Source: Colwellia polaris (GTDB lineage: Bacteria; Pseudomonadota; Gammaproteobacteria; Enterobacterales; Alteromonadaceae). Taken from it: a stretch of 64,000 bases of DNA. The position numbers and the translations under genes are program-made. Each line of letters starts with the position of its first letter. Position 1 is the stretch's first letter. The stretch covers positions 1 through 64,000 of the forward strand of contig NZ_NBOE01000002.1 in the NCBI RefSeq assembly GCF_002104515.1. The letters are read 5' to 3'. Below, piece by piece: positions 1 through 64,000 of this stretch. Under the pieces are notes generated by a model, which was given only the letters and a program-made list of their open reading frames with translations, was not told the origin of the DNA and did not search any database.

Positions 1-2
1 TT

Positions 3-542
3 GCCAGGCAAGCCAATAAAGAAGATAAGTGTACTGGCCACTTCTGGGAAGGACGCTTTAAATCTCAAGCCCTGCTTGATGACGCTGCATTACTGTCTTG
101 TATGGCTTATGTAGATTTAAATCCTGTTCGTGCCGGTATTGCCCCAACGCCTGAGCAGTCAAGCTTTACCAGTATTCAACTGCGTATCAAGGCAGCGATT
201 AAAGGAGAGCAACCTAAAGCCTTATTACCTTTCACTGACAATGAACATCAAGACAAAACTGCAGGCATTTCTTTTAGCTTAAAAGATTACTTAACACTTG
301 TTGATGAAACTGGGCGCGTGATGAGAGAAGATAAACGCGGCGCTATCAATGCTAAAACGGCTGAAATACTATCAAGACTCCACATCAGCGATGAGAGCTG
401 GTTAAAACTCACCACCAACTTTGAAGGTATGTTCACTGGCGCGGTAGGTACTGCAGAGCATTTGTGTGAATTTACAGAGCAGGTTGGTTTAAAGCGAGCT
501 CATGGTATCGCCAACGCTCAGGCTTGTTTGAATAGCGCTTAG
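3..542 (+). CDS. IS200-like / REP-associated (RAYT) transposase, 5' end outside window
   Basis: The open frame is already running at the window edge and reads GHFWEGRFKSQ, then a stretch ending YVDLNPVRAG, then about 130 further residues to a TAG stop. The HFWEGRFKSQ...YVDLNPVRA pairing is the hallmark of the C-terminal half of Y1-type transposases of the RAYT branch, which nick single-stranded DNA at REP-like hairpins. The catalytic His-hydrophobic-His motif and probably the tyrosine lie upstream and cannot be checked. An ATG at 102 is internal to the domain and is unlikely to be the start. The long C-terminal extension is typical of the larger marine members. An inverted repeat and a family of dispersed repeats lie directly downstream, as expected for a RAYT and its substrates. 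Whether the gene is intact is not visible. Confidence 0.8.
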   Translation, partial: ARQANKEDKCTGHFWEGRFKSQALLDDAALLSCMAYVDLNPVRAGIAPTPEQSSFTSIQLRIKAAIKGEQPKALLPFTDNEHQDKTAGISFSLKDYLTLVDETGRVMREDKRGAINAKTAEILSRLHISDESWLKLTTNFEGMFTGAVGTAEHLCEFTEQVGLKRAHGIANAQACLNSA

Positions 543-574
543 CCAACTAACTCAGTTCAATAACAAAAAATATG

Positions 575-630
575 GTTTTCTGAGGATGACATTAAAAGCT
601 TGCCTGAAATTCAGCAAATGCTCAGAAAAC
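575..630. repeat. Inverted repeat downstream of the transposase
   Basis: GTTTTCTGAG at 575-584 is repeated as its exact complement CTCAGAAAAC at 621-630, with 36 bases between. It begins 32 bases after the transposase stop. The right arm is also the left edge of the dispersed L repeat (the same CTCAGAAAAC-type arm recurs near 41209). It may be a RAYT substrate hairpin or a transcription terminator. There is no clear T-run, so the first is somewhat more likely. Confidence 0.5.
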
Positions 631-753
631 TCTGCAAATAGGCAACATATCCCTCAGTTACATACTGAATAGTCCTACTAAAGAAAAAGTAATCTTCCCT
701 TTCTTTGTTTGGTTTTTCTACAAAGATATTATGGGTGGCTTGATAAATAGCTG
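619..753 (+). repeat. Dispersed repeat L, copy 1a
   Basis: About 130 bp running from TGCTCAGAAAACTCTGCAAA to GGGTGGCTTGATAAATAGCTG. It matches the sequence at 41208-41336 along nearly its whole length with scattered substitutions, and its right 100 bp are repeated again at 787-886. No open frame of note is seen in it. It sits on the 3' side of the minus-strand KAP NTPase gene. The 41-kb copy sits in the same relation to the alpha/beta hydrolase gene. Confidence 0.85.
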
Positions 754-786
754 CAAAGATATTATGGGTGGCTTGATAAATAGCTG
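721..786 (+). repeat. 33-bp perfect tandem duplication inside the L repeat block
   Basis: The 33 bases from 721 (CAAAGATATTATGGGTGG and onward to AGCTG) are repeated exactly at 754-786. They form the end of L copy 1a and join it to L copy 1b, which again ends in most of the same sequence. The block looks like the product of slippage or unequal recombination between L copies. Confidence 0.9.
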
Positions 787-886
787 CCTCAGTTACATAC
801 TGAATAGTCCTATTAAAGCAAAAGTAATCTTCCCTTTCTCTGTTTGGTTTTTCTACAAAGATATTATGGGTGGCTTGATAAATAGC
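787..886 (+). repeat. Dispersed repeat L, copy 1b
   Basis: About 100 bp starting CCTCAGTTACATACTG. It is nearly identical to 652-753 with a few substitutions, and it lacks the leftmost ~30 bp of copy 1a. It is followed by a short TTGATAAATAG duplication at 878-897. No coding potential is seen between here and the NTPase stop apart from the hairpin at 968-1022. Confidence 0.85.
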
Positions 887-967
887 TTGATAAATAGTTT
901 AGGCAACTGATCGCAACCCCTTCAGAAAATCAATCGCTATTGACTATATAAAGCAGACTCCGGGCTT

Positions 968-1022
968 GTCCAACACCCGAATAAGGTGTCGGCTGCGCGA
1001 CACCTATTCTTATTTGTTAACT
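968..1022 (-). other. Hairpin resembling an integron attC site at the 3' end of the KAP NTPase gene
   Basis: On the minus strand the gene's TAA stop overlaps AGTTAAC. A strong hairpin follows (GAATAGGTGTCG paired with CGACACCTTATTC, 6-base loop, one extra unpaired T), then an unpaired GGGT and GTTGGAC. GTTGGAC fits the attC right-core consensus GTTRRRY exactly. AGTTAAC fits the left-core RYYYAAC with one mismatch. Stem, extrahelical base, central spacer, and a position and orientation just after the stop codon are all attC traits. A rho-independent terminator is the alternative, but no T-run follows. No integrase gene is visible, so the call is tentative. Confidence 0.4.
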
Positions 1023-2825
1023 AGCACTTTGCTCTTTCTTAGAATTCTGTTTTTCCATTCTAGAATATGCTTCAAATAAGCTGTCATAAAGTTCAGCTAA
1101 ACTAGCAACTTTTAGTCCTACACCAAGTTCTTTTCGTAAATCATCAACCACTGTTGATAGGGACTTTAAAGCTTCTAATTCTGGTTCAAAGAAATCTCCG
1201 ATATTACTAAATTTATACCTCTGCTTAATAAACCTAACAAACTGAAACACATCTTCATTAGACCAATTTCGTAAAGCCACTTCTATAACATCTACGCTTA
1301 TGTTTTGAAAAATCGGAGTGTGCATTTTATTTTGATAAACATCATCTTGAACATTAGCCCATGACACTTTAAAGTCTTGAGAGAATTGCGAATTTTTATT
1401 ATCTTTTTTTAGAATATCCAGTTCTTCTTTCTTCAAGTAGAATTTTTTACTTACCTCATTGTCATAAAAGTTAATTCGATACCTATATTCAAATTCATCC
1501 TCTTCTGCTGGCGCTTGAAACCTATCGACATCAACACTATCACATAAATCTAACAAGCTAGGTTTTGTATGTTTTTTAGGAGCAATAACTTTTTTATCCA
1601 GCATATAAATATATGTATCACAAATACTGAACCATTCGTAAACCTCTACATCCGTCTCTTGAGCTATAAACGCTTCTAGTAATAACACACCATCTTGGAA
1701 TTCTTCTTCGGATAATTGATTTTGAACCCAAGGTGATTTCATGGCATCAAGAAGAGTCTGTTTTATTGGTAAATTTAATTCCGATTTTAGATTAGTGAAC
1801 TCGTAAAGCCCATCACAGCAGTAGCAAATTAACTTTTCATTCGCACCATAGAAACTTCCATCGAATATTGCATCCAATTTTTCATAGTCACTATTGTTTT
1901 CTTTTTCATTGTCTTTATCCATTCGACGGAAAACTCTTGAACCAATAGCATCAATGATTTTTTCTTTAGAAAAAGCATGCTCGAACTTTGCACAGCATAT
2001 TCTTATTATATCTCCTAAGATTCTTGATAGTGCTAGATCAAGGACGACATTTTCTATTTGAGATATTTCTTTTTTAATACGAGTAAACTTTGACAAGGCT
2101 CTTTTTAAAACTCTAATGTTTTTCGAGTTTATAGCCGTAATATTTAGAAGAAGTTCGTTAGCTAACTTATCATCAATAGTTTCGTATTCTTCTTTAAGGA
2201 TTGAAGTAACTTCTTCATGCGTAAAGCTAAATTTATATTTATCGGCAAATACTTTCTCAATATCATTTTTACAATTAAGCTTGTCTTCGTTTGCCACTAC
2301 AATAACTTTTATATTTTTCGACTCAGCTAAACTTAAGCACTCACCTAAAATTTTTTGAATTAGTTTTTCTTCAACAACACGTTCTAAATCATCTAAGATC
2401 AATACACAATCATCAAGCTCGCCATAGAGTTTATATTTGTAGGCTCCAGCAGCTCCGCTTAGCACAGCACCGACACCTCTTTCTCCTAAATTATTTGCAG
2501 CACCATCAATGGCTTTAGAGAAGTATTTGGCTAGTACGGACGCTTCTTCTTTGTCAGTTAGTGACAAAGAGATAATCTTATCTCTAAAATCATCAATGCT
2601 AGAAATTCCATAAAGGGAAAAAAAGTAAACCTTTTGACTGAATTTTTCTTCAACCTTTTCTCTCAAGTTATTATTTATAAAATGTGTTTTGCCACTTCCC
2701 CATGCTCCATCGAGCAAAACAATCTGCGGAAATGAAGGGTCTTCTAATAGCTCTATTATTTGATCGACTTGCTTCACAATGACCTCGAAATTTCCCGTGC
2801 TAGTTAACAATTTAATAGGAGGCAA
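1017..2825 (-). CDS. KAP-type P-loop NTPase, solitary cargo gene
   Basis: A 602-residue protein with a Walker A motif GAWGSGKT at residues 40-47 and a Walker B motif VLILDDLERV at 141-150, the spacing and 'DDLER' signature of KAP-family P-loop NTPases. No convincing transmembrane helix is seen, unlike many KAP proteins, so it is probably cytoplasmic. The C-terminal ~350 residues are not recognised. The frame opens with TTG at 2825, four bases after AAGAGG on the minus strand, and this start lies inside the shared R repeat and within a 15-bp palindrome. A start further in (for example GTG near residue 17) is possible. The gene stands alone, bracketed by R upstream and L downstream, and looks like horizontally moved cargo. 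NTPases of this fold are frequent in phage-defence loci, but a defence role here is only inference. Confidence 0.7.
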   Translation of the reverse strand: MPPIKLLTSTGNFEVIVKQVDQIIELLEDPSFPQIVLLDGAWGSGKTHFINNNLREKVEEKFSQKVYFFSLYGISSIDDFRDKIISLSLTDKEEASVLAKYFSKAIDGAANNLGERGVGAVLSGAAGAYKYKLYGELDDCVLILDDLERVVEEKLIQKILGECLSLAESKNIKVIVVANEDKLNCKNDIEKVFADKYKFSFTHEEVTSILKEEYETIDDKLANELLLNITAINSKNIRVLKRALSKFTRIKKEISQIENVVLDLALSRILGDIIRICCAKFEHAFSKEKIIDAIGSRVFRRMDKDNEKENNSDYEKLDAIFDGSFYGANEKLICYCCDGLYEFTNLKSELNLPIKQTLLDAMKSPWVQNQLSEEEFQDGVLLLEAFIAQETDVEVYEWFSICDTYIYMLDKKVIAPKKHTKPSLLDLCDSVDVDRFQAPAEEDEFEYRYRINFYDNEVSKKFYLKKEELDILKKDNKNSQFSQDFKVSWANVQDDVYQNKMHTPIFQNISVDVIEVALRNWSNEDVFQFVRFIKQRYKFSNIGDFFEPELEALKSLSTVVDDLRKELGVGLKVASLAELYDSLFEAYSRMEKQNSKKEQSAS

Positions 2826-3066
2826 CTTGCCTCTTTTACAGCAAAAAAGTTTCCACCTTATTTATTTTATATATTAATAACAAATCTTTGCAGCCAACAC
2901 CACTTATTACCTACAGATAAAAACAAAACTTTCGCTTATAGTCGAAATGAGGCAAGTTGCCTCATTTCCTGACTTGGGTGGAAACAAGTTACAACTGCAT
3001 TTAAATACTCAGTTATTAAACTAAATTAAGAACAAGAAGATGCTGCATCAATGTCCACTTCAGGCT
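2805..3066 (-). repeat. Dispersed repeat R, copy 1 (upstream platform of the KAP gene)
   Basis: About 260 bp that match 42549-42810 at roughly nine positions in ten, beginning TAACAATTTAATAGGAGG on the plus strand. It contains a palindrome at 2819-2833 (GAGGCAACTTGCCTC) and a 25-bp palindrome at 2944-2968 (12-base arms, one central base). There is also an inverted pair GTTTCCACC / GGTGGAAAC. Identity with copy 2 ends exactly where the cargo genes begin. It contains the apparent promoter and Shine-Dalgarno sequence of the downstream minus-strand gene. No protein is encoded in it. Confidence 0.9.
2868..2897 (-). promoter_or_regulatory. Possible promoter within R, reading into the KAP gene
   Basis: On the minus strand TTGGCT (2897-2892) is followed after 18 bases by TATATA (2873-2868), which leaves about 40 bases to the TTG start. 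The same bases are unchanged in R copy 2 upstream of the alpha/beta hydrolase. The region is very AT-rich, so chance is a real possibility. Confidence 0.35.
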
Positions 3067-3384
3067 CACAATTGCCATAAAATAAATGAATGATGACATC
3101 TTTTTTCTAAATGCTTAAATACTTTAGGGTGGCATACTTAAATGTAATTGGCTGGCAAGGCTAGATGGAATTGAGCGGCAATGATGGTCGATATTTTCCA
3201 TAGTAGATTCGAAGGTCGATTTTAGGTACTCATTTACGAACTGCCCTTTGCAGAAAAAGCATATACAAGTATTCGTAAAAGATAATTAACCTATCTCTTT
3301 TTATACTATAGATTGGTCTTTAACTGGGTTCTATTCGTACTGCTAACAATATGCATTTTATCTACAATTAAGACTAGAATTTTT
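3067..3384. other. Non-coding stretch between R copy 1 and the DUF2805-type gene
   Basis: About 320 bp with no convincing open frame, no strong hairpin and no match noticed elsewhere in the window. It presumably carries the promoter of the gene starting at 3385. It may also hold decayed sequence from earlier insertions, but nothing recognisable remains. Confidence 0.5.
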
Positions 3385-3636
3385 ATGACATTATTTATCA
3401 GCGAAGAATCAAGAATTATAGAAATGGCCTGGGAAGATCGCACGCCATTTGAAGCAATAGAACTTGAGTTTAGTTTAAGTGAGCCTGAAGTTATAAAGTT
3501 TATGCGTAGCCGATTAAAACCTAATAGTTTTAAGCTTTGGAGAAAAAGGGTTACAGGTAGAGCAACTAAACATGCCAGTCTTCGCAGTAAAAACGTAACC
3601 CGGGGTTATTGCCCAACGCAATACAAGCAACGCTAA
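3385..3636 (+). CDS. DUF2805 / TIGR03643 family small protein
   Basis: An 83-residue protein of the form ISEESRIIEMAWEDRTPFEAIELEFSLSEPEV...LRRW-type helix...GRATKH. This is the recognisable pattern of the TIGR03643/DUF2805 family, small proteins of unknown function that look like a helix-turn-helix. The ATG at 3385 is chosen because the family begins with a few residues before SEESRIIEMAWEDR. The frame stays open upstream as far as a TTG at 3313, but that extension is hydrophobic and unlike the family. It is a single gene followed immediately by a hairpin terminator. A DNA-binding role is plausible and unproven. Confidence 0.75.
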   Translation: MTLFISEESRIIEMAWEDRTPFEAIELEFSLSEPEVIKFMRSRLKPNSFKLWRKRVTGRATKHASLRSKNVTRGYCPTQYKQR

Positions 3637-3637
3637 A

Positions 3638-3660
3638 AAGTACTCAATACTTGAGTACTT
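3638..3660 (+). terminator. Hairpin terminator after the DUF2805 gene
   Basis: A perfect 10-bp stem, AAGTACTCAA / TTGAGTACTT, with a TAC loop begins one base after the stop codon and is followed by AATTTTC. The stem is short of GC, so it could also act only as an mRNA 3' end stabiliser. Confidence 0.6.
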
Positions 3661-3733
3661 AATTTTCGCTGAACGCTAGAGGCTGTTTTATCTAGTTTAC
3701 TGTTGTTGGATACAAAGAGCCGTACTAATTTGA

Positions 3734-4852
3734 TTATTGAAAGGTCTTTAAATAATACTGACTTCTACCGCTCTCTTTTGCTTCATACAAATATTCATCG
3801 GCTATTTTAACTAAGTTATTACAAGTGCTTTTAGCGGTACTAGCCTTTAAAACAGCGCCAACCGATACTGAAGTTTTCAGCCTCTTTCCGCGATGATTAA
3901 TGTTAAAGTTTGCAACAGATAACACTATATCAAAACAAGTTTGTTCAAGGCTTTCGCTAGTAATGCCATATAAAATAATGGCAAATTCATCTCCGCCTAT
4001 ACGAAAACCTATGTCTTCTGAACGGCGACATTTAGCATCAATAACTTCTGCTATTTTAATTAACACATCGTCACCAACGCTGTGACCAAATGAGTCATTT
4101 ACCGCTTTAAAATTATCAGCATCAATTAAAATTAAACCCAATGTTGCATTATCCCTAGTCGCAATGGCATTTAATCGATCTATTTCTTCTTGAAAAGACC
4201 GTTTATTATGGAGTTTAGTTAAGCCATCTGTAATAGATTCGTTGTATAGCCTATTGATAAGTTGATAATTTTGATAAAGGGTTTTTTGACCTGCAAGATT
4301 GATAGTAAGACAAATACCAGTAACAAAAACGAGGATTATCAGCACAAATATTAAGTCAGGTAATGCTTGGTTTAGATGCAACTTAACAGCCGCAAACGAC
4401 GATAGAATAATAAATGTAGCTGTCATTGCTGGCTTTATTGGGATCACTATTAACAAACAACCAAACATTAATATAAGCACTAACCCTAGCTCTGAAAATG
4501 GAAAGTCATAAATACTAGAAAGGTAAAAAATTAAGGTATGATTTAATCCACTTGCTATATAAACCGTGATTAATATGAGTAAATTTGCACGAATTGAACT
4601 TGGAGGATAAAACCAATATACAATATTTAAATATATTAATGGTAATATGACTAAGAATAGTCGTGTTGTTAAGGTTAGTGAGTAAACTTCGCTAGGAAAT
4701 TTTAATACGTCCATTACCGCAAAAGCTAGGTATAAAAGTAGGGATACCAGTAGCGCCCATCGCCTAATACTTAAGCACTGATCCATTAAAAAATGTAAAA
4801 AGTTATCTGAAGATTTTACATTGTCACTCTCATGTTTTATTTCTGTGTTCAT
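3734..4852 (-). CDS. Membrane-bound diguanylate cyclase (GGDEF)
   Basis: A 372-residue protein whose N-terminal ~200 residues hold about six hydrophobic helices, followed by a GGDEF domain (about residues 205-370). The domain starts with the typical DGLTKLHNKRSF and includes the metal-binding LIDADNFK. The catalytic GGDEF is intact, and RSED five residues before it matches the product-binding I-site RxxD, so an active, feedback-inhibited c-di-GMP synthase is expected. The membrane part is not a recognised sensor such as MASE1 or 7TMR; its ligand is unknown. It is monocistronic, with no EAL domain in or beside it. Confidence 0.9.
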   Translation of the reverse strand: MNTEIKHESDNVKSSDNFLHFLMDQCLSIRRWALLVSLLLYLAFAVMDVLKFPSEVYSLTLTTRLFLVILPLIYLNIVYWFYPPSSIRANLLILITVYIASGLNHTLIFYLSSIYDFPFSELGLVLILMFGCLLIVIPIKPAMTATFIILSSFAAVKLHLNQALPDLIFVLIILVFVTGICLTINLAGQKTLYQNYQLINRLYNESITDGLTKLHNKRSFQEEIDRLNAIATRDNATLGLILIDADNFKAVNDSFGHSVGDDVLIKIAEVIDAKCRRSEDIGFRIGGDEFAIILYGITSESLEQTCFDIVLSVANFNINHRGKRLKTSVSVGAVLKASTAKSTCNNLVKIADEYLYEAKESGRSQYYLKTFQ

Positions 4853-5267
4853 ATAAATACTTTTTAATACTTATGAAAACCGGTGGTTTAATTATTTTTT
4901 TTATTGAAAATTAGCAAAGCTAAAGTAAACCACACGAATGATTACCTGTTCTAGTATAACTGTTTTCACCAGCTTTATTGTATACCTGGGCTTATAGGCT
5001 GATTAATCGTTATTAGCCTATGTTTAAAAGTGGTGACTGGTTAACAAAGATAATACTCACGGTACTTGAATTTAAACAAGAATACTAATTTACCGCTCAT
5101 TTTATAATTTGTTATCGCTATATATTGGCAGCGCTTATTAAACAATATTGGTTAGTGTTGGGTAAAATACGAAATTTCATTGTATGTTTTTATAAACATT
5201 ATTAGTCAACCGCTAAAAAGTGATGCAAACTAGCATGCGACGGTTATTAACTTATTGGATCGATATT
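4853..5267. other. Intergenic region between divergent diguanylate cyclase and small-protein genes
   Basis: About 415 bp, AT-rich, containing the 5' regions of two divergent genes. One short hairpin is visible near 4994-5022 (ATAGGCT ... AGCCTAT). No open frame or match to the dispersed repeats was noticed. Promoters must lie here, but none stands out from the background. Confidence 0.5.
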
Positions 5268-5552
5268 ATGAATTTAGACAAATCAACAAAACGCATTGCC
5301 AAAAAAGTTAAAAATGGCTTTCAGGGCTATCCGCAAATAACATTGGCTTATTTTGGTGTATCAACAGATATAGCAACAAAAGTGGTGGTTAGTTTTCTTT
5401 TAGAAGAAGGGGCTGATGCTCAAGAAGAGAGCTTTTCTAGTAAAAATGATGTTCGTAAAGATGAAACCATTCAAACGACTATCGTAAAAATAATTGAACG
5501 TGCAGAAGCAAAAACAGTTATTGAAATCGCAAACGTTGAGAAAATTAATTAA
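5268..5552 (+). CDS. Small conserved-looking protein of unknown function
   Basis: A 94-residue protein beginning MNLDKSTKRIAKKVKNGF, taken from the ATG at 5268. The frame continues upstream to 5220, but those residues look non-native. It has a basic N-terminus, then a PQITLAYFG strand, an acidic middle and a C-terminal DETIQTTIVKIIERAEAKTV segment that should be helical. It has no signal peptide or membrane segment and is probably cytoplasmic. The balanced composition and clear secondary-structure pattern argue that it is real. I do not recognise the family by name. It stands alone, 165 bp before the porin gene. Confidence 0.6.
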   Translation: MNLDKSTKRIAKKVKNGFQGYPQITLAYFGVSTDIATKVVVSFLLEEGADAQEESFSSKNDVRKDETIQTTIVKIIERAEAKTVIEIANVEKIN

Positions 5553-5716
5553 TACTAGGTTATGAGAATACTCTAGAACACTTGCCTATAGTAAGTATTC
5601 GAATGCGGTTAAGGCTTAATAATTTTTAATGAAATGTGATTTAATTCTCACTTTAGATTGATTCTGGTTGAATTTAGCTCTATATTCGCCGCACTTTTAC
5701 CCTATAACGTCCTTAC

Positions 5717-6847
5717 ATGAATGTATTTAAACAACCATTAGCCATTAGTGCGGTTATAGTGATGGTTATTTCTAATAACAGCTTTTCGAATGATATTTCT
5801 GTTTTAGATAATACCGAAGCACAGCCTGAAATTGTTGCTTGGCAAGAGCCAAGAACAGGGTTTTCTGGTCGTATTCGAATGGCTTATATCTCTATTGACA
5901 GTGAAGTGGATTCTGAAAGTTCAGCTATTGGGACTGAGCTTCATTATGCTAGTGAAAATTGGCAAGGTATAAGTGCTAATGGAAGTTTGTATGCAACTAA
6001 CAAAATTTTTCAAGATGAAGAAGCTAGCTTTTTTGGCTCTGACGGCAACGGCTATGTAGTTTTAGGACAAGCCTATTTAAAAACAAGCTTTGAAAAAACC
6101 GAGGTTAAGCTAGGACGCTTTAGTTTTGACTCTCCTCATGCTGATATGAATGATGTGCGCATAATCCCCAATACGTTTTCTGGTATTTTAATTGATAATA
6201 CCGATATTGACGATACCACACTTTATGCCGCTCATTTAACCAAGTGGATTAGTGTTGATAGCACTAAACCAGAAAACTATACTGATATACTCGGTAGTGA
6301 CAATGTCAATGTTTTAGGGGTTGTATACCAAGGTATAGATAATATTGATTTACAAACTTGGTATTACAACGCCAAAGACTTAGCGGACTTTTTTTATGCT
6401 GATGCTACCTTCAATTTTGATAATTTAACTTTAGGCACTCAGTTAGGTAAACAATCAGACCGTAGCGATGATGATAGTGGGCCAAATGGCAATGTATATG
6501 GCATTATGGCAAGTTACACGTTAAATAACTTTACCTTTAAATCTTCCTATAACCATGTATCAGGTACTGTTATTAATGGTTTTGGCGGCGGCCCTTTTTA
6601 TACCAGCGCTGCGGATCACACAATATCAGATGCGCTGGACCAAAGTGCTTTTGCAATAGGTCTAGACTATGCTGGTTTTAATAACCTGGTTTTAGGGGTT
6701 CTTAATGTTGACTTTGATAAAGGCGCTAACGAATTAGACTTTTTTGTAAGTTATGATTTTGGCAACAAGGTTATATTTGATTTTATTTATCATCACATAC
6801 ATGAAGATGGAAAAATGATTTTAGCCATGTTTAATGTTGGTTTTTAA
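5717..6847 (+). CDS. Outer-membrane porin, OprD-like
   Basis: A 376-residue protein with a hydrophobic signal sequence (cleavage probable after NSFS). A mature chain of alternating beta strands follows and ends in a C-terminal phenylalanine (MFNVGF), the targeting signal for insertion by the BAM complex. Segments such as GFSGRIRMAYISID, VKLGRFSFDSPHADMNDVRIIPNTFSG and NLDLQTWYYNAKD-like strands resemble the OprD/OprP porin superfamily, channels for small organic molecules. Substrate is unknown. It is a single gene with its own start and no transport partner nearby. Confidence 0.75.
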   Translation: MNVFKQPLAISAVIVMVISNNSFSNDISVLDNTEAQPEIVAWQEPRTGFSGRIRMAYISIDSEVDSESSAIGTELHYASENWQGISANGSLYATNKIFQDEEASFFGSDGNGYVVLGQAYLKTSFEKTEVKLGRFSFDSPHADMNDVRIIPNTFSGILIDNTDIDDTTLYAAHLTKWISVDSTKPENYTDILGSDNVNVLGVVYQGIDNIDLQTWYYNAKDLADFFYADATFNFDNLTLGTQLGKQSDRSDDDSGPNGNVYGIMASYTLNNFTFKSSYNHVSGTVINGFGGGPFYTSAADHTISDALDQSAFAIGLDYAGFNNLVLGVLNVDFDKGANELDFFVSYDFGNKVIFDFIYHHIHEDGKMILAMFNVGF

Positions 6848-7020
6848 CTGTTTTATTTGTATTTGCTCGCATAGCTTAGCCATATAGCTTTGCAGTTATT
6901 TCCTGATTAAAACCTAACGCTTATTGAGTAGCTGTTAATTATAGCGCTACTCAATAAATTATAACTATTATGTTATGATCTGGGTTACTCGCCTTACACT
7001 TTATTTCATCATTTATTGCC

Positions 7021-8727
7021 ATGACAACCTTTGCCTCTTGCTTTACACCATTTTCTCAGTTTATTGACAACATAGCGCTGCCAGAGAAATTTACTTTCCC
7101 GTTTTACTACCAACCTCATGCTATTGCTGTTGCAGCTGTTCAGCAGTTACAACAACAGCTTGAGCAATTACCGCTTAGCTTGACGGTGACTGATACCCTA
7201 ACTAAAACAAAAACGATTGAAACAGCGGTTGATGAAACCAATTTCGGCAAAATGTTTGGTGTTTTAGTGGTTAAAAATAGCGAAGATGAAATAGGTTTTA
7301 TCAGTGCCTATTCAGGGCAACTTAATGTTGAGAGCAGTAATACTATGTTTGTACCTGCGGTGTCTGATATGCAACTACAAGACGCAGTATTTTTAACCGA
7401 AAACCGCATTATTAATAATATTAATGCGGAAATAGCGACTTTAGAGCAAAGCGAAAAGTTAAGTCAAATTAATAACGAGCTAAAAGAAGCGACTGAAAAT
7501 TATCAACAAGCATTAACCTCGCAACAGGGGTTAATTGTAGCGAGCCGCTTGCACAGAAAACAACAAAGAGATGATGCAGTTACAAAGCTAAGTAATGACG
7601 ATTTTGAGCAGTTAAAAACCGTTTTAGCAGGGCAAAGTATACAAGAGAAGAAAAAGCTACAAGCGTTAAAAAAGAGTGGTCAGCAACAACTCGAGACTTT
7701 GCAGCAAGCTTTATCAGAAATTACCACTGAAATTGACAACTTAAAAAAGCTACGTAAAGCACGCTCTAAAAACTTACAAAAAAAGCTCTTCGCTCAATAT
7801 AACTTCTTTAATGCCCACGGTGAAACAAAAGATTTAAATGCTATTTTTGCTGAGTTGCCAGAGCACACGCCACCGGCTGGCGCAGGTGATTGTGCGGCGC
7901 CAAAATTATTACAATATGCTTATCAACACAGCTTAAAACCTATTGCTATGGCTGAGTTTTGGTGGGGCGCTGCACCTAAATCAGCGATTAGGCAACATAA
8001 AAACTACTATCCTTCTTGCTACAGTAAATGCCAACCCATTTTGAATCATATGCTGCAAGGTTTGAAAGTAGAAGACAACCCGTTATTAATAAACCCTGCG
8101 CAAGGTAAAGACTTATCTATAGTTTACCAAGATAGCGATATGCTGGTAGTTAACAAGCCTGCTGAATTTTTATCAGTACCGGGGAAGAATATTGAAGACT
8201 CGGTATATTTGCGTATTAAAACCCAGTTTCCACAAGCTTCGGGCCCACTTATTGTTCATCGTTTAGATATGTCGACGTCGGGGCTGTTAATTATTGCGTT
8301 AAATAAAAGGGCGCATAAAGCACTGCAAAAACAGTTTATTGAACGTAGTATCGAAAAACGTTATGTTGCCTTAGTTACAGGGAGTGTTGTTGAAGACAGT
8401 GGCACTATCGAACTACCACTAATACTTGATTTTGATGATAAACCTCGGCAAATGGTGTGTTATGAACATGGTAAACACGCACTGACAACATGGCAGGTAT
8501 TAGAGCGAAAAAATAATACTACGCGATTACATTTGTTTCCTAAAACGGGACGAACGCATCAATTAAGAGTGCATTGCGCACATAAGTTGGGCTTGAATAT
8601 GCCGATTGTTGGTGACGATCATTACGGTACAAAAGCTCAGCGTTTGCATTTACACGCAGAGTATTTGTCGTTGTCGCATCCTATTAATCACAGTAAGTTG
8701 GAGTTTGAAGTTGCGGCCGACTTTTAA
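7021..8727 (+). CDS. RluA-family pseudouridine synthase with long N-terminal extension
   Basis: A 568-residue protein. The C-terminal ~200 residues hold the RluA-type catalytic domain, with the signature HRLDMSTSG (about residue 413, catalytic Asp inside it), an EKRYVALV strand and the GRTHQLRVHC motif. The N-terminal ~350 residues include a Gln/Lys-rich coiled coil (about 130-250) and a conserved PPAGAGDCAAPKLLQYA segment. This architecture is known from a long RluA-like subfamily in marine gammaproteobacteria. It should isomerise uridine in rRNA or tRNA; the exact target cannot be read from sequence. It ends in a strong shared terminator with the convergent XRE gene. Confidence 0.85.
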   Translation: MTTFASCFTPFSQFIDNIALPEKFTFPFYYQPHAIAVAAVQQLQQQLEQLPLSLTVTDTLTKTKTIETAVDETNFGKMFGVLVVKNSEDEIGFISAYSGQLNVESSNTMFVPAVSDMQLQDAVFLTENRIINNINAEIATLEQSEKLSQINNELKEATENYQQALTSQQGLIVASRLHRKQQRDDAVTKLSNDDFEQLKTVLAGQSIQEKKKLQALKKSGQQQLETLQQALSEITTEIDNLKKLRKARSKNLQKKLFAQYNFFNAHGETKDLNAIFAELPEHTPPAGAGDCAAPKLLQYAYQHSLKPIAMAEFWWGAAPKSAIRQHKNYYPSCYSKCQPILNHMLQGLKVEDNPLLINPAQGKDLSIVYQDSDMLVVNKPAEFLSVPGKNIEDSVYLRIKTQFPQASGPLIVHRLDMSTSGLLIIALNKRAHKALQKQFIERSIEKRYVALVTGSVVEDSGTIELPLILDFDDKPRQMVCYEHGKHALTTWQVLERKNNTTRLHLFPKTGRTHQLRVHCAHKLGLNMPIVGDDHYGTKAQRLHLHAEYLSLSHPINHSKLEFEVAADF

Positions 8728-8735
8728 AGCAGTAT

Positions 8736-8772
8736 TTATTAATCCTCTATACTTTTGATAGAGGATTAATAA
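8736..8772. terminator. Bidirectional terminator
   Basis: A perfect 15-bp stem (TTATTAATCCTCTAT and its complement) with a 7-base loop lies between the stop codons of two convergent genes. The A/T-rich outer stem provides T-runs on both strands. Confidence 0.8.
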
Positions 8773-8791
8773 AGGTAATTTTTGGTCGGTA

Positions 8792-9259
8792 TTACAGCTT
8801 TTTACCTAACCTTTTTTCAATTTGCTTTTTTTCCCAATCTGCGCCAAAAAAACTGTATACCTCAAAAACACTCATGCCATGAGACACAACGCCTATACCC
8901 CAGCCAAAAGCTGCCCACCAAGCCCAATAATAATCAGGGCTGGTAATAAAGTTAACAATGAATAAACCTATTATGACAACAACATAATTTATAAGATGAC
9001 TGTAAAAGTCTTTGATCTCTTTTACATGTTCAATAACACGGTTTTCTTCTTCACTATATTTTTCTGAGTTCAGCATGTTTTTTTCCTCTTGCAAATCTTC
9101 AAGTTCAATTTCGAAAACAGCAGCAAGAGACTTAAGTGATTCTAAGCCAGCTTTTTGGCCTCGTTCAATACGCTGAATGGTTCTAATATTTAAACCACTA
9201 AACTGGGCTAACTGCTCCTGAGACCATGCTCTTTTAAGCCTTAATTTTCGAACGATCAT
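8792..9259 (-). CDS. XRE helix-turn-helix protein with C-terminal 2TM domain
   Basis: A 155-residue protein. Residues 1-60 form an XRE/Cro-type helix-turn-helix (LKRAWSQEQLAQFSGLNIRTIQRIERG). A linker follows, then two hydrophobic helices near residues 88-130 with the Trp-rich loop and C-terminal KKQIEKRLGKK typical of the '2TM' domain. It is therefore a membrane-tethered DNA-binding protein, presumably a regulator that senses envelope state. AAGGAG lies 6 bases before the ATG, which supports this start. No obvious target gene is linked, and autoregulation is possible. Confidence 0.85.
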   Translation of the reverse strand: MIVRKLRLKRAWSQEQLAQFSGLNIRTIQRIERGQKAGLESLKSLAAVFEIELEDLQEEKNMLNSEKYSEEENRVIEHVKEIKDFYSHLINYVVVIIGLFIVNFITSPDYYWAWWAAFGWGIGVVSHGMSVFEVYSFFGADWEKKQIEKRLGKKL

Positions 9260-9378
9260 ATACTTCTCCTTGTTGCTTTTCGTTTTGAATTATTAATTAG
9301 TAGCATGCTTTTTTCTACGACTTTTACCTGACTTTATCCTGACAGTTGTTATAAATCAATTGCTTATGATTGTCGCTC

Positions 9379-12300
9379 TTAAGTGATTGAAATACTTGTT
9401 AGTAGTCTAGCGGCGTCATCAAACTCATAAACTTCAACTTTTGACATTATATTTTTTAATTGCTGATGATAACGTTGCTGTTGCGTCATCGCTAATAAAG
9501 ACTGAAGGGTTTCAATAGCAGCAACATCATAATTATCGACGTCAATTTTTAGTTGCTCGATAAGTGCTTTGCATTCTGAAACATTAAAACTAACATCATT
9601 TTGCATCGGCTGATTAAGTACAGATAAAGCCGTTTGTATTCGGTTTAATTCATTCTGACACTGGCTTAAAATGAACGGTTTTATATTCTGCTGCGATGCA
9701 TTACTTTCTAACTCTTGGCAAAGCGTATATAAACTCGTTGCGCCAATGTTGCCAGCTACGCCTTTAAGCGTATGAGCCAACTGTTCGACTTCAGCAAAAT
9801 TTTTCTGAGCAACTGCGCTTTCAATTGGCGCTAATGCATTGCTATAGTTATTTTTAAATTTCAGTAGTAAGCGCAAATAAAGGCTTCTATTATTTTGCGC
9901 TATTGCTAAGCCAGACTTAACATCTATGCCTTCGAGTGCAGGGAATGTTATTTGCTCATCTTCATTAGCCGAGAACTGAATTGTATCGTCGATTAGCTGA
10001 TGATCTTTTTTGTGTTGTTTAGAGGTTACCCACTGAGATAATTTTATAAATAGTTCATTGGTATTAATGGGTTTACCAATATGTTCGTTCATACCCGATG
10101 CGAGCGCTTTTTCACGATCACCCGCCATAACATTAGCGGTCATTGCGATGATCGGTAAATCAATAAATCGAGCGTCTTGGCGAAGTTCGCGTGTGGTTTC
10201 ATAGCCATCTTTTATCGGCATTTGGCAATCCATGAGTACGCCATCAAAATGCTCTGTGTTTAACTGCGCTATTGCTTGCTGACCATTATTGCTTATTACC
10301 ACTTCAATACCATTACTGGTAAGCAGCTCTGTCGCTAATTCTTGATTTATTTCGTTGTCTTCTACAACTAATAGCTTGATGCCTTGCAAAGCATTAATTG
10401 CTGAAAATGACTCACGCTCAAAAAGGTCATTCTTTTTCCTTCTTAGGTTTTCTTTTCCAAGCGTTATTAGAAGACTATCAAGTAAGTTAGAGGAGGTTAT
10501 TGGCTTACAAATTATTGAATAATTTATATCGTTAGCCAAAGCAGGGAGCAACACTTTTTGCTTATTTGGGAGAATATGTAAAATTGGTAGTGCAGCTTGA
10601 TTTTCTCTGATCAAGTTTAAGTCATTACAGTTAAGGTTATCGCTACAGTTAACTAGATCGACGAGTAAGGCGTCAAAACTTTCATGCGGCTTTGCTAAGT
10701 AAGATAAAAACTCATCAGTCGAGTTAAAGTTTTCAACTGCAAAGCCTAAAGAGGTTAATATTCTCAGTATTATAGGTTGATAAATGATGTTGTCGGAAAC
10801 TAAAGCAATTTTAAATTCTTTAAGAATCGTCAAGTTAGGCTTATTAGTGTTAAGTTCACTAGGCGACTGGCTTTGGTAACTCAGTGTGAAATGGAATGTA
10901 CTACCTACATGTTCTTCGCTTTCTAGCCATATTTCTCCCCCTAGTAGCTCAACAAGTTGTTTACAAATAGCTAAGCCTAATCCTGTGCCGCCATATTTTC
11001 GGGTTGTTGAAGCATCGGCTTGGCTGAATGATTGAAACAGTTTCCCCTGTTGTGCAGGGCTCATGCCGATACCCGTATCTGACACTGAAAACTTTAATCT
11101 TACGTTATTGTTATGCTTATTGATGCACGAAACATGAACTTTTATCTCTCCTTGGTCGGTAAACTTAGCCGCATTACTACCAAGGTTAGTTAATATTTGT
11201 CCAAGGCGTAATGGGTCACCAATAAGGTTAAGTGGCACGTTTTCTTCTACGTCAAATATGAGCTCAGTTTGTGTTTCATTGAGTTTATCAACGAGTAAGT
11301 TACTAAGGTTCTCAAGAGCATCATCTAAACTAAATGGGATTGACTCAATTTCAATCTTGTTTGCTTCAATTTTTGAAAAGTCTAAAATATCATTAACAAT
11401 ACCTAAGAGTGATTCGGCCGCTACGTTCACTTTTACGATGTAATTTTGTTGTTCTGGGCTTAAGTCGGTTTTTAGTGCAAGGGCCGACATACCAATTATG
11501 GCGTTCATAGGGGTGCGAATTTCATGCGACATATTTGCTAAAAAGTTAGACTTAGCTTTTACTGCATCTTCGGCTAAAGATTTAGCGTCTGCTAGGGTTT
11601 CTTCGGCCATTTTTTGTTCGCTTATATCAACAAACGTGCCTAATAAGCCTGCTGAAGAACCATCGGCTTTTACAAAACTTTTTACCCAATACATAGTGGT
11701 ATGTTCTAACCCGTCACCATAAACCAATGATATTTCTTTTCGTATCATTCCCATTGAAGCGATAACGCCAGTGTCTTCAGCTTGGTAAGCTATACGGTCA
11801 GCCATAGGGAGAAATTCAAGGTCGAGAACTGTTTTGCCAATAATATCTTCTCTTTTGACGTTAAAGGTTTGTTCATAGGCTTTGTTTACGTTGGTAAATG
11901 TTAAATCGGGCGCTTTAACAAAAATAGGATAAGGAATGGTATCAGCCAACGCTTGTTGAAATAGTATATGCTCGGCTAACTCGGCATCATGGCGTTTACG
12001 TTCGGTAATATCGCGAATAATCGCCACTATAAAACGTTCATTATGAATGTCGAGTGCGCTTACGGTAACCTCTGCGGCAAATTCATTGCCGTTTTTGTGT
12101 TTACCGGTCAATTCAAGTAATTGTTTTTCTGGAGCAGGCTCATTCAAAATTTTATCAAAAACATGCAGGCTTGCTTCGTCGGGTAGTAAGCACTCTATTT
12201 TTTTACCAATAAGCTCAGCTTTATCATAACCAAACATGGTTAACACTTGAGAGTTAACCAGATTATGTTCACGATGTTTATCGAGCATTAAAATGGCGTC

Positions 12301-15006
12301 AGGCGCTGACTCCATCAGTGCAGCGAATTGAGCTTGCGCCGCATTTCTTTGGGTAATATCGATTAACGTTAAGCGAATCTCGCTTAATTGTTCGTTTTCA
12401 TCGTATACCGGTAAGGCTGACATCATAGTATCTATAGTCTTACTGTCATTAATGTTTACCGGTATTTCGCAGGATAAAGGATGAGATTTAGTTTTGAATA
12501 TTTGGTGAACATAATGCTCTGGCGTTACAAAGTTTTGCCAGTTTAATGTTGTGAATAACTCGCGAGGGCGATCAAACATTTGGGCAAAAGCAAAGTTATG
12601 TTTAATAAAAACGCCATCAGCATTTAATGTTGCATAAGCAACTGGAGCATGTTCATATAATTCCCAAAGGGCGCGTTCTCGCTGATGTAATTCAGCGGTA
12701 CGTTTTACCACTAATTGCTCAAGCTCTACTTTAGAGCGGCGCATATATTTTGTAGAGCGTTGTCCAACTGAAAGCGTAAATATGTTTGACGTTAAAGTTA
12801 ATAACAATGTGATAAAAGCGATAAGCATTAACTTGTTGCGCAGTATATTTACGCCGATTAACGCCTCATCGGTATCTATTTCGGTTGCGATACCAAAGCC
12901 ATACTGATTATCCCACAGCCATGCACCAAATACGCTTACTCCTCGGTAATCGTTATAACCATGCACATTGCTCGTTATTTTATTGTTGGTAATTAAGCTG
13001 ATATTGTCAGAACGTGCGCTATTCATTATGTGATTTGCCATGAATGTAAAGGGCAGTTGCTGCATATCAAAATCAACGTTAGGGTTTTCCATTACATTAA
13101 TTTGTGGAACTTTAAGTGTGATCAGCTGTTTGTTTTCATAAAATGTTTGTAAGTAATTAATACTTGAAAACTCTGCTTCAAACCGACTTCTTGATAGCAT
13201 TTTTCCTTGTTTAGTCACTAAGTAACTTTCGCCCGAATTACCAATACGTCCTTGCTGCATAATATTCGATATTTGCCCACTAGGCTGAATTCGCATCGAT
13301 AAAGCCGCTATTACTTGGTTATTCTCATTCTTTATCGGCGTAACCATATACATATTATATAAGTCTATTGGTTTGCTCGTATTTTTGATTACCTCGGCAT
13401 CATTTGACTTAGATGGCGGTACAAAGTGGCTTTCTCCGTTAAAAACAGCTGCGATTATTTCTGGGTTTCTTTGAGCAATTAAGCTGATTTTGTCTAAATT
13501 TTCGTTGCGGTTCGAACCAATATTGATGTGCTCTGAACTAATAATGGAGAAATCTTTTCCCTCAATACTACTTTGACTTATGTATTGTCGTATTTTTTGT
13601 GTTGATTCAGACGTTTTTAATGGCTCGTTTAATGCCGAGCGCAGATGTAGTTCTTTGGTAAGTTGAATTATAGTGTTACTTTTAGCGATTTTTTTTAATT
13701 GTCTTTCTTGCTCGCTTATCCAATCGTTTAAGCGAGTTTTTGTCGCTTCAACTACAAACTCTAGATTTTTTTGCACGTTTGAACGGGTAATTTTTTCATT
13801 ATCTTGCAGTGTTAGGTATATCACACTAAAAATAATGGCAATATTTAAGGCCGATATAGAATGCACTATAAAAGGAAATTTCCTCGATGCCATAAATGCC
13901 GCGATACGCTGTTGGCTGATCAGTTTTGGCAAAAGTAAGGTCGAAAAAATCAACATCAAAGATATTAAAATCATCATAACAATTAATGTTGTGCTGTCAT
14001 CTAGGCTATTTTTTTCTGATGAAAAGTTAATAAGTGCATCTTCAAGCAATAAGTTTTCGGGAATAAAAGGCGAATCGGTCATCCCTAATTGGTGATAAAT
14101 TTCACTAATTTTTTCCATGCGCGTGCGCGCTATTGAGCCTAGTGGAATAAATTTAGCTAAAATAATTTTATTAATTTCATTTGCTTCAAATGTTAAGTGT
14201 CGATGAGACTTATTTTGGCTATTGTACTTATCTTCAATGAGCTTAATTATTTCAGCTTGATGGTTAATGGCATATTGCCAACCTTTAATTGTTGCTTGGC
14301 GAATCGCTTGTACTCGCTGAGGATTGTTTTTTACTTCTAACTCACTGGTGAAAAGGTTATCACCATAGAAATCAATCCCGTAATCTCTGGGGCTGATGGT
14401 GAAAATATTAATATTGTCTTGTTTGAAATAAAAGGGTTCATTGGTGTTATAAATTAAAATTGCATCGGTTTCGCCGCGCGTTAATGCCCCCAAATGGTCA
14501 CTTTTTTCCTGCCAATTAAACGCAGACATATCTTGTTCTGCTTGCATTAGCATGGCTGTTATTGGGGCAAAGTTTTTCCATTCTTTGCCCACCATAATAC
14601 GTTTACCAATGAGATCAAACGGGCTCGCAATGCCTGAAGATCTTAATGTTGCAATAGTGGTAGGAGAGTGCTGAAAAATTTGCGCTACAATAACGACTGG
14701 TTTGCCTTTATTTTTTGCCACAATTAAGCTGGAGTCATTAATACCGTAATCTGCTTCGCCTGCAATAATATGATCTTCAATAGAACCTACTTCATTGCGC
14801 TCTCTTAACTCAACATCTAACCCTAACTCGCGATAAAAGCCTTTTTCTTTTGCCGCGTAGTAACCAGCAAATTGATATTGATGAAACCAATTAAGCTGAA
14901 TAGAAACTTTTTCTAACTCTTGCCCTAAGCTTTGGCGAGAAGTGAATAAAGTAATGATGCAACTTAATAATATTAAAACACTTTTATTGCTTAGATAATT
15001 CAACAT
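9379..15006 (-). CDS. Giant hybrid sensor histidine kinase with THI5/NMT1 sensor domain
   Basis: A 1875-residue protein. Order of domains: signal peptide (1-28); THI5/NMT1-type substrate-binding domain (about 30-260, with LNWFHQYQFAGYYAAKEKGF); transmembrane helices near 345 and 385; a dCache-like extracytoplasmic domain (about 410-730); a third helix near 745; three PAS domains (about 785-1150); HisKA (SHEIRTPMNAIIG, about 1180); HATPase; a degenerate receiver; an intact receiver (VVEDNEINQ, LMDCQMP) and a C-terminal HPt (AHTLKGVAGNIG). It is a complete phosphorelay in one chain. THI5-family domains bind thiamine pyrimidines or riboflavin-like ligands, so a vitamin-precursor signal is plausible but inferred. 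It starts one base after the stop of the BtuF-like gene, so the two are probably one operon. No partner response regulator is adjacent. Confidence 0.9.
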   Translation of the reverse strand: MLNYLSNKSVLILLSCIITLFTSRQSLGQELEKVSIQLNWFHQYQFAGYYAAKEKGFYRELGLDVELRERNEVGSIEDHIIAGEADYGINDSSLIVAKNKGKPVVIVAQIFQHSPTTIATLRSSGIASPFDLIGKRIMVGKEWKNFAPITAMLMQAEQDMSAFNWQEKSDHLGALTRGETDAILIYNTNEPFYFKQDNINIFTISPRDYGIDFYGDNLFTSELEVKNNPQRVQAIRQATIKGWQYAINHQAEIIKLIEDKYNSQNKSHRHLTFEANEINKIILAKFIPLGSIARTRMEKISEIYHQLGMTDSPFIPENLLLEDALINFSSEKNSLDDSTTLIVMMILISLMLIFSTLLLPKLISQQRIAAFMASRKFPFIVHSISALNIAIIFSVIYLTLQDNEKITRSNVQKNLEFVVEATKTRLNDWISEQERQLKKIAKSNTIIQLTKELHLRSALNEPLKTSESTQKIRQYISQSSIEGKDFSIISSEHINIGSNRNENLDKISLIAQRNPEIIAAVFNGESHFVPPSKSNDAEVIKNTSKPIDLYNMYMVTPIKNENNQVIAALSMRIQPSGQISNIMQQGRIGNSGESYLVTKQGKMLSRSRFEAEFSSINYLQTFYENKQLITLKVPQINVMENPNVDFDMQQLPFTFMANHIMNSARSDNISLITNNKITSNVHGYNDYRGVSVFGAWLWDNQYGFGIATEIDTDEALIGVNILRNKLMLIAFITLLLTLTSNIFTLSVGQRSTKYMRRSKVELEQLVVKRTAELHQRERALWELYEHAPVAYATLNADGVFIKHNFAFAQMFDRPRELFTTLNWQNFVTPEHYVHQIFKTKSHPLSCEIPVNINDSKTIDTMMSALPVYDENEQLSEIRLTLIDITQRNAAQAQFAALMESAPDAILMLDKHREHNLVNSQVLTMFGYDKAELIGKKIECLLPDEASLHVFDKILNEPAPEKQLLELTGKHKNGNEFAAEVTVSALDIHNERFIVAIIRDITERKRHDAELAEHILFQQALADTIPYPIFVKAPDLTFTNVNKAYEQTFNVKREDIIGKTVLDLEFLPMADRIAYQAEDTGVIASMGMIRKEISLVYGDGLEHTTMYWVKSFVKADGSSAGLLGTFVDISEQKMAEETLADAKSLAEDAVKAKSNFLANMSHEIRTPMNAIIGMSALALKTDLSPEQQNYIVKVNVAAESLLGIVNDILDFSKIEANKIEIESIPFSLDDALENLSNLLVDKLNETQTELIFDVEENVPLNLIGDPLRLGQILTNLGSNAAKFTDQGEIKVHVSCINKHNNNVRLKFSVSDTGIGMSPAQQGKLFQSFSQADASTTRKYGGTGLGLAICKQLVELLGGEIWLESEEHVGSTFHFTLSYQSQSPSELNTNKPNLTILKEFKIALVSDNIIYQPIILRILTSLGFAVENFNSTDEFLSYLAKPHESFDALLVDLVNCSDNLNCNDLNLIRENQAALPILHILPNKQKVLLPALANDINYSIICKPITSSNLLDSLLITLGKENLRRKKNDLFERESFSAINALQGIKLLVVEDNEINQELATELLTSNGIEVVISNNGQQAIAQLNTEHFDGVLMDCQMPIKDGYETTRELRQDARFIDLPIIAMTANVMAGDREKALASGMNEHIGKPINTNELFIKLSQWVTSKQHKKDHQLIDDTIQFSANEDEQITFPALEGIDVKSGLAIAQNNRSLYLRLLLKFKNNYSNALAPIESAVAQKNFAEVEQLAHTLKGVAGNIGATSLYTLCQELESNASQQNIKPFILSQCQNELNRIQTALSVLNQPMQNDVSFNVSECKALIEQLKIDVDNYDVAAIETLQSLLAMTQQQRYHQQLKNIMSKVEVYEFDDAARLLTSISIT

Positions 15007-15007
15007 A

Positions 15008-15820
15008 TTATGTACGTTCAGCCCATTGTTTTATAATATTTGCCAACTGTGCAACACCATCGGTAAGTGCCGCGGGGCCAGGTTGTAAAATATCTGTTGA
15101 GTTTATTTCAAATATATCACCATTTTGTATTGCTGGAATGGCTTGCCAACCAACTCGTGAAGTAACTTTTTCTTCATCGAACTTACGACCACACCATGAA
15201 GCAATGTAAATATCAGGCTGCTTAGCTATTACCTCGCTGGCATCGGCCACAATACGGTTTTTTGCTAAAGATTGCGTCGAAAACTCTTGATAACAATCTA
15301 TACCACCGGCAATTTCTATTAATTCGCTCACCCAGCCAATGCCGGTAATAATTGGGTCAAACCATTCTTCAAAGTAAACTTTTGGGCGTTTAGGCAGTTG
15401 TTCGGCTTGTTGTTTAACTTTTCGTAAGTTGTTTTGCATGTCTGCGACGAGTTTTTCACCTTTAGCTGGTTGGCCAATTAATGCTGAAACGGTGCGGATC
15501 ATTTGTAAAATTTCACTGATACTACGATGGTTAAAACAGTGGACTTGAATACCTTCTTTGATTAAGTCGGCAACAATATCAGCCTGCATATCTGAAAATG
15601 CCAAGACTAAATCTGGCTTAAGCGATAATATTTTTTCAGTTCTAGCGGTAATGTAAGCACTTACTTTGGTTTTTTCTTTTCGCGCGCGTTCAGGGCGCAT
15701 GGTGTAAGCTGAAATGCCGACAATACGATGATCTTCTTCCATAAGATATAGTGCTTCGGTGGTTTCTTCGGTTAAGCAAATAATGCGTTCTGGCCATTTA
15801 GGTTCAGGAACTAAAGTCAT
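15008..15820 (-). CDS. BtuF-like periplasmic-binding-fold protein lacking a signal peptide
   Basis: A 270-residue protein of the helical-backbone metal/cobalamin-binding fold (Pfam Peripla_BP_2): PERIICLTEETTEALYLM at the start, then KPDLVLAFSDMQADIV, a central helix and KPDIYIASWCGRKFDE. Within the superfamily it is closest in feel to BtuF, which delivers vitamin B12 to BtuCD. No signal peptide or lipobox is present and the start at 15820 leaves no room for one, so it may work in the cytosol. It is co-transcribed with the hybrid kinase and lies next to the cob genes, which suggests a corrinoid-related role. No BtuC or BtuD is nearby. An iron-siderophore ligand is the main alternative. Confidence 0.75.
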   Translation of the reverse strand: MTLVPEPKWPERIICLTEETTEALYLMEEDHRIVGISAYTMRPERARKEKTKVSAYITARTEKILSLKPDLVLAFSDMQADIVADLIKEGIQVHCFNHRSISEILQMIRTVSALIGQPAKGEKLVADMQNNLRKVKQQAEQLPKRPKVYFEEWFDPIITGIGWVSELIEIAGGIDCYQEFSTQSLAKNRIVADASEVIAKQPDIYIASWCGRKFDEEKVTSRVGWQAIPAIQNGDIFEINSTDILQPGPAALTDGVAQLANIIKQWAERT

Positions 15821-15969
15821 GCATTTTCCTTGTTACTTACAGTAGTGTTTTGTTTTATTAGTATTATATTTACATGCAATCGTCGACATTGCATTTGATG
15901 AGTTTTACTTTATCAAAAACTACGCAGTAATGATTGGTTTTTTAGTGCTTGTAACACCGAGTGTTTAAG

Positions 15970-16202
15970 TAACCTGAACTCTGGATAAGCAGCACTTGCT
16001 CAATGCTCCCTTTTAAGCCATTTTCTGCGTTAAAACGTCGATAAATAGCGCGCTATTCATAAACGTTTTGCCTTAAAAATGGCATAAAATGAAGCATTGA
16101 TGATGTCTATTCGTGATGTTCACCTAGCTAGAGCATTTACTTTATCAACTAAGCTTTTGATTCACTTGAGTATCAAGCAATCATTATCCAGAGTTCAGGT
16201 TA
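15970..16202 (-). mobile_element. 233-bp MITE, copy 1
   Basis: A non-coding element of exactly 233 bp, bounded by the 19-bp inverted repeat TAACCTGAACTCTGGATAA and its complement. Two further copies of the same length lie at 25533 and 27678. This one is in the opposite orientation to them. The TA at each end is consistent with a TA target duplication as made by IS630/Tc1-mariner-type transposases. It lies between the BtuF-like gene and cobC and separates divergent transcription units. Confidence 0.9.
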
Positions 16203-16272
16203 AGTAAAGTTGTTTCGTTGTTAATACAGCAAGTTTATTTGCTAGACTGTATGCAATTATTGCTAAAAAATC

Positions 16273-16941
16273 ATGGAAATTAGCTTGTTAGTGTTTAATG
16301 TTTATTTGTTACGTCATGGTGAGCTTGTTGAGAGTGGAATTTTATGTGGGCGCTCAGATATTGCTTTATCACATAATGGCAAGCAACAACTTGTTGAAGC
16401 GACAAAAGGCTTAGTAGATATTTCACAGTGCTACAGTTCACCTCTTATTCGTTGTCGAGCGTTTGCAGAAAGCTATTGTCAGCAAATTGATATTTCATTA
16501 AAGGTGACGCCTGATTTGCAAGAAATGGACTTTGGTGCTTGGGACGGGCAAAGCTATCAAACACTTTGGCAACCTCAAACTGCAATAAGTAATGCAGAGA
16601 AAGCACTAACTTTAGGTGGTTTTTGGCAAAACCCTTGGCGATGTCAGCCGCCAAATGGTGAGACTATGACAAGCTTTACCGCACGTATTGATCGCTTCTG
16701 GGCGGATTTATTAGCGCAATTTGAGCAGTCCGCTCAAAAAGATCAGCAACCATATCGAACAAAAAATACTTTAGTCGTTAGCCATGGCGGGGTTATTCGC
16801 TATATTTTAGCTAAAGTACTTGGTTTACCTATTCCGGGTGTTAACCATATGGCCAATATCGACGTACCTTATGGTGCACTTATTCATCTGCAAGTTACTG
16901 TTGATGAAAGCGGAAAAGCTTGGCCGAAGCTAATGCTTTAG
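16273..16941 (+). CDS. cobC: Alpha-ribazole phosphatase (histidine phosphatase family)
   Basis: A 222-residue histidine-phosphatase-fold protein. The phospho-accepting LLRHGE is near residue 13, the second arm is QEMDFGAWDG with its acidic residue, and VVSHGGVIR carries the second catalytic His (about residue 175). The family includes phosphoglycerate mutases and CobC. Its position 0.46 kb before a cobalamin riboswitch and cobT-cobS-cobU-cobQ strongly favours CobC, which dephosphorylates alpha-ribazole or adenosylcobalamin phosphate in nucleotide-loop assembly. The ATG at 16273 has no clear Shine-Dalgarno; a GTG a few codons in is possible. It lies upstream of the riboswitch, so it has its own promoter and may escape B12 control. 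Confidence 0.8.
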   Translation: MEISLLVFNVYLLRHGELVESGILCGRSDIALSHNGKQQLVEATKGLVDISQCYSSPLIRCRAFAESYCQQIDISLKVTPDLQEMDFGAWDGQSYQTLWQPQTAISNAEKALTLGGFWQNPWRCQPPNGETMTSFTARIDRFWADLLAQFEQSAQKDQQPYRTKNTLVVSHGGVIRYILAKVLGLPIPGVNHMANIDVPYGALIHLQVTVDESGKAWPKLML

Positions 16942-17093
16942 TCATGGTTTAGTTATGGTTTAGTTTTGCTGTCAGCGCAATATTGCAAACATTTATGGTT
17001 TCACTGAGTTTAAAAAACTTGCTATTTCCCCCTCGCTGTTGATAATCGCGAGATTAATTAAATAATGTCATATTCAATTTTACATTCATGATT

Positions 17094-17225
17094 GAAGGTA
17101 AAACTGGGAATGTGGTGAAAATCCACAACTGTGCCCGCAACTGTAAGTAGCGCATATATTTATCTCTAAGTCATAACGTTATTGACTAAAGTAGGGTGAG
17201 TGCTAAAAGTCAGGATACCAGGGGA
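17094..17225 (+). promoter_or_regulatory. Cobalamin riboswitch upstream of cobT
   Basis: The conserved B12-box core is visible: AAGGTA..CTGGGAA, GGTGAAAATCCACAACTG, then CCCGCAACTGTAAGTAG, and at the 3' side AGTCAGGATACC. Together these are the diagnostic blocks of the cobalamin riboswitch. About 180 bases separate the aptamer from the cobT start. A TCGAG/CTCGA hairpin just after it (around 17249-17265) could be part of the expression platform. Binding of adenosylcobalamin should repress the cob operon. Confidence 0.93.
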
Positions 17226-17405
17226 AATATAGATATTAATTACCACGTCGAGCGGGTTACTCGAGCATTGGAATTTTATTTTTACATTGAAAGCTATGCC
17301 ATCAATGGTAAGATATCTCTCCCTTAAGCCTCTAAACTCATCAACGTTATTCATAACTTGTCAGCCTATATATTTTATAGGCTTGGCCATTGTTAGGTGT
17401 TGAAA

Positions 17406-18470
17406 ATGTTTAATATTCAAGCGGTTAATTACGAACACTCAAATAAAATTCAAGCCATAATTGACGGTAAAACTAAGCCGCTAGGCGCATTAGGCGATCT
17501 CGAACTTTTAGCTAAGCAAATAGCTAATATTCAGTTAACAACCGCTGCCTTTGACCCTAGTAAAAACATGGCATGTAAGCTCAAAATTAACGTTCCGCAC
17601 TTAACTGTTTTTGCTGGCGATCATGGTGTTGCGAGCGAAGGTGTATCTATAGCACCAAGTGAAGTTACAAGCCAAATGGTGGCAAATTTTGCCCGAGGTG
17701 GCGCAGCCATTAATGTATTTAGTCAACAACTAGGTTGGCAGCTTAGTATTGTTGATGCAGGCATTTTACAGCCGATTTCATCTGCAGCAGTTATAGAACA
17801 ACGCTTAGGCAATATCACCCAGGCGATTAATCAGCAAGAGGCGATGACTCAAACGCAAGTTGATCAAGGTTTTGTAATTGCTAAAAAACACATAGCAGCA
17901 CTTCAAAAAACAGGAAGTAATGTTGTTGCTTTTGGTGAAATGGGCATTGGTAATACCACGATTGCTTCCGCGATAATGGCGGCAATTATGGCTATTCCTG
18001 CCAGTGAAGCTGTCGGGCGTGGTACCGGTGTTTCTGATGAAATAGTACTGAAGAAACAACAAGTGGTTGAACAAGCGCTTGCGCTTCATCAAGATAAACT
18101 CACTAATGCTGAAGCTATTTTGCGCTGTTTAGGCGGTTTTGAAGTGGTGCAAATTACCGCTGCAATGTTAGCCGCGGCAGAAAATAAAATGTTAATTGTG
18201 GTTGATGGTTTTATTTGCACAGCGGCGGCAATGTTAGCAATTAAATATAATGCCAAAGTAAAAGACTATATGGTTTTCGCTCACTGTTCAGGTGAGCAAG
18301 GTCACGAAAAAATGCTGCAATGGTTACAAGTGAAACCGCTACTAAATTTAGGGTTACGGTTGGGCGAAGGTACGGGAGCAGCTTTAGCATTACCTTTAAT
18401 TCAAGCCGCAGTGGCTTTTTATAATGATATGGCAAGCTTTGCTGATGCAGAGGTTACTGATGTTACCTGA
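17406..18470 (+). CDS. cobT: Nicotinate-nucleotide--dimethylbenzimidazole phosphoribosyltransferase
   Basis: Transfers phosphoribose from nicotinate mononucleotide to the lower-ligand base, giving alpha-ribazole phosphate for cobalamin assembly. The 354-residue length fits the family. Motifs seen include KTKPLGALGDLE near the N-terminus, VFAGDHGVASEGVS, the FGEMGIGNTTIA segment and HCSGEQGH with LGLRLGEGTGAAL near the C-terminus, which carries the catalytic Glu. The ATG at 17406 follows AGGTG by 6 bases; a GTG at 17397 in frame is less likely. It is the first gene of the riboswitch-controlled cob operon and its end overlaps cobS by 11 bases, so translation is probably coupled. Confidence 0.95.
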   Translation: MFNIQAVNYEHSNKIQAIIDGKTKPLGALGDLELLAKQIANIQLTTAAFDPSKNMACKLKINVPHLTVFAGDHGVASEGVSIAPSEVTSQMVANFARGGAAINVFSQQLGWQLSIVDAGILQPISSAAVIEQRLGNITQAINQQEAMTQTQVDQGFVIAKKHIAALQKTGSNVVAFGEMGIGNTTIASAIMAAIMAIPASEAVGRGTGVSDEIVLKKQQVVEQALALHQDKLTNAEAILRCLGGFEVVQITAAMLAAAENKMLIVVDGFICTAAAMLAIKYNAKVKDYMVFAHCSGEQGHEKMLQWLQVKPLLNLGLRLGEGTGAALALPLIQAAVAFYNDMASFADAEVTDVT

Positions 18471-19314
18471 GTCAGAGCATGTACCATTAAAAACAACCAA
18501 ACGAGACTTGCTTGCGCAGCAATGGCAGTTATTCTTATTGGCTGTCAGTTTTTTCACTCGAATCCCAGTTAACATGAAGGTTGATGTAACCGCGAATATG
18601 TTAAATGAAGCAAGTCGTTATTTTGCTTTAGTCGGCGTACTCATAGGAATAGGCTCAGCGCTAAGTTTTTATTTAAGTGTTTTGTATTTCCCTATTGAGT
18701 TAGCTTTGTTAATTGCCATGGCAACGAGTGTGCTTTTAACCGGAGCCTTTCATGAAGATGGTTGGGCCGATGTTTGGGATGGTTTCGGCGGTGGCTGGAC
18801 CGTTGAGAATAAACTTAATATTATGAAAGATAGTCGCTTAGGCACTTATGGCGCAGCAGCATTGTTTTTTATTTTAATGATTAAATATCAAGCGCTGTTG
18901 GCGTTAATTCAACAAAATATGGTGCATGTTAACTTGATAAACGATGGGTTGAGCGTGTTGTCTATTTTAGTTTTAGGACATTGTTTAAGCCGAGTGCTTG
19001 CGACCAGCTTAATTGCCGATATGCCGTATGTAACTGAAGATGCCACTTCAAAAGTAAAGCCTTTAGCACAAGCATTATCAAACAATAGTTATTTAACGTT
19101 ACTCGCTACTGGTATAGTGATCCTGTTTATAACTTTATCTTTTAGTGTTATTTGGCTGTTAGTGGTTATTTTGTTATTAACGCGATGGTGTTTAAAACGC
19201 TGGTTTATACGGCAGTTAGGTGGTTATACCGGCGACTGTTTAGGCGCTGCGCAACAGTTTTCAGAAGTGGTTATTTATATCTCACTACTTACCCTGACAT
19301 CGGCGGGCGTATGA
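18460..19314 (+). CDS. cobS: Adenosylcobinamide-GDP ribazoletransferase (cobalamin synthase)
   Basis: An integral membrane enzyme that joins adenosylcobinamide-GDP to alpha-ribazole (phosphate). The sequence has the family's FFTRIPV near the N-terminus, the acidic GAFHEDGWADVWDGFGGG motif (about residue 95) followed by MKDSRLGTYG, and several hydrophobic helices. GGYTGDCLGAAQQ near the end is also diagnostic. The start at 18460 is chosen because AGAGG lies 6 bases before this ATG. An upstream in-frame start at 18424 would overlap cobT by 47 bases. The TGA stop overlaps the next ATG (ATGA). Confidence 0.95.
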   Translation: MLPESEHVPLKTTKRDLLAQQWQLFLLAVSFFTRIPVNMKVDVTANMLNEASRYFALVGVLIGIGSALSFYLSVLYFPIELALLIAMATSVLLTGAFHEDGWADVWDGFGGGWTVENKLNIMKDSRLGTYGAAALFFILMIKYQALLALIQQNMVHVNLINDGLSVLSILVLGHCLSRVLATSLIADMPYVTEDATSKVKPLAQALSNNSYLTLLATGIVILFITLSFSVIWLLVVILLLTRWCLKRWFIRQLGGYTGDCLGAAQQFSEVVIYISLLTLTSAGV

Positions 19315-19979
19315 CTGAAATGGTGAAACATAACATTCAGTTAATTCTAGGCGGCGCACGTTCAGGTAAAAGCGCATTAGCCGAGCAATATGCGCTGTCG
19401 TCAACGCTGCCAGTAACTTATATTGCGACCGCACAAGCGCTAGATGCTGAAATGGCGCAAAGAATTGCGCAGCATCAAGCAGAGCGTCCAGCGCATTGGC
19501 GATTAATAGAAGCTCCTTTGCAATTAAGTGCGACTATTGAATCGATTATCTTTGAAGCTTCATTAAATAAATCATCAGGTGTTTGTATTTTAGTTGATTG
19601 CTTAACTCTGTGGCTAAGTAACAGTTTATGTCAGTCGAATTCAAGTCCTAATAGCAATAATAAAGCAAGCCAAGACAGTGGTAATATTGATTACTGGCAG
19701 CAAGAAAAACAGCAATTTCTTAGGTTGTTAAATAGCCTTCAAGATTTAAGTATCGAGGGGGGAAACCGCCAGGCATTCGCGATTGAAATTATTTTAGTCA
19801 GTAATGAAGTGGGGCACGGCATAGTGCCAATGGGGCAATTGTCGCGCCAATTTGTCGATCAGGCAGGGTGGTTGCATCAAGCGATTGCTAAAGTTGCTGA
19901 TCAAGTCGAATTTGTTATGGCAGGCTTGCCACTAACATTAAAGCCCTCACAAAATATTAATCAAAAGGCAGCACTTTGA
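19311..19979 (+). CDS. cobU: Adenosylcobinamide kinase / adenosylcobinamide-phosphate guanylyltransferase
   Basis: A bifunctional enzyme that phosphorylates adenosylcobinamide and then transfers GMP to it. The P-loop GGARSGKS lies at about residues 12-19 and the conserved [12 protein letters not shown] near residue 165, with [11 protein letters not shown] between. The length of 222 residues is somewhat long because of a Ser/Asn-rich insertion near residues 105-120. The ATG at 19311 overlaps the cobS stop as ATGA; the frame stays open upstream but that part is antifamily sequence. The TGA stop overlaps the cobQ start. Confidence 0.93.
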
Positions 19980-21472
19980 AAACATTAATGGTACAAGGTA
20001 CTACGTCTGATGCAGGTAAAAGCACTGTAGTTGCAGGGCTTTGCCGAGTATTAGTTAACGCAGGTGTTAATGTTGCGCCATTTAAGCCGCAGAATATGGC
20101 ACTAAATAGTGCCGTTACTAAAGACGGTGGTGAAATTGGTCGTGCACAAGCTTTACAAGCCATAGCGGCAAAAGTTGAAGCGCGCATTGATTTTAACCCT
20201 ATTTTATTAAAGCCCAATAGTGATACTGGCGCGCAAGTTATTGTGCACGGTAAAGCGCTTTCTAATATGGAAGCTGGTAAATATCACGACTACAAAAAAG
20301 TAGCGATGCAAGCTGTGCTAACGTCTCATCACAGGTTAGCGCTTGAACACGAGGTACTGATTGTAGAAGGCGCCGGTAGTCCTGCTGAAATTAATCTTCG
20401 AGCTAACGATATAGCCAATATGGGCTATGCCGAAGCGGTTGATTGCCCAGTTATTTTAGTCGCTGATATTGATCGCGGTGGTGTTTTTGCACATTTGGTG
20501 GGAACGCTAGCGTTATTGTCAAAGTCAGAGCAAGCACGTGTAAAAGGGTTTGTTATTAACCGTTTTCGCGGTGACATAAAACTACTGGAGTCTGGGTTAG
20601 ACTGGCTAGAAGAGCGCACAGGTAAGCCCGTGTTGGGTGTTTTACCTTACTTGCATGACCTAGCATTAGACGCTGAAGATGCCGTAGCACTTGATAATAA
20701 AGTGACACAACCGCAAGTAAATATTTTTGTACCTTTGTTACCGCATATGAGTAACCATACCGATTTTGACCCGCTGCGATTGCAAGCCAATATTAATTTA
20801 CAATACATAAAAATGGGCGAGTCGTTGCAAGGCGCTGATCTCATTATTTTACCCGGTAGTAAAAATGTTAGCGCTGACTTAATGTTTTTAAAGCAACAAG
20901 GCTGGCAGCAAGAGATAGAGCAGCACTTACGCTATGGCGGAAAAGTGATGGGTATTTGCGGTGGTTATCAAATGTTGGGTAAAAAAATATTTGATCCTGA
21001 GCATATTGAGTCTCATGTTGAGCAAATATCAGGTTTGGGTTTGTTAGATTTTACAACTAAGCTCACGGCAAAGAAAACCTTAAGCCAAGTGTGTGCAACC
21101 ATAACACTTAATAACGAAACCTGTCAGTTAACGGGTTATGAAATACATTGTGGTGTTTCAAGTGGCTCAGCGTTAAGTAAGCCATTACTTAAGATTCAAG
21201 CTCAATCAAACGCTAAAGAGCAGCATGCTATTGCCGATGGCTGTATTTCAAATGACGGGCAAATAATTGCGACCTATCTACATGGTTTTTTCGATTGTCC
21301 AGAGCCTACAAAGTTAGTGCTTAATTGGTTGGGTATTAAAGACTTTAAAGCATCTATTATTGATATTACTCAGCATAGAGAAATACAACTAGAGCGCTTA
21401 GCTAAGGTTTGTAATGAACATCTTAATATGGCTGAAATTAAACGGATTATTGCTCAAGGGAAAACCACTTAA
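19976..21472 (+). CDS. cobQ: Cobyric acid synthase
   Basis: An amidotransferase that amidates four side chains of adenosylcobyrinic acid a,c-diamide using glutamine. The N-terminal dethiobiotin-synthase-like domain shows [10 protein letters not shown] (P-loop-like) and KPQNMALNS, and a C-terminal class I glutaminase domain shows [10 protein letters not shown] with the catalytic Cys. The 498-residue length is normal. The TTG at 19976 overlaps the cobU TGA and has AAAGG about 8 bases upstream; an ATG at 19988 is the alternative. It is the last gene of the operon. A cobQ in an otherwise nucleotide-loop/salvage cluster suggests that earlier corrinoid genes may exist elsewhere in the genome, or that intermediates are imported. 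Confidence 0.95.
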
Positions 21473-21528
21473 TTACGTTGCCTAACGCCAAAGCGTGCCT
21501 TGAAATGAACTGTTAAATTAAGAAATAA

Positions 21529-21554
21529 AAAAACCGCTAAACAGCGGTTTTTTA
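21529..21554. terminator. Terminator between convergent cob and btuB operons
   Basis: AAAAACCGCT / AGCGGTTTTT stem with a short AAAC loop, flanked by A-runs on the left and T-runs on the right. It should end both the cob operon on the plus strand and the btuB-lipoprotein operon on the minus strand. Confidence 0.88.
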
Positions 21555-21582
21555 TTGGCAAAGTTATTGTAAATCGTATTTG

Positions 21583-23064
21583 TTATTCGATAAACGCAAT
21601 TGCCGTTGGGTTTAATTCCGTTGCAAATCTAGGTAGCTCATTTACGTCTGTTTCAGTATTTACAACGTCAACACCTGGATTAGCAGGGTTGCTAACACTG
21701 ATCCAAAGAAAGTTCGCTGCATCTAAGCTAATATGGCTAATTTGCTCAGTGCCGGTTTCAGCTACGGCAGTATCAGCAATAACACCTGTCGTAGGGTTAA
21801 AGCTATAAACTGTAGAAAGTACGCGGTATGGCGAGAAAAAAGTTTCTTCAGCAACTAAGTAGCCTTTTGTTGCTGAAACGATAGCACTTGAGCCAATAAA
21901 TGCGCTAGTGTTCTCAGCAATATCATCAGCCGTTAACACGGTACGTAAGCTGTAATCACTTGCCGTTATTGCTTCAACTCGGCTTAACGTTAAGTCAGTA
22001 TCGCTGTAAGAATTACGTGTAGTAACATAAACAACACCGTCTTTACTAACAATACTGTTACCTAGTGGATTTACACCAACTAAAGGAATACCCATAACAG
22101 TGTCATCAGCATTAGCGTTGGTTTCTATTTCTAGATCAGTTTCAGTGTCAAAAACAGCAATGTAAGCGGTATTTGGCGAGTAAGCGTCGTTCAAACGTTG
22201 TAAGGTAATAAAGAGCTTACCATCAACAATTGTGCCGGCTGAAGGGTTTGGCGTGCCGTTACTGTTGTCTTCTGCAATATAAGAATCAAGATCTAATTCG
22301 CCAATTTTAAAATCATCAGCGTTAGTTGCTTGTGGGTTTACAATCCATACTTTACTTGAGCCATAGCGTAAAATGTAAGCTTTAGTGTCGCTTAGCGAAA
22401 CAATATCGTAAGGGTTACGTGAAGTTGAATCGCCAGTGTCTTGCGTAGTGTAGCTCCAAACTTCAGTATCAAGTGCATCGGCATTGTATTTTGCAATTGT
22501 GTCAATGAAGAAACGACCGATATGAAAAACGTCTTTGTTGTAACTACGAACAGTGTAATCTGAGCCATCTTTAATATAGTAACCTTTAGTTACTACTTCA
22601 GTTTCAGGATCTAATGTAACAACTTCTGAGCCTGAATAATCAGGTGCAACTGTTTGTACAACGGCAAACGAAGGAGTGTCTTTAACATCACCTACGGTTA
22701 CTTGAATACTCAATTCACCGGTCAGGTTTTTACTGCTGTCATCTGTGGCAATAATCGTTACTGAGAAAGGCCCAACATCGCCATTTTCGAAATCTGGCGC
22801 TGATACAAAGCTAAGTTCACCTGCTTGTGTAATGGTAAATAAAGCACTTGAGCTACCAGCTAGCGATAATGTAATAGCATCGCCATCGCCATCAGTAGCA
22901 TTATAACTGCTAACCAACGTTGTGTTTTCTTCAACAACAGGGCTAGTATCGCCTGTTACAAGTGGCGCATTATTGCTGCCTGAACCGCCACCACAGCCAG
23001 CAAGTATTGTTGTACCTATGGCTAAACTTAGTGGCAACATTTGTCTCTTAAAAGTTGTTAACAT
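21583..23064 (-). CDS. Surface lipoprotein with apparent beta-propeller, co-regulated with btuB
   Basis: A 493-residue lipoprotein. The signal peptide ends in the lipobox LAGC (Cys near residue 23), followed by Gly/Ser/Asn linker. Residues about 30-130 look like a cadherin/Ig-type domain (ATDGDGDAITLSLAG, APDFENGDVGPFSVTIIATDDSS). The remainder is a series of strand-rich repeats such as NPYDIVSLSDTKAYILRYGSSKVWIVNP that look like YncE/DUF5074-type propeller blades. The ATG directly follows the btuB stop, so both genes share the cobalamin riboswitch. In Bacteroidetes, BtuG is a propeller lipoprotein that captures B12 for BtuB; a comparable role here is inferred from context and fold impression only. 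Confidence 0.75.
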   Translation of the reverse strand: MLTTFKRQMLPLSLAIGTTILAGCGGGSGSNNAPLVTGDTSPVVEENTTLVSSYNATDGDGDAITLSLAGSSSALFTITQAGELSFVSAPDFENGDVGPFSVTIIATDDSSKNLTGELSIQVTVGDVKDTPSFAVVQTVAPDYSGSEVVTLDPETEVVTKGYYIKDGSDYTVRSYNKDVFHIGRFFIDTIAKYNADALDTEVWSYTTQDTGDSTSRNPYDIVSLSDTKAYILRYGSSKVWIVNPQATNADDFKIGELDLDSYIAEDNSNGTPNPSAGTIVDGKLFITLQRLNDAYSPNTAYIAVFDTETDLEIETNANADDTVMGIPLVGVNPLGNSIVSKDGVVYVTTRNSYSDTDLTLSRVEAITASDYSLRTVLTADDIAENTSAFIGSSAIVSATKGYLVAEETFFSPYRVLSTVYSFNPTTGVIADTAVAETGTEQISHISLDAANFLWISVSNPANPGVDVVNTETDVNELPRFATELNPTAIAFIE

Positions 23065-25062
23065 TTATAATCCCTCGATTGTGTATTTAATTTGGAAGCT
23101 ACGACCTTGTGATGCTCTATTCGCAAGGTCTTGATATTTATCATTGAATAAATTGTTGGCACTGAAAGTCACGCGATGATTACCTTCTTTCCAATAAACC
23201 ATTAGATCAGACACTGTGCGGTCGGCCGGGTTACCATTACCTAAGTGACTATCGTCATTTTGAAATCTGTTAATAAGGTTGAAGTACAAGTCTTTGTCTA
23301 AGCTAGTTTTAAATGACAATTGCCATGCTTTATTAACTTGATATTTTAGCGAGGCACTGTATTGCTGATGGTAAATGCCCGGTAACTTATTCTGATCAAA
23401 AGCGACAAATTCAGATTGCATTTCACTGTCAATTAAATTCACTTGAAAAGATAAAGACAGCGGGGCAAATAATTGATAATTCAGTTGTGCTTCAAAGCCC
23501 ATTAATTCAGCGTCGCTAACATTTCTATAACTACCAACATTACTTGAATTAAAAATGGCAACAATAGAGTTTTCTAATGTTTGATGATAAACCGAAGAAG
23601 ATATAGATAAGGTTTTATGTTGATATTGCCCACCAAGTGAGAACGTAACCGCTTCTTCAGGTAGTAAATCATCATTGCCTTTAAAAGAGCCACGATCACC
23701 AAAAAGCTCATATAGAGTTGGCGTTCGTACTCCGTCACTAACATTAGCGGTAATTTTAAAACGCTCTTGTTTAACGCTTACACCTAATTCGGTGGTTAAA
23801 TAATTTTCATCATTTTTCAACTTCTCGGCGTCAGGTTGATTAAGAGCAGAATTTACGTTTTTCTCATGTAGATTACTGATCAAAACATAGGCTTCTAATG
23901 GTAATGAAATGGGTTGCCACTCCAAGCGAGAGCCGACGTTGGTTTGTTGTTGCTCTGCTGAAATATCACATGAGCCAATACCATTACATTGAGTGGGTTG
24001 GCCGTTATGTTGGCTAATAGATGTAAAGTCTTGTTTATTGAAGCTAATAAAGGGCGTTAAGTTAAAGTTTTGCCAAGTCAGTAAAGGTTTTAATCCTACA
24101 TGGTATTTTTTAGTTTCGTAATCACTGATATCGAACATAACAGAATCAGGGCTTGAAATATAACGCTCGTTTTTGTCTTCAGCATAAGCTTCTAATTCGA
24201 TTGAATCTAACCAAGATAAGTTACTTAACCAATGATGCTGATAACTGTAGCGAGTGCTGTCTGAGCTTAATTCTGAACTGTTTTCTGGAGAATTATTACG
24301 GTAGTTAGGCAGCGATTTGTCTTGCTCATTATATTGTATATTCAATCTAATTTGATGCTGGCCTAGTTGAATAATGTCATTAATGAAAAATGTTTTTTTA
24401 GTAAACTCATTATTTCTTAATGCTTGCTCTGCTGATTTTGTGCTGTCTTCAAAGCTTTGTGGTACCAGAAAATCGTAGTCATTATCACTATTTATATAAT
24501 GGCCACCAAATGAAAGGCTTTGAGTCTTAAATACTTTATTAAATAATAGGTTAGCTTCGCTATAACCAAATGAGCCTGTGGCAAGGGTTAATTTAGCCGT
24601 GTCTTGAGTTGGGCTATAAGTGTTAATACGAATAACGCCACCAATGGGAGTTGCGCCGGTGCCAATCGCTTGGTTTTTACTAATTTCAATACTTTGAATT
24701 TGCTCGGTTGGTATTTGGTTTAAGTCAAAACCACCGAATTGACTGTCGTTAATTAATTGGCCGTCGATATAAAGTTGTATTTGCTTACTGCTTGAGCCAC
24801 GAATAGAGACAGATACAGGATTGCCAATGCCACTTATTTGACGAATTTGAATGCCATTAACTGTTTGTAAAATATCGGCAAGTGTTTGCGATGAATGAAC
24901 GAAACTTTCTCGTTGTAAAACTTGATAATTGGGGGAATTGAAACTCAGTTCGTTCACCACTTCAATAACTTCAAGATCTTGATCTAAAGCTGTTTCTACT
25001 TGTGCAAAAACCGGTGATGCCACAAAGGTAGTTATAAATAAATATCGTAAACGAGAGAACAT
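23065..25062 (-). CDS. btuB: TonB-dependent cobalamin receptor
   Basis: A 665-residue outer-membrane receptor. A signal peptide ending SPVFA is followed by a TonB-box-like IEVV segment, then the plug domain (ADILQTVNGIQIRQISGIGNPVSVSIRG, YIDGQLINDSQFGG, QIQSIEISKN, GGVIRI) and a 22-strand barrel that ends FQIKYTIEGL. The ATG at 25062 is chosen because GAGGTG lies 6 bases before it and the signal peptide follows at once. Reading further upstream would run into the riboswitch region. The cobalamin riboswitch in its leader supports cobalamin as the substrate. It heads an operon with the lipoprotein gene and no BtuCDF. Confidence 0.92.
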   Translation of the reverse strand: MFSRLRYLFITTFVASPVFAQVETALDQDLEVIEVVNELSFNSPNYQVLQRESFVHSSQTLADILQTVNGIQIRQISGIGNPVSVSIRGSSSKQIQLYIDGQLINDSQFGGFDLNQIPTEQIQSIEISKNQAIGTGATPIGGVIRINTYSPTQDTAKLTLATGSFGYSEANLLFNKVFKTQSLSFGGHYINSDNDYDFLVPQSFEDSTKSAEQALRNNEFTKKTFFINDIIQLGQHQIRLNIQYNEQDKSLPNYRNNSPENSSELSSDSTRYSYQHHWLSNLSWLDSIELEAYAEDKNERYISSPDSVMFDISDYETKKYHVGLKPLLTWQNFNLTPFISFNKQDFTSISQHNGQPTQCNGIGSCDISAEQQQTNVGSRLEWQPISLPLEAYVLISNLHEKNVNSALNQPDAEKLKNDENYLTTELGVSVKQERFKITANVSDGVRTPTLYELFGDRGSFKGNDDLLPEEAVTFSLGGQYQHKTLSISSSVYHQTLENSIVAIFNSSNVGSYRNVSDAELMGFEAQLNYQLFAPLSLSFQVNLIDSEMQSEFVAFDQNKLPGIYHQQYSASLKYQVNKAWQLSFKTSLDKDLYFNLINRFQNDDSHLGNGNPADRTVSDLMVYWKEGNHRVTFSANNLFNDKYQDLANRASQGRSFQIKYTIEGL

Positions 25063-25179
25063 GAACACCTCAAAAGTTTTTGAGGGGCGTACGGAAGGCA
25101 ACAGACAATTTAGCAAAACTGTTGCTAATGTCGATATATTTCCGAAGCGCCCACCGCACTGCAAATAATTCTATGTTGT

Positions 25180-25325
25180 TTAGGCCGGTCTCCGGGCTTA
25201 ACTTTGCAAAGCAAAGTATTACCGTTGCGGGGGCAGCGTTAGAATTATGCATAAAACATGTCACTAACTTCCCGATTATCTCTTTATTTTTAACGTTGTT
25301 AACGTATAAATATCGAGCACCTAAG
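25180..25325 (-). promoter_or_regulatory. Cobalamin riboswitch upstream of btuB
   Basis: Read on the minus strand, the region begins TTAGGTGCTCG. It contains ATCGGGAAG and the strongly conserved GCTGCCCCCGCAACGGTAA, and ends AAGCCCGGAGACCGGCC. This is the classic B12-box arrangement. It lies about 120 bases before the btuB start. It is of a different subtype in detail from the aptamer at 17094, so the two are not a recent duplication. Confidence 0.93.
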
Positions 25326-25532
25326 CAATTTTGAGCGGCAATTCTGACCCCATTACTATGGCTTGTCAACTGTTAGCATTATTAATCTTAAGGCGAATTA
25401 GGTTGCCGCTTTAGTGCTTGCAGAATTTACACTTATGAGTATTTTATAGACCTTATAAATACTCTTTCTATTAATTAATGAGGTGGTAGTTAAGGAATCA
25501 ACACAATTGTAAGTGTTTTCCTTTAACTAAAT

Positions 25533-25765
25533 TAACCTGAACTCTGGATAATGGGTGTTTGATACTCAAGTGAATCAAAAGCTTAGGTGTTAAAGTAAAT
25601 GCTATAGTAAGGTGAACATCACGAATTTACACCATCAATGCTTCATTTTATGCCATTTCCAAGGCAAAACGTTGATGAATAGCGGGCTATTTATCGACGT
25701 TTTAACGCAGGTAATGGCTTAAAAGGGAGGATTGAGCAAGTACTGCTTATCCAGAATTCAGGTTA
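25533..25765 (+). mobile_element. 233-bp MITE, copy 2
   Basis: The same 233-bp element as at 15970 (opposite orientation) and 27678 (same orientation), with TAACCTGAACTCTGGATAA at its left end and a one-mismatch complement at its right. It is non-coding and sits between the btuB leader and the end of the pilin gene. Its right end is two bases from the pilin stop codon. Confidence 0.9.
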
Positions 25766-25767
25766 AA

Positions 25768-26289
25768 TTAACATCCAGAAGAAATAATATCGTATTTCGG
25801 GCCAATATTTTCTGATGCGGCTTGGGTGTATCTAAAGTAGCAATTATCATCGCTTACTTGATTATTTTCATTACTGTCATAACCAACAAAAACAAAGTTG
25901 GCGCCTTGCTCTTCAAAGATTTTTCTCCCTGAGAGTTTAAACTGTTCAGACACTTGAATTTGTTTATAAACTTCATGATTATCGATATAAGAGTGTAATA
26001 ACCTTAAATCAACACCATTAAGGTCAATCGAGCCGTTATTGTCCATATCAATATCGACTAAGTCAGGTCGTCCACTCACAGGAAATGTAACATAGCTTGG
26101 CAATTTAGACTTAATGAATATCAAACGGTTAGCTGCTTGCACGCTAACACTAAATTGAGTTAATACCGATATTTTAGCTTCTTTTGACAAACTGATGAAT
26201 TTGGGTAATACGGTGGCTGCTAAGATGCCAATTATTACAATAACAACAACTAATTCAATTAAAGTGAAACCTTTACTACTACGACTCAT
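25768..26289 (-). CDS. Type IV pilin-like protein (MSHA/pseudopilin class)
   Basis: A 173-residue prepilin. The type III signal sequence is clear: a short basic leader, SKG then FTLIELVVVIVIIGILAATVLP with Phe +1 and Glu +5, ready for cleavage and N-methylation by the prepilin peptidase. The C-terminal part holds two cysteines (near NCYFRY and the terminal SSGC), as in many pilins with a disulfide-bonded loop. A DMDNNGSIDLNG stretch resembles a calcium-binding loop. It resembles MSHA-type pilins, but none of the assembly genes is nearby. The stop is two bases from a MITE. The protein appears complete, though a tail lost to the insertion cannot be excluded. Confidence 0.8.
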   Translation of the reverse strand: MSRSSKGFTLIELVVVIVIIGILAATVLPKFISLSKEAKISVLTQFSVSVQAANRLIFIKSKLPSYVTFPVSGRPDLVDIDMDNNGSIDLNGVDLRLLHSYIDNHEVYKQIQVSEQFKLSGRKIFEEQGANFVFVGYDSNENNQVSDDNCYFRYTQAASENIGPKYDIISSGC

Positions 26290-26462
26290 TTACTACACAC
26301 CACGGATTTTTATTATTTTTATTAACGATGTTGATTGTTCGTTAGTTTTTTTAAGCCACACTTTAACGAAATATTTTAAAATAACAAGGGGTTGGTTTTA
26401 TTGAGGTTGTTCTCAGTAAGCAACTAACGCTAGCTTTGCCGTTGAAAGCCCCTGAATAATTT

Positions 26463-27554
26463 TTAAATTACAACGCTGTTTTGCAATACTATTTCAGTTA
26501 TCAGAGCGTCATGCTGACAAAATAGTTGGTACAAATGTAATTGGTTTTTTGCTCGGTCTACATTGTGTTTGGCGTAATGGGTTTTAAAGTACGTATCGCC
26601 AGTTAAAAAATCAGTTAAAAACCGAATACTGAGCATAAAAGGCATTAATTTTATGCCCAATAATAAACTGTTTTGTTCTGCTGTGCTTAACGCACCATTA
26701 AAACCGTTAAGGTAACCTTGGGTTAATACTTTGAGCATGTCAAAATCTATCACCATGTTATCTAATTCAGTACTATCTTCTGCGATTGATACGCAGCAAG
26801 TACGCACCATGTCACCAAAGTCATGCATTAAATAGCCAGACATACAGGTGTCTAAATCAATCACCGCAATAGGTTTTTGGGTTATTTGACTAAATAATAA
26901 ATTATTAATTTTGGTGTCGTTATGAGTAACGTGTAAAGGCAAGGTGGCAGTGGCTTTGATGATGTCTTTAATAAAGGCACTTTGAGACTGAATAAACTCA
27001 ATCTCAGCTTTAGCAGATATCAACAATGGCGCAGACGTCGATTTTATCGCTTGTTCTAACTGGCTAACTCGGCTGGTTAGATCATGAAAATTTGGAATGA
27101 TTTCCGCGAGTTTTTTGCTGTCAAAATCACTTAATGCTGAAGTAAATTGTGCAAAGGCTTGGGCCACTGATTTGGCTTGTTCAAGGCTTGTTGTTACCTC
27201 TAGAGTAAAGCTTTGAGGTATGTATTGCAGAGCCCGCCAATACTGTTCTGCTACTTTGACATGGTTTTGTTTGTTTAAACACTTAAGTTGAAATACTGGC
27301 GTTAAAGGATAACCATTATTTTCACGCTTAGCTTGCAAGTGTGCGCTGATTAAATCAGCATTATTAGTGACTTGCTGTGGCTTTGTAAACACCTGCTGAT
27401 TCAAACACTGTAAAACAAACTCTTGTTCAGGAGCTTGCACTAAATAAGTGTTATTAATAAGCCCGTTACCTAAATGAGATACTTGGCAATCTTCAAGCTT
27501 ACAGCCAAATTTTTCGAGCACTAATGCTAATGTTTTATCGCGTGTTACGGTCAT
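26463..27554 (-). CDS. Phosphotransferase of the APH/ChoK fold, N-acetylhexosamine 1-kinase-like
   Basis: A 363-residue protein of the aminoglycoside-phosphotransferase fold. It has an N-lobe with FVLQCLNQQVF, the catalytic loop HNDTKINNLLF (about residue 210) and the metal-binding VIDLDTCMSGYLMHDFGDMVRT. The full pattern with HNDTKxNN and DLDTxMxGxxxHDFGD is that of NahK-type N-acetylhexosamine 1-kinases, often annotated as mucin-desulfatase-like. It would phosphorylate a GalNAc/GlcNAc-type sugar at C1 in the cytoplasm, but the substrate is not proven. It is monocistronic, lies between two MITE copies, and no sugar-handling partner is adjacent. The ATG at 27554 is taken as the start. Confidence 0.78.
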   Translation of the reverse strand: MTVTRDKTLALVLEKFGCKLEDCQVSHLGNGLINNTYLVQAPEQEFVLQCLNQQVFTKPQQVTNNADLISAHLQAKRENNGYPLTPVFQLKCLNKQNHVKVAEQYWRALQYIPQSFTLEVTTSLEQAKSVAQAFAQFTSALSDFDSKKLAEIIPNFHDLTSRVSQLEQAIKSTSAPLLISAKAEIEFIQSQSAFIKDIIKATATLPLHVTHNDTKINNLLFSQITQKPIAVIDLDTCMSGYLMHDFGDMVRTCCVSIAEDSTELDNMVIDFDMLKVLTQGYLNGFNGALSTAEQNSLLLGIKLMPFMLSIRFLTDFLTGDTYFKTHYAKHNVDRAKNQLHLYQLFCQHDALITEIVLQNSVVI

Positions 27555-27677
27555 AATACTACTGTTTTTTTGGGGAAATAACGTCGTTTATGCATCTTCA
27601 ATGGGCATTATGTTAAGACAATAGTCATAATAAATACAGCTATCATTGCGGTATTTAAAGCAGTTTTAATACTTAGT

Positions 27678-27910
27678 TAACCTGAACTCTGGATAATGAG
27701 TGCTTGATACTCAAGTGAACCAAAAGCTTAGGTAATAAAGTAAATGCTATAGCCAGGTGAACATCACGAATAGATATCATCAATGCTTCATTTTATGCCA
27801 TTTCCAAGGCAAAACGTTTATGAATAGCGGGCTATTTATCGACGTTTTAACGCAGAAAATGGCTTAAAATGGAACATTGAGCAAGTGCTGCTTATCCAGA
27901 GTTCAGGTTA
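27678..27910 (+). mobile_element. 233-bp MITE, copy 3
   Basis: The same element and orientation as copy 2, with perfect 19-bp terminal inverted repeats here (TAACCTGAACTCTGGATAA and TTATCCAGAGTTCAGGTTA). It lies between the kinase-like gene and the LysR gene. With copy 2 it brackets a 1.9-kb segment holding the pilin and kinase-like genes. An internal stretch with GGCAAAACG...CGTTTTAACG can fold on itself. Confidence 0.92.
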
Positions 27911-27964
27911 GTTACATGGCTGACTTAGTTGTAATTGTTATCATCATTGTGAGTTGCAGGTTAA

Positions 27965-28801
27965 CTAGTGAGCATAAGCATGTTTGCGTGCTAAACGTTT
28001 TAAATTATTAATAGTCTTCGACGATTGAGAAAAGGCTAGCACAATTTCGCGAGTTAGCTGTAAACCCGTTATAGGCCTAAATACTACGTCGCTTCGCTGC
28101 ATTATTTCATTGTGAGCTGGCAAAAAAGCACAACCTAAACCCGCATGTATTAAGCCTAAGGCATAATCTATGGTGGTAATTTTGGCTCTAATGTCAAGAC
28201 TAATGCCGGCTAGTGCGAGGGTGTCTTGCAAGTTGTTCCAAGCACTACAAGGTGTACGCTGTATAAAAGGCAGCCCATCTAATTGCTTAAGCGAAATAGT
28301 GTCATTAAGTGCTAATACATGATCAAAAGGCAACGCTAACAAATAGTCTTCTTGCCACATATTTATGTAAGTTTCGTTTTCATGTAATTCATCTTTGAGA
28401 ATAATACGCGCATCAACCACGTCTGTGTGCGGCACAAGGGTTAGTTCAACGAAAGGGTTTTCAGCAGTAAAATCTTTGAGTAATGAGCTCATGCGTTCTA
28501 CTCCTAAACCACGAGTTACGCCTAGATTAAAAGGTTGCTTATTAGACTTTTCAGCAAAAACACTTTTTATTGCACCCGCTTGACCAAGCAGTTTTTTTGC
28601 TAGAGGAAAAAGTTTAACGCCATGTTCAGAAGGTGTAACACCACGAGCATGGCGAATAAACAAAGGTACATTAAGTTGTTGTTCTAATTGAGCTATTGCA
28701 GAAGAGATAGAAGGCTGAGCAATAAAGCAGGCCTTCGCTGCGGCGCTAAAGCTTTTAAGTTCATAAACTGAAATAAAGTAGTTAAGTGATTTTAAATCCA
28801 T
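27965..28801 (-). CDS. LysR-family transcriptional regulator, divergent from gcdH
   Basis: A 278-residue LysR regulator. The winged helix-turn-helix is at residues 1-60 (LNYFISVYELKSFSAAAKACFIAQPSISSAIAQLEQQLNVPLFIRHARG), and a periplasmic-binding-like effector domain forms the rest. It is slightly short for the family, which usually runs about 300. The gene is divergent from the acyl-CoA dehydrogenase with a 130-bp shared promoter region, so it most likely controls gcdH and possibly the E1/acyltransferase genes after it. The effector may be glutarate or a lysine-derived acid, by analogy with GcdR-type regulators, but this is inference. Confidence 0.88.
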   Translation of the reverse strand: MDLKSLNYFISVYELKSFSAAAKACFIAQPSISSAIAQLEQQLNVPLFIRHARGVTPSEHGVKLFPLAKKLLGQAGAIKSVFAEKSNKQPFNLGVTRGLGVERMSSLLKDFTAENPFVELTLVPHTDVVDARIILKDELHENETYINMWQEDYLLALPFDHVLALNDTISLKQLDGLPFIQRTPCSAWNNLQDTLALAGISLDIRAKITTIDYALGLIHAGLGCAFLPAHNEIMQRSDVVFRPITGLQLTREIVLAFSQSSKTINNLKRLARKHAYAH

Positions 28802-28825
28802 AAATTTATCTTAGACTTGAGGTTT

Positions 28826-28835
28826 AGCTATAGCT
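28826..28835. promoter_or_regulatory. Possible LysR operator
   Basis: The palindrome AGCTATAGCT lies in the 130-bp space between the divergent LysR and gcdH genes. Around it is a T-N11-A arrangement typical of LysR boxes. The site is short and the region AT-rich. Confidence 0.3.
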
Positions 28836-28931
28836 TTAAACTATATCAGTTAAAGAAAAATAATGTTTTAACTTTGGCTGGTATTTGCTTATTATTTTTG
28901 CACGAAAATTAATCAGTTAATAGGTAGCTTT

Positions 28932-30125
28932 ATGTCTAACGCTTCAAGTGCAAATCGCCCATCGTTTAAATGGCAAGATCCGCTTTTATTAGAGTCTTTA
29001 CTGTCTGAAGAAGAAAGAATGATCCGTGATAGTGCTCATCAATATTGTCAAGAAAAGCTGATGCCAAGAATTTTAATGGCAAACCGCAATGAAGTGTTTG
29101 ATGTTGAAATTATGCGTGAACTTGGGGCGCTGGGTTTGTTAGGGGCGACCTTACCTGAAAAATATGGCTGCGCTGGCGTAAATTATGTCACATATGGCCT
29201 AGTGGCACGTGAAGTTGAGCGTGTTGATAGCGGTTATAGAAGCGCCATGAGCGTGCAATCTTCATTAGTTATGCATCCTATTTATGCTTATGGTAATGAA
29301 GAACAACGAATGAAGTATTTACCTAAACTTGCCAGTGGCGAACACATAGGTTGTTTTGGTTTAACTGAGCCAAATTCAGGCTCAGATCCTGCCAGCATGA
29401 GCACTCATGCCAACGTGGTTGAAGGCGGCTATCGCTTAACAGGCAACAAAATGTGGATAACCAATTCTCCGGTAGCCGATATTTTTGTGGTTTGGGCTAA
29501 GCTTGATGGCGTTATTCGTGGTTTTGTTTTAGAAAAAGGCATGACAGGGTTAAGTGCACCAAAAATTGAAGGTAAGTTTTCATTACGTGCCTCTATTACC
29601 GGCGAAATCGTGATGGATAATGTTTTTGTGCCAAATGAAAACTTACTGCCAAATGTTAAAGGTTTATCTGGCCCATTTGGCTGTTTGAACAAAGCTCGCT
29701 ATGGCATTGCTTGGGGCGCTTTAGGGGCGGCAGAGTTCTGCTGGCACGGCGCGCGTCAATACACTCTTGACCGAGAACAATTTGGTCGTCCTTTGGCGGC
29801 AACTCAGTTAATTCAGAAAAAACTCGCCGATATGCAAACGGATATTACCACGGGATTATTGGCGTGTTTACAGGTCGGGCGTTTAATGGATGCCAACCAA
29901 CTAGCGCCAGAAGCAATATCTCTTATCAAGCGTAACTCATGTGGTAAAGCTCTAGAAATTGCTCGCACTGCACGTGATATGCATGGCGGTAATGGAATAG
30001 CTGACGAGTTTCATATTATTCGCCATATGATGAACCTTGAAGCGGTTAATACTTATGAGGGCACACATGATGTGCATGCATTGATACTCGGTAGAGCACA
30101 AACCGGCATCCAAGCATTTTACTAA
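28932..30125 (+). CDS. gcdH: Glutaryl-CoA dehydrogenase
   Basis: A 397-residue acyl-CoA dehydrogenase that oxidises and decarboxylates glutaryl-CoA to crotonyl-CoA in lysine/tryptophan breakdown, using FAD. Motifs: [29 protein letters not shown] (FAD contact), [18 protein letters not shown], and [41 protein letters not shown]. The Glu of NTYEGT near residue 373 is the catalytic base. The spacing and the [18 protein letters not shown] segment are typical of GcdH rather than general acyl-CoA dehydrogenases. AGGT lies about 7 bases before the ATG. It has its own terminator before the E1 gene. Confidence 0.92.
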
Positions 30126-30136
30126 AACACTGAATA

Positions 30137-30163
30137 AGGCGTATTTAATACGTCTTTTTTTTG
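30137..30163 (+). terminator. Terminator after gcdH
   Basis: GGCGTATT AA AATACGTC-type stem (one G-T type mismatch) followed by a run of eight Ts. It begins about 12 bases after the gcdH stop. Confidence 0.75.
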
Positions 30164-30221
30164 GGCTTTTTTGAGGTTTTTGAGTTGTAAACCATAATAA
30201 TAAAAATTCTGTGGAGATATC

Positions 30222-32426
30222 ATGTCTGATCGTAATCAGTTGGTGAAAGAAAATTTTATAAATTTTGTTCGCGCAGGAACGTTGCCAACATCAAGCTGCA
30301 CCCTAACGCCCGGTGATGTTGGTTTGAGCTCAGCTGAAATTATTGACCTATTTGAAACACAAGTGATGAGTCGCCACCTTGATTTACAATCACGCGTAAT
30401 GCAGAAAAAAGGTCAAAGTTTTTATACTATTGGTAGTTCAGGCCATGAGGGAAATGCTGCTTATGCTAAGGCTTTTCGAGCAACGGACATGGCCTTTTTG
30501 CATTATCGCAGCGGCGCGTTTGTTATTCAGCGTAGCAAGCAAGTACCAGGACAAACTATTTTATATGACATGTTGTTGTCTTTCGCCGCTTCAAAAGATG
30601 ATCCTATTTCAGGTGGTCGCCATAAAGTATTAGGCAGTAAAGCATTATCTATACCGCCGCAAACCAGTACCATAGCATCTCATTTACCTAAAGCCATTGG
30701 CGCAGCATACAGCATTCCACTAGCTAAACGTTTAGCGCACCAAGGAGAAATCCCTAACGATGGCATAATTATTTGTAATTTTGGTGATGCTTCATCGAAT
30801 CATTCTACTACGCAAGGGGCAATTAATAGCACTGCTTGGGCAGCATATCAGTCGATCCCAATGCCTATTGTTTTTATTTGTGAAGACAATGGAATTGGTA
30901 TTTCTACGGCGACGCCTGAAGGTTGGGTCGCGGCTAATTATCAAAATAGGGTAGGTATAACCTATCTCCATTGCGATGGTTTAAATATTTTAGACACTTA
31001 CTACACAGCAAAAAAAGCTGAACACATTGCACGAGAATTACGAAAACCAGTATTTTTACATGTACGCACCGTGCGCTTATTAGGGCATGCAGGATCTGAT
31101 GCCGAGTTTGTCTATCGTGATATTAGTGATATTACCGCCACAGAATTTCAAGACCCACTGCTGCATACTGCTCGTATTATGCTTGAAAATAATATTTTAA
31201 CTGCCGAGCAGATGATTGATATTTATCAAAATACTGAAAAACGCATTGCCGATATTGCAGAAAATGCCGCCGGTAAAGAAAAACTAACCAGTGCTGATGC
31301 GGTTATGGCGAGTATTATACCAACTGTGCATAAGGCATGTAGTTCAATTGAAGTTACAGATAAAGATCGAGCTGAAATTTTCCAACATGAAAAACATAAC
31401 TTAACCAAAAAACAGCATTTAGCAAAGTTGATCAACTGGGCATTAATGGATTTAATGGCAGCGTATCCCAATATTGTGATGTGTGGTGAAGATATTGGCA
31501 AAAAAGGCGGTGTGTATAACGTAACTGCAAAATTATGTGAGCGCTTTGGTAAAAGTCGCGTAGTGAATACCTTGCTTGATGAACAAACTATTTTAGGAGC
31601 GGCGATTGGGTTAGCACATAACGGATTTTTGCCGATCCCTGAAATTCAATTTTTAGCGTATGTACATAATGCTGAAGATCAAATTCGGGGTGAAGCAGCC
31701 ACGTTACCTTTTTTCTCCAATGGTCAGTTTACAAACCCTATGGTGGTTCGTATAGCCGGTTTGGCATATCAAAAAGGCTTTGGTGGGCATTTTCATAATG
31801 ATAACTCGTTTGCGGTTTTTCGTGATATTCCAGGCTTGATCATCGCGTGTCCATCGAATGGCGCTGATGCAGTTGAAATGATGCGTGCCAGTGTCCGTTT
31901 AGCGCAAGAGCAACAGCGCATGGTGATATTTTTAGAGCCAATAGCCATGTACATGACAAAAGATTTACATCAAGAAGGCGACGGGCTTTGGACATTTGAG
32001 TATAAGCCTCCCGCCTTAGAAAATGGCGAAATAGATTTAGGTGTTAAGGTTGCTGGTACTGGAAATGAGTTATGTATTCTGACTTACGGTAATGGCAATT
32101 ATTTATCACGCCAAGCTCAAGCTAAGTTAGCTGAGCAGGGCATAGATGCGCGGGTTGTTGATTTACGTTGGCTAGCACCGCTTGATGAAACCGGTATTTT
32201 GGCGCAAGTAAATAATTGTAAGCACGTACTTATTGTAGATGAATGTCGACAAACAGGTTCAATTAGCGAAGCGTTAGTAACCTTAATAAATGAACAAACA
32301 GTTACATGCCCCAATATAAAACGTGTTACAGCCAGCGATAGTTTTATTCCACTTGGTGCTGCTGCTTACCAAGTGTTGCCATCGGTTGAACAAATTATTA
32401 CTGCCGCGAAGGAGCTTTGCCAATGA
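30222..32426 (+). CDS. Fused alpha-beta E1 component of a thiamine-diphosphate 2-oxoacid dehydrogenase
   Basis: A 734-residue single-chain E1. The first ~370 residues are an alpha subunit, with GSSGHEGNAAYAKAF, HYRSGAF and the ThDP/Mg motif GDASSNHSTTQGA...FICEDN from about residue 187. From about residue 395 the chain is a beta subunit (NIVMCGEDIGKKGGVYNVTAKL, DEQTILGAAIGLAHNG, VVRIAGLAYQKGFGGHFHNDNSF, WLAPLD, DECRQTGSISEAL). Two-subunit branched-chain E1 enzymes are usually encoded by separate genes. No E2 or E3 gene follows; the next gene encodes an acyltransferase-fold protein overlapping its stop. GGAG lies 5 bases before the ATG. Substrate is unknown, with branched-chain 2-oxoacids the default guess. 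Confidence 0.85.
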   Translation: MSDRNQLVKENFINFVRAGTLPTSSCTLTPGDVGLSSAEIIDLFETQVMSRHLDLQSRVMQKKGQSFYTIGSSGHEGNAAYAKAFRATDMAFLHYRSGAFVIQRSKQVPGQTILYDMLLSFAASKDDPISGGRHKVLGSKALSIPPQTSTIASHLPKAIGAAYSIPLAKRLAHQGEIPNDGIIICNFGDASSNHSTTQGAINSTAWAAYQSIPMPIVFICEDNGIGISTATPEGWVAANYQNRVGITYLHCDGLNILDTYYTAKKAEHIARELRKPVFLHVRTVRLLGHAGSDAEFVYRDISDITATEFQDPLLHTARIMLENNILTAEQMIDIYQNTEKRIADIAENAAGKEKLTSADAVMASIIPTVHKACSSIEVTDKDRAEIFQHEKHNLTKKQHLAKLINWALMDLMAAYPNIVMCGEDIGKKGGVYNVTAKLCERFGKSRVVNTLLDEQTILGAAIGLAHNGFLPIPEIQFLAYVHNAEDQIRGEAATLPFFSNGQFTNPMVVRIAGLAYQKGFGGHFHNDNSFAVFRDIPGLIIACPSNGADAVEMMRASVRLAQEQQRMVIFLEPIAMYMTKDLHQEGDGLWTFEYKPPALENGEIDLGVKVAGTGNELCILTYGNGNYLSRQAQAKLAEQGIDARVVDLRWLAPLDETGILAQVNNCKHVLIVDECRQTGSISEALVTLINEQTVTCPNIKRVTASDSFIPLGAAAYQVLPSVEQIITAAKELCQ

Positions 32427-33493
32427 GTTCTCAAGATAAAAATTCTACCGCACCTAAAACTAAGCAAAGAGTCGTGGTCATTTGCCCTGGCCGTGGTACT
32501 TATAATAAGGAAGAGCTGGGTTATTTACAGCGATTACATAGCGATAAAACTGAAATCGTGTCGTTAATTGATGATTTTCGATCAGGTCAAGGTCAAATCA
32601 AAGTCGCTGAACTCGATAGTATGGAAAATTACAGCATGGGTATTCATACCGCTGGTGAAAACGCATCTGCGCTTATTTATGCCTGCGCGCTATCTGATTA
32701 CCAAGCTATTAATAAAGATGAATTTGATATTGTCGCTGTTACGGGCAACTCTATGGGGTGGTATATTGCCTTAGCTGTTGCCGGCGCTTTAAAGCCAAAA
32801 CAAGCTATTGAACTGATTAACACTATGGGCTCTATGATGACAAAAGGGCTTATTGGCGGGCAAATGATTTATCCCATTATGGATGAAGAATGGCATATTG
32901 ACCGCAGCTTAGAAATCAAAGTTATGCAGTGGCTAGCGCAGATAAACGAGCACAGTGATTGTCAGGTTTATCTGTCGATTAACTTAGGTGGTTATTTAGT
33001 TTTTGGTGGTAATAAAGCAGGGCTGAAAGCGTTAGAAGAGTTATTACCTAAAGTTCAAGACCGCTATCCAATGCGCTTATTTAATCATGCTGCATTTCAT
33101 ACCCCTTTACTTAAAAATGTGTCGGAGCAAGCAATGCACTTAATGTCAGCAGACATATTTAGTGCGCCAAGTATTCCACTAATTGATGGCTTAGGGCAAG
33201 TGTGGCAGCCCTATAGTTGTGATATTGAACAATTATATAATTACACCCTGAACACTCAAGTTGTAGAGCCATATAACTTTTCTAAAGCAATCGAGGTGGC
33301 TATTAAAGAGTTTGCCCCTGATAAGTTGATTATTCTGGGGCCGGGTGCTACGTTGGGAGGTGCAGTGGCGCAGAGCCTTATTCGTCATGAGTGGCTTAAT
33401 TTGACCAACAAAGCTGACTTTATTGCACAACAAAAAAATGCGCCCTTTATTCTTTCAATGGGGCTACTTGAGCAGCGCGAAAAATGTTGCTGA
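32423..33493 (+). CDS. FabD-like acyltransferase-fold protein with altered malonyl site
   Basis: A 356-residue protein of the FabD/acyltransferase fold. The nucleophile elbow is GNSMGWY (Ser about residue 109) in place of FabD's GHSLGEY. The catalytic His fits NHAAFHTPLL near residue 225. The N-terminal oxyanion-hole motif reads CPGRGTYNKEE, not the usual GQG-Q. The segment that carries the malonyl-binding Arg in FabD (MRG) reads TMG here, so a malonyl group is unlikely to be the substrate. GGAG lies 8 bases before the ATG at 32423, and the start overlaps the E1 stop (ATGA), so the two proteins are translationally coupled and probably act together. A role in passing on the acyl product of E1 is inference. 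Confidence 0.75.
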   Translation: MSSQDKNSTAPKTKQRVVVICPGRGTYNKEELGYLQRLHSDKTEIVSLIDDFRSGQGQIKVAELDSMENYSMGIHTAGENASALIYACALSDYQAINKDEFDIVAVTGNSMGWYIALAVAGALKPKQAIELINTMGSMMTKGLIGGQMIYPIMDEEWHIDRSLEIKVMQWLAQINEHSDCQVYLSINLGGYLVFGGNKAGLKALEELLPKVQDRYPMRLFNHAAFHTPLLKNVSEQAMHLMSADIFSAPSIPLIDGLGQVWQPYSCDIEQLYNYTLNTQVVEPYNFSKAIEVAIKEFAPDKLIILGPGATLGGAVAQSLIRHEWLNLTNKADFIAQQKNAPFILSMGLLEQREKCC

Positions 33494-33598
33494 ATAACAA
33501 GACAAAAAACTAATTAACATTTGAAGATAAAATAAAATAGCTGAAATTTTTTTTATTTTATACAATGGACCTCAGAAATTTTCGTATTGAGTTAAATA

Positions 33599-34084
33599 AT
33601 GACCACAAGCCGTAAAAAAAATGAAGCAGAATTAATACTTGCGTTTAAGGCATTACTAAAAGAACAATGCTATGGCTCACAAAGTCAACTTGCTGATGCG
33701 CTAGATACACAAGGCTTTAAGAATATGTCGCAAGCGAAAATTTCACGCTTGTTATCAAAGCTTGGTGCTGTAAAAATGCGTAATGCCAGCGACCAAGTTG
33801 TATATATCTTGCCTGATGAATTAGCCGTGCCGAAATCGAAGCAAGCAATTCAATCTGTAGTGATCAGTGTTAAACACAATAATATGCAAATTATATTAAA
33901 AACAGGTATAGGTGGCGCACCATTAATTTCAAGAATGTTAGACAGCCTAGGTGAGTCGACTGGAATTTTAGGTACTCTAGCTGGCGACGACACTATATTT
34001 ATTGCGCCAACTGATGTTAACCGTATTGATGAAATAACAAAGGAAATTAGTTTGTTATTAGGTGTTTCTTCTTCATCATCTTGA
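33599..34084 (+). CDS. argR: Arginine repressor
   Basis: A 161-residue ArgR. The N-terminal winged helix (KALLKEQCYGSQSQLADALDTQGFKNMSQAKISRLLSKLGAVK) contacts ARG boxes. The C-terminal domain with VKHNNMQIILKTGIGGAPLISRMLDS and GTLAGDDTIFIAP forms the arginine-binding hexamer interface (GDDT holds the Asp contacts). It represses arginine synthesis genes and assists some recombination sites as a cofactor. It stands alone with a terminator after it; the metabolic genes before it are unrelated. A poly-Ser tail ends the protein. Confidence 0.95.
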   Translation: MTTSRKKNEAELILAFKALLKEQCYGSQSQLADALDTQGFKNMSQAKISRLLSKLGAVKMRNASDQVVYILPDELAVPKSKQAIQSVVISVKHNNMQIILKTGIGGAPLISRMLDSLGESTGILGTLAGDDTIFIAPTDVNRIDEITKEISLLLGVSSSSS

Positions 34085-34174
34085 TTTTATACTTGTTTAA
34101 AATTATAACGCTGTGTAGTTATCATTATTAACCTAGCGTTAGGTTTTATCTAGGTTATCTACTCTTATACCAGC

Positions 34175-34203
34175 AATAAAGCGTCGATTATGACGCTTTA
34201 TTT
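34175..34203. terminator. Terminator overlapping the 3' end of galM
   Basis: AATAAAGCGTC / GACGCTTTATT stem with a 6-base loop between the convergent argR and galM genes. The loop contains the galM stop codon (34188-34190), so the right arm of the hairpin is also the last codons of galM. Confidence 0.8.
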
Positions 34204-35294
34204 ATTTCTAGCGTGTCAAAAACAAAGCGAGTTCGGCTATAAAAAGGCTGTTCTGGCCTAAGTATTGTATTTTTAATATCAGCAGCGGTTTTCATATTCG
34301 CCAGCCTTTGTGGTTCAAAACAAAATGCCGAGTGTTGCTGATAAACACACCCTTGCTTGCCCGTTTGGCTGCCATCAATATAATTAGCCGTGTATAAAAT
34401 CAAACAGGGTTGATCGCTATACATGGTTAATCGTCGACCTGACTCTGGCTCAAATGCTCTAGCAGCAAAAGTTTCACCATTTATAGCATTGCTATTAATC
34501 AACCAATAGTTATCGTAACCTTTGGCAATTTCAATTTGTTGCTCTGAGGAGTTTATAGCTTTGCCTAACGCGCTTAATCGACTGAAATCGTGTGCGCTGT
34601 TTTCTACTCTTCTGACTTCACCCGTAGGGTAAATACGTTCATTCATCGGTAAAAAATGTTCGGCATTGAGTTGAACTTGGTGTTGGTAAATATTACCAGC
34701 ACTATGCCCTGCAAGATTAAAATAGCTATGTTGAGTTAAATTAACAACGGTGGTTTTATCGGTACGGGCAAAATATTCTACTGTTAATTCATTTTGGTTG
34801 TTCAGGCTGTATATAACCTTAAAATCAACTGTGCCAGGGAAACCATTATCACCATCAGGACTGGTGTGATGTAATATTAAGCTAACATTTTCAGCATTGC
34901 TTTTAGTTGTTGCTAGCCAAAGTTGCTTGTTTAATGCTTGAAAGCCGCCATGAAGCTGGTTGTCGAGATTATTCAAATCGAGCTGATAAGTTTTATGGTG
35001 AATAGTTAATAAGCCTTGATCAATTCGTCCTGCATATCGACCGATAATCGCACCTAGATAATACGGGTCGTCTTCATAAGACTCGATGTTATTGTAACCA
35101 AGTACTATATCAGCGCTATCACCCTGTTTATCTAAAGTTTCAAGCGCCACAATAATGCCACCATAATTACTAATTTTTACTGTAACGCCATGGCTATTTT
35201 TTAGTGTGAAAAGTTGTGCACTCTCGCCATTTTTTAAACAGCCAAAGTTGGCTTGGGTAATAGTAGGGCTGTGAGTCAGGTGTTCTGTCGGCAT
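34188..35294 (-). CDS. galM: Aldose 1-epimerase (mutarotase)
   Basis: Interconverts alpha and beta anomers of hexoses, for galactose and related sugars. The family signs are clear: ISNYGGIIVALETLDKQG near the start, GRYAGRI, HGGFQALNKQLW, the catalytic His in NLTQHSYFNLAGH, and the catalytic Glu in the C-terminal FCFEPQRLAN. The 368-residue length from the ATG at 35294 fits the family. The open frame continues upstream to a TTG at 35336, which would add 14 odd residues. No other galactose gene is close. It is cytoplasmic, without a signal peptide. Confidence 0.9.
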   Translation of the reverse strand: MPTEHLTHSPTITQANFGCLKNGESAQLFTLKNSHGVTVKISNYGGIIVALETLDKQGDSADIVLGYNNIESYEDDPYYLGAIIGRYAGRIDQGLLTIHHKTYQLDLNNLDNQLHGGFQALNKQLWLATTKSNAENVSLILHHTSPDGDNGFPGTVDFKVIYSLNNQNELTVEYFARTDKTTVVNLTQHSYFNLAGHSAGNIYQHQVQLNAEHFLPMNERIYPTGEVRRVENSAHDFSRLSALGKAINSSEQQIEIAKGYDNYWLINSNAINGETFAARAFEPESGRRLTMYSDQPCLILYTANYIDGSQTGKQGCVYQQHSAFCFEPQRLANMKTAADIKNTILRPEQPFYSRTRFVFDTLEINKAS

Positions 35295-35368
35295 AAATTT
35301 AAAAGCCCGTGAAAAATATTTAACGTATAGTAGCAAGTTGATTGAGGCATTACACCGAGAGTTGTACT

Positions 35369-35445
35369 TGGAAACTGATTTAAGGAAACTGATTTAAGGA
35401 ACTGAGCTAAGGTATTGAGCTAAGGTATTGAGTTAAAGCATTGGG
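35369..35445 (+). repeat. Short degenerate tandem repeats between galM and ispB
   Basis: Two copies of GGAAACTGATTTAA are followed by about three units close to GGTATTGAGCTAA, each 13-15 bases with small changes. There is no coding potential. It lies upstream of galM and downstream of ispB, so it could be in the galM 5' region. Confidence 0.8.
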
Positions 35446-35533
35446 TTTATTCAATGTAATTAACAAGAGCTTATTTAAAAATTAGGGTTTACAGTTAGCA
35501 CATTGACTAACTGCAAACTTAAAGAAGAGTTGT

Positions 35534-36505
35534 TTAGTGGCTACGATTAGCCGCAATATGTGCTAGCGAAATTAATGCTTGTTTATATGCTGACTCAGGT
35601 AACATCGCAACTGCATTTATAGCTTTGTCGGCTTCTTGTTCAGCTTTTTGCTGAGTATAAACTAAAGCACCTGTTTGGGTCATCGCAGCGAGGATATCAT
35701 TGAGGTTATCCATGCCATTGCCATGTTCTATAGCATCACGAATCATAGCGCTTTGTTGCTCATTGCCGTTTTTCATGGCATACAACAAGGGTAACGTTGG
35801 CTTACCTTCAGCTAAATCGTCACCCACATTTTTACCCATTTCTTGAGCATCTGCGGTGTAATCCATAATGTCGTCAACTAACTGAAAAGCAGTACCTAAA
35901 TGTTTACCGTAATTCAGCATGGCAAGCTCTGTTGCATCGTCTTGTTTTGCTATTACAGCAGCAAGGCGGGTTGCTGCTTCAAATAATTTTGCTGTTTTAC
36001 AGTAGATAACTTTCATGTAGCTATCTTCTGTGGTGTCGGGATCATTACAATTCATCAACTGGAGTACTTCACCTTCTGCAATAATATTGGTTGCATCAGA
36101 CAAAATGTCCATAATTTTTAAATTACTCAACTGGCTCATCATTTGAAATGAACGAGAATATAAAAAATCGCCTACTAATACGCTAGCGCTATTGCCAAAC
36201 ATAGCATTAGCTGTTTCACGTCCACGGCGCATATTTGATTCGTCTACAACATCGTCATGTAAAAGTGTTGAGGTATGAATAAATTCAACGATGGCTGCAA
36301 GCTGCAGGTGTTCTTCACCTTGATAACCAATGGCTCTTGCCGCTAATACGGTTAGTAGTGGTCGCATACGTTTACCACCACCATTAACGATATAAACACC
36401 TAATTGATTAATTAGCGCAACGTCGGAATGAAGCTTCGAAAAAATAAGATCGTTAACCGCGGTCATGTCTTGCTGAGCTAAAGCTTGGATGTTTTTTATA
36501 TTCAT
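35534..36505 (-). CDS. ispB: Octaprenyl diphosphate synthase
   Basis: A trans-polyprenyl synthase that makes the C40-class side chain of ubiquinone and menaquinone. It has GGGKRMRPLL, the first aspartate-rich motif LLHDDVVDES and the second FQLVDDIMDYTAD, with the GKNVGDDLAEGKPTLPLLYA segment that follows it. The 323-residue length is normal. The ATG at 36505 matches the start of E. coli IspB (MNxxxI...LxxQDM). A TTG at 36517 with better Shine-Dalgarno spacing is possible. It is divergent from rplU-rpmA, the same arrangement as in E. coli. Confidence 0.95.
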   Translation of the reverse strand: MNIKNIQALAQQDMTAVNDLIFSKLHSDVALINQLGVYIVNGGGKRMRPLLTVLAARAIGYQGEEHLQLAAIVEFIHTSTLLHDDVVDESNMRRGRETANAMFGNSASVLVGDFLYSRSFQMMSQLSNLKIMDILSDATNIIAEGEVLQLMNCNDPDTTEDSYMKVIYCKTAKLFEAATRLAAVIAKQDDATELAMLNYGKHLGTAFQLVDDIMDYTADAQEMGKNVGDDLAEGKPTLPLLYAMKNGNEQQSAMIRDAIEHGNGMDNLNDILAAMTQTGALVYTQQKAEQEADKAINAVAMLPESAYKQALISLAHIAANRSH

Positions 36506-36654
36506 AGAGCGTAACAAGTTACCTTAAATGTTCTTTAATGATAGAATACCCGTAATTTCCGAGGTAATTTTACACGAAATTCATGGTGATAGAAGTTTTG
36601 TCAGCAATAAGTTTTTAGTTATTTAAAAATAATAATAAATCATTGCTTTTATAC

Positions 36655-36683
36655 TTGCCCTAACCAATTTCTTCGCGTAGAAT
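36655..36683 (+). promoter_or_regulatory. Sigma-70 promoter of rplU-rpmA
   Basis: TTGCCC (36655-36660), a 17-base spacer and TAGAAT (36678-36683), about 60 bases before the rplU start. Both hexamers and the spacing fit a housekeeping promoter. Confidence 0.65.
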
Positions 36684-36745
36684 TCGCGCCCTATAATTTT
36701 AAATTTAAGCGTCGTCCATAGATGATGACGCAGTACGGAGTAGCT

Positions 36746-37057
36746 ATGTACGCGGTATTCCAAAGCGGTGGTAAACAGCATCGTGTAACTGAAGGCCAAA
36801 CAGTTCGTTTAGAGAAAATTGAACTTGAAATTGGTGCTGCAGTAGAATTCGAAAACGTTTTAATGATCGCCGATGGCGAGAGCATCAATGTAGGCGCGCC
36901 TTACATTGCTGGTGGTAAAGTTGTGGCTGAGGTTGTAAACCAAGGTCGCGCTGACAAAGTTAAAATTGTTAAATTTAAACGTCGTAAGCATTCACGTAAA
37001 GAAGCGGGCCATCGTCAATGGTTCACTGAAGTGAAAATTACTGGCATTAACGGCTAA
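36746..37057 (+). CDS. rplU: Large ribosomal subunit protein bL21
   Basis: A 103-residue ribosomal protein starting [14 protein letters not shown], with the conserved [22 protein letters not shown] near the end. It binds 23S rRNA in the 50S subunit. CGGAG lies 6 bases before the ATG at 36746; upstream in-frame ATGs are not used by the family. It is the first gene of the rplU-rpmA operon, with rpmA 16 bases after its stop. Confidence 0.98.
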
Positions 37058-37073
37058 TTAGGAGCGATTTACA

Positions 37074-37331
37074 ATGGCACATAAGAAAGCTGCAGGTAGT
37101 ACACGTAACGGTCGTGATTCAGAAGCGAAACGCCTAGGTGTTAAGCGTTTTGGTGGCGAAGCTGTTTTAGCAGGTAACATCATTGTTCGTCAACGTGGAA
37201 CTCGTTTTCACGCTGGTAGCAACATGGGTATCGGTAAAGACCACACTCTATTTGCTTTATCAGATGGTAAAGTACAATTTGAAGTTAAAGGTCCTAAAAA
37301 CCGCAAGTTTGTAAGCATTATTGCTGAGTAG
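37074..37331 (+). CDS. rpmA: Large ribosomal subunit protein bL27
   Basis: An 85-residue protein beginning [25 protein letters not shown], the typical L27 tail that reaches into the peptidyl-transferase centre. It is followed by [10 protein letters not shown]-like [16 protein letters not shown] and [14 protein letters not shown] precedes the ATG by 9 bases. It is co-transcribed with rplU and followed by a strong terminator. Confidence 0.98.
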
Positions 37332-37348
37332 TAATACGCAAACTTATA

Positions 37349-37378
37349 AAACCCTGCTGTTACGCAGGGTTTTTTTTT
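37349..37378 (+). terminator. Terminator of rplU-rpmA
   Basis: AAACCCTGC / GCAGGGTTT stem, TGTTAC loop and a run of nine Ts, a textbook intrinsic terminator. Confidence 0.93.
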
Positions 37379-37484
37379 GCAGGTAATTTATAGTTATTCG
37401 TTACAAATTGTATAAAAAATGACAATGTTCAAAACTAATTTGAATAAATCATTTATAATATGTAGCAGAAAATAAAATTTTGGA

Positions 37485-38660
<1,176 letters not shown>

Positions 38661-38805
38661 ATTATTTAATTAGCCTGAATACGCTCCAGTAATAGTATAT
38701 TCAGGCACTGCGGTTATAGGCGATAAATTCATTAATTAATCGCTGTAAAGTCAACTTAAGGCTTATCTTCGCTAAACTTTTATTCGTTAAATATTCGACG
38801 TTATA

Positions 38806-38861
38806 TTTCAGATAGATAAAATATAAGACAGTTATGTCAGAGAGTTATTATCTATCTGAAA
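38806..38861. terminator. Long-range inverted repeat between obgE and the PQQ dehydrogenase gene
   Basis: TTTCAGATAGATAA at 38806-38819 and its exact complement at 38848-38861 can pair across 28 bases. It lies between convergent genes, 12 bases from the dehydrogenase stop, and is a likely bidirectional 3' end. A second hairpin (GCCTGAATA / TATTCAGGC, 38673-38706) is closer to obgE. Neither is GC-rich. Confidence 0.5.
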
Positions 38862-38873
38862 ATTTAATGTTTA

Positions 38874-40316
38874 TTATTTTCCAGCCGGTACCAAACGATA
38901 AATAGCGCCTTGGCGTGAACTTCGACTTCCACTATTTAATAACAAATAAATACTGCCATCTGCGGCAACTTTTAGATCTCGGATCCTTCCTTGTCCTTTG
39001 ATGATCAACTCATCTTTCGTTACTTTATCATCAACAATCGTTAATAAGCGTAATTCTTCTTTAGCTAAGCTGCCTATTAGGGCTTTATTTTGCCAAGTGC
39101 TAAATGCATTAGCGTGATAAAACTCTATAGAAGAAACGGCAATAGACGGTGTCCAATGCCATATAGGCTGCACCATACCAACCATAGATGTTTTATCTGT
39201 CATTGGCGTACCGTTATAGTTCATACCAAAAGTTGCTAAAGGCCAACCATAGTTATTGGCTTTTGTGATTAAGTTAAGCTCGTCACCACCGCGCGGTCCA
39301 TGCTCCACAGACCAAATTTTATTGCTTTTTGTATTTAATGTCATACCTTGAGGATTACGGTTACCGTAAGTCCAAATACTTGCTAGTGCTTTTGGCGTAT
39401 CTACAAATGGATTGTCGCTCGGTATATCGCCATCTAAGGTAAGTCGATGAATTTTACCGTTTGGGCGCGATAAGTCTTGCGCCATTTCTTTATTGCCTCT
39501 ATCGCCTATAGAGAAGTATAAATCGTTATTTTGAAATACCATGCGATCACCAAAATGAGCGCCTGAAGATAAATGGTGTTTAGTGTCTGCTTTAAATATT
39601 TGCTTGTCTGTTACCCAACGACCTTCTTCAATGCGTCCTCGAGTAATAGCGGTCATCGCTTTATTGCCATCGTCTGATTGTGCATAACTTAAATAAATTA
39701 GTTTATTGTTTATATAATCAGGGTGTAGTGCAATATCAAGTAACCCGCCTTGTCCACGATGCCAAACTGTCGGAATATCAGCAATTTCAGTCTTTATACC
39801 TTGATTAAAGTACCAAAGCTTGCCGCTAACTTCGGTAACTAAATATGAATTGTCAGGCAAAAACTCTATACCCCAATACCCAGCACTATTCTCATCAAGT
39901 TTTTCTAACCTAAATTGTTCACCGGCAGCGCTGAATTGCCCATTTTTATGCACCACGGCTTTGTTCATCTGCTCAAGTTCTGACTGATACTTGGTTTCAC
40001 GAATATAAATAACTAACGATCTGATCTCTTGTGCACTAAGACTGTTCCCCCAAGCCATCATATCAGTGTTAGCAACACCATTTTTAATCACGTTAAATAT
40101 TTGCTCATCAGACTCACCATGGAGCCATTTATTATCGACTAAAGACTCCCCCAGGCCGCCTTGCATTTTATTGCCGTGACAACTCGCACAATTAGTTTTG
40201 TATAATGAATCTACTGAAGCTGAGGCGCTATAACTAAATAATAAATATAGAAAAAATAAACTGAAAAATGTTTTTAATAACTTGGTGGTATTCTGATGCG
40301 ATAAGCTGTATTGCAT
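38874..40316 (-). CDS. Cytochrome c-PQQ-dependent sugar dehydrogenase fusion
   Basis: A 480-residue exported protein. A signal peptide ending SASA is followed by a small cytochrome c domain (CASCH haem motif near residue 43, probable Met ligand in TDMMAWG). A soluble glucose/aldose dehydrogenase domain forms the rest: GYWGIEFLPDNSYLVTE, RGQGGLLDIALHPDY, SGAHFGDRMVF, SIGDRGN, YGNRNPQGM and EHGPRGGDELNLI, blades that hold PQQ and calcium. It would oxidise an aldose in the periplasm and pass electrons to its own haem. The ATG at 40316 has AGAGG 8 bases upstream and is preferred over one 15 codons earlier. No PQQ synthesis genes are in the window. The sugar is unknown. Confidence 0.85.
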   Translation of the reverse strand: MQYSLSHQNTTKLLKTFFSLFFLYLLFSYSASASVDSLYKTNCASCHGNKMQGGLGESLVDNKWLHGESDEQIFNVIKNGVANTDMMAWGNSLSAQEIRSLVIYIRETKYQSELEQMNKAVVHKNGQFSAAGEQFRLEKLDENSAGYWGIEFLPDNSYLVTEVSGKLWYFNQGIKTEIADIPTVWHRGQGGLLDIALHPDYINNKLIYLSYAQSDDGNKAMTAITRGRIEEGRWVTDKQIFKADTKHHLSSGAHFGDRMVFQNNDLYFSIGDRGNKEMAQDLSRPNGKIHRLTLDGDIPSDNPFVDTPKALASIWTYGNRNPQGMTLNTKSNKIWSVEHGPRGGDELNLITKANNYGWPLATFGMNYNGTPMTDKTSMVGMVQPIWHWTPSIAVSSIEFYHANAFSTWQNKALIGSLAKEELRLLTIVDDKVTKDELIIKGQGRIRDLKVAADGSIYLLLNSGSRSSRQGAIYRLVPAGK

Positions 40317-40740
40317 AATTGAAGCCTCTTTGGCAATTGCACTAATTATATTCTTAAGCATAAATAATAGTGTCGATTATTAGTATTTTCATATAATAGC
40401 AGAGAAGTAATTTACAAAGAATGACAGTGGATAATATTTGAGAACACCAATAGTCAATTGTGATTAAAGTAAATGATCATTTGGATACTTTGCTGGCTTT
40501 ATTTAAACCTGTTATTACCTTCTGTGGAGTTATAAAAAATATTAAAGGCAATTTAAGCCAAAACTTAAGATATGTTTATGGGGTTGGTTTAAGTTCAAAG
40601 TAGGCACTAGTAATTTTATAACTAATGACTACTGTGAACATTGGCTATATTTCAACGAACCTGACCTTGCAGACAGGCTTTTTATGGTTACAAAGAGACT
40701 GCTTTCATGTCAGAACGCTAAATATTACTAGTTATCGAAC
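40317..40740. other. Non-coding stretch, with a 9-bp inverted repeat
   Basis: About 420 bp without a convincing gene. ACTAGTAAT near 40607 and ATTACTAGT near 40725 form an inverted pair around roughly 120 bp, which could be the remains of a small element. A CCTGACC...CAGACAGGCTTTTT stretch near 40670 may act as a plus-strand terminator. Nothing else recognisable is seen. Confidence 0.4.
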
Positions 40741-41163
40741 TCAGGGCGTGTTGTTATAAACTGTTTTAACCGCATACCCTTGATACTTCAATACAAAATC
40801 TTTCGCTTGAGCTAAAGTTTCAGGATATGGAACGCTATCACAGCCATTTTTAACGGGCCTAATTTTTTGAAATACAAAACCATGCTCGATAAGATACTCT
40901 ACTTTTTTCCATTGTGAAGTATCTGATTTTTTAGGTGGCTTGAAATGACGACCAACACATATCGCAATACCATCACAAATAGGACAATCTATAGATTTGG
41001 GGTAATGGCATGGCTCAAGATTATATTGACGCATATTCGAAGTTCGGCAAGAACAACAAACATAGGATAAGGAATATTCAGGCCCTTTTTCTTTAACTTG
41101 AGGTTTAGGCAGGTCTCTATAACCTGCTTCCCTTCTGAGTTCCATTTTCTGATGCTTATCCAT
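40741..41163 (-). CDS. Cys-rich small protein with zinc-ribbon-like motifs, function unknown
   Basis: A 140-residue hydrophilic protein. The centre holds CCSC (residues 36-39), a lone Cys, then CPICDGIAIC near residue 60, which together look like a zinc ribbon or rubredoxin-like knuckle. The C-terminal half (SQWKKVEYLIEHGFVFQKI, LAQAKDFVLKYQGYAV) should be alpha/beta. It has no signal peptide. I do not recognise a family. The N-terminal MDKHQKMELRREAGYRDL is basic. The gene sits between non-coding sequence and the L repeat, in an accessory patch, and may itself be mobile cargo. Confidence 0.6.
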   Translation of the reverse strand: MDKHQKMELRREAGYRDLPKPQVKEKGPEYSLSYVCCSCRTSNMRQYNLEPCHYPKSIDCPICDGIAICVGRHFKPPKKSDTSQWKKVEYLIEHGFVFQKIRPVKNGCDSVPYPETLAQAKDFVLKYQGYAVKTVYNNTP

Positions 41164-41207
41164 GTCAGATTACGCCTTATTTAGGATGAGTGTCCAGTTA
41201 AGTTCGA

Positions 41208-41336
41208 TGCTCAGAAAACTCTGCAAATAGACAACATCCCCCTCATTTACATACTGAATAGTCCTACTAAAGCAAAAATAATCTTCCCTTTCTATGTTCG
41301 ATTATTTTATACAGTAGTATGGGTGGCTTAATAATA
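41208..41336 (+). repeat. Dispersed repeat L, copy 2
   Basis: About 130 bp matching 619-753, from TGCTCAGAAAACTCTGCAAA to GGGTGGCTTAATA, with more changes in its right third (around 41295-41320). It has the same orientation as the left-edge copies and lies downstream of a minus-strand cargo gene, as they do. It is also about 45 bp upstream of the Cys-rich protein gene. Confidence 0.85.
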
Positions 41337-41338
41337 TA

Positions 41339-41503
41339 GTAGAATTTCTCTTTTAGAAAAAACAGCCACAAAAATTATTAAAAATCAAACCCAAAAACGC
41401 GTTCCTACGCGAAATCTGAGGCTATATCCCACTAAAAAATGACTTTTAAAGGCTGTATGAACTTAAATTTCATCTGTCCTTTTCCACTTTGGAGAAATTC
41501 TAC
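41339..41503. mobile_element. 165-bp MITE-like element with 12-bp terminal inverted repeats
   Basis: GTAGAATTTCTC at 41339-41350 and its exact complement GAGAAATTCTAC at 41492-41503 bound 165 non-coding bp. Inside is a further inverted pair (AGGCTGTA near 41450 and TACAGCCT across the right end). No second copy was noticed in the window. It separates L copy 2 from the hairpin that ends the hydrolase gene. Confidence 0.5.
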
Positions 41504-41505
41504 AG

Positions 41506-41580
41506 CCTCAACGCCCAAATAATAGGCAAATATCAGTTGGTTAAAATAAGCGACGCAGGAGCAAAAACCAACTGTTATTT
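41506..41580 (-). other. Second attC-like hairpin, at the 3' end of the hydrolase gene
   Basis: On the minus strand the stop codon lies in AAATAACAG. A 15-bp stem with one mismatch follows (AAATAACAGTTGGTT against AACCAACTGATATTT, 23-base loop). Beyond it comes TATTATTTGGGCGTTGAGG. The GGGYGTTG ending is shared with the hairpin at 968-1022 (TTATTCGGGTGTTGGAC) and resembles the right end of Vibrio-type attC sites. The last core base deviates from GTTRRRY and the left core is poor, so this is weaker than the first. Confidence 0.3.
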
Positions 41581-42540
41581 GTCCTGATTAATTTGCTTGT
41601 TAGCTTTCTGGTTGCTGATCCATGCATAGACTCTCTCATTAACTTCACGCATTATTGGAGAGCTACATGAGTTGGCATAGCTCAATATAGAAGGTTCTTC
41701 TTTTTGAAACCTAAGCATATGATCCATACCCTCAACAACATAGGTTTCTGTTTGGTTTGGGGATACTTCTGAAATTAAAAGTGTATCATCTGGATGGCAC
41801 TGGAAATCCTTGCTACCTCCAATAGCTAGTATTGGATGCCCTGAATTTTTCAAGAATGACTTAACGTCATAGTTAAATGTCTCTCGATAAAACTTAGTGC
41901 TCACCCTAGAAAAAGAAACCCACATTCTCTTGGCTTTTGTTTTTTCTACCTTACGCCTGAGCTTTATCATGGTCTCTAATGGGGTTTTAGAATATAGAAA
42001 TAATCGGGCTAATTTTCCTTTTAAACCTGTCATTTTATTTAAGTCACGATTAAGTACTTCGGCGTTTTTTACGCCATCTTCTTCAAAACTTCTTAAACTG
42101 GCACATAACATTATTATACCAGCAAGGTCATGCTTTTTCGATGCAACTTCAGGAGCTAAGACAGCGCCTTCACTGTGTCCTAGCAAGTAAATTTGTTTAG
42201 AATCTACATCGTCTGCTTGCTTGCTAATGTAGTCAATTGCAGCACAAGCATCTTCAACCATTTCAGATAAACCAGCAATTTTAAAACACCCCTCACTTTT
42301 TCCAATGCCCCTTTTGTCATATCGAAAAGAAGCGATTCCTTTTTCGGCTAAAAATTCTGCAATGTATTTAAAGATTTGAGTGTTAAAACCTGACATATTC
42401 CCATCTCGATCTTGCGCGCCACTACCATGAACCATGATGACACAGGGTAAAGATGAATCACCTTTAGGAACTGTAAGCGTACCTGAGAGGAGAATTTTAT
42501 CCGATGGAAAATTTACTTCTGAATGCAAACCAAACTCCAT
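41575..42540 (-). CDS. Alpha/beta hydrolase, cargo gene of the second bracketed locus
   Basis: A 321-residue serine hydrolase of the alpha/beta fold (hydrolase_4/dienelactone-like). The oxyanion region is MVHGSGAQDRDGN (about 34-46), then SFRYDKRGIGKSEG, the nucleophile elbow LLGHSEGAV (Ser about 118), an acidic residue in GGSKDFQCHPDD and the catalytic His in VEGMDHMLR. It has no signal peptide and is cytoplasmic. It probably hydrolyses an ester or amide; the substrate is unknown. The ATG at 42540 lies just beyond the end of R copy 2, which appears to supply its promoter. It is unrelated in sequence to the KAP gene that occupies the equivalent place at the left edge. Confidence 0.8.
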   Translation of the reverse strand: MEFGLHSEVNFPSDKILLSGTLTVPKGDSSLPCVIMVHGSGAQDRDGNMSGFNTQIFKYIAEFLAEKGIASFRYDKRGIGKSEGCFKIAGLSEMVEDACAAIDYISKQADDVDSKQIYLLGHSEGAVLAPEVASKKHDLAGIIMLCASLRSFEEDGVKNAEVLNRDLNKMTGLKGKLARLFLYSKTPLETMIKLRRKVEKTKAKRMWVSFSRVSTKFYRETFNYDVKSFLKNSGHPILAIGGSKDFQCHPDDTLLISEVSPNQTETYVVEGMDHMLRFQKEEPSILSYANSCSSPIMREVNERVYAWISNQKANKQINQDK

Positions 42541-42548
42541 TTGAAAGC

Positions 42549-42810
42549 TAACAATTTAATAGGAGGTAACTTGCCTCTTTTACAGCAAAAAAGTTTCTAC
42601 CTTATTTATTTTATATATTAATAACAAATCTTTGCAGCCAACACCACTACTTACCTACAGATAAAAACAAGAATTTCGCTAATAGACGAAATGAGGCAAG
42701 TTGCCTCATTTCATGACTTGGTGGAAGCAAGTTACAACTGCATTTAAATACTCAGTTATGAAACTAAATTACGAATAGGAAGATGTAGCATCAATGTCCG
42801 CTTTAGGCCC
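42549..42810 (-). repeat. Dispersed repeat R, copy 2 (upstream platform of the hydrolase gene)
   Basis: About 260 bp matching 2805-3066, with the 25-bp palindrome conserved exactly at 42688-42712 and the first palindrome changed at one base. The putative promoter bases (TTGGCT, 18, TATATA on the minus strand) and the AAGAGG Shine-Dalgarno are also kept. Homology to copy 1 ends within a few bases of the hydrolase start. Beyond 42810 the two loci are unrelated. Confidence 0.9.
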
Positions 42811-43128
42811 TTTAAGCCTTTAGCTTTTAAATCACCAACGGCAACTTTGAGCATAAAGCGGAAGTAGGGGGGATCAAATTGCTAACTTGCAGCTAAGCAC
42901 TAGAGATCTTTAAAATGGCATGTTGAACCTCAGCCATTGCGGCTGAAAAACCATTTCTTAAAACAAGTGAATACTGCTAGATACGTGTTGAGCTAATAGG
43001 CATCGTCGCAAACCATAATGCTTTACGTTTGAAAGAAGAAGCGTAAACCACAAGATTGCATTTTTGTTGTTTTCTTTAATAACGTATAATATCGAAAAAT
43101 TTAGTGTGTTGAGAATTAGACAAACAAT
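42811..43128. other. Intergenic region before folA
   Basis: About 320 bp. It contains the folA promoter region and no clear gene. A minus-strand frame through 42958-43203 overlaps the folA start and has poor coding character. No repeats seen elsewhere in the window were recognised here. Confidence 0.5.
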
Positions 43129-43632
43129 ATGACCATACTTTCTATGATAGTAGCGCATGCCAATGATCGTGTTATTGGTAAGAATAATGATATGCCTTGG
43201 CACTTGCCGGCAGATTTAGCCTACTTTAAAAAAACTACATTTGGTAAACCCATTATTATGGGGCGTAAAACCTTTCAGTCGATTGGTAGAGCATTACCAG
43301 GACGTAAAAATATTGTGATTTCACGAGACAGTAATTTTAACTTTGCTGGGGTTGAAGTTGTCAACTCTGTAGAAGCGGCGTTAGCGTTAGTTAATGACTT
43401 TGAAGAGGTGATGGTTATTGGTGGCGGTGCAATATATCAGCATTGCTTAGCAGCAGCACAGCGATTATATATTACGCATATTAATGCTAACGTTGATGGC
43501 GATACATACTTTCCTGAATATGACTTAGCTATTTGGAAAAAAGTAGCGAGTGAAATTCGACCTAGCGATGAAAAAAATCAATATCAGCTGGATTTTGCAG
43601 TTTATGAAAAAGTGTCGGCTAATACTAAATAA
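43129..43632 (+). CDS. folA: Dihydrofolate reductase
   Basis: Reduces dihydrofolate to tetrahydrofolate with NADPH. It is 167 residues long, with MIVAHANDRVIGKNNDMPWHLPADLAYFKK containing the active-site Trp and the catalytic Asp (about residue 28). The GRKTFQSIGRALPGRKNIVISR cofactor-binding segment and VIGGGAIYQ follow. It resembles the chromosomal, trimethoprim-sensitive type. It is a single gene next to the lptD-apaH cluster, as in many gammaproteobacteria. No strong Shine-Dalgarno is visible before the ATG. Confidence 0.96.
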   Translation: MTILSMIVAHANDRVIGKNNDMPWHLPADLAYFKKTTFGKPIIMGRKTFQSIGRALPGRKNIVISRDSNFNFAGVEVVNSVEAALALVNDFEEVMVIGGGAIYQHCLAAAQRLYITHINANVDGDTYFPEYDLAIWKKVASEIRPSDEKNQYQLDFAVYEKVSANTK

Positions 43633-43698
43633 AAAATAAGTTAATTTTTTACTCATTTTGTTCATACATAAATAGAGCAGTTAATAAATTGATCTAAC

Positions 43699-43916
43699 TA
43701 TAATATCAATTGAAATAAATAATCGAGCATTTTAAGGCGGTTTAAATCGTCAATAACTGCGTTGTTTTCAATCACACACGCCCGCTACTATTCTATAATA
43801 TGCTCCTGTAATGCGCTAATGACTTACCATTATCGATGTAAGAATCGATCAAGCGCCTTGCTACTGGAAATTTATCCTCGTTTAAAATTGATCGATTCAT
43901 TAAATCAATTGGTATA
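43699..43916. mobile_element. Possible MITE with imperfect terminal inverted repeats
   Basis: About 218 non-coding bp between folA and the chemotaxis gene. The ends, TATAATATCAATTGAAATAA on the left and the complement of TATACCAATTGATTTAATGA on the right, pair imperfectly over about 25 bases. The TATACCAATTG-type end is frequent in intergenic repeats of related marine bacteria (from memory). Only one copy is in the window. Confidence 0.5.
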
Positions 43917-43948
43917 ACACGCGCTGCATGGGCTAATTTTTATCGTTA

Positions 43949-43979
43949 TAAAAAAAGAGCGCTTAGCACTCTTTTTTTA
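43949..43979. terminator. Terminator between folA and the chemotaxis receptor gene
   Basis: A-rich left flank, an AGAG ... CTCT core stem with near-symmetric CGCTTAGCA loop, and a right T-run (CTCTTTTTTT). It can serve transcription from either side. Confidence 0.7.
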
Positions 43980-44002
43980 TTTAGTTATTTGAAAAATATA
44001 AT

Positions 44003-46021
44003 TTAAATTTTAAATTCTTGCACTGAATGTTGTAACTCTTCAGCTAAACGCGCAACTTCACTGCTCGACTCAGCTGTTTGTTTTGAACCTGCTGTCGTTT
44101 GTTCTGCAATTGCTACAATAGACTCTAAGTTTTCACTAATTTCATGGGCAACAACACTTTGCTCCTCTGCCGCTGTAGCAATTTGAGAGCTGCGATCAAA
44201 CGCCTCATGCACGGCATGGGTGATAGTATCAAGTGCTTGTTCGGCTTGAACACTTTGTTCTACACAGTTAGTCGCCTGCTTTTTACCTGTTTCCATTACA
44301 GACACTGCTTTCTCTGCACCGCCTTGTAATACTTCAATCATGTTTTGAATTTCTTGAGTAGATTCTTGTGTTCTACTTGCTAGTGTTCTTACTTCATCGG
44401 CAACAACCGCAAAACCACGGCCTTGCTCACCAGCACGAGCCGCTTCAATAGCCGCATTTAGTGCTAATAAATTAGTTTGCTCTGCAATACCCCTAATAAC
44501 ATCAAGAATACTCCCAATAGACGCGCTATCTTGCTGTAATTTATTAATAACTTGTGAAGCCGACTCAACTTCGTTAGCCAACAATTCAATGGTTTGTCGA
44601 TTTCGACCAGAAATCACCTTAACACGCTCAGCTTCGTCATCAGCTTGCTTAATTTCACCAAGCGCATCATTTGCACTTGATAAAACACTTTGTGCGGTAC
44701 TGCTCATTTCTGTTGTTGCTGATGCTGCTTGCTCTACTTGAATACGCTGCTCTTCTATTGCAGTTGTACTTTGCGCTGTTACGGCAGAAGTTTGTTCTGC
44801 TGCTGTTGCTAGCTGAGTTGAACGACTAACAATACTTTGAATTAGCATACGTAGGCTTTCAATCAATAAATTACAATTGTGAGAAAGTTGTGCGAATTCG
44901 TCATTGCCACTTTCATCTAATTTACGTGACAAATCACCCGATGCTACAACATGAAGCATTTCATTTACGCGTCTTAGCGGACGAGTAATGCTGGTTAACG
45001 TAACCCAGGCAATAATGATGGCTAAAGCAATCGAAATAAAAGTGATTATGGACGTATTGCGGGTACCAGCAGATACTGATTTTTCAATTAATGCACTTGC
45101 TGTTATTGTTGTTTTATTTGCTAATTCAACTTGCTTATCTAATATTTCGTTTGCACTATAAATACCATCTTCAGCTAATTTTAAACTTGTAGTGGCGGCT
45201 GAAATCGCAGAGAGTTGGTTATTTTTGTTTGTGAAAATTTTTTTACTACCACTAATGTAAGCTTGAAGTGTTGAAAAACTATCGGTTAGGTCATCTGCAA
45301 TATTTGGAGTTCCTTGCAGTTTTAGTTCACTGACTACATCTATGACTGATTTTTCAATGTCACTGAAGGTGTTTTCTATCTCATGACTTACTAAGGTAGC
45401 AGACTGCTGATCTTTTATTTCACGATACTCAAAAGATGAGCTCACAATGCTATTTAACAGCATTTCTAAACGCTCAGCTAAACTAACTGCACGTTGTAAC
45501 TTAGTAGAGGCTAGGTCGTGATCACCAAGATCTAATAAAATAGTTGCGGTATCATCAGCACTTTCTTCTATAGCATCTATTTTTTCAGTCAGTGTAATAT
45601 ACTGTTCAATCGAGAATTTTCTATTATTGAGGACACTTTTTATTTCTTTGTCTAACTTATTATAAATGGGATCAATTTTATGTAAATTGCTCAGAAGAGT
45701 AGGTTCGTTTTGTACTATGATTTTCAGTTTATCTAAATGCTCTCTAAAATCGACAGTTTCATTATTAAAAGCTTTTTGATTTACTGCAAGTGGTTCTAAT
45801 GAGGTTTGATAATACGCACGTAATGTAAGATTACCAATGCTCGTAAGATCCTTAGCTAATATATTGCTTTCTTTTAAAGTGGGTATGGCTAGCTCGTCTT
45901 GTTGCTTTGTGGCATCACTAATAGTATTTAAACTATTCCAAGATATTACACTAGTTAGAATGAGTAAAACTGAAATAATGGTAAAACCACCAATTATTTT
46001 CATTGCTACGGTTAATTTCAT
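44003..46021 (-). CDS. Methyl-accepting chemotaxis protein
   Basis: A 672-residue receptor: a transmembrane helix at about 6-28, a helical periplasmic sensor domain (about 30-315, four-helix-bundle type, no Cache pattern seen), a second helix near 320-342, HAMP, and a signalling domain. The hairpin tip carries [49 protein letters not shown]-type sequence, the highly conserved contact region for CheA and CheW. The ATG at 46021 has GGTGG 5 bases upstream and begins [13 protein letters not shown], a typical MCP start. Upstream in-frame starts are less likely. No CheB/R-binding pentapeptide is seen at the C-terminus (VQEFKI). The ligand is unknown. Confidence 0.9.
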
Positions 46022-46188
46022 AGAGCCCACCAAGATATATATTAAGTCATTATTTGCTCGCACTTTAATTCGAAAATGGAAATGTGTTTGAGCGTTAATT
46101 ATTATTAGACTACAAAGGAATGTAGGTTAAGTATTCAGGTTAGTATAACAAGCTAAATTACATTTTAAACTAATGGTATGCTTTATAT

Positions 46189-47001
46189 TTAACTTTTATG
46201 TGATTGCTCAGTAAATATTTTTTTATCATGCCATCTGATCATTGTCATGTGTTGCCCCCAAACACAGCCAGTATCAAGCGCATAGAGGTTTTTAGCACTG
46301 CATTGGCCCATTAACGCCGCCCAATGACCAAATACCCAATTTGTTTTGTCGCTAAGGTGTTTAAACTTAAACCAAGGTGTTAATTCTTTCGGCGCATCAG
46401 CAGGAGCTTCTTTGCATTTAAAGTCTAAGCTACCGTCGGCGTTACAATAACGCATACGTGTAAGAGAGTTAATGGTAAATCTAAATTGTTCTAGTTCATC
46501 TTCTGCGTGCAGCCAATTCGATGGTTGTTCACCATACATGTTATTTAGCCAAGTGGTACTTGCTGAAGAAGTTAAGTGTTGATGTGCTATTTTTGCTTGC
46601 TGGAGTGCAATGGTTGGGGTCCATTGTGGTGATATGCCAGCATGACTCATGTAAGTTTCTTCATGAGGAAGTTTTTGAATCAGTGGTTGTTGAATTAGCC
46701 ACTGCATTAATGCTGGAGCATCTGAAGCGGATAGCAGGCTTGCTAATAAATCTTGTTTTTTTACTTTTTTAATCCCCTGGTAAACAGCAAGTAAATGTAA
46801 GTCGTGGTTACCTAAAACTACTTTCGCATTATTACCTAACGACTTAATAAAACGTAATGTTTCAAGAGAGTTTGGACCGCGGGCAACAAGATCACCCGCG
46901 ATGTAGAGCTGGTCACTATTATTGGAGAACCCAACCTGAGTGAGTAATGCATTTAGTTCGCTAAAGCAGCCTTGAATGTCACCGACGAAATAAATAGCCA
47001 T
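46189..47001 (-). CDS. apaH: Bis(5'-nucleosyl)-tetraphosphatase, symmetrical
   Basis: Hydrolyses diadenosine tetraphosphate to two ADP and also removes Np4 caps from RNA. It is a metallophosphoesterase with GDIQGCF, GDLVARGPNS and LGNHDLH at the N-terminus and the C-terminal FGHWAALMG. The 270-residue length is normal. It is the last gene of the surA-pdxA-rsmA-apaG-apaH run, 10 bases after apaG. The order matches E. coli. Confidence 0.96.
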   Translation of the reverse strand: MAIYFVGDIQGCFSELNALLTQVGFSNNSDQLYIAGDLVARGPNSLETLRFIKSLGNNAKVVLGNHDLHLLAVYQGIKKVKKQDLLASLLSASDAPALMQWLIQQPLIQKLPHEETYMSHAGISPQWTPTIALQQAKIAHQHLTSSASTTWLNNMYGEQPSNWLHAEDELEQFRFTINSLTRMRYCNADGSLDFKCKEAPADAPKELTPWFKFKHLSDKTNWVFGHWAALMGQCSAKNLYALDTGCVWGQHMTMIRWHDKKIFTEQSHKS

Positions 47002-47010
47002 TGTAGCTCA

Positions 47011-47403
47011 CTAGTTCAGTATATTGGGTTTTGCCAATCGAAATGGTGGTATGTCAACTTGGATGAGTTCAGCTGAATGGGTTTGCATTTGATAGTGTCC
47101 TTGCATATTGCCTAAAGGAGACTTCAGTACGCAGCCACTCGAGTAAGTAAAGCTTTCGCCAGACTTAATATAAGGTTGTTGACCAATTACACCTTCACCT
47201 GCAACTGTGTTAGTTTCACCATTTGCATCAGAAATTAGCCAATACCGGCTAAGCAACTGCACGGTTTCAGCGCTATTGTTTTTCACCGTGATGGTATAGC
47301 TAAAAACAAATTGTTGATCTGCTTCGATAGACTGCTGTGCAATAAAGTTGGTAACAACATCTACGTCAATATCAGTTGAGTAAGCTACTTTTGTATTACG
47401 CAT
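47011..47403 (-). CDS. apaG: ApaG protein
   Basis: A 130-residue protein of the ApaG fibronectin-III-like fold: [32 protein letters not shown], then [24 protein letters not shown] and MQGHYQM. Function is still poorly defined; it is linked to Mg and Co resistance and always sits between rsmA and apaH. The ATG lies within the last codons of rsmA (8-base overlap), so the two are coupled. Confidence 0.95.
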
Positions 47404-48217
47404 TTTCTAAATCTACTGGGTTGTCAGTAACGAAGTTAGCAAGCATAACAAAATCAGCTAATGCTAGGTTTTCAGGGCGTAGTCCAGGGTCTATGCCTAA
47501 TTCAGTTAACTGTTCAGCAGAAATTAATTTTTTGAAACTGTTACGAATAGTTTTTCTGCGTTGATTAAAGGCAGCCAAACAAACTTTGTTAAGTGAATTA
47601 ATATCTTTAACTGGGTTTTTGATGGTTTTATGCGGTATTAAACGCACGATAGCTGAATCAACCTTTGGCGCAGGTTTAAATGCTTCAGGGCCTATCTCCA
47701 TTACAGGGATCACTTGGCACTGATATTGAGTCATAATCGATAAACGCCCGAACGCTTTGCTGTTTTCACCTGACGCCATACGCTCTACCACTTCTTTTTG
47801 CAGCATAAAGTGCATGTCTTTTACTTTGTCTTTAAAAGTAAGCAAGTGAAAGATTAAAGGTGTAGAAATATTGTATGGCAAGTTACCAAAAATACGTAAT
47901 GGCTTGTCACTACTCGCTAATTGAGAAAAATCGAACTTTAGCGCATCTTCTTCATGAATAGTTAGCTTTGAAGCTAAAAAAGGATGATGACGAAGTCTAT
48001 GGGCGAGATCTCTATCTAATTCAACAACATTAAGGTGACCAGCTCGCTCAATAACAGGCTCGGTAAGTGCGCCTAAACCAGGACCTATTTCAACTAAGTT
48101 TTCACCCGGCTCAGGGTTTATAGCATCAACAATGTCGCTAATAATTGCATCATTATGTAAAAAGTTTTGTCCAAAGCGCTTTTTTGCTTGATGACCTAAA
48201 TGGGAGTTTTTGCTCAT
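47396..48217 (-). CDS. rsmA: 16S rRNA (adenine1518/1519-N6) dimethyltransferase
   Basis: Dimethylates two adjacent adenosines in the 3' hairpin of 16S rRNA late in 30S assembly. Motifs: [11 protein letters not shown], the SAM-binding [29 protein letters not shown] and the catalytic [10 protein letters not shown]. The C-terminal domain ([13 protein letters not shown]) contacts rRNA. It is 273 residues long. It overlaps pdxA by 4 bases and apaG by 8, all in one operon. Loss gives kasugamycin resistance in E. coli (ksgA). Confidence 0.97.
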
Positions 48218-49224
48218 AGTGTATTTTGCTCTAATGCATCTTTTTCGTGATTATTCGCCAAGGTAATTGCAGTATTTAACGCTTCGTAAAAACTACCTGC
48301 ATCTGCTTGGTCGGTGCCGGCTAAATCGAAAGCTGTACCATGATCTACTGATGTTCTAATAAATGGTAGGCCAAGGGTAATGTTTACCGAAGCGCCAAAA
48401 CCTTTGTATTTAAGTACCGGTAAACCTTGATCATGAAACATGGTTAAAATTGCATCGGCGTTATTTAAATATTTTTCTTGGAATATAGTGTCAGCAGGTA
48501 AAGGCCCAATAAGATTCATGCCTTCTGCACGTAACTCTTCTAAAGCTGGGATCATTACATCTATTTCTTCACGTCCAAGGTGGCCGTCTTCACCCGCATG
48601 TGGATTAATACCACAAACATAAATTTTAGGATCGGCTATGCCAAACTTTTTGATTAAATCTTTATGTAATATTCGGGCTACTTTCTGCAGTCGTTCGTGG
48701 GTAATTGCTTTAGATACATAAGCTAAAGGAATATGTGTAGTCACCAACGCGACTCTTAAACCTTCTGTTGCCAGCATCATAACAACGTCAGAACAATTAG
48801 CTTCATGGGCAAAATATTCTGTATGGCCACTAAAGGCAATGCCCGCTTGATTAATTAAGCCTTTATGAACGGGGCCAGTAACGACAGCGTCGAATTCACC
48901 GGAAATATTTTTTTCACTTGCAATACGTAAAGTTTCTACAACATAGCGGCCATTATTAGGGTTTGCTACACCAGCTTCGCAAACATCTTCTAATGGCACG
49001 GGTAACACAACCAGTGTTCCAGCTTTATGCGGGGTTACTTCGTCATTGACGTTGTATTGCTTAATAGTAAGGGGCAAATTTAACAGCTTTGCCCTTGCAA
49101 TTAATAGTTCAGGTGATGCAACCGCAACCATTTGAATTGGCCAATCTTGCTGTGCCACTTTTATCATCAGGTCTGGGCCAATGCCTGCAGGTTCACCTGG
49201 CGTTATTGCAATTCTTTTTAACAC
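48214..49224 (-). CDS. pdxA: 4-hydroxythreonine-4-phosphate dehydrogenase
   Basis: Pyridoxal phosphate synthesis, DXP-dependent branch: oxidises 4-phosphohydroxythreonine. Motifs: [25 protein letters not shown], the metal-binding [18 protein letters not shown] and [15 protein letters not shown], all typical. It is 336 residues long. The start is a GTG at 49224 that shares a base with the surA stop (TAGTG), so translation is coupled. Confidence 0.96.
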
Positions 49225-50525
49225 TACTTTTTACCTGTTTCTATAATTTCTATATAGGCTTCATCGCGTAGTTCTTTAATCCAACGCGCACCTTCCATAC
49301 CAAACTTGCGATTATAAAGCAGTTGGTAAACACGGTTTTCATTCATTTGCTCTGTTGCATCTAACGTTCTACGACCCGTTAATTTAGCAATATGCCAACC
49401 AAATGATGAACGAAACGGCTTATGTACTTCATCAATATCTAAACTGGCCAGTGCCTCAGAAAATGCGGGGTCATATTTGCTTGGTTCTGACCAACCTAAA
49501 TCACCACCACGAACAGAAGTAGGGCCTTCAGAATGTTCTTTAGCAAGTTCAGCAAAATCAGCTTCGCCAGCGTTTAATTGATCAACAAAGCTTTGTAATA
49601 AAGCTTCAGCTTTAGCTTCGCTAAGTATAATTGAAGGCTTAATTAATATATGGCTAGCTTTAACTTCTTCAATTTCGACAACTTGACGACCACGAACATC
49701 GACTAATTTAACAATACTAAACCCTAAGCCGGTTCGTATTGGACCAAATACACTGCCTTTTTCTTGACCTGCAACGATTTCAGAAAACAGTGTTGGCATT
49801 TCATTAATCGTTTTCCAACCTAAATCACCACCTTCAAGCGCGTTCGAACCACCTGACGATGTCATGGCTATATTGGTAAAGTCGCTACCGTTTTCTAATA
49901 ACTCTAATACAGTCTCTGCACGTACTTTCGCAGCACTAATATCTGCTTGTTTAGGGTTGTTAGGAAATTCAATTAAAATATGCCCTAGGCGATATTCAAC
50001 ATCAGCGCTCGTTTGCTCTTTCATTACATCCATTAAATTGGTAATTTCTTGCGGAGAGATATAAATGCGACGACGTAAACTTGCGCGTCTTACTTCTCCT
50101 GAAATTAGCTCATTTCGAACACTTTCACGATATTTTTCGTAAACTAAGCCATCTGCTACAAGTGCTTGGCGGAATGATTCAAGCGATTGATTATTTTCTC
50201 TTGCTAAATTAGCTAAGGTTTCATCAAGTTGGGCATCACTTACTTGAACACCCATGCGTTCGCCCAGTTGAGCGATAATTGCATCGTTGATCAACTTATC
50301 CATGACTTGAATTCGTAATGCGCGATCAGACGGTAAGGTTTGGTTATTTTTCTTCGCTTGCAAAGTAATGGAGTTAATAAGATCTTTAACTTCAGATTCT
50401 AGCACTACACCACTGTTAACCACTGCAGCTACTCGGTCTAGCTCAACTTCTGCAGCTAAACTTTGCTTAGGCGCGCTTAAAATAAACATTGAGCTAAGAA
50501 GTATTAATTTAAATGAATTTTTCAT
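49224..50525 (-). CDS. surA: Periplasmic chaperone and peptidyl-prolyl isomerase SurA
   Basis: Escorts outer-membrane proteins to the BAM complex; LptD, encoded just upstream, is a known major client. It has a signal peptide (ending SLAA), an N-terminal SurA domain ([19 protein letters not shown]...[25 protein letters not shown]) and two parvulin domains (about 175-275 and 285-385, each with GGDLGW). The 433-residue length is normal. It is 21 bases after lptD. Confidence 0.97.
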
Positions 50526-50546
50526 GTAACGTAAATTTCTTTTTAA

Positions 50547-52826
50547 TTAGTTATTGAGGAAGTAAGGGCGTTTATAGCCGAATATACTTGAATTAAACAT
50601 ATCTCCAACACTGTCGGAAGATTTAGTGCTATTTATGCCATTATATACAAATTGAATATTAAAACTGCTATCAAATGCATCGCGGTTTTCATTTATGTTA
50701 AGGCCATCGTCAATTTTAGAGTTTATGTTGCGATGATAGGTAAAACGAATTCCCCAACAACAACTACTATACTCAAGACCTGCATAGCTTTCTATACTGC
50801 GCTTGCCTTGTAAATCTTGTGTAAACCGACCAACAAGTTGCCAGCGCTGGGCTATTTTTACATTCGTTGCCAACGACATTTGTTCTAACGACTCTCCTGA
50901 GACATCACGAGCGTAGCGATGGTTCAATTGAATTGTTTGATTATTATCAAATAAATAATCTAATGTGGTTTGACTTTTATTGGTAACGCCTAAATCGGTG
51001 TTGTATTGAATGTCAGAACTAAATTGCCAATTGCGACTTAAATTTATAAAAACATCGGCGGCTAATGCTGATTTATCAACTAAAGAGTCTTGCTCAGATT
51101 GGTCAAAGTTACTTTCATTGAAATAAACAATACGCCCTAAGCTAAAGCGCAATACTTCATTGTTTTCAGCAGTGAGTAGTCGACTTGTTATACCCCAAGA
51201 AACCTGATTGGCTTGAGCTATTCGGTCGATTCCGCTGAAGCGTCGGTCACGGAATAAGCCGTTGTAGTCATCTTGTAACGTAGTGGTATCGTATATGCCA
51301 ATGTTGCTTTGATCTTTTTCTGGTATGTATAGATATTGCAACTGTGGTTCAAGTGTTTGGTTATACTCACTATTAAATAAAGCTATTTTACGGTCGAAGT
51401 TAACACCACCGTGTAGCCTAACTTTCGGTAACGTTCGGCTAACATTTTTGTCTAATAAGCTATTGGTAGCCATATTTTTTTGGTTGTAATTTGTTTGTAG
51501 TACTTTGAGTTCTGAATTTAGAAACCATGCCGGTGTAACAATAGGGTAAAGTAAACCCGCTTCAGCATGGTATCTCTGCGCGGTAGGTTTGGTTGGATCT
51601 GAACTGTCAAAACTTGAAAACTCACCATAAAGATCAAAAATACCACCAAAGTCATCAAATGTTTGTTGGCGACTGGCTTCTATTTGGGGCAATGTTTTAT
51701 AACTCAGTTGATGGTTACCTAATAACTCGAAATCTTGCATTTTTATGGTTGTTTGCCAGTTATCAGCAAAATAAGCCAATTCACCTATTTGATATAGGTA
51801 TGCATCATTAGCGTTAAATTGGCTACTGCCTAAATCAACCAGGTAGTTATCATCACTTATGGTGGTGTAATCAACATGGGCTCTAAACCTTTCTGAAAAA
51901 GTGCCAATGTGTTGAATTCGGGCTAGGTAACGTGAATCATCGTTATTGTTTAGTTTGCTATCTTTATTAAGATATTCAATATCAATTTGGCCTGATTGTA
52001 AGCCTTCTAAATATCTGAACTCAGTAATTAATTGCGTTCCTCTCTCTGACATGTAACGCGGTGTAATGGTGGCGTCCATGTTTTCTGCGATGTTGACATA
52101 ATAAGGAATTTCAACTTCTAAACCTGAGCTGTTCGAAGTACTGATTTTAGGGTAGAGCAAACCTGATTGGCGATCTTCACCAATAGGCATAGTTAAGTAA
52201 GGTAAATAAAAAACAGGCACATCAAAAAGACTAAAGCGAGCGTTGTATGCTTCTAATGATTTTTTATCGGAAGAAATAGTAATTTCACTGGCACGCATTT
52301 GCCAATCAGGCACGGGGTCATAACAAGTAGTAAAACTTGAGTCGACAAAACTCATTGTTTTACCCTTACCATCAATAGTTATCTCTTTAGCATGTCCGTG
52401 ACCAGGAGAGCCATTTAACTGATAAGAAGTTGAGGTTAACGCGGTAGATTTTTTTAATTGGTTTATGTTCAATGTTTCGGCAAAAATATCTATGCCTTTG
52501 TTTTGAAAATGTATATCACCATTTGCGTTAACGCTTGATGTACTTCTATTTACTGACAATTCATCTGCAACTATTGATCTATCTTGGTTCAGTAAAGTAA
52601 CACCACCGGTAAATGTTGCATATTCACCTTTTTTAATATTTGACGTTGAAGATAAAATGGTAAAACTGTCGTTTGATTGCATACCTGTGGTATCAGCAAT
52701 ATTTGCATAAAATGGAATTGGGCACTGACTAGCAATGTTTGTATTTATTTCCGAATCTTGCGCTTTACTATCGAAGGAAAACGAGATGAGACAAAAAAAA
52801 GGGATTTTATTTAAGGAAAAACGCAT
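50547..52826 (-). CDS. lptD: LPS-assembly outer-membrane protein LptD
   Basis: With LptE it inserts lipopolysaccharide into the outer leaflet. It has a signal peptide, a jellyroll OstA domain (about 60-170, YATFTGGVTLLNQDRSIVADELSVNRSTSSVNANG) and a 26-strand barrel. The paired cysteines near the C-terminus (YSSCCWGIRF) and the N-terminal ones (SQCP and TTCYDP) can form the inter-domain disulfides needed for function. The 759-residue length fits. It heads the lptD-surA-pdxA-rsmA-apaG-apaH operon and is divergent from amgK. Confidence 0.96.
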   Translation of the reverse strand: MRFSLNKIPFFCLISFSFDSKAQDSEINTNIASQCPIPFYANIADTTGMQSNDSFTILSSTSNIKKGEYATFTGGVTLLNQDRSIVADELSVNRSTSSVNANGDIHFQNKGIDIFAETLNINQLKKSTALTSTSYQLNGSPGHGHAKEITIDGKGKTMSFVDSSFTTCYDPVPDWQMRASEITISSDKKSLEAYNARFSLFDVPVFYLPYLTMPIGEDRQSGLLYPKISTSNSSGLEVEIPYYVNIAENMDATITPRYMSERGTQLITEFRYLEGLQSGQIDIEYLNKDSKLNNNDDSRYLARIQHIGTFSERFRAHVDYTTISDDNYLVDLGSSQFNANDAYLYQIGELAYFADNWQTTIKMQDFELLGNHQLSYKTLPQIEASRQQTFDDFGGIFDLYGEFSSFDSSDPTKPTAQRYHAEAGLLYPIVTPAWFLNSELKVLQTNYNQKNMATNSLLDKNVSRTLPKVRLHGGVNFDRKIALFNSEYNQTLEPQLQYLYIPEKDQSNIGIYDTTTLQDDYNGLFRDRRFSGIDRIAQANQVSWGITSRLLTAENNEVLRFSLGRIVYFNESNFDQSEQDSLVDKSALAADVFINLSRNWQFSSDIQYNTDLGVTNKSQTTLDYLFDNNQTIQLNHRYARDVSGESLEQMSLATNVKIAQRWQLVGRFTQDLQGKRSIESYAGLEYSSCCWGIRFTYHRNINSKIDDGLNINENRDAFDSSFNIQFVYNGINSTKSSDSVGDMFNSSIFGYKRPYFLNN

Positions 52827-52969
52827 TTATTATCCGGGTAATTTACTTGAAAAATACAAAGCTTAGTTTCAATTCAGCATTTTAACGCTAAAGGCAATAA
52901 TAATATAGCAATTTTCATTAGCCTGCGAATTAGTTATATTGGCACTATCATTTTTTAGAGATTTTTCTA

Positions 52970-53965
52970 TTGAGTAATTTAAGAACTACAGCGTTAACGC
53001 ATTGGCTTGAAAGTAAATTTTCAACGCAAAAAATAGACTTGTTGCCATTGACAGGTGATGCCGGCTTTCGACGTTATTTTCGCTTTACATACCAAAACGA
53101 AAGTTATATTGCTGTTGATGCACCCGTAGCATTATCAAATAACCAAGCATTTTTAACTGTTCAACAAATATTGCAAGATGTTGGTGTTAATGTGCCTACA
53201 ATTATGCAGGCTGATCTTAAGTTAGGTTTTCTGTGTTTGAGTGATTTTGGTGACCTAGTATTAGCAGATAAATTATCTCAGGCTAATATGAATCAATATT
53301 ATGCTAAAGCGATAGTTGAATTGAATAAAATGCTAACCTGTGCAACAGCATCGGTTGAAAATTTACCCCTGTATGATGAAAAGTTTATCTTTACAGAATT
53401 AGAGATATTTAATGAATGGCTACTCGAAAAGCATTTAGGTATATATTTATCTGCCGATGAAAAAGTAGTGTTGAAGCGCTGTTTTGATGAATTAGTTTCA
53501 GCCATTGTTGAACAGCCTAAAACATTTATGCACCGTGACTATCATAGTCGCAATATTATGCAGCTTAAGAATGATGAGCTGGGCATTATTGATTTTCAAG
53601 ACGCGGTTAATGGGCCGGTTATCTATGATTTAGTATCATTATTAAGAGATTGTTACGTACGTTGGCCGAATAACCTAATCGCCCCCTTAATTGAACACTA
53701 CCGCTTGCAAGTACAAAATTATTTCCCTAGTGAGACAATTACGAAAGAAAAATGGCAATATTGGTTTGATTTAACCGGATTGCAACGCCATATCAAAGCC
53801 AGTGGTATTTTTGCGCGCTTGTACCACCGAGATAATAAAGCAGGGTATTTGGGTGATATTCCACTTACTTTGAGCTACATACAAGATGTGAGCGCGCAAT
53901 ATGATAAACTCAGTTTTTTGCATGAGTTGGTGAGTAAGCGGGTAATACCGGCACTAACAAAATAA
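52970..53965 (+). CDS. amgK: N-acetylmuramate/N-acetylglucosamine kinase (AmgK type)
   Basis: An APH-fold sugar kinase of 331 residues, with the catalytic loop MHRDYHSRNIM and metal-binding IIDFQDAVNGPVIYDLVSLLRDCYVRW. The latter is characteristic of AmgK, which phosphorylates the anomeric OH of MurNAc in peptidoglycan recycling. Together with MurU (next gene) it forms a shortcut from MurNAc to UDP-MurNAc that bypasses MurA and confers intrinsic fosfomycin resistance in Pseudomonas. The TTG start at 52970 is supported by the position of the first conserved helix; AGAG lies upstream at a loose spacing. It is divergent from lptD with 143 bases between. Confidence 0.9.
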   Translation: MSNLRTTALTHWLESKFSTQKIDLLPLTGDAGFRRYFRFTYQNESYIAVDAPVALSNNQAFLTVQQILQDVGVNVPTIMQADLKLGFLCLSDFGDLVLADKLSQANMNQYYAKAIVELNKMLTCATASVENLPLYDEKFIFTELEIFNEWLLEKHLGIYLSADEKVVLKRCFDELVSAIVEQPKTFMHRDYHSRNIMQLKNDELGIIDFQDAVNGPVIYDLVSLLRDCYVRWPNNLIAPLIEHYRLQVQNYFPSETITKEKWQYWFDLTGLQRHIKASGIFARLYHRDNKAGYLGDIPLTLSYIQDVSAQYDKLSFLHELVSKRVIPALTK

Positions 53966-54007
53966 CGGCATCTTGCTATTTTTTAATAAAATTTTGGATT
54001 TTTATTC

Positions 54008-54679
54008 ATGAAAGCTATGATATTAGCAGCAGGGCGTGGTGAACGAATGCGTCCACTAACCGATAGCTGCCCTAAACCGTTATTAACAGTTAAAGGTGTG
54101 CCGTTAATAGAACATCATATTAAAAATTTGGTTGCGGCCGGTATTAAAGATATTGTAATTAACCATGCTTGGCTGGGTCAGAAAATTGTTGACTACCTTG
54201 GTAGTGGCGAGCAGTTCTCGGCCAATATAAGTTATAGCGAAGAGCCTGTTGCACTTGAAACGGCTGGTGGCATTATTAAAGCACTACCTATGCTAGCTGA
54301 ACATGAAAAAGATATTTTTTTGGTGATTAACGGCGATATTTATTGTGACTTTAATCTCCAACAGTTACCCGCTTTGGCTGAAGCGTTTAATGGGCATTTG
54401 TTCTTGGTTAACAATCCAGAGCATAATCCTAATGGTGATTTTATAATGGCCGATGGTATATTGGCTAATCCGAAAAATAATAGTCAAGAAGCATATACTT
54501 TTAGTGGTATTGCCCTGTACAGAAAGCAATTTTTTCAGCAAGAACAACAAGGTGTTCAGCCTTTAGCGCCGATGTTAAGAGGGGCTGCTGAACAAGGTGA
54601 GATTTCAGCAAGTTTAATAACTAGCGCTTGGACAGATGTTGGCACACCGGAGCGTTTAGCTAAGCTAAACACTATTTAA
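54008..54679 (+). CDS. murU: N-acetylmuramate-1-phosphate uridylyltransferase
   Basis: A 223-residue nucleotidyltransferase beginning MKAMILAAGRGERMRPLTDSCPKPLL (nucleotide-binding loop), with YSEEPVALETAGGI, the metal-binding NGDIYCDF, and TSAWTDVGTPERL at the end. It is short, lacking the left-handed helix domain of GlmU, as for MurU. It makes UDP-MurNAc from MurNAc-1-phosphate, completing the AmgK bypass. It follows amgK by 42 bases and precedes djlA. A mannose-1-phosphate guanylyltransferase is the main alternative by sequence class, and the neighbour decides for MurU. Confidence 0.92.
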   Translation: MKAMILAAGRGERMRPLTDSCPKPLLTVKGVPLIEHHIKNLVAAGIKDIVINHAWLGQKIVDYLGSGEQFSANISYSEEPVALETAGGIIKALPMLAEHEKDIFLVINGDIYCDFNLQQLPALAEAFNGHLFLVNNPEHNPNGDFIMADGILANPKNNSQEAYTFSGIALYRKQFFQQEQQGVQPLAPMLRGAAEQGEISASLITSAWTDVGTPERLAKLNTI

Positions 54680-54713
54680 CCATTTTATATTTAATTAATG
54701 ATTGAGTTTTACA

Positions 54714-55523
54714 ATGCGAATTTGGGGTAAAGTTTTAGGTTTTATATTTGGCTTAATGCTGAGTAAAAATATTTTTGGTGCACTATTAGGTGCATGGCTT
54801 GGGCATAGGTTTGATAAAGGCGTTGGTCTAAACTTCAACTCTTTAGGTGGTGCTAAAAGTGATGCTGATCGTCAAGCTATTTTCTTTTACAGCAGCTTTT
54901 CAGTCATGGGGTATATTGCCAAAGCTAATGGGCAAGTAACACAGCATGAAATTGCCTTTGCTACCGCTTATATGGATAAGTTAGGGCTAAAGGGAGCAAT
55001 GCGACAGCAAGCTCAAGATGCCTTTAGAGACGGAAAAACCACAGGGTTTCCTCTTACCGAACGTTTGAACGAGCTAAGATCTGTAGTAGGGAATCGCCAA
55101 GATTTGTTATTACTTTTTTTAGAAATTCAAATTCAAGTTGCATTTGCGGATGGAGACTTAGACCAAGATGAACGAGAAGCGCTACATCAAATTGCTCATG
55201 GCTTAGGGTATTCAGTACACGAATTAGATAAATTATTAGAGATGATTATCGCGGGTGCTAACTTTCATCAACAAGGGCAACGTGGAACAAACCAAGGTTT
55301 TGCACAATCTGGCAAACAGCTTGAAAATGCTTATAAAGTGCTTGGTGTTTCAGAGCAAGACAGCGCGGCAGACATTAAAAAAGCTTATCGTAAATTAATG
55401 TCGCAGCACCATCCTGATAAATTGGTGGCAAAAGGCTTACCACCTGAAATGATGGAAACAGCAAAACAAAAAGCACAAGATATTCAAGCAGCTTATGAGT
55501 TAATTAATGCACAAAATAAATAA
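54714..55523 (+). CDS. djlA: Membrane-anchored DnaJ-like co-chaperone DjlA
   Basis: A type III J-protein of 269 residues: one N-terminal transmembrane helix with Gly-rich dimerising character, a TerB-like helical domain (about 55-180), a Gln/Gly-rich linker and a C-terminal J domain (AYKVLGVSEQDSAADIKKAYRKLMSQHHPDKL) with the HPD motif. It stimulates DnaK and is linked to colanic acid and stress signalling in E. coli. The ATG at 54714 (MRIWGKVLG) is chosen by similarity to known starts over a TTG four codons earlier. It is the third gene of amgK-murU-djlA. Confidence 0.95.
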   Translation: MRIWGKVLGFIFGLMLSKNIFGALLGAWLGHRFDKGVGLNFNSLGGAKSDADRQAIFFYSSFSVMGYIAKANGQVTQHEIAFATAYMDKLGLKGAMRQQAQDAFRDGKTTGFPLTERLNELRSVVGNRQDLLLLFLEIQIQVAFADGDLDQDEREALHQIAHGLGYSVHELDKLLEMIIAGANFHQQGQRGTNQGFAQSGKQLENAYKVLGVSEQDSAADIKKAYRKLMSQHHPDKLVAKGLPPEMMETAKQKAQDIQAAYELINAQNK

Positions 55524-55694
55524 AACTCTTTGAGTTCATCAGCATATATTGCAGTAATTTCTACTTAAGAATAAACACCATAAATACGATGTAATTGCTT
55601 TTTTATGTGCTAAACAACATATCAGCGGCTTGCATGCTTAGTGGCAAGTCGCGTAAACTAATGCCGATTTTGATTTATATCTTGGATAGCACAA

Positions 55695-55985
55695 ATGTTC
55701 ATTTCAGTAACTAATAGGCGATTTATCGCAATCTGGCTTAGTGCCATATTGTTAGTATTGTCTGTGGCTGCTGCTGCACATAGTGTTGAACACGTAGATG
55801 ATGGTGTTAAAAAACACTGTACGTTGTGTTTTCATCAACATCAATTCGATCAAGTACTACCGCAGCAAGATGCCAATCTTGACTTTAATAGTCAACAAGT
55901 AGAAACAAGCGAAACTGCTCAACCAATATTAACATTAGTTCATCAGGTTAATTACCTAAGCCGCGCACCACCAAAAAATCTTTAA
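55695..55985 (+). CDS. Small secreted or membrane protein with a CxxC motif, upstream of the zinc module
   Basis: A 96-residue protein: a basic N-terminus and one hydrophobic stretch (IWLSAILLVLSVAAAA), then HSVEHVDDGVKKHCTLCFHQHQFDQVL, a His/Cys-rich segment that could bind zinc or another metal, and a polar tail. It resembles DUF2946-type proteins that occur with metal transport genes. It precedes the His-rich outer-membrane protein by 96 bases in the same direction and is likely part of that unit. The exact role is unknown. Confidence 0.65.
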   Translation: MFISVTNRRFIAIWLSAILLVLSVAAAAHSVEHVDDGVKKHCTLCFHQHQFDQVLPQQDANLDFNSQQVETSETAQPILTLVHQVNYLSRAPPKNL

Positions 55986-56080
55986 AGCTAATTATTTAAC
56001 AACTTTTTTAACATAGCCAACTTGCCAATTGAGTAAGTGGGTTGGTGTATTCGTATATAATTTATTTTAGAGATTTCCCA

Positions 56081-57367
56081 ATGAAAAAATTTCAACTGGC
56101 TTCACGTGCTGTATCTAAAGATATTACTAGCCGTTTAACTACAATTTCTCCGAGCAAAGTTACAGCCGCTTTAATCATGTCTGGCGCTTTCCCATTACTT
56201 TCGTTCGCCGAAACACCTACAGTGTCTGACGTTAATGTTAGTGCTATTTTAGATGGTTATTATCAAAGTGAAGATCGCCTAATGGCTGAAAGGTCTAAAG
56301 GCTTTGGCATAGGCGAAACTGAGTTAGCAATTAGTGCCAACATCGATGATATGTTCTACGGTAAGCTTACAACTGTTTTTGAGTCACACGATGGCGAAAG
56401 CGAAGTTAATGTAGAAGAAGCATTTATACAGACGATGGCATTACCTAATGGTTTCAGTGTTCGAGCGGGCCGATTTCTATCTGATATTGGTTACTTAAAT
56501 AATCAGCACCTTCATACTGACTCATTCACTAGCAGACCAAGTGCTTACCGTGCATTTTTAGGTAACCATTATTTCGATGACGGCTTAAGAGTAAGCTATA
56601 TTGCGCCAACAGATTTATATTGGACTATGGGAGCTGAAGCATTTTCAGGTGATAGTTTACGTGCAGAAGATGAAACTGGTGAACGCGAGTTTGATAGCAC
56701 AGGTGTTTATACCTTGTTTACAAAAATTGGTGGCGATATAGGCGTTGAAAGCTCATGGCAATTCGGCCTAAGTTATTTGCGTAATGAAAATGGTTTGTTA
56801 ACTGCTGAAGATCATGACGAGCATGATGAACACGATGAAGAGCATGAAGAACATGACGAGCATGGTCACAGTCACTCTGCAGCCTATACAGGTAAAAATA
56901 CCTTTGTTGCCGACTTTGTTTATAAGTGGGCGCCTAATGGTAACTATAAATATCAGCATCTAACACTTAGTGCTGAATATTTTAGAGTCAGCGACTTTAT
57001 GGTGCCTGAACTAGATGAAGATCATTTAGATGATGATCATTTAGAAGAAGAGCACCATGAAGAAGGTAGTGGAAACGACTATCATCAAGCATGGTATGTT
57101 AGTGGTGTTTATCAATTTTCGCCAAATTGGTCTGCTGGATTAAGATACGGCAAACTAGATACTCAATTATTACATGAAGAACATTTTGATAAACAAACGC
57201 TTAAAGAAACTGAATTTAGCGTGGCATGGCACAATAGTCACTTCTCAACAGTGAGAGTTGAATTTAGCCATCAAAGTAATACTGGTTTTGAAAATGCTGA
57301 TAATGACAACGTAATAACTTTACAATATGTAATGGCACTAGGAGCACATAATGCGCATCAATTTTAA
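56081..57367 (+). CDS. Outer-membrane beta-barrel with His/Asp/Glu-rich metal-binding loops
   Basis: A 428-residue protein. A long basic N-terminus leads to a hydrophobic signal with cleavage at SFA-ET. The mature chain has porin-like strands (GFSVRAGRFLSDIGYLNNQHLHTDSFTSRPSAYRAFLGNH and so on). Near residues 245-265 is a run built almost only of His, Asp and Glu (HDEHDEHDEEHEEHDEHGHSH pattern), and a second acidic-His loop (ELDEDHLDDDHLEEEHHEE) lies near 310-330. Such loops bind zinc. It lies directly before a ZnuA-like gene, whose start overlaps its end by 17 bases. It is probably an outer-membrane entry route or sink for zinc. The ATG at 56081 is chosen over a frame opening at 56042. Confidence 0.8.
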   Translation: MKKFQLASRAVSKDITSRLTTISPSKVTAALIMSGAFPLLSFAETPTVSDVNVSAILDGYYQSEDRLMAERSKGFGIGETELAISANIDDMFYGKLTTVFESHDGESEVNVEEAFIQTMALPNGFSVRAGRFLSDIGYLNNQHLHTDSFTSRPSAYRAFLGNHYFDDGLRVSYIAPTDLYWTMGAEAFSGDSLRAEDETGEREFDSTGVYTLFTKIGGDIGVESSWQFGLSYLRNENGLLTAEDHDEHDEHDEEHEEHDEHGHSHSAAYTGKNTFVADFVYKWAPNGNYKYQHLTLSAEYFRVSDFMVPELDEDHLDDDHLEEEHHEEGSGNDYHQAWYVSGVYQFSPNWSAGLRYGKLDTQLLHEEHFDKQTLKETEFSVAWHNSHFSTVRVEFSHQSNTGFENADNDNVITLQYVMALGAHNAHQF

Positions 57368-58268
57368 ACTACTTTTGAGTGGCGCTTTATTAACTTTGAG
57401 CCACAGTGCTTTCGCACAAATGAATATTTTTACGTGTGAACCAGAATATGCCGCCTTGGCAAAAGAATTGGCCCCTTCTGCGAAAATTTATTCTGCAACG
57501 ACAGCGATGCAAGATCCACATCTTGTACAAGCACGTCCTAGCTTAATCGCTAAAATGCGCCAAGCTGATCTTGTCGTTTGTGCTGGCGCAGAGCTAGAGG
57601 TAGGTTGGTTGCCTATGTTACAAATGAAAGCAGCTAATTCTAAAGTACGAAATACTGATGAAGGTTTGTTTTTTGCCGCTGATCATGCAGAAACACTAGA
57701 CAAAATGACAAATGTTGATCGCAGTATGGGTGATGTTCACCGTGCTGGAAATCCACATTTACATTTTTCACCAAAGCGTATGCTTGATATTGCAAAGGCA
57801 CTTACCGATAAGTTAATTCAGCTAGATACAAAGCAAAGTGATTTGTATCAGCAGCAGTTATCAAGCTTTACGGCGAGATGGCAGTTAGCTATGAAAAAAT
57901 GGCAGGAAAAATCGGCTCCGTTGAACGGCATGAAAGTTATTGCTTATCACTCAACGTTTCGTTATTTGTTTGCTTTCACTGGTATTGAGTCTGTTGCTGA
58001 TTTAGAGCCTAAACCAGGGTTACCACCAACAAGTAGTCATCTTGCTCGCTTATTAAAGCAAGCCAATAGCGGTGATATTTCAGCTATTGTTTTGGCCTCT
58101 TATCAAGATCAACGTGGTGCAAAATGGTTAGCAGAAAAATCAAATTTACCTATTACAGTTCTACCTTTATCTGTAGGTGGCAATGAGCAGAGCAAAGATT
58201 TGTTCAGCCTTTATGACAGCGCGTTAGATTTATTAATCCAAATAAATAACACACAGAAAAGCTCGTGA
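57351..58268 (+). CDS. ZnuA-like metal-binding protein (cluster A-I)
   Basis: A 305-residue periplasmic protein of the cluster A-I family (ZnuA/TroA-type). The signal peptide ends SAFA. Metal ligands can be placed at DPHLVQ (His near 51), GNPHLHFSP (about 132), AYHSTFRYLF (about 200) and a C-terminal acidic residue, with the EPKPGLPPTSSHL loop. It would bind zinc (or manganese) and hand it to the permease encoded next. The acidic-His loop usual in ZnuA is missing here, which may be compensated by the His-rich outer-membrane protein. The start overlaps the preceding gene by 17 bases. Confidence 0.85.
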   Translation: MRINFKLLLSGALLTLSHSAFAQMNIFTCEPEYAALAKELAPSAKIYSATTAMQDPHLVQARPSLIAKMRQADLVVCAGAELEVGWLPMLQMKAANSKVRNTDEGLFFAADHAETLDKMTNVDRSMGDVHRAGNPHLHFSPKRMLDIAKALTDKLIQLDTKQSDLYQQQLSSFTARWQLAMKKWQEKSAPLNGMKVIAYHSTFRYLFAFTGIESVADLEPKPGLPPTSSHLARLLKQANSGDISAIVLASYQDQRGAKWLAEKSNLPITVLPLSVGGNEQSKDLFSLYDSALDLLIQINNTQKSS

Positions 58269-58286
58269 AGACGATAGGTATTCTCT

Positions 58287-59051
58287 ATGGATTATGAACT
58301 ACTGACCATATTATTACCGGCACTTGCTGCCGGTATCTTAGTGCTTTCAACTCATGTTGTATTGGGTAAACAAGTTTTAAGACGTGGCATTATCTTTATA
58401 GACTTAGCGATAGCACAAATTGCCGCTTTAGGGGCAATTGTTGTACGTATGGATCATGATCTTGCTGAAATTGCTTATGCAACTGTTTGGGTACCTGGAT
58501 TATTTGCTTTAGCTGGTGCAGGCATTATTGCTTTGTTAGCCAAGCACATGGCAGAAGAATTAGAAGCCATGATAGGTTGCTTCTATGTTTTATCAGCTGT
58601 AACGGCAATGTTGTTGCTGTCGAATGATCCACATGGTGGAGAATTACTTAAACAACTCATGTCGGGCCAAATCCTCTGGGTTAGTTGGCAGCAGTTATTA
58701 TTACCCTCGATTGTTTACAGTGCTATTCTTGCATTAATACTATGTAAGCCTAAAGTGTTAGACGGAGCGTATTTCTATTTATTGTTCGCTATCGTAATAA
58801 CATTATCGGTTGAGCTAGTTGGTGTTTATCTTGTTTTTAGTAGTTTGATATTACCCGCGCTTGCGATTAATAAGTTACAAGGTAAGCGAGTATTGTTTTG
58901 GGCATATGGTGTTGGTTTACTAGGTTATATATTAGGTTTGTACTTCTCAGCAAGCTTTGATTTACCAAGCGGTGCTGCCATAGTAGCCACTCTAGCTTTA
59001 AGTGCCATTGTGTTTAGGTTAGTAAATCGATTGGTTGTAAAAAGCCGCTAA
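58287..59051 (+). CDS. ABC-3 family metal permease (ZnuB-like)
   Basis: A 254-residue protein with 7-8 hydrophobic helices and typical ABC-3 segments: the LRRGIIFIDLAIAQIAALGAIV stretch, SGQILWVSW and VELVGVYLVFSSLILPALAIN near the C-terminus. It should form the membrane channel for zinc import with the preceding binding protein. No ATP-binding subunit gene (ZnuC) lies within or beside this unit; a terminator follows. The ATPase must be supplied from elsewhere, if the system works as an ABC importer. Confidence 0.85.
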   Translation: MDYELLTILLPALAAGILVLSTHVVLGKQVLRRGIIFIDLAIAQIAALGAIVVRMDHDLAEIAYATVWVPGLFALAGAGIIALLAKHMAEELEAMIGCFYVLSAVTAMLLLSNDPHGGELLKQLMSGQILWVSWQQLLLPSIVYSAILALILCKPKVLDGAYFYLLFAIVITLSVELVGVYLVFSSLILPALAINKLQGKRVLFWAYGVGLLGYILGLYFSASFDLPSGAAIVATLALSAIVFRLVNRLVVKSR

Positions 59052-59069
59052 GGTGATACGTTCAATAAT

Positions 59070-59103
59070 AAAAAAGCCAGCATGTTAAGTGCTGGCTTTT
59101 TCA
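59070..59103. terminator. Terminator after the zinc module
   Basis: AAAAAGCCAGCA / TGCTGGCTTTTT stem with a 7-base loop, between the plus-strand permease and the convergent DUF481 gene. It is suited to both strands. Confidence 0.88.
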
Positions 59104-59138
59104 ATTCTGAATATAGAAATAATATTTTAGCGAGCTAA

Positions 59139-59918
59139 TTAGAAGCTATAAACTAACGTCATTGCTGTTTCAGTATTAAGGTTTTCTTTATCTTCATCAA
59201 CGTCAGTACTGTAATCTACGGTAAAGCTAAACTTAAGTTGTAATGTTTCAAGTAACTTTGTAGCAATTGACGTTCTTGCTTTATAAGTACTGTTTGCATC
59301 AGACTTAGGTGCGTATTTAGCTACGAATAATTGCTTAAATAACACATGTTCATTTAATTCACGAGTATATAAAGCTTGTGCTTGAACAATAAAAGCGGTG
59401 TTTACTTCTTCAGGATCTGTATCAGTTGCACTTACCACATCGCGCTTAAAACCTGGACCAATATCAGCATCTAATGTTGTTTTTTCTGTTTCATACCAAC
59501 GACGACCCCAACCAGCAGAGATTGAACTTTGGTTGTCAAAGCTACTAAAGCGGTCATCTTCATAAGAAGCATTACCGTAGATATAGTTAGGGCTTGCTTT
59601 ATCAATTGTATAGTTAGTTTGACCGACTACAGTCCATTTTTGATCGCTAGTCTCAAAATGATCTTCGCCATTCTCATCTTCTTCTTCACTTTTCTTTACT
59701 AACAAGCCTAAATTTAAGGTTGATTTCCAAGCCGCTGCTTCATGAGTAAAGTCAAAACCTGCTTTAACATCTGCACTTTTTGTGTCACCAGTTTTAAAAA
59801 GCATGCCCAATTCTGCAGAGGCAGTATAGGGTGATTTAGCTTTTGGTGCAGTTGCTTCTTCTGCAGCAGCGATAAGTGGCATACAACAGATGGCAGCTGA
59901 TAATAACTTATGATTCAT
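59139..59918 (-). CDS. DUF481 family outer-membrane protein
   Basis: A 259-residue protein with a signal peptide (ending IAAA) and a mature beta-rich chain: YTASAELGMLFKTGDTKSADVKAGFDFTHEAAAWKSTLNLG, ASYEDDRFSSFDNQSSISAGWGRRW, ending TLVYSF. This is the DUF481 pattern (YdiY type), described as salt-induced outer-membrane proteins. The exact role is unknown. Its start overlaps the mscS stop by 11 bases, so the two are one operon; the pairing with a mechanosensitive channel agrees with an osmotic-stress role. Confidence 0.85.
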   Translation of the reverse strand: MNHKLLSAAICCMPLIAAAEEATAPKAKSPYTASAELGMLFKTGDTKSADVKAGFDFTHEAAAWKSTLNLGLLVKKSEEEDENGEDHFETSDQKWTVVGQTNYTIDKASPNYIYGNASYEDDRFSSFDNQSSISAGWGRRWYETEKTTLDADIGPGFKRDVVSATDTDPEEVNTAFIVQAQALYTRELNEHVLFKQLFVAKYAPKSDANSTYKARTSIATKLLETLQLKFSFTVDYSTDVDEDKENLNTETAMTLVYSF

Positions 59919-60738
59919 TTTCTTCTTCCTTTCTTAAATGTAATGATAATTGTGGATAAGGGATTTCAATGCCGGCATCGTCGAGCGCAACTTTAATTTT
60001 TTCCAGTAAATCGCGATGCAATGGCCAGTAGTCGCCTGATGATACCCATGGACGAACAACAAAGTTCACTGAACTTTCGGCCAATTCTTGAACACCAATA
60101 ACGACTTCTTTGTTCTTTAATACTAATTCATGCTCGTTAGTAATTTTTGTGAGTAATGCTTTAGTTTTTGCAAGATCTGCATCGTAACTTACACCAATAA
60201 CTAAATCTAATCGGCGCTCAGGCTTAGTAGAAAAGTTAGTAATCGTGCTTGAGGTGATTTTTCCGTTTGGAATGATGACTGTTTTGTTATCGCCTGTTCT
60301 TAATTTTGTAGAAAAAACATGGATTTCTTCGACTATGCCTGTAACACCTGCAACATCAATAAAGTCACCACTTTTAAAAGGTTTTAATATAATAAGTAAC
60401 ACACCCGAAGCGAAATTAGATAAAGATCCTTGCAGTGCTAAGCCTATTGCCAAGCCAGCAGCACCAATAATAGCGACTAAAGATGTGGTGTTAAAACCTA
60501 AGTGGGAAATTGCTGCGATAATAACAATAATAAATAACGTACCGTAAAGTAAGCTACTTAAAAATGAGATTATAGTTTCATCCATGCCTCTAAGTCGCAT
60601 GACTTTTACAACACCATCGCGAACCAAACTAGCAACAAGCTTACCGATGAAAACGATCGCCAAAGCAACGATTAATTTTACTGCAAAATCTATCAGCATT
60701 TGTTGATTTTCTATAAACCAGTGTTGAATTGTGTCCAT
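59908..60738 (-). CDS. mscS: Small-conductance mechanosensitive channel
   Basis: A 276-residue channel that opens under membrane tension to release osmolytes. There are three transmembrane helices; the third, pore-lining one has the Gly/Ala pattern GAAGLAIGLALQGSLSNFASGVLLIILKPF, diagnostic of MscS. The cytoplasmic beta domain (FKSGDFIDVAGVTGIVEEIHVFSTKLRTGDNKTVIIPNGKI) and C-terminal alpha/beta domain follow. The length matches E. coli MscS (286). It is the first gene of a two-gene unit with the DUF481 gene. Confidence 0.95.
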   Translation of the reverse strand: MDTIQHWFIENQQMLIDFAVKLIVALAIVFIGKLVASLVRDGVVKVMRLRGMDETIISFLSSLLYGTLFIIVIIAAISHLGFNTTSLVAIIGAAGLAIGLALQGSLSNFASGVLLIILKPFKSGDFIDVAGVTGIVEEIHVFSTKLRTGDNKTVIIPNGKITSSTITNFSTKPERRLDLVIGVSYDADLAKTKALLTKITNEHELVLKNKEVVIGVQELAESSVNFVVRPWVSSGDYWPLHRDLLEKIKVALDDAGIEIPYPQLSLHLRKEEENES

Positions 60739-60865
60739 TACGTAACCTGAGAATTTTTATGATGGAGGATTATAATGAACCTTAATTGAAATATCATTAC
60801 ATTGTTCAAAAATTAGCGATATTGTACCGTCGTTTAGTGTTTATTTAACGTTTTGGCTTCAAAAA

Positions 60866-60900
60866 CAAAAAATCCGATGAAATATTATCATCGGACTTTT
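60866..60900 (-). terminator. Terminator of fba
   Basis: Stem TCCGATGA / TCATCGGA with an AATATTA loop; on the minus strand it is followed by a TTTTTTG run. It lies about 70 bases after the fba stop. Confidence 0.85.
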
Positions 60901-60969
60901 AGATTAACTTGGCAAAATAAGAGTACTTTGCGCTAGTAAGTGTTTACACCTATCAGGCTGAGTACCACT

Positions 60970-62037
60970 TTATTGTTTAATTATTGCGTCTAATTTACCC
61001 GTTGAATACTGGATAAACATGTTATCTAAAGAAATTGGTTTAATGCCTGAGGCATGGCCAACACTGCCGAATGCTTCATAACGCGCTTTACAAATATCAT
61101 ACATAGCTTGTGTTGAAGCTTTTAAAAATTTACGCGGATCAAATTCGCTAGGATTTTGCGCTAAAAATCGGCGAACAGCACCCGTTGAAGCTAAACGTAA
61201 ATCAGTGTCGATGTTAATTTTACGCACACCGTTTTTAATGCCTTCTTGGATTTGCTCAACCGGTACACCATAAGTTTCTGGTATTTTACCGCCAAACTCA
61301 TTAATAACCGCTAACCAGTCTTGTGGTACAGAAGAAGAACCGTGCATAACTAAATGAGTATTTGGAATACGGTTATGAATCGCTTTAATGCGATCAATAG
61401 CAAGTATGTCGCCTGTAGGTGGGCGAGTGAATTTATAAGCACCATGCGATGTGCCACACGCAATTGCTAAAGCATCAACTTGTGTTTTTTGTACGAAGTC
61501 AGCCGCTTCTTCTGGATCTGTTAACATTTGATCCATGGTTAGTTTACCAACTGCGCCAATACCGTCTTCTTCACCGGCTTCACCTGTTTCAAGTGAGCCC
61601 AAACAGCCTAGCTCTCCTTCAACTGAAACACCACAAGCGTGTGCCATTTCAACCGTACGACGAGTCACATCAACGTTATACTCATAACTAGCAGGTGTTT
61701 TACCATCGTCCATTAGAGAGCCGTCCATCATAACTGATGAAAATCCTAATTGTATTGAACGTTGACAAACGCTAGGTGAAGTACCGTGATCTTGATGCAT
61801 TACCACTGGAATATGTGGGAACTCTTCAATTGCCGCTAAGATTAAGTGACGCAAAAAAGGAGCACCAGCGTAAGCGCGTGCTCCGGCAGAACCCTGAAGT
61901 ATTACGGGGCTATTAGTATCGTTAGCAGCAAGCATAATTGCTCTTACTTGCTCCAAATTATTAACGTTAAAAGCTGGAATACCGTAACCATTTTCGGCGG
62001 CATGATCTAACATTTGGCGCATAGAAACTAAAGCCAT
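60970..62037 (-). CDS. fba: Class II fructose-bisphosphate aldolase
   Basis: A zinc-dependent aldolase that cleaves fructose 1,6-bisphosphate and runs in reverse in gluconeogenesis. Motifs: [48 protein letters not shown] (zinc ligand His and Asp region), [22 protein letters not shown] and [13 protein letters not shown]. At 355 residues it matches the CbbA-type subgroup rather than E. coli FbaA. GGAG lies 8 bases before the ATG. It follows pgk but is separated by over 600 bases, with its own promoter. Confidence 0.95.
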
Positions 62038-62601
62038 GAATTAACTCCTGAGATTGATGATAGTGACAAAATTGATTTCAAATTTGATTTTAATAAAGTT
62101 TCATTGTGAAACTTAATTCTTTCATGTCGTAATTATATCAGAAGAATTTGGTGCTTTGCACGAGAAAAAATTACGTGAAAGTACTTAAAAAATAGCAATA
62201 TTTTACAATTGTTTGATTTGTTTTTTTATTACTAAAATAACAGGGGGATAAAGGGGTTTTTATCGAAGATTACAACAATATTTATGTAATTTTACTACGG
62301 AATGTCATTGGTAAATATAATTTATTTTTAGAATAATGTTTTGTTGATGAATAATAATATACAGACAGTTTTATTCAGCACCTGTAAAAAAAGTTATCAT
62401 TCTACATTCGGTTTTTCTTTCATTGCTATTCATATCACTATTGCTCAGTGGTCTGCTTCCACATTACATTTATAGCTATACCTTTATATAAGTTTTTATC
62501 AAAGAGCTGTATGTTGAATGGTTACTTTTATTGAATAACATTAATGTACTTTTTCGGTTTGCTTTAGAAGTTGTAAAACTAAATTTACTTGTTTTTTTGC
62601 A
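62038..62601. other. Long intergenic region between pgk and fba
   Basis: About 560 bp, very AT-rich, with many homopolymer runs (for example TTTTTTTATT near 62220 and AACAGGGGGATAAAGGGG near 62240). No gene, MITE or repeat was recognised. It contains the fba promoter near 62135 on the minus strand. An unrecognised small RNA is possible but nothing specific supports it. Confidence 0.5.
62132..62140 (-). promoter_or_regulatory. Extended -10 promoter of fba
   Basis: On the minus strand TGATATAAT contains a perfect TATAAT (62137-62132) preceded by the extended TG motif. It lies about 95 bases upstream of the fba ATG. The -35 region is weak (TGCAAA at 17 bases), as is common with extended -10 promoters. 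Confidence 0.55.
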
Positions 62602-62636
62602 TAAAAAAATAGCAGTGTATTCCTACACTGCTATTT
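62602..62636 (-). terminator. Terminator of epd-pgk
   Basis: Stem AAATAGCAGTG / CACTGCTATTT with an 8-base loop. On the minus strand it is followed by TTTTTTT. It begins about 30 bases after the pgk stop and separates pgk from fba. Confidence 0.9.
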
Positions 62637-62666
62637 CGTTGGTTATTCGTCTTGTGTAATACTGAC

Positions 62667-63845
62667 TTATTTTTTAGCGCGAGCTTCTAAAATTGCTACA
62701 GCGGGTAATTTTTTGCCTTCTAAGAATTCAAGGAAAGCACCACCACCTGTTGAAATGTAAGAAACTTTATCTGCAATATCATATTTATCTACCGCAGCTA
62801 AGGTGTCACCACCACCAGCAATTGAAAATGCTTTGCTGTCGGCAATTGCGCGAGCGATAGTTTCTGTGCCTTGACCAAATTGGTCAAATTCAAATACGCC
62901 AACCGGGCCATTCCATACAACAGTGCCAGCATTAGCGATAATCTCTGCTAAGGCTTTAGCGCTTTGTGGACCAATATCAAAGATCATATCTGAGTCAGCA
63001 ACGTCATTCACATTTTTAAGCGTAGCAACGGCTGTTTCAGAAAACTCTTGGCCAACAACAACATCGCTTGGTACTGGGATAGAGCCGTTATTGTCGTTAG
63101 CTTGTTTGGTTAAACGCTTGGCTTCGTCAACTAGATCAGCTTCGAATAGCGATTTTCCTACATTATGGCCTTGTGCGGCAATAAACGTATTAGCAATACC
63201 ACCACCAACCACTAATTGATCAACAATGCCTGCTAATGAATCAAGTACAGTAAGCTTAGTTGAAACCTTTGAACCGCCAACTATGGCAACTAATGGGCGT
63301 GCAGGGTTATCAAGTGCTTGTGATAAAGCCGATAATTCTCCCGCTAATAATGGCCCAGCACAGGCAATAGGTGCATACTTTGCAACACCGTGCGTACTGG
63401 CTTGTGCGCGATGAGCAGTACCAAATGCGTCCATAACGAAAATGTCACATAAAGCGGCTAGCTTTTTAGATAAGGTATCATCGTTATTTTTTTCACCTGT
63501 ATTAAAGCGAATGTTTTCAAAAATAACTAACTCGCCAATATTTACGTCTATACCGTCAAGGTAACTTTTAGCTAAACGTACAGGTACATTTAGCGCAGCA
63601 CTAAGATAGTCGGCCACCGGCTGTAATGAAAACTCTTTATTGTATTCGCCTTCAGTCGGGCGACCTAAATGTGACATTACCATCACTTTAGCACCGCCTT
63701 CTAAAGCGTGTCTAAGTGTAGGTAGGGCAGCTCTTAAACGAGCGTCTGACGTTATTTTGCCGTCTTTAACTGGCACGTTTAAGTCTTCACGAATAAGCAC
63801 ACGCTGATTGTTTAATGCTAAATCGGTCATTTTGATTACTGACAT
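62667..63845 (-). CDS. pgk: Phosphoglycerate kinase
   Basis: Transfers phosphate between 1,3-bisphosphoglycerate and ADP in glycolysis. The N-terminal domain has [25 protein letters not shown] and the [14 protein letters not shown] segment. The C-terminal domain has [15 protein letters not shown], the nucleotide-binding [16 protein letters not shown] and the [11 protein letters not shown] hinge. It is 392 residues long. AGGA lies about 9 bases before the ATG. It follows epd by 72 bases, as in the E. coli epd-pgk-fbaA order. Confidence 0.97.
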
Positions 63846-63917
63846 GTTTATTTCCTGTTGGTAAAGGTTTAACTGTTAAGTAAATAATAAATAAATTTTT
63901 GCTTTAGTCATAACGAA

Positions 63918-64000
63918 CTAACCTGCTTTCGCCATAGTATAGGCCGTATCTAATAAACGGTTTGCAAATCCCCATTCGTTATCACACCAAATAAGTAATT
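63918..64000 (-). CDS. epd: D-erythrose-4-phosphate dehydrogenase, C-terminal end only
   Basis: The last 27 residues read LLIWCDNEWGFANRLLDTAYTMAKAG. The WxDNEWGxxNR pattern is the C-terminus of the glyceraldehyde-3-phosphate dehydrogenase superfamily. The form LIWCDNEWGFANR is that of Epd, the vitamin B6 pathway enzyme, rather than GapA. Its place before pgk also matches the E. coli operon. The rest lies outside the window. GapA/GapB remains possible because most of the protein is unseen. Confidence 0.75.
   Translation of the reverse strand, partial: LLIWCDNEWGFANRLLDTAYTMAKAG

Follow-up and report, generated by a model that had tools for sequence, protein, structure and literature searches.

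In an integron with one attI, the first cassettes alone are well expressed and the remainder form a largely silent store. Mobile pieces of integrons that lack an integrase also exist, namely integron mobilization units and MITE-bounded integron fragments. An excerpt of PMC9024848 describes integrons as typically having one attI, near the integrase gene, and IntegronFinder 2.0 as detecting no attI outside class 1. Insertion mediated by the integron integrase, IntI, at attG sites has been reported (Loot 2024, as cited in an excerpt of PMC12901181), and members of the IS1111 group that target attC are mentioned in a passage of PMC11187229.

In this paper we analyse 64,000 nt of Colwellia polaris (the first 64,000 positions of contig NZ_NBOE01000002.1, hereafter the window), in which two repeats, L and R, flank a gene for a KAP NTPase and a gene for an alpha/beta hydrolase. 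Our reading is that L is an attI without an integrase gene (intI), that both genes are integron cassettes inserted at the crossover G^TT, and that such attI copies are dispersed, each with cassettes, with IntI likely acting in trans. We give this reading a probability of about 0.83.

Results

The two copies of L in the window lie at 2806-3066 and 42550-42808, and positions 2802-3065 align with the second copy near 42.5-42.8 kb over 264 nt with 92% identity (E 5e-109). For R, 618-750 matches 41207-41339 (134 nt, 87%, E 4e-41), and an extra copy stands in tandem at 787-885 of the KAP locus. The similarity of both repeats at the two loci is far above chance, and they flank two unrelated genes in identical order and orientation, as the original prediction had described. 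That prediction had placed R upstream and L downstream of KAP, which has to be reversed: with KAP and the hydrolase both encoded on the minus strand, L is 5' and R is 3'. Nor does R identity end at the 5' end of the cargo, as had been supposed; R stops about 115 nt (KAP) and about 235 nt (hydrolase) beyond the stop codon, from which unrelated sequence separates it in both cases. On the L side the homology ends exactly at the integron crossover at both loci (Table 1), which rules out gene duplication.

Table 1. Features of the KAP and hydrolase loci, in window coordinates
Feature	Position	Strand	Remarks
KAP locus
attI-L core	2808..2984	-	attI plus promoter region of intI, intI itself absent; crossover G^TT 2808/2807
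Outer (alpha) left flank	2985..3200	-	repeat adjoining L- and A-type attI within the window's genome
KAP gene cassette	1016..2807	-	5' end TTAACTAGCAC; 3' R'' box AGTTAAC
KAP P-loop NTPase ORF, 586 aa	1017..2777	-	PADLOC candidate defence family PDC-S49 (3.7e-31)
IS91-like element end	925..1015	-	inserted immediately after the KAP R'' box
R, a tandem pair of REP-like repeats (AAGCCACCCATAA units)	619..903	-	
RAYT-like gene, C-terminal part	3..518	+	tblastn, 52% identity to the L065 protein
Hydrolase locus
attI-L core	42552..42727	-	crossover G^TT 42552/42551
Outer (alpha) left flank	42728..42808	-	
Hydrolase gene cassette	41512..42551	-	
Alpha/beta hydrolase (serine aminopeptidase S33 type), 321 aa	41575..42540	-	Hydrolase_4, 2.5e-18
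Hydrolase attC	41506..41605	-	90.9 bits, E 3.3e-25; model made without window sequences
MITE-like element, ends GAGGCTGTAGAATTTCTC / GAGAAATTCTAC	41340..41509	-	inserted in the attC R' core
R copy	41207..41339	-	
Diverged end sequence, IS110/IS1111-type-like	40738..40756	-	resembles elements sitting after R'' boxes elsewhere

The identity of L is shown by its counterpart in G001, the genome of a relative. Over 179 nt the core of L shares 85% identity with the stretch of G001:C17 between an intI (319-1233, with one in-frame stop) and the first cassette; L (1296-1474) is there immediately upstream of the integrase gene, in divergent orientation. On contig C7 of the window's own genome, L adjoins fragments of intI. 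L is an integron attI that comes with the integrase promoter region (Pint) and lacks the integrase gene itself. Both window genes start at the attI crossover, and the R'' box at the end of each is complementary to the gene's first bases; with the full attC of the hydrolase, these features identify the two as integron cassettes. The chemistry of the swapping is therefore known.

No intI was found beside L at either window locus, and the TIGR02249 matches of the genome lie elsewhere. At the hydrolase locus an attC is present without a nearby intI, the configuration of CALIN/SALIN elements, and at the KAP locus the R'' half only. The intact integrase of this genome (C12:601742-602689, 463 bits against a cut-off of 265) belongs to the A type and is 59% identical to the L-type integrase of genome G006; the L-type integrase, the cognate of attI-L, is degenerate here. 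A CTG-N10-CAG sequence near the integrase start, present in the A and L types, is one which we take to be LexA-box-like. As to a cassette promoter (Pc), a search of the L region for sigma-70-like promoters gave 0, against 1.1 in shuffles.

The two ends of the KAP cassette share a 12-nt inverted match, GTTAACTAGCAC. Only the R'' half of its attC is visible because the IS91-like element end directly past R'' interrupts the site. In G006 the sequence of this element end also follows the R'' box of three other cassettes, and is followed there by a transposase of the IS91 type and by a tyrosine recombinase. A 55-nt KAP attC that we had considered was rejected, since its sequence, including the part past R', also stands after these three R'' boxes of G006 and leads there into the IS91-like element. 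Rfam gave nothing at the right end of the KAP locus; elsewhere it found two cobalamin riboswitches.

Across the genus (17 genomes searched) three attI families, L, A and C, are scattered, with types A and C dispersed as well as L. In the window's genome attI occupies about 18 places, and one integrase is intact. We counted 46 copies of types A and L. These include five next to an integrase (L018, L067, L185, L190, L191), one beside integrase fragments (L020), one with an intact integrase gene 2.7 kb away (L075) and the diverged L086. Matches of the window L query that fall short of position 255 were left out (L021, L022, two outer-L matches of L024, L083-L085, L087-L089, L091 and the second L086 piece), as were L192, at a contig end, and seven copies whose computed crossover lacks GTT (L059-:8722, L077+:5695, L080, L081, L090, L178-:4390, L184). 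For L059-:8722, L178-:4390 and L080 small indels have misplaced the computed crossover, GTT being a few bases off.

The reverse complement of the first 7 bases of the cassette occurs within 2.4 kb downstream at 39 of the 46 copies and is absent at 7, while permuted cores gave a mean of 20.7% and a maximum of 41.9% (500 permutations), and the cassette's own core in direct orientation is present at 15/46. This self-complementary box coincides with an attC of our covariance model at 30/46 copies, and is the first attC downstream in 30/30, with 17 of these 30 sites having gone into the building of the model. A model attC is missing at the box in the other 16/46; element interruption accounts for some of these (KAP, L060, L180), the rest being unexplained. 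Left attI/Pint sequence of at least 143 nt is common to 43/46 copies, and the remaining three (L082, L086, L077-:1009) have about 70-145 nt of it, in two pieces in the case of L086. Type C copies stand outside the 46: a self-complement was found in 17 of 30 rows, some of which are one place fetched twice, and two rows with a GTTTTAT core, an atypical cassette start, were scored as found.

From the 39 copies with a box we took first-cassette proteins with an ORF of at least 50 codons, excluding L176 and L177. No two of the resulting 37 proteins match each other at E<=1e-3, which bears out the earlier view that genes are swapped in a fixed non-coding frame and not duplicated.

Two loci are shared between genomes. 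At a syntenic locus of G001 and G009, which are two species, the flanks are 74-87% (left) and 82% (right) identical and the truncation of intI is identical, whereas the cassettes differ, which suggests that cassettes were exchanged there after intI was lost. In G014 the counterpart of this locus has the left flank alone in common and presents no clean empty site. At the second locus, G001:C6 and G014:3.39 Mb, the left flank and the truncation point are common and the first cassettes different; no right-flank match was found there. The paired attI cores are not sisters in trees at either shared locus, so gene conversion or segment replacement is possible. Clean empty sites were also sought through the folA and DUF2805 flanks, where the intergenic DNA of relatives is too diverged.

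Discussion

Our results describe, for this group of marine bacteria, attI sites scattered without an integrase gene, through which a genome can have many small capture sites in place of a single one; it is this scale that is new here. Most likely, cassettes would be recombined into the dispersed attI copies in trans by an integron integrase encoded elsewhere, and the first cassette may be transcribed from the attI region. R is a RAYT/REP-type repeat separate from L. More tentatively, with odds somewhat below even, the three families may together form one distributed integron, its attI copies present as dispersed repeats at about 18 places, served by a single integrase in trans and spread in a REP/RAYT-linked manner.

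One alternative is that each copy is a former complete integron minus its integrase, a CALIN/SALIN relic with a visible attI and no activity in trans. The intI fragments on contig C7 would fit such decay, as would the short 5' intI piece kept by several copies, the longest looked at being about 60-100 bp. We nevertheless think decay rather unlikely, since the genome has its many attI places and integrase remnants at one other region only, although short fragments may escape detection. In addition, the copies group by genome in trees (0/200 shuffles as low; 28 cores in the tree of the L type), and there are groups with one truncated left end in common, which points to the spread of platforms that were already truncated. 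The different cassettes behind a common truncation in G001 and G009 argue in the same direction.

About as doubtful is a mobile REP/RAYT-linked module of attI and cassettes, spread by a RAYT or RAYT-like HUH enzyme, whose contents IntI exchanges. RAYT-like genes or pieces occur within 5 kb downstream of 20/46 attI copies against 3/46 upstream (205 kb each side), counts which include related copies and are not independent. Such a match is absent downstream at 26/46 loci, with 14/46 regions being shorter than 5 kb or at a contig end. REP-like motifs lie within 400 nt to the left of 8/46 copies against 4/331 windows further left, and they occur in 39/410 downstream windows. The left flanks of two G009 copies look by eye like the 5' region of a RAYT gene. 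The assignment as RAYT depends on a hit that falls short of the cut-off set by NCBIfam (L065 protein against NF047646, 2e-10, 40.7 bits, cut-off 80); this protein hit no Pfam family at 1e-3, and a search of solved structures with the RAYT-like protein gave no match. For the unit as a whole neither a common right end nor a target duplication was found, and RAYT and REP sequences may merely insert near attC hairpins.

The original prediction took L, cargo and R for a transposable element of an undescribed type, bounded by L and R. We consider this very improbable, even though L and R enclose the KAP and hydrolase genes in identical order. L ends at the integron crossover, as an attI/Pint region next to integron cassettes would, and R is an independent repeat. 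Many L-cargo-R units had been expected, whereas R follows within 5 kb downstream of just 2/46 attI copies (blastn E<=1e-6), those of the window's KAP and hydrolase loci, and a further occurrence of R, at C24:201.7-202.3 kb, is one for which no match to L or attI is reported. The cargo is therefore not regularly enclosed by one and the same pair of ends, and the unit fails since L and R are mostly unpaired, the very pattern its proposer had named as speaking against it. Of the empty L-R sites that had been foreseen there is one candidate, at C3:69.0-69.5 kb. About 80-105 bp separate the outer part of L there from R and RAYT-like coding sequence, with no attI, cassette or other gene between outer L and R; a deletion would fit equally well. 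Plasmids searched with L gave no match. More improbable still is the insertion of cassettes at non-attI (attG) sites by IntI, a reaction on record as noted above, with L as a chance or inherited flank, since this would not supply the left attI/Pint sequence that the counted copies have in common.

The arrangement may bear on the turnover of defence genes, as KAP and a few other cassettes resemble anti-phage genes. PADLOC families are matched at E<=1e-5 by 5 of the 37 first cassettes, a plain count for which we claim no enrichment: PDC-S49 (KAP), ThsB (L073), PDC-S47 (L079), PDC-S31 (L185) and LmuA (L068, 1.8e-7). A further cassette outside the 37, L061, encodes a TIR protein. Scattered attI platforms would place many cassettes in first position simultaneously, and would account for some orphan cassettes; in a distributed integron these many first-position cassettes might be expressed in each cell at once. 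Activity in trans could be tested directly through the G001/G009 locus.

Among known systems, the sedentary chromosomal integron of the Vibrio type has the same parts, an integron-family IntI, an attI and attC cassettes with R'' and R' boxes; there, one attI lies by the integrase, as in the excerpt on integrons cited above, whereas here many lie away from any intI. CALIN/SALIN elements likewise have cassettes remote from intI, often one or few. They are defined by attC alone, while the arrays described here begin with an attI/Pint copy at each counted locus. Finders based on attC and intI would miss such platforms, and IntegronFinder 2.0, going by the same excerpt, would leave this attI layer undetected because it is blind to attI outside class 1. 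Insertions at attG resemble our loci in that cassettes sit at ectopic chromosomal sites; an attG site is no copy of attI, and no attI/Pint region comes with it. With integron mobilization units the likeness lies in the integrase-less pieces, and here no terminal inverted repeats were noticed around the unit. The attC-targeting IS1111 group may be comparable to the IS110/IS1111-type ends that some last cassettes have directly behind their R'' box; these elements decorate the arrays and are not the platform.

Integron origin of the L repeat, and R as a separate repeat

The same two repeats do stand in the same order and orientation at the KAP NTPase and alpha/beta hydrolase loci, as the original prediction held, and the observation is real and integron-based. 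The placement of R upstream and L downstream of the genes was reversed: both genes lie on the minus strand, and L is therefore their 5' neighbour. At both loci the L homology ends at TTG^TTA, directly followed by the gene. R had been described as ending at the cargo 5' end and in fact stops about 115 nt (KAP) or 235 nt (hydrolase) beyond the stop codons.

Searching with L found five places in the C. polaris genome with attI or most of it, the outer part only on contig 3, and further shorter pieces; the contig 7 copy adjoins integron integrase fragments. Among the 17 genomes searched in the genus, C. polaris included, L is matched at E<=1e-4 in 10, with no match in the other 7, and an integrase scores above the TIGR02249 cut-off in 15. 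In genome G001 the L core is flanked on one side by an integrase gene (C17:319-1233, with one in-frame stop) and on the other by that integrase's first cassette, a position that marks L as attI together with the promoter region of the integrase. The integrase start MKTKSPFLN... and a CTG-N10-CAG box resembling a LexA site are readable in several L copies; neither window copy keeps the box.

R follows attI at the two window loci only, among 46 counted copies of the attI families A and L. It belongs to a repeat adjoining a RAYT-like (REP-associated tyrosine transposase) coding sequence. At one such place, C3:69 kb, the outer L part is followed, about 80-105 bp on, by R and RAYT-like sequence, which is either an empty frame or a deletion.

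Features and their locations (Cn, contig n of the C. polaris genome; L062 and the like, individual loci)
Feature	Location	Basis
L with attI or most of it	KAP; hydrolase; C12:270 kb; C7:31.6 kb; C26:177.5 kb (diverged)	search with L
RAYT-like coding sequence beside the repeat that includes R	window 3-518; C24:201-202 kb; C3:69 kb	
IS91-type transposase and tyrosine recombinase element	L062, L190, L193 (genome G006); window 925-1015 (element end)	
MITE-like element	window 41340-41509; L244 2059-2231; L193 (4 copies); L024 (3 copies)	read by eye
Tandem attI-A units	L178 (C3:1-7000), reverse complement 4350-5350	
ThsB-like gene	L073 5012-5713 (genome G014)	
Repeat of about 240 nt	window 15962-16207, 25526-25773, 27671-27914	
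Cobalamin riboswitches	window 17065-17240, 25166-25339	

The three copies of the 240-nt repeat, one inverted, are 90-94% alike and fall outside the L/R finding.

Cassettes and attC sites

Integron cassettes begin with TTRRRY, and their R'' box is the complement of that start. In 39 of the 46 copies that have GTT at the crossover, the copy's own 7 bases recur as an exact reverse complement within 2.4 kb downstream; 500 permutations of the cores gave a mean of 20.7% and a maximum of 41.9%, and the direct orientation was found in 15 of 46. With a covariance model of 18 attC sites, window sequences excluded, a model attC begins at the own R'' box in 30 of the 46 copies, 17 of which had contributed their site to the model; in none of the 30 does another attC lie between attI and that box.

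On the array strand of the window the model finds a single site, the hydrolase attC (E 3.3e-25), whose mirror on the opposite strand scores E 0.02. No KAP attC was matched by the model in the window. The KAP R'' box AGTTAAC matches GTTAACT at the opening of the cassette, over 12 nt altogether, and the sequence after it also follows R'' in three G006 cassettes, where it leads into an IS91-type transposase and tyrosine recombinase; the KAP attC is thus interrupted by an inserted element. Both cargo genes are integron cassettes. The 37 first-cassette proteins show no similarity to one another. One dispersed attI of G014 has as its first gene a match to Thoeris ThsB (2e-117).

The end of the IS91-like element directly after R'', in G006 and the window, suggests a rolling-circle element that targets attC. 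The R' core of attC sites also holds insertions of a MITE-like element (about 175-185 bp, ends GAGGCTGTAGAATTTCTC), flanked at L244 by CGTT on both sides (read by eye).

Dispersal of attI and proposed cassette exchange

The attI of the intact C. polaris integrase (type A) occurs at 9 places in its genome and is matched in 9 of 17 genomes, with no match in 8. Type C, queried from G009, is matched in 13 of 17 and at 4 C. polaris places, three diverged or incomplete; no integrase was found near these. The genome thus holds about 18 attI places (5 L, 9 A, 4 C) against one intact integrase. Dispersal is not an assembly effect, since copies of all three types spread from 0.93 to 3.39 Mb in the one-contig G009. 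At L178 two attI-A units stand in tandem: the cassette of the first has an attC interrupted by an element, and the second unit is inserted in this attC, beside a near-perfect hairpin, GAGGTATTTAAGG..CCTTTAAATACC.

The flanks show G001:C22:58.8 kb and G009:2.02 Mb to be the same locus: on the left, pieces across about 4.8 kb are 74-87% identical, and on the right 0.9 kb is 82% identical. Both hold a dispersed attI-L with the integrase cut at the identical point, and their cassettes are unlike: G001 has two there and G009 at least four. A second pair, G001:C6 and G014:3.39 Mb, shares the truncation point and a left flank of 710 bp and differs in the first cassettes; the right flanks gave no match, and the G001 contig ends about 4 kb past attI. 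The simplest reading is cassette exchange after the local integrase was lost, and an integrase likely acts in trans on the dispersed attI. Against exchange, conversion or replacement of the attI segment is possible because the attI cores are not sisters in either pair (G009 L076 groups with another G001 copy, G001 L182 with G001 L184), in trees with few well supported inner branches.

The copies group by genome: type A shows 6 label changes and type L shows 9, and none of 200 shuffles came out as low. Within subgroups the left end is shared and is cut off inside or close to the beginning of the integrase. Of the 46 copies, 20 have a RAYT-like match downstream and 3 have one upstream. A REP-like motif is present to the left of 8 of the 46, compared with 4 of 331 control windows; on the downstream side, 39 of 410 windows contain one. 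The attC boxes hold IS110/IS1111-type ends, an IS91-like end and a MITE-like element. None of these sequences gives a constant pair of ends that would point to the carrier of attI.

Comparison with known integron elements

CALIN and SALIN elements are already described, with 115 single orphan cassettes in Shewanella (PMC9229058), and integrons typically have one attI, attI sites outside class 1 going undetected by IntegronFinder 2.0 (PMC9024848). No report of dispersed attI platforms was found in the literature searched, which is weak evidence of absence with most subscription papers outside it. Dispersed attI sites serving as integrase-less platforms appear to be a new variant.
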